Below are positions 1-33,249 of a stretch of DNA of 33,249 nucleotides, piece after piece (within the stretch, counting starts at the first letter, position 1; each line of letters starts with the position of its first letter). The stretch lies in NCBI GenBank assembly GCA_030526045.1, contig JAUNDN010000014.1, positions 1 through 33,249 of the forward strand. The letters run 5' to 3'. Position numbers and translations under genes: made by a program. Source of the DNA: Bacillota bacterium (GTDB lineage Bacteria; Bacillota; Clostridia; Lachnospirales; Lachnospiraceae). The notes under the pieces were generated by a model, which saw nothing but the letters and a program-made list of their open reading frames with translations, made no database searches and was not told where the DNA came from.

Positions 1-99
1 GATTTTTATTTGCCTAAATCTATGGAAAATAGTTTACCATTTACAAAATATTGCCCGAATAGAATAACCACCCAAAATCTTTCATAATAGAGTCAAGCT

Positions 100-171
100 C
101 TCGTAGTCTTTTACTACGAGTCAAAAACTCAAGGAACGTAAAAGTTAGATACTTTTACTACGAGAAGGAGG
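100..171 (+). promoter_or_regulatory. Structured leader upstream of IS66 tnpA with alternative stems
   Basis: CTCGTAGT at 100-107 is complementary to ACTACGAG at 113-120 (8 bp, 5-nt loop). GTAAAAGT at 138-145 is complementary to ACTTTTAC at 151-158 (8 bp, 5-nt loop). CTTTTACTACGAG occurs twice (108-120 and 152-164), so 100-107 could pair with either copy. The second copy touches the tnpA ribosome binding site GAAGGAGG (164-171), 9 bases before the ATG. The pairing is seen in the sequence; a role in limiting tnpA translation is inferred. Confidence 0.5.
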
Positions 172-180
172 ATTTCTATT

Positions 181-594
181 ATGGCAAGATACCAAAGTCC
201 CAGCCGTTCTGATGAAGAATGGTTCAGAATCATCAACGAATGTCGTCGCAGTGGCCTTTCTGATTCCCAGTGGTGCAAACAGCACGATATTCGAGAGTCA
301 ACTTTTTTCTGCGCAGTCAGTAGACTTCGTAAGAAGGCTTATGCGATTCCGAATCGCGACAAATCTATTGATATCCTTCCGGACTCACTTCCCAAACAGG
401 AGGTGGTCCGAATAGATATAGACCCGGAACCTCTACAACTGAGTAAACCGGAACCAATGCAGGTAATGCCTGCAACGTACCTTGACAATTCACATACAAT
501 TGAAATCGATGTTCATGGGATTAACATTCGTGTCTTCAACAGCGTTGACAGAGAACTTTTAAAAACAGTTCTCTCAGCCTTAGGAGGTGCCTGA
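181..594 (+). CDS. tnpA: IS66 accessory protein TnpA
   Basis: The 137-residue protein has an N-terminal helix-turn-helix-like segment (about residues 8-50, with the SGLSDSQWCKQHDIRESTF stretch typical of IS66 TnpA proteins) followed by a variable linker. TnpA is required with TnpB and TnpC for IS66 transposition; its biochemical role is not well defined and it is thought to bind DNA. The start is ATG at 181 behind a strong GGAGG. Its TGA stop overlaps the tnpB ATG by one base (TGATG at 592-596), which implies translational coupling. The gene is complete, as is tnpB, so only tnpC of this copy is damaged. Confidence 0.9.
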   Translation: MARYQSPSRSDEEWFRIINECRRSGLSDSQWCKQHDIRESTFFCAVSRLRKKAYAIPNRDKSIDILPDSLPKQEVVRIDIDPEPLQLSKPEPMQVMPATYLDNSHTIEIDVHGINIRVFNSVDRELLKTVLSALGGA

Positions 595-953
595 TGTTAG
601 GTGATATATCAGGAGTAAGAGAAATCTATATCGTAACCGGATACACCGACATGCGCAAGTCGATCGATGGACTCTGTGCCATTATTGAGGAACAGTTTTC
701 CATGAGTGTTACTTCCAGCTGTCTCTATCTGTTCTGTGGTAAGAAATGCGACCGTATCAAAGCACTTATCCGGGAGCCGGATGGCATTACCCTTCTATAT
801 AAAAGACTGTCAGTTTCCCATGGAAGATATCGCTGGCCCAGGAACAAATCCGAGGTAAGGAACCTCACCTGGCAGGAGTTCGACTGGTTAATGTCAGGGC
901 TTGATATAGAGCAGCCAAAGGCCATAAAGGTGGATTACAATGCTGCATCATAA
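594..953 (+). CDS. tnpB: IS66 accessory protein TnpB (IS66 Orf2-like)
   Basis: The 119-residue protein shows the signature TGYTDMRKSIDGL (about residues 15-27), then LYLFCGKKCDRIKAL and a C-terminal GRYRWPRN segment. All are standard for the IS66 Orf2/TnpB family, which is always found beside the DDE transposase TnpC. Length matches the family (about 115-120 residues). The start overlaps the tnpA stop. About 110 bases separate it from tnpC, and those bases contain a separate extended -10 promoter. Function beyond being required for transposition is not established. Confidence 0.92.
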   Translation: MLGDISGVREIYIVTGYTDMRKSIDGLCAIIEEQFSMSVTSSCLYLFCGKKCDRIKALIREPDGITLLYKRLSVSHGRYRWPRNKSEVRNLTWQEFDWLMSGLDIEQPKAIKVDYNAAS

Positions 954-1018
954 CGCTCGAAAAACATGATATTTACGGCATTTCCAGACATTTTCTTCTG
1001 TAAAAATCTCCTCAAAAA

Positions 1019-1063
1019 TGGTATAATAAAGACAGTTAAAAACACCGTTTTGAGGTAACAACA
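1019..1063 (+). promoter_or_regulatory. Extended -10 promoter and ribosome binding site for tnpC
   Basis: TGGTATAAT (1019-1027) is an extended -10 element with a perfect TATAAT at 1022-1027. GAGG at 1052-1055 sits 8 bases before the GTG start of tnpC. No clear -35 is visible at the right spacing, which is tolerable with an extended -10. Confidence 0.45.
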
Positions 1064-1936
1064 GTGGCCAAGAATTCTCTGGAGTCCCGCCTTACCCTGC
1101 AGGGAGATATGATCATCCAACTAAATAAAACGATACTATCTCTGCAGCAGGCAAATGCGCAGGCTTTGGAGAGCTTTAATGCGAAAGAAGCTGCTCTGTT
1201 ACAGGAGATTCAAAAACTCCGGGAGCAGAACGAATATCTTACCAAGAAGCTCTTTGGCAAATCCAGCGAGAAAAGTTCCTGGGATATGGAAGGTCAGATG
1301 AACCTCTTTAATGAGTTAGAGAAGGAACAGGATCTTTCGCTTATCGAAGAAGAACAGGAAGAAACTCAGACAGTAACATTTACTGTACGCAAGGGACGTT
1401 CTACTGATAAGGACCGTTACGCAGGACTTCCGGTGGAAAAGAAGTATCTTGATGTACCGGAAGAGGAACGCTTCTGTCCGGAATGTAATTCTCCTTTGGA
1501 AGAAATCGGTGAAACTTTTGTACGCAGAGAACTGAAGTACAAACCTGCTTCCTTTAAGGTAGTCGAATACTATAGCAGGAACTATAAATGTCCGGCTTGT
1601 TCCCCTAACGTGAAAACACCTGTCATTATCCAGGGCAAGGATGGAAAACCACATATGCTTCATGGAATGGCTTCTGCGTCTACTGTTGCCTGGATCATGT
1701 ATCAGAAGTATGTTAATGCGATGCCCTTGTATCGTATTGAAAAGGACTTTAAACAGTATGGTGTAAACATCACCAGAGCAACGCTGGCCAACTGGGTAAT
1801 CCAGAACACGGAACGTTTCCTTTCACCCTTCTACAGTTATCTTCACAGAAAACTGCTGAAGCGTATCTACATCATGGCTGACGAATTATGTGAAGCTCCA
1901 CATAACTCGTCTTATGAAAAGCTCTGCATTATGTAG
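1064..1936 (+). pseudogene. tnpC: IS66 transposase TnpC, 5' part, interrupted by the recombinase-trio element
   Basis: The first 272 codons are a normal IS66 TnpC N-terminus: a coiled-coil/leucine-zipper-like segment (about residues 1-65), LREQNEYLTKKLFGKSSEKS, a zinc-finger-like region with paired cysteines (CPEC about residue 140, CPAC about residue 171), then the transposase core start HGMASASTVAWIMYQKY. IS66 material ends at 1884, within the GAC GA of the Asp codon of the conserved MADET motif (Asp273, the first catalytic residue of the DDE triad). The reading frame then runs 17 codons into the inserted element and stops at TAG 1934-1936. The start is GTG at 1064. The product would be a DDE-less fragment; whether it is expressed or interferes with intact IS66 transposition is unknown. 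Confidence 0.9.
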
Positions 1937-1940
1937 AGTT
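1880..1940 (+). repeat. Left end of RIT-like element: palindromic unit plus terminal inverted repeat
   Basis: Two related units lie in tandem. Unit L1, TTATGTGAAGCTCCACATAA (1886-1905), is a palindrome with 7-bp arms around the centre AAGCTC; with the flanks GACGA and TCGTC the dyad extends to 13-bp arms (1880-1892 and 1899-1911, one mismatch). Unit L2, TTATGAAAAGCTCTGCATTA (1912-1931), keeps the same centre AAGCTC. CTCGTC through GAGTT (1906-1940) is the left copy of the 35-bp inverted repeat. Arms around a 6-bp centre are the usual layout of tyrosine-recombinase core sites. The right end has only one such unit. Confidence 0.7.
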
Positions 1941-1994
1941 ATCACGCTTATGTCCCATTTATCAGTATATTAGCACAACTAAACTCTACATAAT
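1928..1994 (+). repeat. Subterminal hairpin at left end of RIT-like element
   Basis: ATTATGTAGAGTT at 1928-1940 is perfectly complementary to AACTCTACATAAT at 1982-1994 (13 bp). A matching arrangement exists at the other end (4938-4950 with 4992-5004, one mismatch), so both termini have the same inverted subterminal pair. These may be accessory recombinase binding sites. The left pair also lies in the 5' region of the first recombinase gene. Confidence 0.6.
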
Positions 1995-2031
1995 CTATTG
2001 GCGATATCCTCTGTGAAAGGAGGATAGCACC

Positions 2032-2967
2032 ATGTCACATAATTCAAAAATAGTTTTACGCTATTCGCAGTACAAACCAATTCTGAACAATTATCTATCA
2101 TTACCGGAATTCCAAGAAAAAGCAGCTGAAACCATGCGTGGTAAACGTGTCACCATAACTTCCCTTTGCAACTATCTTGGGGATTCGGGAGTTGCATCTT
2201 TTCAGGAGTGTCACCCCAAAAATGTAACAAGTTTTTTGGATAGTATTTCCAGTCTGTCATCTTCTACAAAAAGTGGAAAACTTTTTATTCTTCGTCATTT
2301 TCTCAATTATCTTTATAATGAAAACTACATCATTTTCTCTGGAAATGAGCTTTTTCCTGTTATTGTTTCAAATAAAAGGGATCGAATTCTTTCATTCTAT
2401 TCTGAAACAGAAATCAAAAAACTCATATCGTGTGTCAACAACCATACTGTCAAGGGTAAAAGAGATTTGCTTATTGTGTTACTGGCTGCTGAACTCGGAA
2501 TACGTTCAGGTGATATCTGTCGGCTCAAGATCTCTGATATTCACTGGGAACGCAATACTATCGAATTCATTCAATTCAAAACCAGTGTTTTTATTCAACT
2601 TCCTTTACTGGAAAATATAAAGTTTGCCCTAATTGATTATCTTAAAAATGCCAGACCTACATGTGAAACGGATTTACTATTCGTAGGTATAAAAAACAAC
2701 TATCAAATGATTGGTGCAAGTCAGATGCATTCTGTAGTATCAAAATACTTCATCCTTGCTGGCATTGATATTTCCAAACGAAAGCATGGTCCACATGCTC
2801 TCAGACACTCTTTAGCCAGTAACCTCTTAATGAACAATACACCTATGCATGTCATAAAGGATGTACTGGGACATACAAATCTTAACACCACACGTGTGTA
2901 TCTAAATATTGATTTCAATACTTTGCAAAATTTTGCATTGGAGGTTCCTTATGAAAACAATAACTGA
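2032..2967 (+). CDS. ritA: Tyrosine recombinase, first of trio (RitA-like)
   Basis: The 311-residue protein has an N-terminal SAM-like core-binding domain (about residues 10-110) and a C-terminal catalytic domain. The family's catalytic set is visible: Arg in ELGIRSGD (about residue 158), a Lys in the beta-hairpin (QFKTS), HALRH (about residues 258-262), His in LGHTN (about 281) and the Tyr nucleophile in TRVYLN (about 291). It should cut and rejoin DNA at the element ends with its two partners. The start is ATG at 2032, 8 bases after GGAGG. The gene is intact and overlaps the next one by 17 bases. The RIT naming follows gene order only. Confidence 0.88.
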   Translation: MSHNSKIVLRYSQYKPILNNYLSLPEFQEKAAETMRGKRVTITSLCNYLGDSGVASFQECHPKNVTSFLDSISSLSSSTKSGKLFILRHFLNYLYNENYIIFSGNELFPVIVSNKRDRILSFYSETEIKKLISCVNNHTVKGKRDLLIVLLAAELGIRSGDICRLKISDIHWERNTIEFIQFKTSVFIQLPLLENIKFALIDYLKNARPTCETDLLFVGIKNNYQMIGASQMHSVVSKYFILAGIDISKRKHGPHALRHSLASNLLMNNTPMHVIKDVLGHTNLNTTRVYLNIDFNTLQNFALEVPYENNN

Positions 2968-3928
2968 CATTAATTTCCCAGAGGAATTCAAATCTCAAGC
3001 TGAAGAATATATATCCTATAAACGTTCTCTCGGATTTAAGTTTCCGATGGATGATCAGCGAAGACTGTTATACATGCTGAACCACGTATACATCCATAAT
3101 CATAATGATGTTACCCATCTAACCAAAGAAGTTGTTGATTCATTTCTATCTCTATCAATTGGTAGTAAACCACGAACACTTCATGCAAATCAATCTTTTA
3201 TTCGCCAGTACGGTTTGTATCTGCAATTGAATGGTTATGATTCCTATGTATACCCGGACAAACTCATACAATGCCCTAAAGATTTCGTACCATATATTTT
3301 TACAAAAGAAGAAATACATAGCATTTTCACGTTTGCTGATCAAATAGGACCAAATAAGAACAAATTTATCAATACACCATTCATTTATCCTGCTGTTTTT
3401 AGGCTCCTTTATGCATGTGGAACCAGAGTTGGTGAAACTTTATCTCTAAAAACTGATGACGTTAATCTCGAAGAAGGGATTATCACTATATTAAATGGAA
3501 AAAATAAAGTCTCACGTATGATTCCAATGTCTGATTCACTTACTAAATACTTAAGAATGTACAACCACAGAGTAGACCGCACAGATGGTAATCCATTCTT
3601 TTTTCCGGCTCGTCATGGCGAACACTATTCTCCAACAACAATTCGAAATACTTTTCGTAAAATCTTGCAACAGGCAGGTGTTCGTCAACTTTCCAACGGA
3701 AGTTATCCGCGTATACATGATTTAAGACATACATATGCAGTTCATGCCTTGGAGTCGTCAATAAGCAAGGGAATGGATCCTTATTGTTCATTACCGGCTC
3801 TTAGCACTTACATGGGGCATAAAGGAATAGAATCCACGGAATATTATCTCAGATTAACCAAGCAATACTTTATCGATGTCTTAAATTATACACAAGAACA
3901 AGCAAATACTATTTTCCCGGAGGTGTGA
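2951..3928 (+). CDS. ritB: Tyrosine recombinase, second of trio (RitB-like)
   Basis: The 325-residue phage-integrase-family protein starts at ATG 2951, chosen because GGAGG (2940-2944) lies 6 bases upstream; a start at 2909 would add 14 residues without such a site. The catalytic set is complete: Arg in CGTRVGET, Lys in NGKNKVSR, HDLRH, His in MGHKG and Tyr in STEYYLR. It overlaps ritA by 17 bases, and its TGA stop overlaps the ritC start region, so the three are one translationally coupled operon. It is more divergent from XerC/D than the third gene; the family-level call is firm, the specific role within the trio is not known. Confidence 0.87.
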   Translation: MKTITDINFPEEFKSQAEEYISYKRSLGFKFPMDDQRRLLYMLNHVYIHNHNDVTHLTKEVVDSFLSLSIGSKPRTLHANQSFIRQYGLYLQLNGYDSYVYPDKLIQCPKDFVPYIFTKEEIHSIFTFADQIGPNKNKFINTPFIYPAVFRLLYACGTRVGETLSLKTDDVNLEEGIITILNGKNKVSRMIPMSDSLTKYLRMYNHRVDRTDGNPFFFPARHGEHYSPTTIRNTFRKILQQAGVRQLSNGSYPRIHDLRHTYAVHALESSISKGMDPYCSLPALSTYMGHKGIESTEYYLRLTKQYFIDVLNYTQEQANTIFPEV

Positions 3929-3930
3929 TG

Positions 3931-4938
3931 ATGAATTCTTTAACATCCAATATCACGATGTTTTTTACCAACTATCTTTCAAACACAGTTGGATATTCCA
4001 AAAATACAATCAAATCTTATAGAGACACTTTTGTTTTACTCTTCTTATATGCAGAAGAAGAACATCTTATAAAGCGCGGAAAAATTTCTATTGAGCTATT
4101 TTACAAGGACACTATCGTAGCATTTCTTGAGTGGCTTGAATTAAAACGTGGAGCCTCGGTCTCAACCAGAAATCAGCGCTTGGCAGCATTGAAATCCTTT
4201 AGTCGGTATATGTCATTGACCACCATAGAATACCTTGATATTTTTCAAGCTGTTTTGGATATTCCGCCCAAGAAAGGACCATCTAAAACAGTAGATTATC
4301 TAACTGTAGAAGCGATTACACTGTTACTAAAGGAGCCAGATGCGGGCAGCTATAGTGGTATACGGGACTTAGCAATCCTTTCATTGCTTTACGAGTCAGG
4401 CTGTAGAGTACAGGAACTGATTGATTTAAAATATGGCGATTTATCACTAAATTCACCTGCAACAATTAATGTAACAGGAAAGGGAAATAAAGCAAGAATT
4501 ATCCCCATAAGTAATAAAGTAGTTTCAATTCTGAACAAATACACCGTAATGTATAAAATCTCCGACAGTACGGAAATGTTATTTACAAACAAACAAGCAA
4601 AGCCACTTACCAGATCAGGAATTGCCTACATATTAAAAAAACACTCTGATTCCGCACGGACAAAAAATCCTCAGATATTTGGAATGGCCCCTATTCATCC
4701 ACATGTATTGAGACATTCTAAAGCAATGCATCTTCTTGAAAGCGGCGTTAATCTCATATATATCCGTGACTTTTTGGGACATTCATCTGTTATAACCACG
4801 GAAATATATGCAAAATCAAATCCAGAAATCAAGCGCAGATATCTTGAAAAAGCAGCATCAAACATTGATATTTCAGTAAATAAATTCTCCGAAAAAGAAA
4901 AAGAAACTTTATTGGAGTGGTTAAAACACAACATTTGA
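3931..4938 (+). CDS. ritC: Tyrosine recombinase, third of trio (RitC-like)
   Basis: The 335-residue XerC/D-like protein has an N-terminal core-binding domain (about residues 8-95, YSKNTIKSYRDTF) and catalytic residues Arg in SGCRVQEL, Lys in GKGNKARI, HVLRH, His in LGHSS and Tyr in TTEIYAK, all present. Three tandem start codons (GTG 3925, ATG 3928, ATG 3931) follow GGAGG at 3919-3923; 3931 gives the best spacing (7), while 3928 gives a TGATG coupling with the ritB stop. The C-terminus continues about 30 residues past the Tyr. The three proteins together probably form the recombination complex of the element. Confidence 0.88.
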   Translation: MNSLTSNITMFFTNYLSNTVGYSKNTIKSYRDTFVLLFLYAEEEHLIKRGKISIELFYKDTIVAFLEWLELKRGASVSTRNQRLAALKSFSRYMSLTTIEYLDIFQAVLDIPPKKGPSKTVDYLTVEAITLLLKEPDAGSYSGIRDLAILSLLYESGCRVQELIDLKYGDLSLNSPATINVTGKGNKARIIPISNKVVSILNKYTVMYKISDSTEMLFTNKQAKPLTRSGIAYILKKHSDSARTKNPQIFGMAPIHPHVLRHSKAMHLLESGVNLIYIRDFLGHSSVITTEIYAKSNPEIKRRYLEKAASNIDISVNKFSEKEKETLLEWLKHNI

Positions 4939-5026
4939 TTATGTAAAGTTATCTTGGCAGAAAGTCTCATAATAATGGGGGACTTTCTGTCAACTCTACA
5001 TAATGCAGAGCTTTTCATAAGACGAG
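4938..5026 (+). repeat. Right end of RIT-like element: terminal inverted repeat and nested hairpins
   Basis: Bases 4992-5026 are the exact inverse of 1906-1940 (35 bp). ATTATGTAAAGTT (4938-4950) pairs with AACTCTACATAAT (4992-5004) with one mismatch, and inside it CAGAAAGTC (4958-4966) pairs with GACTTTCTG (4981-4989), which may act as a weak transcription stop after ritC. The single core-like unit here is TAATGCAGAGCTTTTCATAA (5001-5020), with centre GAGCTT, the inverse of the left-end centre. The last six bases, GACGAG, are also tnpC codons for Asp-Glu. Confidence 0.75.
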
Positions 5027-5857
5027 ACCACCGTTCAGGTGCTTCATGAGGAAAGCAAACGAGCAGAAAGCACTTCTTACATGTGGCTGTTCAGAACCGG
5101 AGAAGATGGTTATGAACCCATCATTCTTTACAAGTATTCTCCGACCAGAGCCGGAGAAACAGCCGTAGATTTTCTGGAAGACTTTTCAGGTTACATCATG
5201 TGTGACGGATACAGTGGTTACAATAAGTTGAAGAAAGCCAAGCGAACCACTTGCTGGTCTCACGTAAGGAGATATCTTCTGGATGCCATTCCGAAAGGGA
5301 AAAAGATGGATTACACACTCCCGGCAGTACAGGGAGCCATGTATATCGACAAACTTTTTCATTTGGAGAAAGAAATCAAAAAAAAACACAAAAACGACTT
5401 TGATGCCATCAAAGCAGCCCGCCTCGAGAAAGAAATGCCTGTTCTGGAGGGATTTTGGGCGTGGTTTGAAAAACAGCACCCAACCAAAGGTACCAGAATG
5501 GATAAGGCCATTACTTATATCAAAAACAGAAGGTCTGACATGATGACTTATCTGGAAGATGGTCGTTGTAGTTTCTGTAATAACTTAAGTGAAATCGAAA
5601 TCAAACCGGTAGCTCTGGGCAGAAAGAATTATCTCTTCTCTGATACAGTTGCTGGAGCTGATGCAAGTGCCACAATCTATTCTCTAGTGGAAACGGCAAA
5701 AGCAAATGGACTAAACATGTACCATTACCTCTGGTATCTGTTAGAAAAACTTCCGGAAACAGATCTGTCCGATGAAGCCTTTGAAAGATACCTTCCATGG
5801 AATCCGGAAGTAAAAGCGAATCTGGAAGAATGGGCAAAGAAACTTCTGGAAGACTAA
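5021..5857 (+). pseudogene. tnpC: IS66 transposase TnpC, 3' part
   Basis: The frame opens at GAC 5021 (immediately after a TAA) and encodes DETTVQVLHEE, the continuation of the transposase interrupted at 1884. It contains the first catalytic Asp at its edge, the second in MCDGYSGYN and a Glu-containing segment before KPVALGRKNYLFS typical of the third catalytic region. It ends with the C-terminal SDEAFERYLPWNPEV segment seen in many IS66 transposases. The 278 codons here plus 272 upstream give about 550, normal for the family. An internal GTG at 5039 could start a truncated product but has no convincing ribosome binding site. Confidence 0.9.
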
Positions 5858-5885
5858 ATATCAAATGTATGTGAATTGTCAAGGT

Positions 5886-5922
5886 GCCTTGGCCATAGAA
5901 ATATGGCTGGGGTATTTTTATT
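5886..5922 (+). terminator. Rho-independent terminator after IS66 tnpC
   Basis: CCTTGGCCATA (5886-5896), loop GAAA, TATGGCTGGGG (5901-5911) forms an 11-bp stem with three G-T pairs, followed by TATTTTTATTT. It would end IS66 transcripts 30-60 bases after the tnpC stop. Confidence 0.8.
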
Positions 5923-6138
5923 TCAACGAACCAAAAGGTTCAGAGAAATCAAAAATTGGCTTAAAGCAGCCAACGGCTGAATTTTAAGCGCTTACGAAAC
6001 ATGTAACTCGAATTGCACAAATCGCGCGATGAATAATCCGGGATGAAATCCATCACCTGTCCGGCATATGGAAATCACTAATCCGTTTAGTAGGAAATCG
6101 CGTTTCCGTTAAAAAGGAAATCGCTTTATCTATAAAAA
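5923..6138 (+). other. Junction between IS66 right end and IS21 left end, no gene
   Basis: No open reading frame of note. It contains CAGCCAACGGCTG (5967-5979, a small hairpin), GCGCTTAC (5988-5995, possible IS66 end), TGT at 6002 (possible IS21 left tip) and the repeats at 6070-6122. AAACA occurs at 5997-6001 and 8584-8588, a possible but weak 5-bp target duplication around the IS21 element. Confidence 0.4.
6070..6122 (+). repeat. IS21-type repeats at the left end of the element
   Basis: GGAAATC occurs at 6070-6076, 6093-6099 and 6116-6122, an exact 23-base period; the first two copies also share TCCGTT about 10 bases further on. Multiple subterminal repeats that bind the transposase are a known trait of IS21 elements. 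Confidence 0.65.
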
Positions 6139-6186
6139 CCTTATAATGAGGTCATGCACCAGTTGGTGTAAATTCATTATAAGGAG
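6139..6186 (+). promoter_or_regulatory. Hairpin over the istA ribosome binding site, with promoter -10 in its 5' arm
   Basis: CCTTATAATGA (6139-6149) is perfectly complementary to TCATTATAAGG (6174-6184), with an inner CACCA/TGGTG stem (6157-6161, 6164-6168). The 3' arm contains AAGG of the ribosome binding site AAGGAG (6181-6186). The 5' arm contains TATAAT (6142-6147), a likely -10. A transcript starting about 7 bases after that -10 would lack the 5' arm and be translatable, while read-through RNA could fold and hide the site. The pairing is seen; the mechanism is inferred. Confidence 0.6.
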
Positions 6187-6195
6187 ATCACGCTT

Positions 6196-7734
6196 ATGAC
6201 CAAGTACAGAGAAATCATTCGCCTTACCGGCCTGGGATTCTCACAACGCGATATCATGGCCAGCTGTGGTGTCGCACAGAAAACTGTCGTCAAGGTTCAG
6301 AAACGTGCCAGAGAATTAAAACTTTCATGGCCTCTTGATGAAGCAATGACTGACACGGAGCTGCAAAGGCTCATGTTCTCCAAAGAGAACAAAGTATCAC
6401 CTAACAAGCGTATGCCTGACTACGCTTACATCCACAAGGAGCTGCTCCGCAATGGAGTCAGCAAAAAGCTTCTGTGGACAGAATACATGGAGGACTGCCG
6501 TGCCAACGGCGACGAACCGCTCATGTATTCCCAGTTCTGCTATCACATCCAGCAGGATGAGCAGAAACGACGTGCTACCATGCATATCAATCGCAAACCC
6601 GGCGAACAGGTTGAAGTAGACTGGGCAGGGGACCCTGCAGCAATCATTGACCCGGATACCGGAGAAATCATTAAAGCCTATATATTTGTCGGCGTGATGA
6701 CCTACAGTCAGTATGCATATGTGGAGGCATGTCTGGATATGAAGCAGAAATCATGGATTAATGCCCATGTCCATATGTACGAATATTTTGGCGGTGTTGC
6801 CAGGATACTCGTACCGGATAACTGCAAGACTGCAGTTGTTCATAATGGTGGATTTAAGGACCAGCAAATCAATGAAACCTATCAGGAAATGGCTGAACAC
6901 TATGGCACCGCTATTATTCCGGCGCGTGTCAGGGCTCCCAAGGACAAGCCGAATGCTGAAGGAACGGTAGGAAACATATCTACCTGGATTACAGCAGCAC
7001 TTCGGGATGAACAGTTCTTCTCCCTTGCCGAATTAAACCGGGCAATCAGAGATAAGCTGGAACTGTTCAACCAAAGGCTCTTTCAGAAGAAAGAGGGTAG
7101 TCGGCGAAGCTTATTTCTTGGGGAAGAAAAACCATTGCTGGCACCATTACCTGCTACCCGTTTTGAACTGAGTGACTGGAAAACAGCCACCGTCCAGTTC
7201 AATTATCACATATCTGTGGACGGAATGCTATACTCAGTTCCTTATGAATACATCAAAAAGAAAGTTGATGTAAAGGTAACAGATACCACTATTGAAATTT
7301 TCTACAACCATAACCGCATTGCTTCCCACCGCCGTCTGAAAGGACGTACCGGGCAGTACAGCACCATTACCGAGCATATGCCGGAAGACCATCAGAAATA
7401 TCTGGAATGGAACGGTGACCGCTTCCGTAAGTGGGCTGAGCGGATTGGTATAAATACGTACACTGTAGTCAATGCGATATTGACCTCCAAAGGTGTGGAA
7501 CAACAAACTTACCGGAGCTGTATGGGGCTTCTAAAGCTTGCAGAGAAATACTCAGATGCATTGCTGGAAGCTGCCTGTAAAAGGGCATTATCCTATACAG
7601 CATCGCCGAGTTACAAGAGTATAAAAAACATCCTTGTAACCAGTTCTGAAAAACTGATATCGGGAACACCCGATACCAAGGCAACACCAAAAGCACACGG
7701 CATCACAAGAGGTGCCGATTACTATCGGAGGTAA
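6196..7734 (+). CDS. istA: IS21-family transposase IstA
   Basis: The 512-residue protein has an N-terminal helix-turn-helix (about residues 5-45, GFSQRDIMASCGVAQKTVVKV), a second DNA-binding region and an RNase H-fold integrase core. The DDE residues are visible: Asp142 in EVDWAGD, Asp208 in LVPDNCK and Glu255 in PNAEGTVG. A beta-barrel-like C-terminal segment (VDGMLYSVPYEYI, about residue 345) follows. It catalyses cut-and-paste transposition with the ATPase IstB. The start is ATG at 6196, 9 bases past AAGGAG. The gene is full length with no frameshift, and istB begins 6 bases after its stop, so the two are co-translated. Confidence 0.95.
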   Translation: MTKYREIIRLTGLGFSQRDIMASCGVAQKTVVKVQKRARELKLSWPLDEAMTDTELQRLMFSKENKVSPNKRMPDYAYIHKELLRNGVSKKLLWTEYMEDCRANGDEPLMYSQFCYHIQQDEQKRRATMHINRKPGEQVEVDWAGDPAAIIDPDTGEIIKAYIFVGVMTYSQYAYVEACLDMKQKSWINAHVHMYEYFGGVARILVPDNCKTAVVHNGGFKDQQINETYQEMAEHYGTAIIPARVRAPKDKPNAEGTVGNISTWITAALRDEQFFSLAELNRAIRDKLELFNQRLFQKKEGSRRSLFLGEEKPLLAPLPATRFELSDWKTATVQFNYHISVDGMLYSVPYEYIKKKVDVKVTDTTIEIFYNHNRIASHRRLKGRTGQYSTITEHMPEDHQKYLEWNGDRFRKWAERIGINTYTVVNAILTSKGVEQQTYRSCMGLLKLAEKYSDALLEAACKRALSYTASPSYKSIKNILVTSSEKLISGTPDTKATPKAHGITRGADYYRR

Positions 7735-7740
7735 ATACAT

Positions 7741-8517
7741 ATGACAAATCAGAGTACAATTGATAAATTAATTGAAATGCGTCTTACTGCTATGGCAGAT
7801 GCATTTCGCAACCAGCTGGATGATCCAAAGCTTAAGGATATTCCTTTTGAGGATCAGTTCGGTATGCTGGTAGATATCGAATACAGCAGCCGTAAAAACA
7901 ATCGTCTCAAGAGGCTGATAAAGAGTGCCGGATTCGATCAGCCGGAAGCCAATATCATGGATATCAACTACACTTCCGGGCGCAAGCTGAACAAGGAACT
8001 GATTCACAGACTTGCTACTTGCGAATATATATCTGAACACCGGAATCTCTTTATTACCGGTGCTACAGGCTGTGGCAAGACTTACATGGCCTGTGCTTTT
8101 GGCATGGAGGCTTGTAAGCAGTATTACAATACCAGGTATGTCCGCCTTCCTGATCTGCTTATTGACTTAGAGATAGCACGGACAGATGGCAACTACAAAA
8201 AAGTTATGGCTAAGTATGCCAATCCTTTTGTCCTGATTCTGGATGAATGGCTTCTATTGAAACCAACGGATTCAGAACAAAGGGATATCTTCGAACTGCT
8301 CCACCGGAGACGCAAGAAATCTTCAACAATTTTCTGCTCTCAGTATGAATTCGAGGAGTGGTATGACCAACTGGGTGGTGATGACAGTCCTCTGGCAGAT
8401 GCAATCATTGACCGCATTGCCCATGATAATTATCGCATCAACATCACAAGCATAGATGCCGAGCATGACATCTCAATGCGTGAGGTCTATGGATTAGACA
8501 AAACATTACGCGAGTAA
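7741..8517 (+). CDS. istB: IS21-family helper ATPase IstB
   Basis: The 258-residue AAA+ ATPase is related to DnaC. Walker A is GATGCGKT at residues 107-114 and Walker B is VLILDEW ending near residue 170 (Asp168, Glu169). The N-terminal IS21-specific region (residues 1-75) is intact, and the C-terminal sensor region includes LADAIIDRIAHDNYRI. IstB assembles on target DNA and activates IstA. The ATG lies 5-10 bases after the GGAGG at the istA end. The complete pair suggests this copy could be active, depending on its right end. Confidence 0.95.
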   Translation: MTNQSTIDKLIEMRLTAMADAFRNQLDDPKLKDIPFEDQFGMLVDIEYSSRKNNRLKRLIKSAGFDQPEANIMDINYTSGRKLNKELIHRLATCEYISEHRNLFITGATGCGKTYMACAFGMEACKQYYNTRYVRLPDLLIDLEIARTDGNYKKVMAKYANPFVLILDEWLLLKPTDSEQRDIFELLHRRRKKSSTIFCSQYEFEEWYDQLGGDDSPLADAIIDRIAHDNYRINITSIDAEHDISMREVYGLDKTLRE

Positions 8518-8620
8518 ACCGCCGCAACGTAACGGCATCGTAATATTCGGTTGATTAGAACTGATTAGAATGCTGATGTTGATAAACAAAATAATAAAAA
8601 ATTTAAAACATGACATACAG

Positions 8621-8660
8621 TTGACGTGGTTTATATAGTATTATAAGAATTATTAAGGGG
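8621..8660 (+). promoter_or_regulatory. Probable promoter and ribosome binding site of the WYL regulator
   Basis: TTGACG (8621-8626) is a good -35; possible -10 elements are TATAGT (8634-8639, short spacing) or TATAAG (8642-8647, 15-base spacing). TTATATAGTATTATAA (8631-8646) has 5-bp symmetric arms and could be an operator. AAGGGG (8655-8660) is 6 bases before the ATG. Confidence 0.35.
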
Positions 8661-8666
8661 AAAATC

Positions 8667-9602
8667 ATGAAAATAGACAGGCAGATTGGCATTTTATCAA
8701 TGCTGTTACAAAGGGAAACGGTTACTGCACCTTATTTGGCGAAAAAGTTTGAGGTTTCCCGGCGAACCATAAACAGGGATATCGAAGATTTGTGCAAGGC
8801 GGGAATTCCGATTGTAACAAAACAGGGAGTAAGTGGCGGTATCTCCATTATGGAGAACTATAAATTGGATAAGACACTATTTACACAGGCAGAAATGCAG
8901 GATATTCTAGCAGGACTGCGCAGTCTGGATAGCGTGAATGGAACAAATCGTTATGGACAATTGATGGAAAAGCTGTCAGTTGGTTCATCTGATTTTATGG
9001 TGGGTAACCAGTCGGTATTGATTGATTTATCTTCTTGGTATAAGGATTCGCTTGCACCTAAAATCGAATTGATACGCACATCTATTGACAAATGCAGAAA
9101 ACTGGAATTCATTTATTATTCGCCTAAAGGAGAGTCTGTTCGTTGCATTGAGCCATATTATCTGATTTTTCGGTGGTCAAGTTGGTATGTATGGGGTTGG
9201 TGTGTAAAACGCAGAGATTTTCGATTATTCAAATTGAACCGAATGGACCGAGTGAAAATATCGGAGCAGGAGTTTTCCCGAAGGCAGGTTCCAATGCCGG
9301 ATTTAAGTGATGAGAGAATATTTCCCGGTGGAATAAAGGTCAAGGCATTATTTGAGCAGGACTGTAAATGGAGATTGGTAGAGGAATTTGGAACGGAAAG
9401 TTTTAAAGTGCAGCAGGATGGAAAACTTCTATTTCAAGCAGATTACACAGATAAGGAGAACCTGATCACCTGGCTTTTGTCTTTCAGGGAAAAGGTAGAA
9501 TTACTGGAACCAGAAGAAATACGGGAGGAGATTAAGGTCAGCATCGAATGTATGAAAAAGAAATATGAAGGAGAACTGATATATGAGGTACACATGGATT
9601 GA
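8667..9602 (+). CDS. YafY/DeoR-like transcriptional regulator with WYL domain
   Basis: The 311-residue protein has an N-terminal winged helix (residues 5-60; FEVSRRTINRDIEDL is the recognition region) and a WYL domain (about 137-205, with SSWYVWGWCVKRRDFRLFKLNR), then a WCX-type C-terminal extension (about 225-305). WYL domains sense ligands, in some cases nucleotides or nucleic acids; the ligand here is unknown. The 3' end overlaps the next gene by 20 bases, so it is co-transcribed with the MmcQ/YjbR and GyrI-like genes, a combination common in Clostridia and probably an autoregulated small-molecule-response operon. It is the first chromosomal gene after the mobile region. Confidence 0.88.
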   Translation: MKIDRQIGILSMLLQRETVTAPYLAKKFEVSRRTINRDIEDLCKAGIPIVTKQGVSGGISIMENYKLDKTLFTQAEMQDILAGLRSLDSVNGTNRYGQLMEKLSVGSSDFMVGNQSVLIDLSSWYKDSLAPKIELIRTSIDKCRKLEFIYYSPKGESVRCIEPYYLIFRWSSWYVWGWCVKRRDFRLFKLNRMDRVKISEQEFSRRQVPMPDLSDERIFPGGIKVKALFEQDCKWRLVEEFGTESFKVQQDGKLLFQADYTDKENLITWLLSFREKVELLEPEEIREEIKVSIECMKKKYEGELIYEVHMD

Positions 9603-9951
9603 CGAATATTTACTTAGTAAGGCAGGAGTGACAAAAGATATCCAAAAGGATTGGAATTGGATTCGCTACCAAATAGGTGGGAAAATGTTTGCAGCAGTCT
9701 GTTTGGGTGAGGATGATGAGCCATATTATATTACACTGAAGCTTGAACCATCAGAAGGCGATTTCCTGCGGCAACAGTACGAGGATATCATTCCCGGATA
9801 CTATATGAATAAAATCCATTGGAATTCAATAAAGCCGGATGGTGAAGTGCCTGATGATTTGTTGAAGGACTTACTGGATAAATCGTATCAGCTTGTGCTT
9901 GAAGGATTTAGTAAAAAGAAACAGCGGGAAATATGCGCAAGGAGCGTATAA
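9583..9951 (+). CDS. MmcQ/YjbR family protein
   Basis: The 122-residue protein matches the MmcQ/YjbR fold (CyaY-like DNA-binding superfamily): an N-terminal helix region, KDWNWIRYQIGGKMFAAVCLGEDDEPYYITLKLEP with the typical strand pattern, then GYYMNKIHWNSIKPDG and LLDKSYQLVLEGFSKK at the C-terminus. The family is about 110-125 residues and its biological role is unclear. The ATG at 9583 lies inside the end of the WYL regulator gene, 9 bases after AAGGAG, indicating coupling. Confidence 0.85.
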   Translation: MRYTWIDEYLLSKAGVTKDIQKDWNWIRYQIGGKMFAAVCLGEDDEPYYITLKLEPSEGDFLRQQYEDIIPGYYMNKIHWNSIKPDGEVPDDLLKDLLDKSYQLVLEGFSKKKQREICARSV

Positions 9952-9975
9952 AAATTTAAAGAAAGGATGAAAAAG

Positions 9976-10608
9976 ATGGCATTTGATTTTAAAAAAGAGT
10001 ACAAGGAATTTTATATGCCGAAGAATAAACCGGAAATTGTAAAAATTCCTCCTATGAATTATGTAGCAGTTCGAGGAAAGGGAAATCCTAATGTAGAGGG
10101 AGGGGATTATCAGCAGGCAATAAGCATTTTATATGCAGTTGCTTATACATTGAAAATGAGCTATAAGACAGATTACAAAATTGAAGGATTTTTTGATTAT
10201 GTAGTACCGCCGTTGGAAGGCTTCTGGTGGCAGGATAATATCAAAGGGATTGATTACAGCAGTAAAGATACCTTTAATTGGATTTCTGTTATTCGTTTGC
10301 CTGATTTTATAAGTGAAAAAGATTTTGCTTGGTCGGTACAAACGGCAACTGATAAGAAAAAGATAGATTGTTCACCGGCAGAGTTTTTAACGGTTGATGA
10401 GGGACTTTGTGTCCAGATTATGCATCTGGGTTCGTTTGATTCGGAACCCGCAACAGTAGCTATGATGGACGATTATCTGAAGGAGCAGGGCTATGAGAAT
10501 GATATAAATGAACAGCGTATGCACCATGAAATTTATATGACGGATGCAAGAAGGGTTGCTCCTGAAAAATGGAAAACTGTTATCAGGCATCCAATCAAGA
10601 AAGCATAA
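9976..10608 (+). CDS. GyrI-like small-molecule-binding domain protein
   Basis: The 210-residue protein is one GyrI-like/effector-binding domain, starting MAFDFKKEYKEFYMPKNKP with the landmarks MNYVAVRGKGNPN, GFFDYVVPPLEGFWW, ISVIRLPDF, and HEIYMTDARRVAPEKWKTVIRHP at the C-terminus. Stand-alone members are thought to bind or sometimes hydrolyse hydrophobic small molecules. The start at 9976 is preferred over 9967 because AAAGG lies directly against 9967 but at good spacing from 9976. It is 24 bases after the MmcQ/YjbR gene and is probably controlled by the WYL regulator. The chemical it binds cannot be told from the sequence. Confidence 0.85.
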   Translation: MAFDFKKEYKEFYMPKNKPEIVKIPPMNYVAVRGKGNPNVEGGDYQQAISILYAVAYTLKMSYKTDYKIEGFFDYVVPPLEGFWWQDNIKGIDYSSKDTFNWISVIRLPDFISEKDFAWSVQTATDKKKIDCSPAEFLTVDEGLCVQIMHLGSFDSEPATVAMMDDYLKEQGYENDINEQRMHHEIYMTDARRVAPEKWKTVIRHPIKKA

Positions 10609-10707
10609 GAGTAAAAAGAATATATTTATCAGCAGAATCTTTTAAAAAAAATTATTGACTCTGCATTTACCTCTTCTTTTGCAAATTATTGTGGGAATTA
10701 TACTCTG

Positions 10708-10780
10708 GATATGGTACAATAAATATAGCTGAAATATTCAGCAGAGGGTAAAAACTATGTAATGGCTAAAGGAGGAAGGT
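10708..10780 (+). promoter_or_regulatory. fucO promoter with palindromic operator candidate
   Basis: An extended -10 TGGTACAAT (10712-10720) is followed 7 bases later by GCTGAAATATTCAGC (10728-10742), a perfect dyad with 6-bp arms and 3-base centre placed at the expected transcription start. The position suits a repressor. AAAGGAGG precedes the ATG at 10782. The regulator is not identifiable here. Confidence 0.5.
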
Positions 10781-10781
10781 T

Positions 10782-11930
10782 ATGGCAAACAGATTTGTGC
10801 TAAATGAAACATCTTATCATGGGGCTGGAGCAATTAATGACATTGCAACAGAGGCAAAAGGAAGAAATTTTGGAAAGGCATTTGTATGTTCTGATCCCGA
10901 CTTGGTGAAATTTGGGGTAACAGGTAAAGTGTTAAAGGTCTTGGACGATGCCGGGCTTACATACGAATTATATTCCAATATCAAGCCAAATCCCACGATT
11001 GAGAATGTGCAGACTGGTGTAGAGGCTTACAAGAAGTCCGGTGCAAATTATATTATTGCGATCGGTGGTGGTTCTTCCATGGACACAGCCAAAGCAATTG
11101 GTATTATTATCAACAATCCTGATTTCGCAGATGTGGTAAGCTTGGAGGGCGTGGCTCCTACCAAAAACAAATGTGTGCCGATTTTTGCCGTACCGACTAC
11201 AGCCGGAACTGCAGCAGAAGTTACGATTAACTATGTTATTACCGATGCAGAGAAAAACCGTAAAATGGTCTGTGTGGATCCGAAAGATATTCCGGTAGTT
11301 GCCTTTGTGGATCCGGATATGATGTCTTCTATGCCCAAAGGATTGACGGCGGCAACCGGTATGGATGCGCTGACACATGCGATTGAGGGATATATTACCG
11401 CAGGAGCGTGGGAGCTATCTGACATGTTCCATTTAAAAGCAATTGAAATCATCTCTCGTTCATTAAGAGGTGCGGTAGCTAATACCCCGGAAGGTAGAGC
11501 CGATATGGCTTTGGGACAGTATGTAGCCGGCATGGGATTCTCCAACGTAGGGTTAGGAATTGTTCACTCTATGGCTCATCCCTTAGGTGCACTTTACGAT
11601 ACACCTCATGGTGTGGCAAATGCAATTATTCTTCCGACGGTAATGGAATATAACGCAGAGGCAACGGGAGAAAAGTATCGTGAAATTGCAAGAGCAATGG
11701 GTGTTGCAGGTGTTGATTCCATGTCTCAGGAGGAATATCGCAAGGCTGCTATTGATGCCGTAAAACAGCTTTCTACTGATGTAGGTATTCCGACAGATTT
11801 AAAGGAAATCGTTAAGAGAGAAGATATTCCGTTCCTGGCACAGTCTGCATATGATGATGCATGCAGACCGGGTAATCCAAAGGAAACCAGTGTGGAAGAT
11901 ATTACAAAACTTTATGAATCCTTAATTTAA
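10782..11930 (+). CDS. fucO: Lactaldehyde reductase / iron-containing alcohol dehydrogenase
   Basis: The 382-residue protein is co-linear with E. coli FucO over its whole length (MANR start, GGGSSMDTAKAIG nucleotide-binding loop at residues 95-107, TTAGTAAEVTINYVITD, GMDALTHAIEGYIT). The iron ligands expected in the family are present: Asp195, His199, His262 and His276. FucO reduces L-lactaldehyde to 1,2-propanediol with NADH, disposing of the lactaldehyde from fucose or rhamnose breakdown. No fucose or rhamnose genes are in the window and the gene stands alone between its own promoter and terminator, so a more general fermentative alcohol/aldehyde role is possible. Substrate range is inferred. 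Confidence 0.88.
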   Translation: MANRFVLNETSYHGAGAINDIATEAKGRNFGKAFVCSDPDLVKFGVTGKVLKVLDDAGLTYELYSNIKPNPTIENVQTGVEAYKKSGANYIIAIGGGSSMDTAKAIGIIINNPDFADVVSLEGVAPTKNKCVPIFAVPTTAGTAAEVTINYVITDAEKNRKMVCVDPKDIPVVAFVDPDMMSSMPKGLTAATGMDALTHAIEGYITAGAWELSDMFHLKAIEIISRSLRGAVANTPEGRADMALGQYVAGMGFSNVGLGIVHSMAHPLGALYDTPHGVANAIILPTVMEYNAEATGEKYREIARAMGVAGVDSMSQEEYRKAAIDAVKQLSTDVGIPTDLKEIVKREDIPFLAQSAYDDACRPGNPKETSVEDITKLYESLI

Positions 11931-11942
11931 AAGTATCTATCA

Positions 11943-11992
11943 GAGGCCATAAGATGGGGGCAAGTATTCCTCATCTTATGGTCTCCTTTTTA
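11943..11992 (+). terminator. Strong rho-independent terminator after fucO
   Basis: GAGGCCATAAGATG (11943-11956) pairs with CATCTTATGGTCTC (11972-11985), 14 bp with one G-T pair, extended inward by G-C pairs, then CTTTTTAT. It is only 13 bases after the fucO stop. Confidence 0.92.
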
Positions 11993-12294
11993 TCTCATAG
12001 TAGCCAAAGGACATAAGAGGTTTCACATATTTCACAACAAATTTGGTGTTTTATGAGAATAGTTTTGATAGTACTTACATTTTTTAGGAACGCATGCATA
12101 TTCCTTTATCAGACGGATTGATGATAGAATTTATGCAGGAGACATACCATTAACAACCATGTAAACCGCCGGTTGACATTACTCATATAAATAGCGTTTC
12201 TGATGTGGTGTTTTTTTCCTATCGGTTATGTAATGATTAATATTATGAAGGTTGTTGCTTCATCAACATATATGATTAGCAGAAGGAGAACTGT
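11993..12294 (+). other. Intergenic region with no gene
   Basis: About 300 bases without a supported reading frame. It contains AACCGCCGGTT (12164-12174, perfect dyad) overlapping a TTGACA (12173-12178) that lacks a -10 at usable distance, and ATGAAG/CTTCAT arms near 12245-12265. AAGGAG lies 7 bases before the XRE start at 12295. I see no riboswitch or RNA gene that I can name. Confidence 0.4.
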
Positions 12295-13032
12295 ATGAGC
12301 TTAGGAAAAAACATTCAATATTTGAGAAAACAAAAGAAGATTACACAAGAACAGCTGGCAGAGATTATGTCTGTTTCCCGGCAGACAATATCCCGCTGGG
12401 AAGCAGATGAAATCATTCCGGAATTGAATAAGCTGGTAGTTTTAAGCGATGTGTTCGCTTGTAAACTGGACGCTTTGGTTAAGGAAGATATGATAGCCTG
12501 TGACGAGATTTATTCGGAGGTTACAATAAAAACAGTAAAAGCGTTTCGGATGGCAAGATATGTTATGGTTACGCCGAAGCCGGAGGATGATGTAAATGCA
12601 TACATGGATAATTGGGCGCGGCAATCAGGTTTGTTGCAGCTTAAGCCGGATGCAATGAGAATCGGTTGGGATTTCCCATATGTTTCACCCGAGTTGCAAA
12701 ACAGATTTGGTCTTCGTGGATATGTAGCAGCTTATGTTTTACCGGAGGGATTTGAAACGTGCTACCCCGGGGTGGAATTTGCCAATCAGGAAAAGGCTGA
12801 TTATGCAGTAATTACCATACATGATCCTTTTGTGGCAGCCTTTGAACGAATCCCCAATGCTTACAAAAAGATCATGGAGTTTTTGCAGGCAAATGGATTC
12901 CGTGAAAAGCCGAAGGATGACGTATTATCTTGTTTTGAGTATGTGTACGAAAAAAACGGACTTACCTGTATGGATGTATATGTTCACGTGGATAGCGTTT
13001 CAAAAACTGATAGCTTTACGGATTTCTCGTAG
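12295..13032 (+). CDS. XRE-family regulator with C-terminal effector-binding (GyrI-like) domain
   Basis: The 245-residue protein has an XRE helix-turn-helix at residues 5-61 (LRKQKKITQEQLAEIMSVSR then QTISRWEADEIIPELNKL), followed by an about 165-residue region resembling the AraC/GyrI effector-binding fold (VKAFRMARYVMVTPKPEDDV, GYVAAYVLPEGFE, CMDVYVHV at the end). It probably binds DNA in response to a small molecule, by analogy with fused members of the superfamily. It is transcribed alone and meets the deacetylase gene tail to tail. It is the second effector-binding-fold protein within 3 kb, but no co-regulation can be shown. Confidence 0.8.
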   Translation: MSLGKNIQYLRKQKKITQEQLAEIMSVSRQTISRWEADEIIPELNKLVVLSDVFACKLDALVKEDMIACDEIYSEVTIKTVKAFRMARYVMVTPKPEDDVNAYMDNWARQSGLLQLKPDAMRIGWDFPYVSPELQNRFGLRGYVAAYVLPEGFETCYPGVEFANQEKADYAVITIHDPFVAAFERIPNAYKKIMEFLQANGFREKPKDDVLSCFEYVYEKNGLTCMDVYVHVDSVSKTDSFTDFS

Positions 13033-13055
13033 CACTGGCTAAGACACCAAAAGGC

Positions 13056-13114
13056 AATCTACATGGGCGTTTCAGTTCTGAGCTCATTTACACCCATGTA
13101 GATTACATTTTTTT
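13056..13114 (+). terminator. Terminator of the XRE gene, inside the end of the convergent deacetylase gene
   Basis: AATCTACATGGG (13056-13067) and CCCATGTAGATT (13093-13104) form a perfect 12-bp stem around a 25-base loop, followed by ACATTTTTTT on the plus strand. The 3' arm and loop are coding sequence for the last residues of the deacetylase on the minus strand, whose stop is at 13059-13061. Confidence 0.8.
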
Positions 13115-13700
13115 GGGGCTTTATGTCGCTCTTTTGAAAGAGATCTCTGACGGTAACAAATTCGTATCCCTGCTTCTTCAGCTCCGGTATAATTGTCTTA
13201 ATGGCCTCAACGGTGTTGGTATTATCCGTCATATCGTGGAGTAGGATAATGAAACCGGGGTTTGCATCATGAAGCACTCTGTCAATTCTCTCCTGTACCG
13301 TGACGGAAGGCAACCAGTCCTCGCATCCATATCCGCAGATAAAGCCTAAATCGATGAGATCATACATTTTCTGGTCATAATCAATAAAGGGTGGTCTGAA
13401 GAACTCAGGTTTCTCCCCGGTAATCTCTTCAATGAGGTCAGTGGTATATTGAATTTCCTCAACGATTTCCTGTCTGCTCTGTTTCGGCATAGACTGGTGG
13501 GTTTTGGAGTGATTTTCGATAGAGCAACCCATATCGTGAGCGCGTTTCACCAAATACCTGGTTTCATCGGTAATTTGCTGACCAATGAGGAAAAAGCTTG
13601 CCACCACCCCATTCTCCTGTAAAACATCCAGAACCTGATCTGTGATTCCGATAGTCGGGCCATCATCAAAGGTTAATGCAACTAATTTTTGATCGGACAT
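13059..13700 (-). CDS. Polysaccharide deacetylase (NodB-like), no signal peptide
   Basis: The 213-residue carbohydrate esterase family 4 protein shows TFDDGP at residues 10-15 (catalytic Asp12, metal Asp13), the metal-binding HSKTH (His64, His68), FRPPF near residue 102 and a C-terminal LLHDM motif. The family removes acetyl groups from peptidoglycan, chitin-like or other N-acetylated sugars. Unlike most cell-wall deacetylases it starts almost directly with the catalytic motif and has no signal peptide or membrane anchor, so the product looks cytoplasmic and the substrate is uncertain. The ATG at 13700 is preferred over 13706 because GAGGGG is 6 bases from it and abuts the earlier ATG. Confidence 0.88.
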   Translation of the reverse strand: MSDQKLVALTFDDGPTIGITDQVLDVLQENGVVASFFLIGQQITDETRYLVKRAHDMGCSIENHSKTHQSMPKQSRQEIVEEIQYTTDLIEEITGEKPEFFRPPFIDYDQKMYDLIDLGFICGYGCEDWLPSVTVQERIDRVLHDANPGFIILLHDMTDNTNTVEAIKTIIPELKKQGYEFVTVRDLFQKSDIKPQKNVIYMGVNELRTETPM

Positions 13701-13858
13701 ATTCATCCCCTCGCTTCTTTGGTTTTGTTTTCCCCTATTATATACCTGAATGAGATACTTTCCTAGTCTTTTCGATTAACTTGCCTATAGAAAAAGACCC
13801 TAAAATATAGTATGCTTTTACCAGAGCTTTCAAAAGAGAAAAGGGGTCTGGGAATGGT

Positions 13859-14626
13859 ATGGAACCGGAGATAAAATGGCATGGAACCGCTTCGATAGAA
13901 ATGAAAAATCAATCAGGAAGAATTTTGTTTGATCCCTTTGTACCTTTGAGGGGATCTACAGTATCTGTCTCTATAGAAGACTATGAGGGAATCAATGATA
14001 TTTTTATCACCCACGGGCATCTTGATCATATCGTCAGTATTCCGGCACTTTTTCAAAAGAATCCGAACATCAGGATACACTGCACAAAGACTCCATATAA
14101 AACATTGGTGAAGAAGGGAATTCCGGAATCCAATTTGGTTCAAATCACGTTCGGAAGTGAAATGAGCGTCCACAATTTTAAACTGAAGGCTTATCACGGA
14201 AAGCATGCTATCCTTCCGGGACCATCCAAACAGCGTATATCCTATATGCTGAAATCACCTGCAAGAGGGAATCTGCCCTTTATTATTAAGGAAAACTGTT
14301 TGTGCAGAGAAAAGGGTGAAACGGTTTTTTATGAAATAGAGGCAGAAGGAAAGCGGATATCCTTAATGGGAAGCCTGAATTTGCGGGAGGAGATAGATTA
14401 TCCGACAGGAAATGATCTTTTGATCCTTCCTTATAGTGGATGGGAAGATAATTTTCTCCCGGCAGTAAAAATCATAGAACGTTTAAAACCAAAGAGAATT
14501 CTGCTGGATCATTATGATGATACCTTTCCTCCGGTGACGCAGCCGGTAGATCTGTCTTTGATCCTTCAAAAATATGAAGGCAGGATTAAAGCTATGCAAT
14601 TAAATCAGGCAGAGGTTTCATGGTAG
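13859..14626 (+). CDS. Metallo-beta-lactamase-fold hydrolase
   Basis: The 255-residue protein is an MBL-fold hydrolase of the UlaG/L-ascorbate-lactonase-like type: THGHLDH at residues 51-57 supplies His52, His54, Asp56 and His57, a further His lies in AYHGKH, and the C-terminal LLDHYDDTFPP gives another metal-ligand His. It contains a 60-residue insertion around KSPARGNLPFIIKENCLC with a short cysteine cluster. Substrate unknown. The next gene starts 22 bases downstream, so it is probably in an operon with the alpha/beta hydrolase. The ribosome binding site AAGGGG is 12 bases from the ATG, slightly far. Confidence 0.82.
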   Translation: MEPEIKWHGTASIEMKNQSGRILFDPFVPLRGSTVSVSIEDYEGINDIFITHGHLDHIVSIPALFQKNPNIRIHCTKTPYKTLVKKGIPESNLVQITFGSEMSVHNFKLKAYHGKHAILPGPSKQRISYMLKSPARGNLPFIIKENCLCREKGETVFYEIEAEGKRISLMGSLNLREEIDYPTGNDLLILPYSGWEDNFLPAVKIIERLKPKRILLDHYDDTFPPVTQPVDLSLILQKYEGRIKAMQLNQAEVSW

Positions 14627-14647
14627 ACAAGGAGAAGGAAAAGAAAT

Positions 14648-15829
14648 ATGGGTATTAAGAAACAACTATTTACATGCAAAAGAAATGAACTTTTGATTCG
14701 TGGGGCACAATATTTCCCGGCGGATTTCGAGGAAGAGAAAAGCTATCCGGCAGTTATTTTAAGTCATGGATTCACAGGAATCTATACAGACGTGGATGAC
14801 TTTTGCAGGGACTTTGCCCAAATGGGCTATGTGGCATTTTGCTTCAGCTTTTGTGGCGGGAGCAGATTTGATGCGGACGACAGTGTGAAAAGTGAAGGAA
14901 AAACCACGGATATGACAATCGGGACAGAGGTTGCAGATCTGCTTGCGGTTAAGGAATATGTGCAAAGTCTGCCATATACAGATAATAATAATCTGGTCTT
15001 GCTGGGATTCAGTCAGGGCGGATTTGTGTCCGGTCTGGCAGCAGCGAAGTGTGGAAACGAAATAGGGAAGCTGATTATGGTATTTCCGGCATTGTGTATT
15101 CCGGATCATGCCAGAAGAGGGTGTCTTGGCGGTGCGAGCTATGATGTGCAGAGGGTGCCGGAGATCATTGACTGCGGTAACATTACGTTGGGTAAGAAAT
15201 TCCATGATACAGTAGTGGGAATGGATCCGTACCTGGAGCTGTCAGCTTATAAAGGTCCGGTTTTGATTCTGCAGGGGGTGGATGACAAAATCGTGGATTA
15301 TTCTTATGCCATTCGCGCACAGGCAAACTATGAGAAAGGACAATGTCATCTGCAGCTGATTCAGCAAATGGGGCACGGCTATGATGAACAACAGCAAAAA
15401 AGTATTGTCGCTTCCATGAGGCAGTTCCTCTCGGGTAGGGAAGAAATTCTTACCATTCGGGTTGTGATCACACGCTGTGAATCTGTTGAAGAAAAAGACA
15501 TGAGTAAGTGTGATGTTTACTTTACCGGATATTGCGATACCAAATATTTTCAGGGCGCTATTGTGCCGGAGGGGTGCGATAAGCAGGAATATGTTGAGGG
15601 TAAGCAGACGAAGCTAAGGGCAGAATATACCCTGCTGGGAAATGATTGTAACGGAGAAAACTGCTCTTTACATATTGTAAATCAGTGGGATAAAGATGAA
15701 TGGCGCCCGGTGATTACAACAAAAGCACCTTCACTCGCCTGGCTGAATGATGCAGATCTCACCGCTGTGCTGGAATTTGGCAAGGGAGGACTGACAGTGC
15801 GGGTGTTTGCTCCGGCGGAGAATCGTTAA
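14648..15829 (+). CDS. Alpha/beta hydrolase fused to a DUF3237-like domain
   Basis: The 393-residue protein has an alpha/beta hydrolase at residues 1-262: oxyanion region SHGFTG (39-44), nucleophile elbow GFSQGG (Ser122), acid in GVDDK (Asp212 or Asp213) and His243 in MGHGYD, so the triad is complete. Residues about 266-390 resemble the DUF3237 family (TGYCDTKYFQGAIVPEG, LRAEYTLLGND, SLAWLNDADLTAVLEF), a small beta-barrel-like domain of unknown function usually found alone. It is probably an esterase or peptidase-like hydrolase acting with the upstream MBL enzyme; substrate unknown. Ribosome binding site GGAGAAGGA. Confidence 0.82.
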   Translation: MGIKKQLFTCKRNELLIRGAQYFPADFEEEKSYPAVILSHGFTGIYTDVDDFCRDFAQMGYVAFCFSFCGGSRFDADDSVKSEGKTTDMTIGTEVADLLAVKEYVQSLPYTDNNNLVLLGFSQGGFVSGLAAAKCGNEIGKLIMVFPALCIPDHARRGCLGGASYDVQRVPEIIDCGNITLGKKFHDTVVGMDPYLELSAYKGPVLILQGVDDKIVDYSYAIRAQANYEKGQCHLQLIQQMGHGYDEQQQKSIVASMRQFLSGREEILTIRVVITRCESVEEKDMSKCDVYFTGYCDTKYFQGAIVPEGCDKQEYVEGKQTKLRAEYTLLGNDCNGENCSLHIVNQWDKDEWRPVITTKAPSLAWLNDADLTAVLEFGKGGLTVRVFAPAENR

Positions 15830-15840
15830 GGCCTGTAATA

Positions 15841-16503
15841 CTATGCGGAAGGATTCTGTTTCTCATCCTTCAGTTTTTGAGCTTGGTTTTTCCATTTCTT
15901 AATAGGTGCTTTTTTCCATAGACCAACAATCCATATAATGCTGAATATGGAAAAGAACACACCGATAACAGGTACAAGAATTAATAAAACAATGCTGGCG
16001 GCAAGAAGGAGGATCGTTCCAATGATATAGCCGGGAAGGACCTTGCGGTAATCATCGGTCTGATAAACTAAGCCGACCTGATTCCCCTTAATTTGACTGG
16101 TTTTGCTGGTGTTAACATGGGAACCGTAAAGAGCTTTATTTTGTTGCCAGCCGTCTTCTGCCGTTTGATTATATTGATGAATGACAGTATGGATTTCTCC
16201 GCTGTCGTCATCCCAATCGGGTTGGGGATTATCTTGTATTGTTTGCGCTTCCACATCGGATGTTTGATTGAAACAAGCCATTTCCTCAGCAATTCTTGCC
16301 TGTTCATCCTTCTTCGCTTTGCGGAATAACAGAAAGGAAACAATTAATAAGGCTGCCGGGATTGGCAGTAAAATAAAAAAGGCACCGATGCTTCTGCTAC
16401 TGCCTGCTATACCTGTCAGGCATAGTAAGATACCGCCTCCTGCGTATCCAATGGCTGTTGCTGCATTTCGTATCCATGATTTGGGTTTTCTTTTTCGGCT
16501 CAT
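15841..16503 (-). CDS. Membrane protein of unknown function
   Basis: The 220-residue protein begins MSRKRKPKSWIRN (basic start), has two hydrophobic helices (about residues 14-32 and 37-59), a charged cytoplasm-type loop of about 90 residues, two further hydrophobic helices (about residues 155-172 and 175-195), and ends in a lysine-rich tail. I do not recognise a family. GGAGGG lies 6 bases before the ATG. It is divergent from the AGCS symporter gene, and convergent with the alpha/beta hydrolase gene with only 11 bases between the stops and no clear terminator. Confidence 0.7.
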   Translation of the reverse strand: MSRKRKPKSWIRNAATAIGYAGGGILLCLTGIAGSSRSIGAFFILLPIPAALLIVSFLLFRKAKKDEQARIAEEMACFNQTSDVEAQTIQDNPQPDWDDDSGEIHTVIHQYNQTAEDGWQQNKALYGSHVNTSKTSQIKGNQVGLVYQTDDYRKVLPGYIIGTILLLAASIVLLILVPVIGVFFSIFSIIWIVGLWKKAPIKKWKNQAQKLKDEKQNPSA

Positions 16504-16624
16504 AGTATTCCCTCCGTTTATGCTTTTAGTATAATTTTTATTGTGGTAAAATGCAATTATTAATATAGAATTTATGATATAGACATTTTATAATATAACA
16601 AAGACAACGTATGGAGGGGCAGTT

Positions 16625-18166
16625 ATGCAAGGTATTTTTGAATCTATTAACGGTATTTTTTCATTTGTGGGACCTTTGTCAGATTTCCTGTGGGATTTTC
16701 CGACAAATTTTGAGTGGTATGCATCAATTCCATTGCTTGGCAATTTTTCATTCGCCATCATTTTACTTTTGGGCTCCGGTATCTTTTTCAGTTTTCGTCT
16801 TGGATTTATTCAGGTGACACATTTTAAGAAGGGAGTTAAGACGATGACGGAAAAGAGAAAGGTGGAAATCGGCATTTCGCCGCTTGCCGCTTTTCTCCTA
16901 AGCTCGGCCATGCGTGTAGGCCCCGGAAACATTATCGGTGTGACCGGTGCAATAGCAGTGGGCGGTCCCGGTGCACTTTTCTGGATGTGGGTTTCTGCTT
17001 TTTTTGGAATGGCGGTAGCTTATATGGAAGGTGTGCTGGCACAGATATTTAAAGAAAAGAAGGATGATGAGTTTGTCGGAGGGCTTCCGTTTTACGGAAG
17101 AAAGCTACTGGGAAATAAAGTGTGGATCGGGGTGTTCCTTTCACTGCTTTATATTCTTTACGCGTTCTGCTGTCTCCCGGCGCAGGGATTTAATGTGGTA
17201 TCTTCTATTGGAAGAATGGCGGAGATTGTGAGCGGGGCATCAATTCCGACAGATTCTGCTTTCTATTATGTGGTTGGTGCGGGAATCATCCTGATAACAG
17301 CGGTTGTTGCTTTTGGTGGAATCAAAAAGGTTACGAAATGGACAGATAAGATGGTTCCGGTCATGGCAGTGCTCTACATAGTGACGGTTTTAGTCTTAAT
17401 TATCCTGAATATTAAGGCAATTCCTTACTTATTCCGCACGGTATTTTCGGGTGCATTTAAACCGGAGGCATTTTTTGGAGGCGTGTTCGGAACGGTGCTT
17501 GCCCAGGGTGTTAAGAGGGGACTGATGTCCAATGAAGCCGGACAGGGTACGATCACCATGTCAGCAGCGGCAGCGGACGCTGAGCATCCGTGTGAGCAGG
17601 GAATCCTGTCATCCATCGGCGTTTTCTTAGATACGATTGTCATCTGCACGCTTTCCGGCTTTGTTGTGATCATGGCGCATTGCTGGGAAGGCCCAAATGC
17701 GGAAGCCTGGGCTGCACTTGATAAGCTTCCCAAGTTTACAGAATCCGTTGCAGAACTGACGCCGGGAACAGCAGCAAATGCAATTATGACTTTTCTGGTT
17801 ACGTTGTGCTTCTGTATGTTTGCCTATACCTGTCTTCTGGGAATGATCAGCTTCTCAGAAATCGCAGCAAACCGGATCCGCAAGGACAGTAAATTTATTA
17901 ATGTAATCAGAGGAATTGCACTTTTTGTAGCTGCATTTGGAATTCTGTGTAATATTGCAGGACTGGAACTGGGAAATCTTTGGGCATTTTCGGACCTGGG
18001 TAATATTTTGATTGTATTTTTCAATGTTCCGATTGTTTATATCGGTTCCAAATATGTTTACCGTGCTACGAAGCATTATAGAGAAGACGATGGAACACCG
18101 TTTACATCCCAAGTGATCGGAAGGGATGATTGCGCGTTTTGGGATGAGCGGGCAAAGGAAAAATAA
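16625..18166 (+). CDS. AGCS-family sodium/proton:alanine or glycine symporter
   Basis: The 513-residue multi-pass membrane protein has the family signature near residues 95-125 (MRVGPGNIIGVTGAIAVGGP followed by FWMWVSAFFGMAVAYMEG) and the substrate-site region around GVKRGLMSNEAGQGTITMSAAA (near residue 300). Length and about 11 hydrophobic helices fit AGCS transporters, which import alanine or glycine with Na+ or H+. The exact substrate is not readable. GGAGG lies 8 bases before ATG 16625. A GNAT acetyltransferase gene follows 35 bases downstream on the same strand. Confidence 0.88.
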   Translation: MQGIFESINGIFSFVGPLSDFLWDFPTNFEWYASIPLLGNFSFAIILLLGSGIFFSFRLGFIQVTHFKKGVKTMTEKRKVEIGISPLAAFLLSSAMRVGPGNIIGVTGAIAVGGPGALFWMWVSAFFGMAVAYMEGVLAQIFKEKKDDEFVGGLPFYGRKLLGNKVWIGVFLSLLYILYAFCCLPAQGFNVVSSIGRMAEIVSGASIPTDSAFYYVVGAGIILITAVVAFGGIKKVTKWTDKMVPVMAVLYIVTVLVLIILNIKAIPYLFRTVFSGAFKPEAFFGGVFGTVLAQGVKRGLMSNEAGQGTITMSAAAADAEHPCEQGILSSIGVFLDTIVICTLSGFVVIMAHCWEGPNAEAWAALDKLPKFTESVAELTPGTAANAIMTFLVTLCFCMFAYTCLLGMISFSEIAANRIRKDSKFINVIRGIALFVAAFGILCNIAGLELGNLWAFSDLGNILIVFFNVPIVYIGSKYVYRATKHYREDDGTPFTSQVIGRDDCAFWDERAKEK

Positions 18167-18201
18167 CAGGAACTACGACATCATTTAGAGGAGGATGCGG
18201 G

Positions 18202-18753
18202 ATGCCACAGGAATTTTCGAAGGAATGCGGATACGAGAATAAAGAGCTTAATGAGCGCTTTGAATTTAGGAATATTCTGCCCGAAGAAGCCGATCAGGCT
18301 GTCTTTATTGAAAAAATATGTTTTCCTCCGAATGAGGTATGTTCTGAAACAATGATGAAGGAAAGAGTTGCTGTGGCACCTGAGCTGTTTCTGGTTGCGG
18401 TTGATAAAAATACGGGGAAGCTTGCAGGATTTTTAAACGGGCTTTCCACCAATGAAGCTTCCCTTCGGGATGAGTTTTTTACCAATGCCGGTCTGTATGA
18501 CCCGTCAGGGGAGAATATTATGGTGCTCGGACTTGACGTGTTGCCGGAATACCGCAGGCAGGGACTGGCAAAAGAAATTATGTCCCGGTATCTTAACCGG
18601 GAATGCGAAAAAGGCCGGAAAAGGGTGATCTTGACATGCCTGGATTCAAAGGTAAGGATGTATGAAAAGATGGGATTTCACAACAACGGAATTTCCGGTT
18701 CGGTCTGGGGCGGAGAACAATGGTTTGAGATGAGTTGCACGCTGAATGTCTGA
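18202..18753 (+). CDS. GNAT-family N-acetyltransferase
   Basis: The 183-residue protein has the GNAT fold: an N-terminal FRNILPEEADQAVFIEKICFP, strand-4/5 region VLGLDVLPEYRRQGLAKEIM (residues about 111-130), whose RRQGLA is the acetyl-CoA pyrophosphate-binding loop, and YEKMGFHNNGIS near the C-terminus. It transfers acetyl from acetyl-CoA to an unknown amine. The position directly after the AGCS symporter suggests a role in handling or modifying an imported amine compound, but this is inference. AGGAGG is 7 bases before ATG. Confidence 0.87.
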   Translation: MPQEFSKECGYENKELNERFEFRNILPEEADQAVFIEKICFPPNEVCSETMMKERVAVAPELFLVAVDKNTGKLAGFLNGLSTNEASLRDEFFTNAGLYDPSGENIMVLGLDVLPEYRRQGLAKEIMSRYLNRECEKGRKRVILTCLDSKVRMYEKMGFHNNGISGSVWGGEQWFEMSCTLNV

Positions 18754-18827
18754 AGATATGGCAGTTTTCTTTTGATTTTCGGAAGGTACTGTCATACAAA
18801 TTATTAAGAATATAGGAGATGAATAAG

Positions 18828-19421
18828 GTGGACATTGTTTATAAAATTTTGGCAGCTATGGGGGCATTTTTTATCATGATAGGGCTTGTGATAAGCACTA
18901 TTTTTACAGCGATTGATGGTTTTTCTGTTTTTATATTGATTCCCATGATGTTTGTTGTAATTGGAATTTGCTTTGTTCTTGGAGTATGTTTCCAAATAAA
19001 CAAGAAAAAAGTGATTTTGCGTAAAGGGAAAAAATATGCTGCCAAAATCTATGGCTATGTAAAGAATACAACTGTTCTTGTAAACGGCAGTTTCACGATT
19101 AATGTAAAAGTACATTATTTTGATGAAAATCATGTAGAGAGGGAAGCAATCATCCCAACAGAATTCCCTGAGGGCTCGAATCAGTATGCGATTGGTTTGA
19201 CGATGGATATCTATGAGTATAGAGGAAGGTATAATTGGGATCCGGCATCAGTCAGAAATGAAGTACTTAAGGGTGAGGCGGAATTGATGGATGATAAGCC
19301 TGTGGAACCGGAAAAGCTTACTTTAACTGCAGTCAATTGTCCAAACTGCGGAAGTTCCTTTCAGGCGGCGAAAGGCTATGCCAGCAAATGTCCATATTGC
19401 GGCGGATATATTAATGTATAG
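18828..19421 (+). CDS. Membrane protein with C-terminal zinc ribbon
   Basis: The 197-residue protein has two hydrophobic helices at about residues 5-26 and 28-52, then a soluble region with a beta-rich segment (KKYAAKIYGYVKNTTVLVNG) and a terminal zinc ribbon CPNCGSSF-to-CPYCGGYI (two CXXC pairs 16 residues apart). The start GTG at 18828 is preferred because TAGGAG touches the ATG at 18819. Family not named; zinc-ribbon plus two-helix proteins of this kind are common and unexplained in Clostridia. Confidence 0.75.
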   Translation: MDIVYKILAAMGAFFIMIGLVISTIFTAIDGFSVFILIPMMFVVIGICFVLGVCFQINKKKVILRKGKKYAAKIYGYVKNTTVLVNGSFTINVKVHYFDENHVEREAIIPTEFPEGSNQYAIGLTMDIYEYRGRYNWDPASVRNEVLKGEAELMDDKPVEPEKLTLTAVNCPNCGSSFQAAKGYASKCPYCGGYINV

Positions 19422-19535
19422 GAGATCTATATAGAGTGAAGGCTTTATTGGAATCATAAAACATATATATTATGCAAATAATAACTTCCATAATAGAATG
19501 CTTTTGAAAAAGAGTAATCATAGATGGAGGTTATG

Positions 19536-20111
19536 ATGAAAAAGGATTACAGCAAGCTGTGGATATTGTTCCGGTCCATGTTCGTGTTAAGTGCATGTAC
19601 CTTTGGCGGAGGCTTTGTGATCGTCTCCCTGATGAAAAAGAAGTTTGTAGAAGAACTGAAGTGGCTGGAAGAGGATGAAATGCTGGATGTGACGGCGATT
19701 ACGCAGTCGGCACCGGGGCCGCTTCCGGTAAACGCATCTGTGATCATCGGCTATCGTATGGCAGGAGTAGCAGGTTCTCTAACCGCTATTCTGGGAACGA
19801 TCTTACCGCCGATGATTATCATTTCTATTATCTCTGTTTTTTATGAGCAGTTTCGAACAAACCCCTATATTGCAACTGCATTACAGGTGATGAGAGCCGG
19901 AGTTGCCGCCGTGATTTTTGACGTGGTGATTAACCTGGCGGCAAATGTCTGGAAAACAAAGAGAATTTTATATATTATCATGATGATCGTTGCCTTTATT
20001 GCAACCTACCTTCTTGACGTGAGTGCCATGATCGTGATCCTGACCTGTCTGGGGATCGGGTTGATTGATTTGGTGCTCACACTTGGAAATAGGAAAAAGG
20101 AGGTGGATTAA
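19536..20111 (+). CDS. Chromate transporter family protein, first half (short-chain ChrA)
   Basis: The 191-residue membrane protein carries one CHR domain: FGGGFVIVSLMKKKFVEELKW (about residues 20-40), AITQSAPGPLPVNASVIIGYRMAG (about 54-77) and five or so hydrophobic helices. With the next gene it makes the two-subunit short-chain form of the ChrA anion transporter. The family exports chromate in some bacteria, but physiological substrates in gut anaerobes are unknown. The start at 19536 is used because GGAGG (19526-19530) is best spaced to it, not to 19524. Confidence 0.87.
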   Translation: MKKDYSKLWILFRSMFVLSACTFGGGFVIVSLMKKKFVEELKWLEEDEMLDVTAITQSAPGPLPVNASVIIGYRMAGVAGSLTAILGTILPPMIIISIISVFYEQFRTNPYIATALQVMRAGVAAVIFDVVINLAANVWKTKRILYIIMMIVAFIATYLLDVSAMIVILTCLGIGLIDLVLTLGNRKKEVD

Positions 20112-20112
20112 G

Positions 20113-20691
20113 ATGTTGTTGCTAAAACTGTTTTTTGCATTTATTCAAGTTGGATTGTTCAGCGTAGGAGGAGGTTATGCCGCAATTCCGCTGATTCAGG
20201 AACAGATTGTCAATATTTACGGAATGATGACACTGGAAGAATTCTCGGATCTGATCACAGTGGCTGAGATGACGCCGGGACCAATTTCCATTAATTCAGC
20301 AACCTTTGTAGGGATGCGGATTGCAGGAATCCCCGGCGTCCTGATCTGTTCCATCGGATGTATTATCCCGTCCTTCTGCATCTGTCTGACGTTGGCTCAT
20401 TTCTATTATAAATATCGCTCTGTCAGCGGAGTACAGATCGTGCTTGGCTCCCTTCGGCCTGCTGTTGTGGCGCTCATTGCATCGGCTGGAGCATCCATCC
20501 TGATGCTGGGGCTGTTTCAGGCAGAGCTCAAAGAGGCAGCTCTGGGTAACATCCGGTTTGTTGAACTTGGTATTTTCGTGATAGCTTTATGGGTACTTCG
20601 GAAGTACAAGGCAAGTGCCATATCAATCATTTTGGGAAGCGGTATCGTAGGGACGATCATTTATGCTCTATTGGGGGGCTATATAAAATAG
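20113..20691 (+). CDS. Chromate transporter family protein, second half (short-chain ChrA)
   Basis: The 192-residue paralogue of the preceding gene has SVGGGYAAIPLIQEQ, VAEMTPGPISINSATFVGMRIAG and ILGSLRPAVVALI motifs of the CHR domain. ATG 20113 is 1 base after the previous stop, with AGGAGG immediately upstream, so the subunits are made together. An upstream TTG start at 20065 is possible but has no ribosome binding site. The gene ends 10 bases from the convergent ferredoxin-like gene with no obvious terminator. Confidence 0.87.
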   Translation: MLLLKLFFAFIQVGLFSVGGGYAAIPLIQEQIVNIYGMMTLEEFSDLITVAEMTPGPISINSATFVGMRIAGIPGVLICSIGCIIPSFCICLTLAHFYYKYRSVSGVQIVLGSLRPAVVALIASAGASILMLGLFQAELKEAALGNIRFVELGIFVIALWVLRKYKASAISIILGSGIVGTIIYALLGGYIK

Positions 20692-20701
20692 GGTTCTGCC
20701 T

Positions 20702-21307
20702 TTATTCCATGATCTGGCCGTCGGTCTTGACGGTAACGACCTGCCAGGGAATGAATTTTCCACTTGCCTGCAGGGCACGCCTTGCAGCATTCTCAATTCC
20801 GCCGCAGCAGGGCACTTCCATTCGCACGATGGTCAGACTCTTGATATTGTTATTTGTAATGATCTGTGTAAGCTTTTCCGCATAGTCGCCTTCATCCAGC
20901 TTGGGGCAGCCGATCAGGGTAATGTGATTGCGGATAAAGCGGCTATGGAAGTTTCCATAGGCATATGCGGTACAGTCCGCTGCAATCAGAAGGTTTGCAC
21001 CTTCAAAGTAAGGAGCATTGATCGGAACAAGCTTAATCTGTATCGGCCATTGAGACAGTTCACTTCCTTTTTGCATTTTTGCTTTGCGAACGGCTTCCTC
21101 ATTGTAGGCGGGCGCTTCACGTTCCTCAAAGCTGATGGCATTCGTAGGGCAGGCAGGAAGGCAGTCTCCAAGACCGTCGCAATAATCCTCTCTTGTTAAG
21201 GTGGCAATACCGTCAATCATTTGAATTGCTCCTTCATGACAGGCGCTAGCACATGCGCCGCAACCGTTACATTTCTTGGCGTCAATCTTTATTATTTTTC
21301 TTATCAT
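20702..21307 (-). CDS. Ferredoxin-type iron-sulfur protein
   Basis: The 201-residue protein has a first 4Fe-4S motif CNGCGACASAC (residues about 13-23), and a second set CDGLGDCLPACP with unusual C-X5-C-X3-C spacing, so the second cluster is atypical. The remaining about 130 residues (NLLIAADCTAYAYGNFHSRF, ITLIGCPKLDEGDYAEK, VPCCGGIENAARRAL) contain further Cys residues and resemble an iron-sulfur-associated domain often found next to hybrid-cluster protein genes. It probably moves electrons or senses redox. It is divergent from a Crp/Fnr regulator, which probably controls it. GGAGG lies 7 bases before ATG. Confidence 0.8.
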   Translation of the reverse strand: MIRKIIKIDAKKCNGCGACASACHEGAIQMIDGIATLTREDYCDGLGDCLPACPTNAISFEEREAPAYNEEAVRKAKMQKGSELSQWPIQIKLVPINAPYFEGANLLIAADCTAYAYGNFHSRFIRNHITLIGCPKLDEGDYAEKLTQIITNNNIKSLTIVRMEVPCCGGIENAARRALQASGKFIPWQVVTVKTDGQIME

Positions 21308-21334
21308 AATGAATCCTCCGTTTTGAATATTTCG

Positions 21335-21399
21335 TTGACTTAAGCGTAATCAATATACTATGATTTTTAGAAAATGTATGTTGGAAATCCAACAAGGAG
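21335..21399 (+). promoter_or_regulatory. Promoter and palindromic operator of the Crp/Fnr-family gene
   Basis: TTGACT (21335-21340), 18-base spacer, TATGAT (21359-21364). Downstream lies TGTTGGAAATCCAACA (21379-21394), a perfect dyad with 7-bp arms and a 2-base centre, at about +10 to +25. AAGGAG (21394-21399) is 6 bases before GTG 21406, so a protein bound to the dyad would block the gene. The arms do not match the classical TTGAT-N4-ATCAA FNR site. Confidence 0.55.
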
Positions 21400-21405
21400 A
21401 AAAAG

Positions 21406-22077
21406 GTGAAACGCTACGAAGAGCTTTATAACAGAATTCCATTATTCGAAGGTATTGAAGAAGAAAACCTGAAAAGTATGCTTAAGTGTTTGGAGATTCA
21501 CATCAGGGAATTCGGACGCGGAGAAATGATTTTTCATGAGGGTGATCCGGCTGTGTACATTGGTGTTGTGCTTGCAGGCAGTGTCCAAATCGTGCGGGAT
21601 GACTATTATGGAAACAGAAGCATCATAGCAACCATCCCTTCCCTGCAGCTGTTTGCAGAGGCTTTTCCCTGTGCAAAGGTATCGGCTTTGCCGATTGGTG
21701 TCTGTGCTGATACGGACACGACAGTCATGTTGATCGACTGTAATAAAATTTTGCAGCCCTGCTGTAACGCCTGTGAATTTCATAATACCTTGATCTATAA
21801 TCTCCTTCAAAATGTGTCCCGAAAGAACCTTTTGCTGAATCAAAAAATTGAGATCACCTCTAAAAAGACAACGAAGGATAAGCTGATGACTTTTTTGCTG
21901 GCGCAGGCCAAGCAGAAGGGAAGCAATGCGTTTACCATTGATTATGACAGACAGGCGCTGGCAGATTACCTGGGGGTGGAACGCAGCGCTATGTCTGCCG
22001 AGATCGGAAAACTGCGGGATGAAGGATATATTGAGGTGAATCGACGCTTTTTCAGAATTATCAGGGAGTGGGAATGA
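21406..22077 (+). CDS. Crp/Fnr-family transcriptional regulator
   Basis: The 223-residue protein has an N-terminal cyclic-nucleotide-binding-like fold (residues about 5-120, with RGEMIFHEGDPAVYIGVVLAGS), a dimerisation helix, and a C-terminal winged helix (about 150-220; QALADYLGVERSAMSAEIGKLRDEGYI). A cysteine group (PCCNACEFH, about residue 121) sits between the domains and could sense redox or bind an iron-sulfur cluster; this is inference. The gene starts with GTG behind a good AAGGAG, divergent from the iron-sulfur protein gene, typical of local control of stress or hcp-linked functions. Confidence 0.85.
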   Translation: MKRYEELYNRIPLFEGIEEENLKSMLKCLEIHIREFGRGEMIFHEGDPAVYIGVVLAGSVQIVRDDYYGNRSIIATIPSLQLFAEAFPCAKVSALPIGVCADTDTTVMLIDCNKILQPCCNACEFHNTLIYNLLQNVSRKNLLLNQKIEITSKKTTKDKLMTFLLAQAKQKGSNAFTIDYDRQALADYLGVERSAMSAEIGKLRDEGYIEVNRRFFRIIREWE

Positions 22078-22104
22078 AAAAGAATAATTGCCGATGATGG
22101 TATC

Positions 22105-22152
22105 TTGACATTTTGAACAGTGTTCAATATAATATATTTGAACATTGTTCAG
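22105..22152 (+). promoter_or_regulatory. Consensus promoter with two palindromic operators before the tetR gene
   Basis: TTGACA (22105-22110), exactly 17 bases, TATAAT (22128-22133): a perfect sigma-A consensus. The spacer contains TTGAACAGTGTTCAA (22113-22127), a perfect dyad; a second, TTGAACATTGTTCAG (22138-22152), has the core TGAACA-T-TGTTCA around the start site. Centres are 25 bases apart. This fits repression by the TetR-type protein encoded next. Confidence 0.85.
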
Positions 22153-22171
22153 AAAGGATGAGCTTGGATCA

Positions 22172-22786
22172 ATGAAAGATGCATCGAAGGTAAAAGAAAA
22201 TATCATTCGTGCCACAACAGAATTAATTGAGCAGAGCAGTGGGAGGATTCACGAGATTACTTCACGAAAAATTGCGCAGCAGGCAGGAGTGGGGTTAGGT
22301 CTGATCAATTATCATTTTGGAAGCAAGGAAAATCTCATAACCATTTGTGTCCAGAGAATTATCAACAATGTGGTCATGTGCTTCTCACAGAAGAAGGACA
22401 CTGCGGATAGGAGCGATCTGTCAGATGAGGAACGGCTGGCAGACTGGGCAAAGCAAGTCTTTGATTTCTTATTTGAAAATCATGCAATTTCCAGTATTTC
22501 TATTCTTGGCGATATGCAGAACTATCACATAGAGAGTAATTCTGTTTATACGCAAAAAGGATTTATGAAAGCAATACAGGATCAGGGGATGCCGGAAGGA
22601 GATAAGAGGCTGCTTGTATTTATGCTTACCGGAGCTATGCAGATTGCATTTTTGTCAGGGGATACAGCAAAGGAACTTTTGGGATACGATCTGACCATAA
22701 AAGATCAGAGAGATTTGTATATTGATAAAATTGTAAACTTACTCTTTGCGGGTGTGAATGGAGAAGGGGGAGAAGGTCATGAATAA
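22172..22786 (+). CDS. TetR/AcrR-family repressor
   Basis: The 204-residue protein has an N-terminal helix-turn-helix (residues about 8-55; TSRKIAQQAGVGLGLINYHF then GSKENL is the family's classical motif) and a C-terminal ligand/dimerisation domain. The start at ATG 22172 is chosen because the TTG at 22145 lies inside the operator and before the ribosome binding site; AAAGGA (22153-22158) is rather distant (13 bases). It probably represses itself and the next gene, which overlaps its end by 8 bases. The inducer is unknown. Confidence 0.88.
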   Translation: MKDASKVKENIIRATTELIEQSSGRIHEITSRKIAQQAGVGLGLINYHFGSKENLITICVQRIINNVVMCFSQKKDTADRSDLSDEERLADWAKQVFDFLFENHAISSISILGDMQNYHIESNSVYTQKGFMKAIQDQGMPEGDKRLLVFMLTGAMQIAFLSGDTAKELLGYDLTIKDQRDLYIDKIVNLLFAGVNGEGGEGHE

Positions 22787-23390
22787 AAAAATCGGAACGG
22801 TAGCGGCAAAAGTGAATATCATAGCAGTAGCAGGGTTTGCACTATCTATGCTGCTTGGAAGTAATTTTTTAGGCTACATAACCTCCATTTTCATTGCGCT
22901 CAGCTTTGTGCCGATGATGTGTACTCTCTGCTTTTTTGCAGGACAGGAGCGAAAAGCAGCCGGATATGTGTCCGTGGCATTTGCAACTATGTATGCAACA
23001 ATTATTTTACTGGTTTACTTTGCACAGTGTACGACGGTGCAGATGGGTGGACTTTCCAAGCAGGCTTCGGATCTATTAGATTATCAATCATATGGGCTGT
23101 TCTTTCATTATGACTTAATGGGATATGGGCTTATGGCACTGGCAACCTTTTTTGCAGGGCTTACAATCGATGTAAAGAACAGGGCGGATCGGTGGTTGAA
23201 GCTTCTCCTGATGATTCACGGTATCTTTTCAATTACCTGTTTTGTTATGCCGGTTCTGGGTGTGTTCTCAGCCGATATGCCGGGAGGATACTGGATTGGC
23301 GTAGCGCTGCTGGAGTTTTGGTGTATCTATTTCCTGCCTGTGGGGGGGATTGACACATTTGTATATTGCAAACAGGAAGGATTAAATTGA
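22779..23390 (+). CDS. Membrane protein, co-transcribed with tetR
   Basis: The 203-residue protein is very hydrophobic, with about six helices (KVNIIAVAGFALSMLLGSNF, FIALSFVPMMCTLCFFAG, VSVAFATMYATIILLVYF, LMGYGLMALATFFAGL, LLMIHGIFSITCFVMPVLG, and a final one to about residue 195). I recognise it only as a family of small clostridial integral membrane proteins often paired with TetR genes; no function is established. The start ATG at 22779 overlaps the tetR stop and follows GGGGGAGAAGG. Confidence 0.75.
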   Translation: MNKKIGTVAAKVNIIAVAGFALSMLLGSNFLGYITSIFIALSFVPMMCTLCFFAGQERKAAGYVSVAFATMYATIILLVYFAQCTTVQMGGLSKQASDLLDYQSYGLFFHYDLMGYGLMALATFFAGLTIDVKNRADRWLKLLLMIHGIFSITCFVMPVLGVFSADMPGGYWIGVALLEFWCIYFLPVGGIDTFVYCKQEGLN

Positions 23391-23438
23391 TATCCACAAG
23401 GTTTTCGATGTTAATTGATAGAAAAGAAATATGTGCTA

Positions 23439-23485
23439 TGGTATAATTTTCACTATATAGAAATGTAAAGCTTAGGAGGGATGTT
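23439..23485 (+). promoter_or_regulatory. Extended -10 promoter and strong ribosome binding site of the MFS leader
   Basis: TGGTATAAT (23439-23447) is a consensus extended -10; a -35-like TTGATA (23415-23420) is too distant at 21 bases. AGGAGGG (23474-23480) lies 5 bases before ATG 23486 of a short reading frame, much too strong a site to ignore. Confidence 0.55.
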
Positions 23486-23569
23486 ATGTTGTGCCACATG
23501 ATCATAGATTTGAGCAATTTACTCTGTACAAGGTCTGATGAATGGACGAAGCTTGTACAGAGTATATAG
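23486..23569 (+). CDS. Putative 27-residue leader peptide upstream of the MFS exporter
   Basis: The frame encodes MLCHMIIDLSNLLCTRSDEW plus seven more residues and ends at TAG 23567-23569, directly behind a promoter and AGGAGGG. Its second half is the first stem of the structured leader, the layout of ribosome-stalling leader peptides that induce resistance genes. No homologue is recognised by eye. Confidence 0.5.
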   Translation: MLCHMIIDLSNLLCTRSDEWTKLVQSI

Positions 23570-23656
23570 ACAACATGTGTAAAAATTCACAGTTGATTAA
23601 TTCGTCCACATTGGATTTTGTACTTATGGATAGTTGTATAACAAAAACATAAGGAG
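23520..23656 (+). promoter_or_regulatory. Candidate attenuator between leader peptide and MFS gene
   Basis: TACTCTGTACAAG (23520-23532) is perfectly complementary to CTTGTACAGAGTA (23552-23564), 13 bp with a 19-base loop. The loop contains TGGACGAA (23543-23550), exactly complementary to TTCGTCCA (23601-23608), so a second mutually exclusive pairing exists. Further on, CTTATG (23623-23628) can pair with CATAAG (23648-23653), which overlaps the MFS ribosome binding site AAGGAG (23651-23656). No U-tract, so translational rather than transcriptional attenuation is more likely. Confidence 0.55.
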
Positions 23657-23665
23657 ATAAATTCA

Positions 23666-24949
23666 ATGAATAATAATTTTAAAAGATATATTATATTTTG
23701 GCTCAGTCAGGCATTATCACAATTAGGAAGCTCTATGACCGCATTTGCATTGGTATTATGGGTATATACGAAAAGCGGCTCAGCAATGACAGTTTCTTTG
23801 ATGTCCTTTTTTAATTATGTACCCTATATTTTTGTGAGTTTGTTTGCAGGTGCTTTTGTAGATAATCATAGCAAAAAGAAAATCATGCTGGTATCAGATA
23901 GCTTAGCTGCCTTCTGCTCGGCTGCTATATTTGCATTGAGTGTAGCAGGCAACTTACAGATATGGCATATATATCTGATAAACTTTACGATAGGCTTTAT
24001 GAATGCTTTCCAAGGACCGGCATCCTCGGTGGCAATTGGAAAAATTGTACCAAAAGAGAAGCTGGCGCAGGTAAGCGGAATGAATTCCTTTTCCGGCAAT
24101 CTGGTAACAGTTCTGACACCGGTGCTGTCAGCATCCTTGTTCGCGCTGGGAGGGCTTAAGCTGATCTTAGTAATTGATTTATGCAGCTTTGTATTTGCTT
24201 TTCTGATATTACTTTTGGTACTTAGGATTCCAGAGGATATACAGCAAAAGCAGGCAAGGAAGTCTATGTTTGCCGGATGTGCGGAAGGATTCCGCTATTT
24301 AAGTGGTAACAGAGGAATCTTTATGATTATCATCACAATGGCACTGCTAAATTTTTTCTCCAGGCTAACCTACGAAAATATTTTGTCACCAATGATACTT
24401 GCAAGAAGTGGCAATAATAGCGTTGTATTGGGTGTTGTGAATGCAGTAATAGGAATTGGTGGAATCATAGGCGGTATTATTGTTTCAACCGGAAAAGTCA
24501 AAGGTAATAGCGTAAAAATGATTTATATGTCGGCTCTGTTTTCATTCTTATTTGGTGATGTGATAATGGGAGTAGGCAGAAATATGATAGCCTGGTCGTT
24601 TGCCGGACTGGCAGCAAGCCTTCCGATCGCCTTTATTAATGCCGGACAGATGCTGATTCTATACAAATATGTTCCCGAAAAAATGCAGGGAAGAATATTT
24701 GCAGTTCGAAATGCACTTCAATACAGTACAATTCCGGTAGGGATTCTTTTGGGAGGGTTATTGGCTGATTATGTATTTGAACCATTTATGAGGACAGAAA
24801 AGCCATTTGCCCAAATGCTTCATATAATTGTTGGAATGGGGGCAGGAAGCGGCATGGCTGTAATGTTCTTATGCACAGGATTATTTGGAGCAATATTTAG
24901 TTTTATTTCATACCATCAAAAGGTGATTCGGAATCTTGATACCGAATAG
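23666..24949 (+). CDS. MFS exporter of the DHA3 (Mef/EntS-like) type
   Basis: The 427-residue transporter has 12 predicted helices. The start KRYIIFWLSQALSQLGSSMT followed by FALVLWVYTKSGSAMTVSL and AGAFVDNHSKKKIMLVSD is the pattern of the DHA3 drug-efflux family that includes macrolide exporters and siderophore exporter EntS; the GDVDR-type cytoplasmic loop appears as FVDNHSKKKIM. The start is ATG 23666, 9 bases after AAGGAG. The regulated leader upstream suggests an inducible antibiotic exporter; the actual substrate cannot be told from the sequence. Confidence 0.87.
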   Translation: MNNNFKRYIIFWLSQALSQLGSSMTAFALVLWVYTKSGSAMTVSLMSFFNYVPYIFVSLFAGAFVDNHSKKKIMLVSDSLAAFCSAAIFALSVAGNLQIWHIYLINFTIGFMNAFQGPASSVAIGKIVPKEKLAQVSGMNSFSGNLVTVLTPVLSASLFALGGLKLILVIDLCSFVFAFLILLLVLRIPEDIQQKQARKSMFAGCAEGFRYLSGNRGIFMIIITMALLNFFSRLTYENILSPMILARSGNNSVVLGVVNAVIGIGGIIGGIIVSTGKVKGNSVKMIYMSALFSFLFGDVIMGVGRNMIAWSFAGLAASLPIAFINAGQMLILYKYVPEKMQGRIFAVRNALQYSTIPVGILLGGLLADYVFEPFMRTEKPFAQMLHIIVGMGAGSGMAVMFLCTGLFGAIFSFISYHQKVIRNLDTE

Positions 24950-24961
24950 CATATGATCTTC

Positions 24962-24986
24962 AAAGGGGCGATTATCTCGCCCCTTT
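24962..24986 (+). terminator. Hairpin terminator after the MFS gene
   Basis: AAAGGGGCGA (24962-24971), 5-base loop, TCGCCCCTTT (24977-24986): a perfect 10-bp stem 13 bases after the MFS stop. The U-tract is short (TTTC), so termination efficiency is uncertain. Confidence 0.7.
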
Positions 24987-25129
24987 CAGACTGTAGATAA
25001 AGCATGTTTATTAAATGAGTATATTTATGAATAAATATGCATCAGCTTATTTTTTATGTTATCATTGATGGTAAAGAAAGATTCATATTCTATGAATTTG
25101 ACAAATCGAAATTTGCAGAGGACAGCATT

Positions 25130-25497
25130 ATGGAAATAGAAAAAATCAAGCAAGATTTTTCAGTATGCAAAGTGAAGGATTATTCACTTGTAAACTTAAA
25201 TGCAGAATACAGCTTCATAGGGAAAACAGATGAGGAAAAATCCTTGGTATGCATTACAAGCGATGTTCCGCCAAATGTCATTCAACGTGATGATGGATGG
25301 AAAGGTTTTCGTATTCAAGGCATTTTAGATTTTTCTTTGATTGGAATACTATCTAAAATCGCAGCGCTTCTGGCAGAAAACAGTATTTCGATTTTTGCAA
25401 TTTCAACTTATAAACGGACTATGTTTTGATAAAAAAGGAGAATTATCAAAAGGCATTGGATATTCTCAAACACTCTGGTTATGAAATTGTAGAGTGA
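25130..25497 (+). pseudogene. ACT-domain protein with a C-terminal frameshift
   Basis: The frame from ATG 25130 (GAGG 8 bases upstream) gives a tandem ACT-type protein: FSVCKVKDYSLVNLNAEYSF, IGKTDEEKSLVCITSDVP, DDGWKGFRIQGILDFSLIGI, ENSISIFAISTY. These proteins normally continue with a TDYVLIK strand and a last helix. Here the frame ends at TGA 25427, while the shifted frame from about 25416 reads DYVLIKKENYQKALDILKHS and GYEIVE to a TGA at 25495-25497. This is one missing base near 25410-25418 (TATAAACGG). A longer start at 25037 lacks a ribosome binding site. Either a true decayed gene or a sequencing error. Confidence 0.75.
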
Positions 25498-25526
25498 AAA
25501 ATCGAGATTTGCGGAGGAAAAGGAAA

Positions 25527-26030
25527 GTGAAAAAGGCATTATTGGTAATTGATATGCAGAACGTATGCGTCGGAGCAAAACATTCATCGTACTTTAAGTA
25601 TGATAATAAGGAATTGATTCATGAGGTAAATAAAGCTATTGATGCCAACGAAAATAATCTGGTCGTTTATATTCAAAATGTGATGAAGAAAAATTTATTA
25701 AACAAACTTGCACCATTTCATGCGCATGAGGGAACAGAAGATATTGAATTAGTTAAAGAACTTCATATTGTATCCAATAATGTGTATATTAAATATGAAG
25801 GTAATGCGTTTTCTAACCCTGCGCTTAATGCTTTGTTAATAGAACATAATATTGAGTATGTGGAAGTAGTGGGGGTAGATGGTGGCGGGTGTGTTGCATT
25901 GACAGCATTAGGAGCTATAAAAGCGGGGTATAAAGTAATAGTTAATGAAAAGGCTATCGGAACAATGTTTGATAAAAACAGGGATAAATATTTTAAAAAA
26001 CTACGGGAAAAGGGTGCAGAATTTATTTAA
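25527..26030 (+). CDS. Isochorismatase-family cysteine hydrolase
   Basis: The 167-residue protein has the family triad: Asp in ALLVIDMQN (residue 9), Lys in NVYIKYEGNAFSNPAL (about residue 101), and Cys in GGGCVALTALGA (about residue 134). It belongs to the nicotinamidase/isochorismatase superfamily that hydrolyses amide or vinyl-ether bonds; substrate unknown. The start is GTG 25527, after GGAGG (25513-25517), in preference to an upstream GTG at 25494 that overlaps the ACT frame. It is on the same strand, 29 bases after the ACT pseudogene. Confidence 0.85.
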   Translation: MKKALLVIDMQNVCVGAKHSSYFKYDNKELIHEVNKAIDANENNLVVYIQNVMKKNLLNKLAPFHAHEGTEDIELVKELHIVSNNVYIKYEGNAFSNPALNALLIEHNIEYVEVVGVDGGGCVALTALGAIKAGYKVIVNEKAIGTMFDKNRDKYFKKLREKGAEFI

Positions 26031-26074
26031 ACAACTTCTAGTTTTTTGAGATGGCGATAGACAGGAAGCACGGA

Positions 26075-26142
26075 AGGTGCGGGTTTGCGAGTCTGCAACC
26101 GGACAGAAGAAAACCAAGCGACGCCGAAGGCAGCATTTGGTT
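26075..26142 (+). repeat. Structured intergenic element of unknown nature
   Basis: Two adjacent hairpins: GGTTTGC/GCAACC (26082-26088 and 26095-26100, one bulge) and AACCAA/TTGGTT (26112-26117 and 26137-26142) with an inner GCC-GAA-GGC. There is no T-run, so it is not an obvious terminator. It could be a REP-like repeat or an RNA element. Confidence 0.4.
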
Positions 26143-26170
26143 TGTGAATTTGCAATAATGAGGGGGAACT

Positions 26171-27436
26171 ATGAAAATACGAACGAGAGAAATGCCTTAT
26201 GACAAGGTACTGGCGCTGCCGCGTAGCTCACATGAAAAACCAAGAAAGCAGAGTGTAATATTCAGAATGCTGATGAAAGTATTATCCTTCTGTGACTTGT
26301 CTAGGATTGGCTTTGAATATCGGAAAATCGGAATGGAAAAGCTTGCACCCGGGCAGCCCTGCCTGATTCTGATGAATCATTCCTGCTTTCTGGATCTGGA
26401 AATAATAGCGGATCTTTTTTATGACCGGCCGTATCAGATTATTTGTACATTGGATGGATTTGTAGGAAAAAAGTGGCTGATGCGCATGCTTGGCTGCATT
26501 CCAACCAAAAAATTCATATCGGATCCTGTTCTTGTACGCGATATGGTCTATGCGGTGAGGACGTTAAAGAGCTCTGTTGTCATGTATCCGGAGGCAAGCT
26601 ACAGCTTTGACGGAACGGCGACTGCGTTACCCGATAGCATCGGGAAATGTATTAAACTGCTGCAGGTACCTGTCGTTATGGTGCGTTCCTATGGCGCTTT
26701 TCTGCGTAATCCCTTGTATAACAATTTGCAGGTACGCAAGGTAAAGGTCAGCGCTGAGGTGGAATATCTTTTTTCACCGGAGGATATTAAGAATAAATCA
26801 GCACAGGAGTTGAAGGAAATTCTGGATGAACATTTTTCCTTTGATCATTTTAGATGGCAGCAGGAAAACCAGGTCCGAATTACAGAGAAATTTCGTGCAG
26901 ACAGCCTAAACAGGGTATTGTATAAATGCCCAAATTGTCTGACAGAGGGAAAGATGATTGGAGAGGGGATTTATCTTACCTGCGGAAGCTGCCATAAGAA
27001 GTATGAGTTAACAGAGTATGGGTTTATGAAGGCCGTGGAGGGAAAAACGGAAATTCCTCATATCCCGGACTGGTATCGTTGGGAAAGAGAATGTGTGAAA
27101 AAGGAACTTCAGGATGGAACCTATCGATTGGAGCGCCAGGTTGATATCTATATGATGGTGGACTCCAGTGCGGTTTATAAGGTTGGAGAGGGAGTGCTGC
27201 AGCATACCGGAGCAGGATTTCACCTGACCGGCTGTGACGGAAAGTTGAATTATACACAGACTCCGGAAAGCTCCTACAGTCTTTATTCTGATTTTTATTG
27301 GTATGAGATTGGTGATGTAATCTGTATCGGAGACGCTGCCACTCAGTATTATTGCTTCCCGAAAGGGACAGGGGATATCGTTGCAAAAACAAGGCTGGCA
27401 GCAGAGGAACTATATAAACTCACAAAAGCGGTATAA
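26171..27436 (+). CDS. 1-acyl-glycerol-3-phosphate acyltransferase-like protein with zinc-ribbon extension
   Basis: The 421-residue protein has the PlsC-type catalytic motif NHSCFLD (residues 69-75; His70 and Asp75) and the substrate motif PEASYSFDGT (140-149). Typical AGPATs are about 240 residues; this one continues with a zinc-ribbon-like segment (Cys253, Cys256, Cys271, Cys274) and about 140 more residues of an uncharacterised C-terminal domain. It likely acylates a lysophospholipid or related glycerol phosphate at the membrane; the extension may bind another substrate or a partner. GAGGGGG lies 5 bases before the ATG. It is convergent with the YczE-like gene 3 bases away. Confidence 0.85.
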   Translation: MKIRTREMPYDKVLALPRSSHEKPRKQSVIFRMLMKVLSFCDLSRIGFEYRKIGMEKLAPGQPCLILMNHSCFLDLEIIADLFYDRPYQIICTLDGFVGKKWLMRMLGCIPTKKFISDPVLVRDMVYAVRTLKSSVVMYPEASYSFDGTATALPDSIGKCIKLLQVPVVMVRSYGAFLRNPLYNNLQVRKVKVSAEVEYLFSPEDIKNKSAQELKEILDEHFSFDHFRWQQENQVRITEKFRADSLNRVLYKCPNCLTEGKMIGEGIYLTCGSCHKKYELTEYGFMKAVEGKTEIPHIPDWYRWERECVKKELQDGTYRLERQVDIYMMVDSSAVYKVGEGVLQHTGAGFHLTGCDGKLNYTQTPESSYSLYSDFYWYEIGDVICIGDAATQYYCFPKGTGDIVAKTRLAAEELYKLTKAV

Positions 27437-27439
27437 ATT

Positions 27440-28063
27440 TTATGGAATCAGTTTATTAATGATATGTTTCTGCGTATAAGCAATTGCAGGACCAAAGGCA
27501 AAGGCCATGATGACCGTTACAATCCCGGCTTTCGAACCAAGTATAAAACCAAGAATGAAAACGCTGATATCCCAGCCCATCCGAACTACCTTGAAGGACA
27601 GCTTGTTAATTTTTCTATGAAGAATGAAGGGGATTGCATCATAGGGAGCGGTTCCCTGCTGGATAGAAATATAGATAGATGCCGCCAGAATGAAGAGAGC
27701 AAGGATGGGGAAGGTGATCAATATCCTTGCAACCATATTCTGAAAGAGGGCGTCGGATAGCAGCTTATGATTCAACCATGAGAAAAAGTCGAAGCTGTAA
27801 CCCACCAGGAACATATTGGCGATAGTGCCCCAGCCAATTTGATCCTTTGCAAACAGAAATACAAAGATAAACAGCACGGAATTAAAGAGTGCCTGCCAGT
27901 TGCCCAGGGAAATATGTAACAGATCTGCCATGCCTAGGTTAAACATGGTGCAGGGATCTGTGCCGAGAGCAGTGCGGTCTAGAAAGGACAGACAAAAGCC
28001 CATCGTAACGACGGACAGGATCAGCCACATAAATTCTATTTTTGTAATACTTTTGAATTTCAT
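27440..28063 (-). CDS. YczE/YyaS/YitT-like membrane protein
   Basis: The 207-residue protein has five hydrophobic helices (FMWLILSVVTMGFCLSFLDR, ALFNSVLFIFVFLFA, ANMFLVGYSFDF, ILITFPILALFILAASIYIS, and a C-terminal GWDISVFILGFILGS and IVTVIMAFAFGPAI). The repeated G-T-DP-like segment (GTDPCTMF, GTAPYDAIPF) places it in the YczE/YitT-like superfamily of transport-type membrane proteins of unknown substrate. The ATG is 10 bases from GAGG. Transcription faces away from the stem-loop region upstream. Confidence 0.78.
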   Translation of the reverse strand: MKFKSITKIEFMWLILSVVTMGFCLSFLDRTALGTDPCTMFNLGMADLLHISLGNWQALFNSVLFIFVFLFAKDQIGWGTIANMFLVGYSFDFFSWLNHKLLSDALFQNMVARILITFPILALFILAASIYISIQQGTAPYDAIPFILHRKINKLSFKVVRMGWDISVFILGFILGSKAGIVTVIMAFAFGPAIAYTQKHIINKLIP

Positions 28064-28275
28064 AGATCAAAACCTCGCTTCCTGAACATTATACAGGATA
28101 GAGTATTTCATGTCTATGAATTACAGGATTGAAAAAGGGATTTTTTATCTTGTTTTTTTCTGCACATTTCTAATTACTTAAGGAAACGAGGAGACTAGTT
28201 GATAAACTGAAATTTGACGCGTTTTTCTGCATGTAATGACCCAATCAAGTTACATAACCTACAGTTCTGGAAGCA
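28064..28275 (+). other. Upstream region of the YczE-like gene, no gene seen
   Basis: AT-rich DNA upstream of the minus-strand yczE-like gene. I found no good plus-strand promoter with both -35 and -10; TTGACG at 28214-28219 has no matching -10. A minus-strand frame at 28195-28440 reads through the repeats and is not believed. Confidence 0.35.
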
Positions 28276-28514
28276 GACGGGACATAGAAGTGGAAAATGG
28301 TGAAAAAAGCCACGCGGTGAAAGCGTGTGGTATGGCGCAGGAGCAAGAAATGGCATTAAAAACCACGCGGTGCGGGGCACAGGAGAGGAAAAGTGATGAA
28401 AAAGCCACGCACTTGGGAACTGGGTGGGGCATAGAAGCAAGGGAATGTGATATATGCCCCGCAGTTAGGAATAGGCAGGGCGTAGAAGTTGAAAACTGTC
28501 ATATATGCCCCATC
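28276..28514 (+). repeat. Tandem array of five degenerate stem-loop units
   Basis: Five units of about 40 bases start near 28276, 28330, 28370, 28422 and 28474. The purine-rich interior is similar in all (GCATAGAAG, GGAAAATG, then A-rich), but the stems differ and still pair: CGTGTGGT/ACCACGCG (28324-28331, 28362-28369), GTGCGGGGC/GCCACGCAC (28370-28378, 28404-28412, one mismatch), GGGGCATA/TATGCCCC (28426-28433, 28453-28460) and GGGCGTA/TATGCCC (28478-28484, 28504-28510). The first unit has only a poor stem. A plus-strand terminator follows at 28545, so the array may be the body of a non-coding RNA, or a palindromic repeat cluster. Confidence 0.6.
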
Positions 28515-28544
28515 ATGTGGAATAGATGAAACAGAAATGACATT

Positions 28545-28567
28545 GGCGCGTAAGCGCCTCCTTTTTT
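28545..28567 (+). terminator. Rho-independent terminator after the stem-loop array
   Basis: GGCGC-GTAA-GCGCC (28545-28558) then TCC and TTTTTT (28562-28567). It faces the plus strand, where no protein gene lies upstream for at least 1 kb, so it would end a transcript from the repeat array. It abuts the stop of the convergent S24-like regulator. Confidence 0.7.
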
Positions 28568-29252
28568 ATGCGCGGATAATTCCGATACAAGTACCGATGC
28601 AGTCAAACTCATCCATTCGCCGTAAAAGAATATCAAATCCCCTGCCATTCAGGCATTTGAGGCAATAACCATCCTCTTCTTCCGTGAATTTTCGAAGAAA
28701 GGCTTTATCGTCTTTCATGAATACGGCTATTTCTCCGTTTTCAGGGAAGCGGTTGGCAAATAAAATCCGATCATTCTTGCAAAAGACAGGAGTAAAATGA
28801 TTTGTAGTAATTTCAATGGCAAGATATGCATCGGGAAGAACGGTTTCCACATCAATAACATCATTGCTGCAAAAAGGGATAACATCTCCCCTACTTCCTA
28901 TAGGAATCAGGCAGGGAATTTTGTGCTTATCAGGAGTTTCCCGCTCCAATTTTGAAATTTTCGATTCATATTTAGCCACCAATTGTATAATACTTTTTCC
29001 GTGCACCCCGCACTTTCGGTAATATTTTATGACAGACGTTTCGTCAGGATCGTAGATAGAGCATCCCATCAGATAGTTAACACTCACATGGAGAGCCTTA
29101 GAAATAGCCAAAACTGTAGATATCTTCGGATCAGTTACCTTACCGTAATAGATATTTCGCACAGTCTCAATGGGAACGCCGGAAATGTCTGACAATTGCT
29201 GGACTGTAATATTGTTTGAGAACAATAGTTCCTTTAAAACATCGTTTATCAG
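28566..29252 (-). CDS. XRE-family regulator with S24/LexA-like C-terminus lacking the catalytic Ser
   Basis: The protein has an N-terminal helix-turn-helix (VQQLSDISGVPIETVRNIYY, then PKISTVLAISKALHVSVNYLMG) and a C-terminal S24-like fold. In LexA/CI the Ser is in a DSM-type motif before the P; here that segment reads TTNHFTPVF, so the Ser position is Asn, while KAFLRKF could still offer Lys. It should bind DNA without self-cleavage. The only ATG/GTG/TTG start, TTG at 29225 (AAAGGA upstream), would drop helix 1; in-frame codons back to CTG 29252 encode INDVLKELLFSNN, and AAAGGGG lies 7 bases before that CTG. I therefore give 29252. It is divergent from the Spo0A-C gene. Confidence 0.72.
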   Translation of the reverse strand: MINDVLKELLFSNNITVQQLSDISGVPIETVRNIYYGKVTDPKISTVLAISKALHVSVNYLMGCSIYDPDETSVIKYYRKCGVHGKSIIQLVAKYESKISKLERETPDKHKIPCLIPIGSRGDVIPFCSNDVIDVETVLPDAYLAIEITTNHFTPVFCKNDRILFANRFPENGEIAVFMKDDKAFLRKFTEEEDGYCLKCLNGRGFDILLRRMDEFDCIGTCIGIIRA

Positions 29253-29280
29253 AATACCACCCCTTTGTCACAGAAGACAC

Positions 29281-29358
29281 AAAACAATTTGTTTTTTATG
29301 GGAAAAATGTTACTCCAAATATTTGTTTTTGTCAATTCATCCTATATGATTCTTTATA
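29281..29358 (+). promoter_or_regulatory. Shared divergent control region of S24-like regulator and Spo0A-C protein
   Basis: Two dyads: AAAACAATTTGTTTT (29281-29295, 7-bp arms) and CAAATATTTG (29316-29325), both next to an ATTTGTTTTT run. A plus-strand promoter is TTGTCA (29329-29334), 18 bases, TTTATA (29353-29358), with AAGGAG 6 bases before ATG 29401. The dyads are candidate operators for the divergent regulator. Confidence 0.5.
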
Positions 29359-29400
29359 TATACATTATTTTTAAAAAATTTGTGGAAAAAGGAGAGAATT

Positions 29401-29805
29401 ATGGAAAACAGGGAGAGGGATTGTCCAGACAAGTTTGGTGATGCAAAGATACAGGATATTTTGTTAAACATTGGTATTCCGGCAAATATTTATGGTTTCT
29501 TGTACATAACCTATGCACTTCAGCTGATTGATCAGGATCCGGAGTATATGTATCATGTTACCAAATATCTTTATGTCAGCATTGCCAAGAAATTCAAGAC
29601 AACAACCAGTAGTGTGGAAAGATCCATCAGACATGCAATTTCAGTCGGATGGTTAAAGGGGGATATCGAGTACACAAACAGGATGTTCAGAAACAGTATT
29701 AACTCTAAGAAGGGGGTTCCTACGAACTCTCAATTTCTTGCCCGCCTCTATTATTATGTTAAGAATGAGGACGATGAGACAAGAGTGCTTATCCATAATG
29801 CTTAG
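29401..29805 (+). CDS. Stand-alone Spo0A-type DNA-binding domain protein
   Basis: The 134-residue protein aligns from end to end with the C-terminal DNA-binding domain of Spo0A: KIQDILLNIGIPANIYGFLY, ALQLIDQDPEYMYHVTKYLY, IAKKFKTTTSSVERSIRHAI, SVGWLKG and GVPTNSQFLARL. SVERSIRHAI corresponds to the recognition helix region. It has no receiver domain, so phosphorylation cannot control it as in Spo0A; control is presumably by expression. It should bind 0A-box-like DNA (TGTCGAA in Spo0A). Divergent from the S24-like regulator. AAGGAG is 6 bases before ATG 29401. Confidence 0.88.
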   Translation: MENRERDCPDKFGDAKIQDILLNIGIPANIYGFLYITYALQLIDQDPEYMYHVTKYLYVSIAKKFKTTTSSVERSIRHAISVGWLKGDIEYTNRMFRNSINSKKGVPTNSQFLARLYYYVKNEDDETRVLIHNA

Positions 29806-29853
29806 TCAGTATTATGTGATCGACAGAAATGTTGAGGTTAAGAAGATGACAAT

Positions 29854-29892
29854 AGCCAGTGCTATCCGAAGGGAAAGGGTACTGGCTTTTTT
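29854..29892 (+). terminator. Terminator after the Spo0A-C gene
   Basis: AGCCAGT (29854-29860) pairs with ACTGGCT (29881-29887), the stem extending partly inward around CTATCC/GGGT, followed by six T's (29887-29892). Confidence 0.7.
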
Positions 29893-29987
29893 GCCGGCTA
29901 TAGAATGAATAATCAGTTCGTTGCGGGACGACGGGGCATGTGTTAATATTGAAAAATAGAAATTACGTTTCAGAAAAGAGATTAGCT

Positions 29988-30857
29988 ATGCACTTTGTTG
30001 ATGCAAAAGGAATTTTATCGGCACAGAACGGCATAAATTTGTATCGGGGCTGCACGCATGGCTGTATCTACTGTGACAGCCGCAGCAGATGCTATCAGAT
30101 CAATCATGCATTTGAAGACATAGAGGTAAAGCAGAATGCACCGCAGCTTTTAGAGAAAGCACTTCGCTCCAAACGGAAAAAATGCATGATTGGAACCGGG
30201 GCTATGTGTGATCCCTATATGCACTGTGAGGAACAATTGGGGTTAACGAGGAGATGCCTGGAAATCATAGACCGGTACGGCTTTGGTCTTGCCATCCAGA
30301 CAAAATCGGATCGGATTCTTCGGGACCTTGATCTTTTGAAGAGCATTAATGAAAAATCCAAGTGTGTGGTACAGATGACACTGACTACTTATGATGAAGA
30401 GTTGTGCAAAATTCTCGAGCCGAATGTGTGCACTACCGGGAGAAGATTTGAAGTGCTTCAGATCATGCATGAAAATGGCATCCCTACCGTAGTATGGTTG
30501 TCGCCGATTCTGCCCTTTATCAATGATACAAGAGAAAATCTGGAAGGGATTCTGGATTACTGTATTCGGGCAAGGGTTCATGGCGTGATCTGTTTTGGAA
30601 TCGGTATGACTCTGCGGGAGGGCGACAGAGAATATTACTATGCAGCGCTTGATAAGCATTTTCCGGGGCTGCGTGAGAAGTATCACCGTAAGTATGGATA
30701 TGCCTATGAGATTACAAGTGACCATCATGGAGAACTGATAAAATTGTTCCATGCAAGGTGCGCAGAGCATGGAATGATCCATGAGGTGGGAAAAGTGTTT
30801 GATTATTTGCATGAATTTCCGGAGAATAAGGGGTATGAGCAGTTGACTCTGTTTTAG
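29988..30857 (+). CDS. Radical SAM protein of the spore-photoproduct-lyase-like (SPL) family
   Basis: The 289-residue protein has the radical SAM CX3CX2C cluster motif near the N-terminus (Cys22, Cys26, Cys29 in YRGCTHGCIYC) preceded by KGILSAQNGINL, then a TIM-barrel-like body (IGTGAMCDPYMHCEE, LAIQTKSDRILRDLD, PTVVWLSPILPFINDTRENL). These resemble the COG1533/SPL-like subfamily, whose substrate is mostly unknown; true spore photoproduct lyases are longer. The start at ATG 29988 is preferred because homologues begin near the MHFV-type segment and AAAGAG precedes it; a GTG at 29940 would add 16 residues. Confidence 0.85.
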   Translation: MHFVDAKGILSAQNGINLYRGCTHGCIYCDSRSRCYQINHAFEDIEVKQNAPQLLEKALRSKRKKCMIGTGAMCDPYMHCEEQLGLTRRCLEIIDRYGFGLAIQTKSDRILRDLDLLKSINEKSKCVVQMTLTTYDEELCKILEPNVCTTGRRFEVLQIMHENGIPTVVWLSPILPFINDTRENLEGILDYCIRARVHGVICFGIGMTLREGDREYYYAALDKHFPGLREKYHRKYGYAYEITSDHHGELIKLFHARCAEHGMIHEVGKVFDYLHEFPENKGYEQLTLF

Positions 30858-30907
30858 TTGACCGGCTGTCTTTTGGTGGGCGATATCTGTCAAATAAGTA
30901 GTATATT

Positions 30908-30927
30908 TAGTCGAATTCGGCTATAAT
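30908..30927 (+). promoter_or_regulatory. Promoter -10 and palindrome before the zinc-ribbon protein gene
   Basis: TATAAT (30922-30927) is preceded by TAGTCGAATTCGGCTA (30908-30923), a 16-bp dyad with one mismatched pair on each side. It may be an operator. The ribosome binding site AAAAGG is 7 bases before ATG 30972. Confidence 0.4.
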
Positions 30928-30971
30928 GTAACTGATAACTGTACATAAGCATATAAAGAAAAGGTAATTGT

Positions 30972-32561
30972 ATGTATGAATGTCCCAATTGCGGAGGAAA
31001 TCTAAAATTTGATATTCCTACCCAACAATTAGCATGCGCGTACTGCGGAACACATCTTGACCCGTATGCGATTCAGAAAGAAACGGATGCTGCAGAGCAG
31101 AATTATTTTGAGACAACTGTCTATACCTGTCCGCAATGTGCCGGAGAAATTATCAGCATGGATAATGAAGCGGCCTCCTTTTGCAGCTTTTGTGGAGCCT
31201 CCACAATTCTTAGCAGCCGCATCAGCAAGGAGAAACGTCCCAGATTTATTATTCCCTTTAAGAAGACAAAGGAGGACTGCAAGCAGGCGTACGCAAAAAA
31301 GATGCGCAGTGCTTTCTTTGTGCCCAAGGAATTGAAGAATCCTGAATACATAGACGGATTCCGGGGAATTTATATGCCTTACTGGACCTATCAGATGACG
31401 CAGAAGGACAGTGTCATCCTTAAAGGGAAGAAATCTTATCGGAAAGGCGATTATATCATCACGGATCACTATGATCTGAGCGGAGATTTGGATGCTTATT
31501 ACCTGGGGTATTCTTATGATGCCTCATCTTCTTTCTATGATAATATCAGCGAGGCACTGGCACCCTATGATGCAAAGGAACTGGTGAACTTTACACCGTC
31601 TTATTTAAGTGGTTTTTATGCGGATACGGCAGATATTGATGAAGAGGTTTACCGGGAAGATGCGCAGGGACTGGCAATCAACAGCTCATTTGACAGAATC
31701 AGAAAGGAGAAGGCTTTTTCGGGTTATAGCCTTAATTTAAGTGGAAGCAATTTGCTGAATAAGCTGGGGACAACCTGCAGGAGCGCAGATAATACCATGT
31801 ACCCGGTATGGTTCCTTTCTTACAGAAACAAAGACAGGATCGCCTATGCGACAGTTAACGGACAGACCGGAAAGGTAGTGGCTGACATGCCTATTTCGCC
31901 GGCCCGATATCTGCTCGCATCCCTGGTAGTGGCACTTCCGATTTATGTCCTGCTGAATTTGTTTTTTACACTAAAGCCACCGATATTGATGGGGATTGCC
32001 TGTGTTCTTGCACTGGTTTCGGGAATTCTCTATATAATGGAAATGAATGCCATAGGGCGTCGGGCAGTTTATGAGGATGACCGTGCGGTGGAAATCATGC
32101 GCAGAAAAAAGCACGGGCAGGCAGCAGAGCAAAAGAGAACAGCAAAAAAGAAAAGCTCATCCAAAAAGAAGAATAAACTTGGAAAGCCGACGATAAGCTT
32201 CCTTATTCTAATTCTATATATTATATGCTATGGAGAGCTTATTATGGATTTGGCAAATCTATTTTTATGGCCGGTAATTCTTATAGCAATGGTTGTGTGT
32301 CTGATTGTGGGTATTTGCAGATACAAAAAAGTGGAGGATGTAAAGGGACTGTTTGGGTTCATTTTTGCTACAGCGGCTGTACTTATTTCTGTGCTGATCA
32401 GGCTGTTTCACCCTGTTTCTGACATCCCATATTATATAGGCGCGATCCTCACACTTTTGGCGGATGCATTTATTTTTGTTGATATTATTCGTAACTATAA
32501 TAAGCTGGCTATGAGAAGATTGCCTCAGTTTGACAGACAGGGAGGTGATGATCGTGCATAA
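30972..32561 (+). CDS. Zinc-ribbon membrane protein of unknown function
   Basis: The 529-residue protein starts with two zinc-ribbon modules: CPNCGG...CAYCG (residues about 4-24) and CPQCAG...CSFCG (about 54-75). A large soluble domain (about 90-310; FIIPFKKTKEDCKQAYAKKM, YMPYWTYQM, FTPSYLSGFYAD, TMYPVWFLSYRN) follows, then two helices (about 310-355), a lysine-rich linker (KRTAKKKSSSKKKNKLGK) and four more helices to the C-terminus. Proteins with this layout are widespread in Clostridia near TPM-domain genes. Role unknown; possibly membrane-stress or envelope-related. It overlaps the next gene by 8 bases. Confidence 0.8.
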   Translation: MYECPNCGGNLKFDIPTQQLACAYCGTHLDPYAIQKETDAAEQNYFETTVYTCPQCAGEIISMDNEAASFCSFCGASTILSSRISKEKRPRFIIPFKKTKEDCKQAYAKKMRSAFFVPKELKNPEYIDGFRGIYMPYWTYQMTQKDSVILKGKKSYRKGDYIITDHYDLSGDLDAYYLGYSYDASSSFYDNISEALAPYDAKELVNFTPSYLSGFYADTADIDEEVYREDAQGLAINSSFDRIRKEKAFSGYSLNLSGSNLLNKLGTTCRSADNTMYPVWFLSYRNKDRIAYATVNGQTGKVVADMPISPARYLLASLVVALPIYVLLNLFFTLKPPILMGIACVLALVSGILYIMEMNAIGRRAVYEDDRAVEIMRRKKHGQAAEQKRTAKKKSSSKKKNKLGKPTISFLILILYIICYGELIMDLANLFLWPVILIAMVVCLIVGICRYKKVEDVKGLFGFIFATAAVLISVLIRLFHPVSDIPYYIGAILTLLADAFIFVDIIRNYNKLAMRRLPQFDRQGGDDRA

Positions 32562-33249
32562 AAATGATTGCGGGCCGGTAAAACGATTGCTTATTGCTCT
32601 CAGTGTTATTTGTGTTAGTGCAGCAGCATCTGTGCTATTGGCATTCCCTTGCTTCGGTGCCCTGCCGAGCGATGAGAGCATGACTACCGATAGCGGTTAT
32701 CGGGCATACATCGAGGATGATGCGGATCTATTAACCGATGCGGAGGAGATGGCCCTGTACGAGTTGATGCAGGAACTGACACTGTATGGGAATGTTGCAT
32801 TTAAGACGATTGACGAGAACAGCTATTCTTCGACGGAAGGTTTTATCCTGGATTATTACGATGAAATGTTTGGAGAAAGCAGTGGTGGGGTATTCCTGAT
32901 TGACATGGATTACAGGAATGTCTGGATTCGCTGTCATGGAGCCATGTCCAAGGTCATAACAAACGCCTATACCGATACGATCACGGATAATGTTTATACC
33001 TATGCATCCAAAGAGGATTATTACGGCTGCGCCTATGAGGCATTTGCCGAAATGCTGGTTCTCCTTCAGGGAAACAAGATCGCACAGCCGATGAAATATA
33101 TCAGCAACGCTCTCCTTGCAACAATTCTGGGACTTATCATCACCTACTTTATTGTTAAGATAATGTCAAGAGCAAAAAAGCCAAGCAAAGAGGAGCTACT
33201 TGAAGGAACCAGATACAGCTATCGATTTGAAAATGCACAGGCAGTATTC
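32554..33249 (+). CDS. TPM-domain (YgcG-like) membrane protein, truncated by the window end
   Basis: GTG 32554 follows GGAGG by 8 bases and lies within the end of the upstream gene. The 232 codons present show a basic start, a hydrophobic signal-like helix (residues about 12-32, LIALSVICVSAAASVLLAF), then a TPM domain (DADLLTDAEEMALYELMQEL, SSGGVFLIDMDYRNVWIRCHG) and a second membrane helix (ALLATILGLIITYFIV, about residue 195). TPM-domain proteins are exported or membrane anchored; Arabidopsis members are phosphatases in photosystem assembly, and bacterial roles are unclear. No stop codon in the window. The overlap suggests it works with the zinc-ribbon protein. Confidence 0.82.
   Translation, partial: MHKNDCGPVKRLLIALSVICVSAAASVLLAFPCFGALPSDESMTTDSGYRAYIEDDADLLTDAEEMALYELMQELTLYGNVAFKTIDENSYSSTEGFILDYYDEMFGESSGGVFLIDMDYRNVWIRCHGAMSKVITNAYTDTITDNVYTYASKEDYYGCAYEAFAEMLVLLQGNKIAQPMKYISNALLATILGLIITYFIVKIMSRAKKPSKEELLEGTRYSYRFENAQAVF

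Follow-up and report, generated by a model that had tools for sequence, protein, structure and literature searches.

The window, a stretch of 33,249 nucleotides from a genome of the Lachnospiraceae (contig JAUNDN010000014.1), contains an IS66 element whose transposase gene tnpC is split by a RIT element at the Asp-Glu codons of the MADET motif. The features of the locus are as follows.

181..594, + strand: open reading frame of 137 aa (ORF list), presumably the tnpA of IS66 by its position
594..953, + strand: tnpB of IS66 (PF05717, NF033819)
1064..1885, + strand: N-terminal half of the IS66 tnpC, with the Asp-Glu codons GAC-GAA (1880-1885) at its end
1880..1885, + strand: outer hexamer GACGAA, the N-side copy of the overlap (sequence and junction comparison)
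1886..1905, no strand: 20-bp palindromic linker TTATGTGAAGCTCCACATAA (palindrome 18/20; inverted repeat I11)
1906..1911, - strand: inner hexamer CTCGTC, the overlap inverted (sequence and junction comparison)
1906..1940, + strand: left terminal inverted repeat, 35/35 complementary to 4992-5026
1982..1994, - strand: inner inverted copy of the second half-site, AACTCTACATAAT (repeat I21)
2032..2967, + strand: ritA-like tyrosine recombinase gene, 311 aa (PF00589, 1.3e-27)
2951..3928, + strand: ritB-like tyrosine recombinase gene, 325 aa, overlapping ritA by 17 bp (PF00589, 2.1e-27)
3925..4938, + strand: ritC-like tyrosine recombinase gene, 337 aa, XerD-like, overlapping ritB by 4 bp (PF00589, 5.4e-33)
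4992..5026, - strand: right terminal inverted repeat, with the end ...GCTTTTCATAA-GACGAG (repeat search)
5021..5026, + strand: C-side hexamer GACGAG (Asp-Glu codons), which abuts tnpC without a linker
5021..5857, + strand: C-terminal half of the IS66 tnpC (DETTVQVLHEE...)

The ORF at 1064-1936 matches columns 1-74 of PF03050 together with zf-IS66 and LZ_Tnp_IS66 (Pfam), and the ORF at 5039-5857 matches columns 82-283 of 284 together with PF13817; the NCBIfam model of the IS66 transposase, NF033517, covers both pieces. An earlier sequence-only reading had proposed a RIT-like trio inside tnpC at the catalytic Asp codon, and the split PF03050 match, with three PF00589 ORFs between its parts, bears this out. 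The rejoined gene of about 550 codons that it predicted agrees with the two halves (273 + 278 codons); the intact TnpC relatives are mostly open frames of 528-566 aa, and others have 494 and 595 aa. The conservation that it assumed for this motif across IS66 was also found, since ADET scores highest among the 432 four-residue windows of an 11-row TnpC alignment (one row being a wrong ORF). Its limits of the insertion (1874..5038) were too wide, and the RIT element proper spans 1886-5020 (3,135 bp); the block common to both junctions exists, but is the hexamer GAYGAR (GACGAA at 1880-1885, GACGAG at 5021-5026) and not GACGA. The palindromic linker was not mentioned there.

The terminal inverted repeats (35 nt each) are 100% complementary, which excludes a chance match. 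The left repeat consists of the hexamer, a half-site TTATGAAAAGC (1912-1922), 6 bp, and a second half-site TTATGTAGAGT (1929-1939). Only on the N side is tnpC separated from the repeat, by the palindrome and the hexamer CTCGTC; the linker itself is made of two overlapping inverted 11-bp half-sites. The element is present in one copy in its genome.

All three genes of the element belong to PF00589 (ORF list, Pfam), and each recombinase matches its counterpart position in the A-B-C order of the relatives. The HxxRH and H..Y motifs appear, by eye, to be kept in all three enzymes (P0001, P0002 and P0003). The window RitA is 72-77% identical to those of loci L044-L048 and 87% to that of the relic L049; for RitB the values are 66-75% and 88%. 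The best match of RitC is XerD (PDB 1a0p, 5.2e-22); its match to the XerD model TIGR02225 (3e-55) lies under the curated cut-off of that model. The window RitA has 311 aa, whereas the open frames of its relatives mostly have 410-437 aa; for RIT elements in general, the available text of PMC8138268 describes RitA as carrying two successive core-binding domains.

RIT elements have been in print since 2009. Like ritA1B1C1 and ritA2B2C2 of C. metallidurans, the window element has three overlapping tyrosine-recombinase genes of the A, B and C subgroups. The RITs are about 3-3.5 kb long with inverted repeats of about 34 bp, and the window element is slightly short at 3,135 bp and has 35-bp repeats. 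The A-B-C trio with its overlaps of 17 and 4 bp, and the terminal repeats, are thus those of a RIT.

The same codon pair in divergent IS66 genes

To collect relatives, 84,980 species genomes were scanned with ritC from three complete rows as the query; of 500 confirmed relatives, the best 80 were kept as loci. Twelve of these 80 are close relatives, with a ritC identity of at least 51%. Ten of these 12 have readable junctions, and in all ten the element interrupts IS66 tnpC at the same two codons; with the window included, this codon pair is used in 11 genomes. The other two are L049, a decayed relic that abuts the remains of an IS66 C-terminal part, with the exact junction lost, and L044, in which the contig ends at the element's own ends. 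In a tree made by a quick method, the 11 labelled ritC rows and L044 form a clade (SH-aLRT 96). One ritC match per genome was found in the 11 clade genomes, where collapsed repeats are possible.

Between genomes, the tnpC halves share 31-69% identity, with the exception of L058/L068 at 86%. Among L050-L053, the RitC proteins are 86-91% identical, and the tnpC halves are 38-49% (N) and 44-69% (C) identical; this discordance indicates that the insertions are independent. In Sporolactobacillus nakayamae, one IS66 site occurs in two copies, empty in GCA[GATGAA]ACC and filled in GCA[GATGAA]TTATG.... The element has the same orientation as tnpC in six cases (window, L045, L050, L053, L058 and L068) and the opposite one in three (L047, L048 and L051); two have hybrid flanks (L046 N/N, L052 C/C). 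The linker is present at 10/10 junctions with the tnpC N-half (window included; 2 from L163) and at 0/11 junctions with the C-half. The same codon pair is thus used in independent, divergent IS66 genes and in both orientations, and the linker is always on the side of the N-half.

The targeting of the IS66 catalytic site, an inference of the sequence-only reading, therefore holds for all ten close relatives with readable junctions. Copies at unrelated sites, which would have spoken against it, were not seen among the 12 close relatives (10 readable junctions); a split tnpC confined to clonal descendants is refuted by the discord of the ritC and tnpC identities and by the S. nakayamae pair. Its idea of the codon as attachment site stands as to targeting, and is refined to a 6-bp overlap over the Asp and Glu codons plus the target flanks.

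In its genome and in its genus (the genus search cut at E 1e-50), the window's own IS66 was found only as the interrupted copy; the closest copies in which the site is intact are from family genomes (L151, 57% over the N-half, and L153-L157). The junction pattern GAYGAR-linker-TTATG was found in the window alone among 392 genomes of the order and had no match in viral_contigs, where a ritA search also gave no relative. A generic linker pattern matched one of 160 family genomes, and the RIT there lies between pieces of RIT recombinase genes.

Conserved motifs as probable targets of other RITs

Among the other 68 RIT loci, 45 were read, largely by eye, as interrupting other conserved motifs, including those of IstA, IstB, RadC, ParA, reverse transcriptase and others. 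Together with the IS66 Asp, the motifs in this reading include the IstA Asp and Glu, the IstB Walker A and B, those of reverse transcriptase, RadC and Rpn, and, in other RIT recombinases, even the HxLRH and Tyr motifs. A Pfam scan of 40 half-genes matched the family read by eye in 27 (a few below the gathering cut-off), gave no match in 11, and gave another or too weak match in 2, so that the labels of these rest on the eye; in a further scan, 7/9 matched, two of them below the cut-off. Invariant-motif targeting seems to be general across RITs.

Twenty-four of the 80 genome_contigs loci (best 80 of 500) have no target label. The contig stops at or near the element ends in seven (L044, L071, L077, L086, L119, L122 and L123), and the end or the flanking gene is unreliable in 13 (L075, L076, L078, L093, L097, L101, L102, L104, L106, L109, L110, L112 and L117). 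No conserved motif was recognised at the junction in the flanks read at L059, L066, L067, L074 and the family locus L030, which are possible exceptions. The left linker of L095 is doubtful. Within the family regions L025-L042, 7/18 are labelled; of eight plasmid regions, five were read on both or one side (L169, L170, L173, L174 and L176), L171 on the right side only, and L175 and L172 gave no reading.

Enterococcus pallens carries another RIT in five copies, four of them identical over 3,420 bp and the fifth one base shorter. The genes that they occupy differ but are related (PDDEXK_2 in the case that was scanned); the codons are the same, both directions occur, and the linker is always on the C-half. 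The four identical copies are indirect evidence for the mobility of a RIT relative; the window clade, with its single ritC match per genome, gives no direct sign of activity.

Proposed integration mechanism and alternatives

Integration by the window's RIT clade is very probably site-specific, the target being the IS66 tnpC codons for the catalytic Asp and the Glu that follows it. The attachment site would have the dif-like 11-6-11 format and hold two 6-bp overlaps, inverted relative to each other. The free form might be a circle with the joint TIR..CATAA-GAYGAR-[TTATGNNNNNNNNNNCATAA]-YTCRTC-TTATG..TIR, that is, two inverted 11-6-11 cores with a common palindromic middle; no circle or excised form was seen, and this joint is what we infer. 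Crossover at either core with GCN-GAYGAR-ACN of tnpC would insert the element in one or the other direction, and the linker would end up on the N side each time, as the overlap is directional and the element is not. The overlap hexamers at the two sides of one element are identical at a mean of 4.9-5.1 of 6 positions (38 elements); they are not always identical, and strict overlap identity is therefore not required. The pattern of exactly one linker per element fails in 9/47 elements with both ends read, some of which are clearly rearranged.

The proposed reaction would resemble that of Xer/dif, which also has the 11-6-11 core format, and RitC is XerD-like. The half-site TTATGTAGAGT is similar to the XerD arms in the dif sites of E. 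coli (TTATGTTAAAT) and B. subtilis (TTATGTAAACT), as we take these dif sequences to be divided; the flanks of the IS66 site are unlike Xer half-sites. The Xer/dif exploiters use the host XerCD at dif, whereas the window element has its own trio, an inverted double core, and a target inside tnpC. The whole dif sequences of this comparison are given in PMC3025954.

The choice of site, by analogy, may resemble that of homing introns and inteins, which insert at sequences coding for invariant active-site residues, so that the target is hard to lose. The likeness lies in the insertion at invariant active-site codons; the RIT differs in having no endonuclease or splicing and in destroying the target gene. 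No Pfam domain of homing endonucleases, introns or inteins was found in the three element ORFs. Because every one of the four GAYGAR variants encodes Asp-Glu, IS66 could hardly evade the element except by giving up its catalytic residue, and the element could therefore follow IS66 from host to host. This constraint on the codons is apparently why distantly related tnpC copies are hit at the same place.

Three other explanations were rejected on the evidence against each. A single ancient insertion, carried onward by descent or as part of an IS66::RIT composite, would make the shared codon a matter of inheritance; all clade copies with readable flanks do sit in IS66, which is itself mobile. This is highly improbable, given L051 and L053 (RitC 91% identical, tnpC halves 38% (N) and 48% (C)), the two orientations, the empty and filled IS66 in one genome, and the identical RITs in several different genes of E. 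pallens; it is already refuted unless tnpC evolution far outpaces that of ritC. It is also improbable, to a lesser degree, that the GAYGAR hexamer alone sets the specificity, with IS66 being hit since transposases tolerate insertion. An IstB Walker-B group also uses GAYGAR (L054, L055, L056, L057 and L069; GATGAT in L065); however, of the three GAYGAR in the window tnpC halves the same one is used in all 11 genomes, the hexamer is expected thousands of times per genome (an estimate), and the IS66 and IstB groups are each faithful to their own gene (one change each on the tree). Random insertion with survivorship, in which breaks at the active site are kept as partial transposase products are harmful, would fit the prevalence of mobile-element genes among the labelled targets. 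It has next to no credibility, because selection is unlikely to pick one codon pair in about 550 to the base, a precision observed at the junctions, and regulators (HxlR, TetR) and RadC are also among the targets.

The alternative that keeps some probability, though clearly the smaller share, is a single-stranded, integron- or SE-like reaction, in which the linker hairpin on one strand is the recombination substrate and movement is copy-out, not cut-and-paste. The linker and hexamers can form a perfect or near-perfect hairpin, and the five near-identical E. pallens copies suggest replicative gain. The SEs, GInt and Tn554 are likewise tyrosine-recombinase transposons with target specificity, and the Tn554 insertion site is in radC. 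The sections seen of PMC10214605 describe 6-bp footprints for SEs and Tn554, and regard copy-out as the likely mode of SE movement. However, the double-stranded two-core model accounts for the linker side and both orientations without folding, and the window element has three recombinase ORFs only, whereas SE and GInt have four conserved genes (SE tfp/srap, GInt ginC/ginD); it also lacks the TnpC of Tn554.

According to the available part of the 2010 genome paper (PMC2864759), ritA1B1C1 inactivates a tnpA of IS66, and radC is inactivated by two RITs (C. metallidurans and B. petrii). The consulted portion of PMC3414803 places RITs in a Tn6049-like transposase and radC, and describes an inverted repeat with an overlapping palindrome. 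Table 1 of PMC10214605 (2023), within the excerpt used, lists RIT target specificity and movement as not tested, and the excerpt states that RIT transposition has not been reproduced. In those parts of the RIT literature examined, nothing was found on targeting at the codon level, on a rule for the side of the linker or on an attachment site with two overlaps.

The integration model suggests a simple rule: a RIT aims at the codons that spell an invariant motif, and attaches through a palindromic double core. This rule would explain the presence of RITs inside transposases and radC, and gives exact attB, attL, attR and circle sequences. Somewhat more probably than otherwise, all RITs are parasites of invariant codons: the recombinases of each lineage would recognise the DNA of one conserved catalytic or nucleotide-binding motif, mostly of mobile elements, via a palindromic double-core dif-like site working in either direction, and RITs would thus be natural self-spreading transposase inactivators. 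They may represent a transposon class that uses the strategy of homing elements without a nuclease. Each insertion takes out the active site of a transposase, which suggests that RITs may also act as a natural brake on IS elements.

Borders of the element in the window and its relatives

The IS66 copy in the window comprises ORFs spanning 181 to 5857, and its tnpC gene is interrupted by three overlapping tyrosine-recombinase genes (ritA, ritB and ritC) of a recombinase-in-trio (RIT) element. The sequence-only reading had placed an element at 1874..5038 in the first catalytic Asp codon; its location inside tnpC was confirmed, but the borders were corrected to 1886-5020, and a 20-bp palindrome (the linker) between the N-half of tnpC and the inverted repeat had been overlooked. 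The inverted repeats (1906-1940 and 4992-5026) are 35 bp long and perfect. Base-by-base reading gave the following order.

Features at the junctions of the RIT element in the window
1880-1885: end of the tnpC N-half, GCT-GACGAA
1886-1905: 20-bp palindrome, TTATGTGAAGCTCCACATAA
1906-1911: CTCGTC
1912-1922: half-site TTATGAAAAGC, then six bases before the next half-site
1929-1939: half-site TTATGTAGAGT, with ritA, ritB and ritC downstream
5010-5020: terminal one of the mirror half-sites after ritC, GCTTTTCATAA
5021-5026: GACGAG, followed by ACC and the tnpC C-half

The element is present once in its own genome. RitA of this clade (2032-2967 in the window) falls some 100 aa short of most related RitA proteins and perhaps lacks the additional core-binding domain reported for RitA in PMC8138268. 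Directly downstream of the interrupted IS66 lies an IS21-like pair (6196-8517), an istA of 512 aa with rve and Mu-transpos_C_2 domains and an istB-like gene of 258 aa identified by reading; istA and istB are targets of other RIT lineages.

Matches to ritA at E 1e-40 were found in 12 of 299 genomes of the family, the window's own counted, and these thinly scattered trios show 31-43% ritA identity. The genus gave matches in 6 of 37 genomes (own counted), one at 87%; this relative is a decayed relic, also recovered in the genome_contigs scan (L049), whose ritC runs straight into an IS66 C-terminal remnant (PF13817, E 1e-4, under the curated cut-off). The ritC scan of genome_contigs revealed at least 500 confirmed relatives. 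The best 80 of them were analysed, and 12 of these (L044-L053, L058, L068) carry a ritC at least 51% identical to that of the window.

Insertion at the MADET motif of IS66 and a parallel in Enterococcus pallens

At all ten of these loci with readable junctions, the tnpC N-half match stops at query residue 273, which is the Asp of MAD, and/or the match to the C-half begins at residue 1-2. The hexamer GAYGAR, read from the DNA, occurs at every clade junction, with all four synonymous spellings represented. The linker was found at 10/10 N-side junctions (eight, plus two on L163, a contig from the L068 genome) and at 0/11 C-side junctions. The element runs in the same direction as tnpC in six cases (window counted) and in the opposite one in three; two have hybrid flanks, namely two tnpC N-halves in L046 and two C-halves in L052. 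A quick-method ritC tree of 91 rows, built without L049, places the eleven labelled IS66 rows and L044 in one group (SH-aLRT 96). Each of 11 IS66-clade genomes gave one ritC match, which gives no sign of high copy number in this clade.

The RitC proteins of L050, L051, L052 and L053 share 86-91% identity. Between these genomes the tnpC C-halves share 44-69%, and the N-halves of L050, L051 and L053 38-49% (two short L163 rows of the table, derived from a bad frame, were disregarded). An empty GAYGAR site is present in S. nakayamae, which also has a filled copy of the same site; the tnpC that is intact at this position reads ...CTTTTGCATGCA-GATGAA-ACCATTC and the filled one ...CTTTTGCATGCA-GATGAA-TTATGTTGAGCTCAACATAATTCATCTTATG. 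Among 14 distinct tnpC copies with no interruption at this position, 13 carry GCN-GAYGAR-ACN, with duplicate fetches and the four identical copies of genome G104 counted once; the exception, L147, has AATGAA, and in L135, L152, L155 and L158 the frame is not full-length away from the site. When 11 TnpC rows were aligned (one of them, L164, a wrong ORF), conservation over the 432 four-residue windows was highest at ADET.

A close parallel was found in E. pallens, which carries five copies of one RIT (L080, L081, L082, L084, L085); four, those compared in full, are identical over 3,420 bp, and the fifth is shorter by one base. They interrupt five related but distinct Rpn-type genes (PDDEXK_2 by Pfam in the one scanned, L080), all cut at the same Glu-Met codons, and the target genes share 60-95% identity in the N-halves and 53-95% in the C-halves. 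The linker is on the left in three copies and on the right in two, and at the gene's C-half in 5/5. This looks like recent movement, with target and linker polarity fixed whatever the element direction. The independent insertions, the empty site and this parallel support the IS66-site targeting proposed from the sequence alone.

Further insertions were seen in the same tnpC genes. Additional Rit-like recombinase genes, forming a second set, occupy the CWAH motif in L047 (1432-3661) and L051 (427-3693), and L048 (111-3409) contains one Rit-like gene (29% to ritC) after NNLA, ahead of the catalytic Glu. The left tnpC half of L052 is interrupted at GR/KN by about 2.7 kb of inserted DNA (615-3340), which gave no match to any of the three recombinases at E 1e-6.

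Target motifs and linkers of other RIT elements

A target label was given to 56 of the best 80 loci (11 IS66, 45 other), mainly from how we read the junction codons; the gene halves were scanned with Pfam as a separate line of evidence. The motif names are those we take to apply. The scans confirmed many targets, with the N-half end and the C-half start at the same profile column or at most two apart.

Targets of other RIT elements (Pfam columns, N-half end/C-half start, or junction reading)
IstB Walker B: L054, columns 161/160
IstB Walker A: L115, columns 104/104
RadC: L105, columns 70/70; L088, columns 71/70
PDDEXK_2: L080, columns 73/72
Phage_integrase: L032, columns 133/133
Reverse transcriptase: L174 (Rhodococcus), columns 123/125
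ParA-type AAA_31, two loci: L073, N-half end 125; L070, C-half start 124
IstA catalytic Asp: L061-L064, junction reading
IstA PDN: L169, junction reading
IstA or rve Glu: L079, L028, L116, L120, junction reading
HATPase NAxxHRDY: L029, L060, L083, L099, L100, junction reading
PP-loop: L090, L103, L108, junction reading
IS110: L176, junction reading
Catalytic Tyr of tyrosine recombinases: L170, L171 (right side), L181, junction reading

Mean similarity was higher at residues 1-4 from the junction than at residues 11-40 in both halves, in 10/10 comparisons (the five target classes tested, 2-10 rows each). The 18 target groups required 20 changes on the ritC tree, which carried a long-branch warning, versus 47.2 with shuffled labels. 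Counting well-supported branches alone, the RadC, nuclease and PQGG reverse-transcriptase groups still required at least two changes; on this tree HATPase and rve_E required two each, yet may still have a single origin. L066 and L067 (Acidobacteria, identical RitC) showed no recognised motif in their flanks by reading, and are possible exceptions to the motif-targeting rule.

Other RITs were read as having the same layout as the window element. Exactly one linker was present in 38 of the 47 RITs with both ends read; three had two (one doubtful, L095) and six had none. We set the calling threshold at a palindrome score of 12; the scores have a bimodal distribution in which few lie at 10-12 of 20. 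A regular expression served to locate the ends, and its motifs were set by hand at ten loci and on one additional side.

The RIT of L032 (5878-9402) interrupts a ritC-like gene precisely at the HxLR/H motif. In L181 (1996-5738), the RIT lies between two C-terminal RitC-like gene pieces, both cut at the catalytic Tyr (IY/AKANP and VY/AYADTE), with linkers on both sides. The RIT of L041 is flanked (4462 and 7891) by the N-terminal portions of two distinct genes read as ParA-like, each broken within the KGGV Walker A motif, and has a linker on neither side; this is perhaps a rearranged pair.

Proposed attachment-site model

With 11-bp half-sites separated by 6-bp gaps, each junction core (GCTTTTCATAA-GACGAG-TTATGTGAAGC) has the format of Xer/dif sites, as compared with the dif sequences in PMC3025954. 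The best matches of RitC are XerD. The hexamers of one element agree on average at 4.9-5.1 of 6 positions (38 elements); thus, they act like coupling sequences for which only a rough match is needed. We infer a circular form and an order of strand exchange as follows. The circle ends would be joined through hexamer-linker-inverted hexamer, giving a joint with two inverted cores; crossover of either core with GCN-GAYGAR-ACN would then produce exactly the two junction types observed, in either direction.

PMC2864759 and PMC3414803 already document RITs inside radC, a Tn6049-like transposase and an IS66 gene; PMC10214605 lists the target specificity and movement of RITs as untested. No catalytic-codon rule for RITs was found in the literature searched, mostly titles and the openings of abstracts, and an earlier statement is possible. 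The window element is a RIT variant; the novelty lies in the targeting rule and the attachment-site model.
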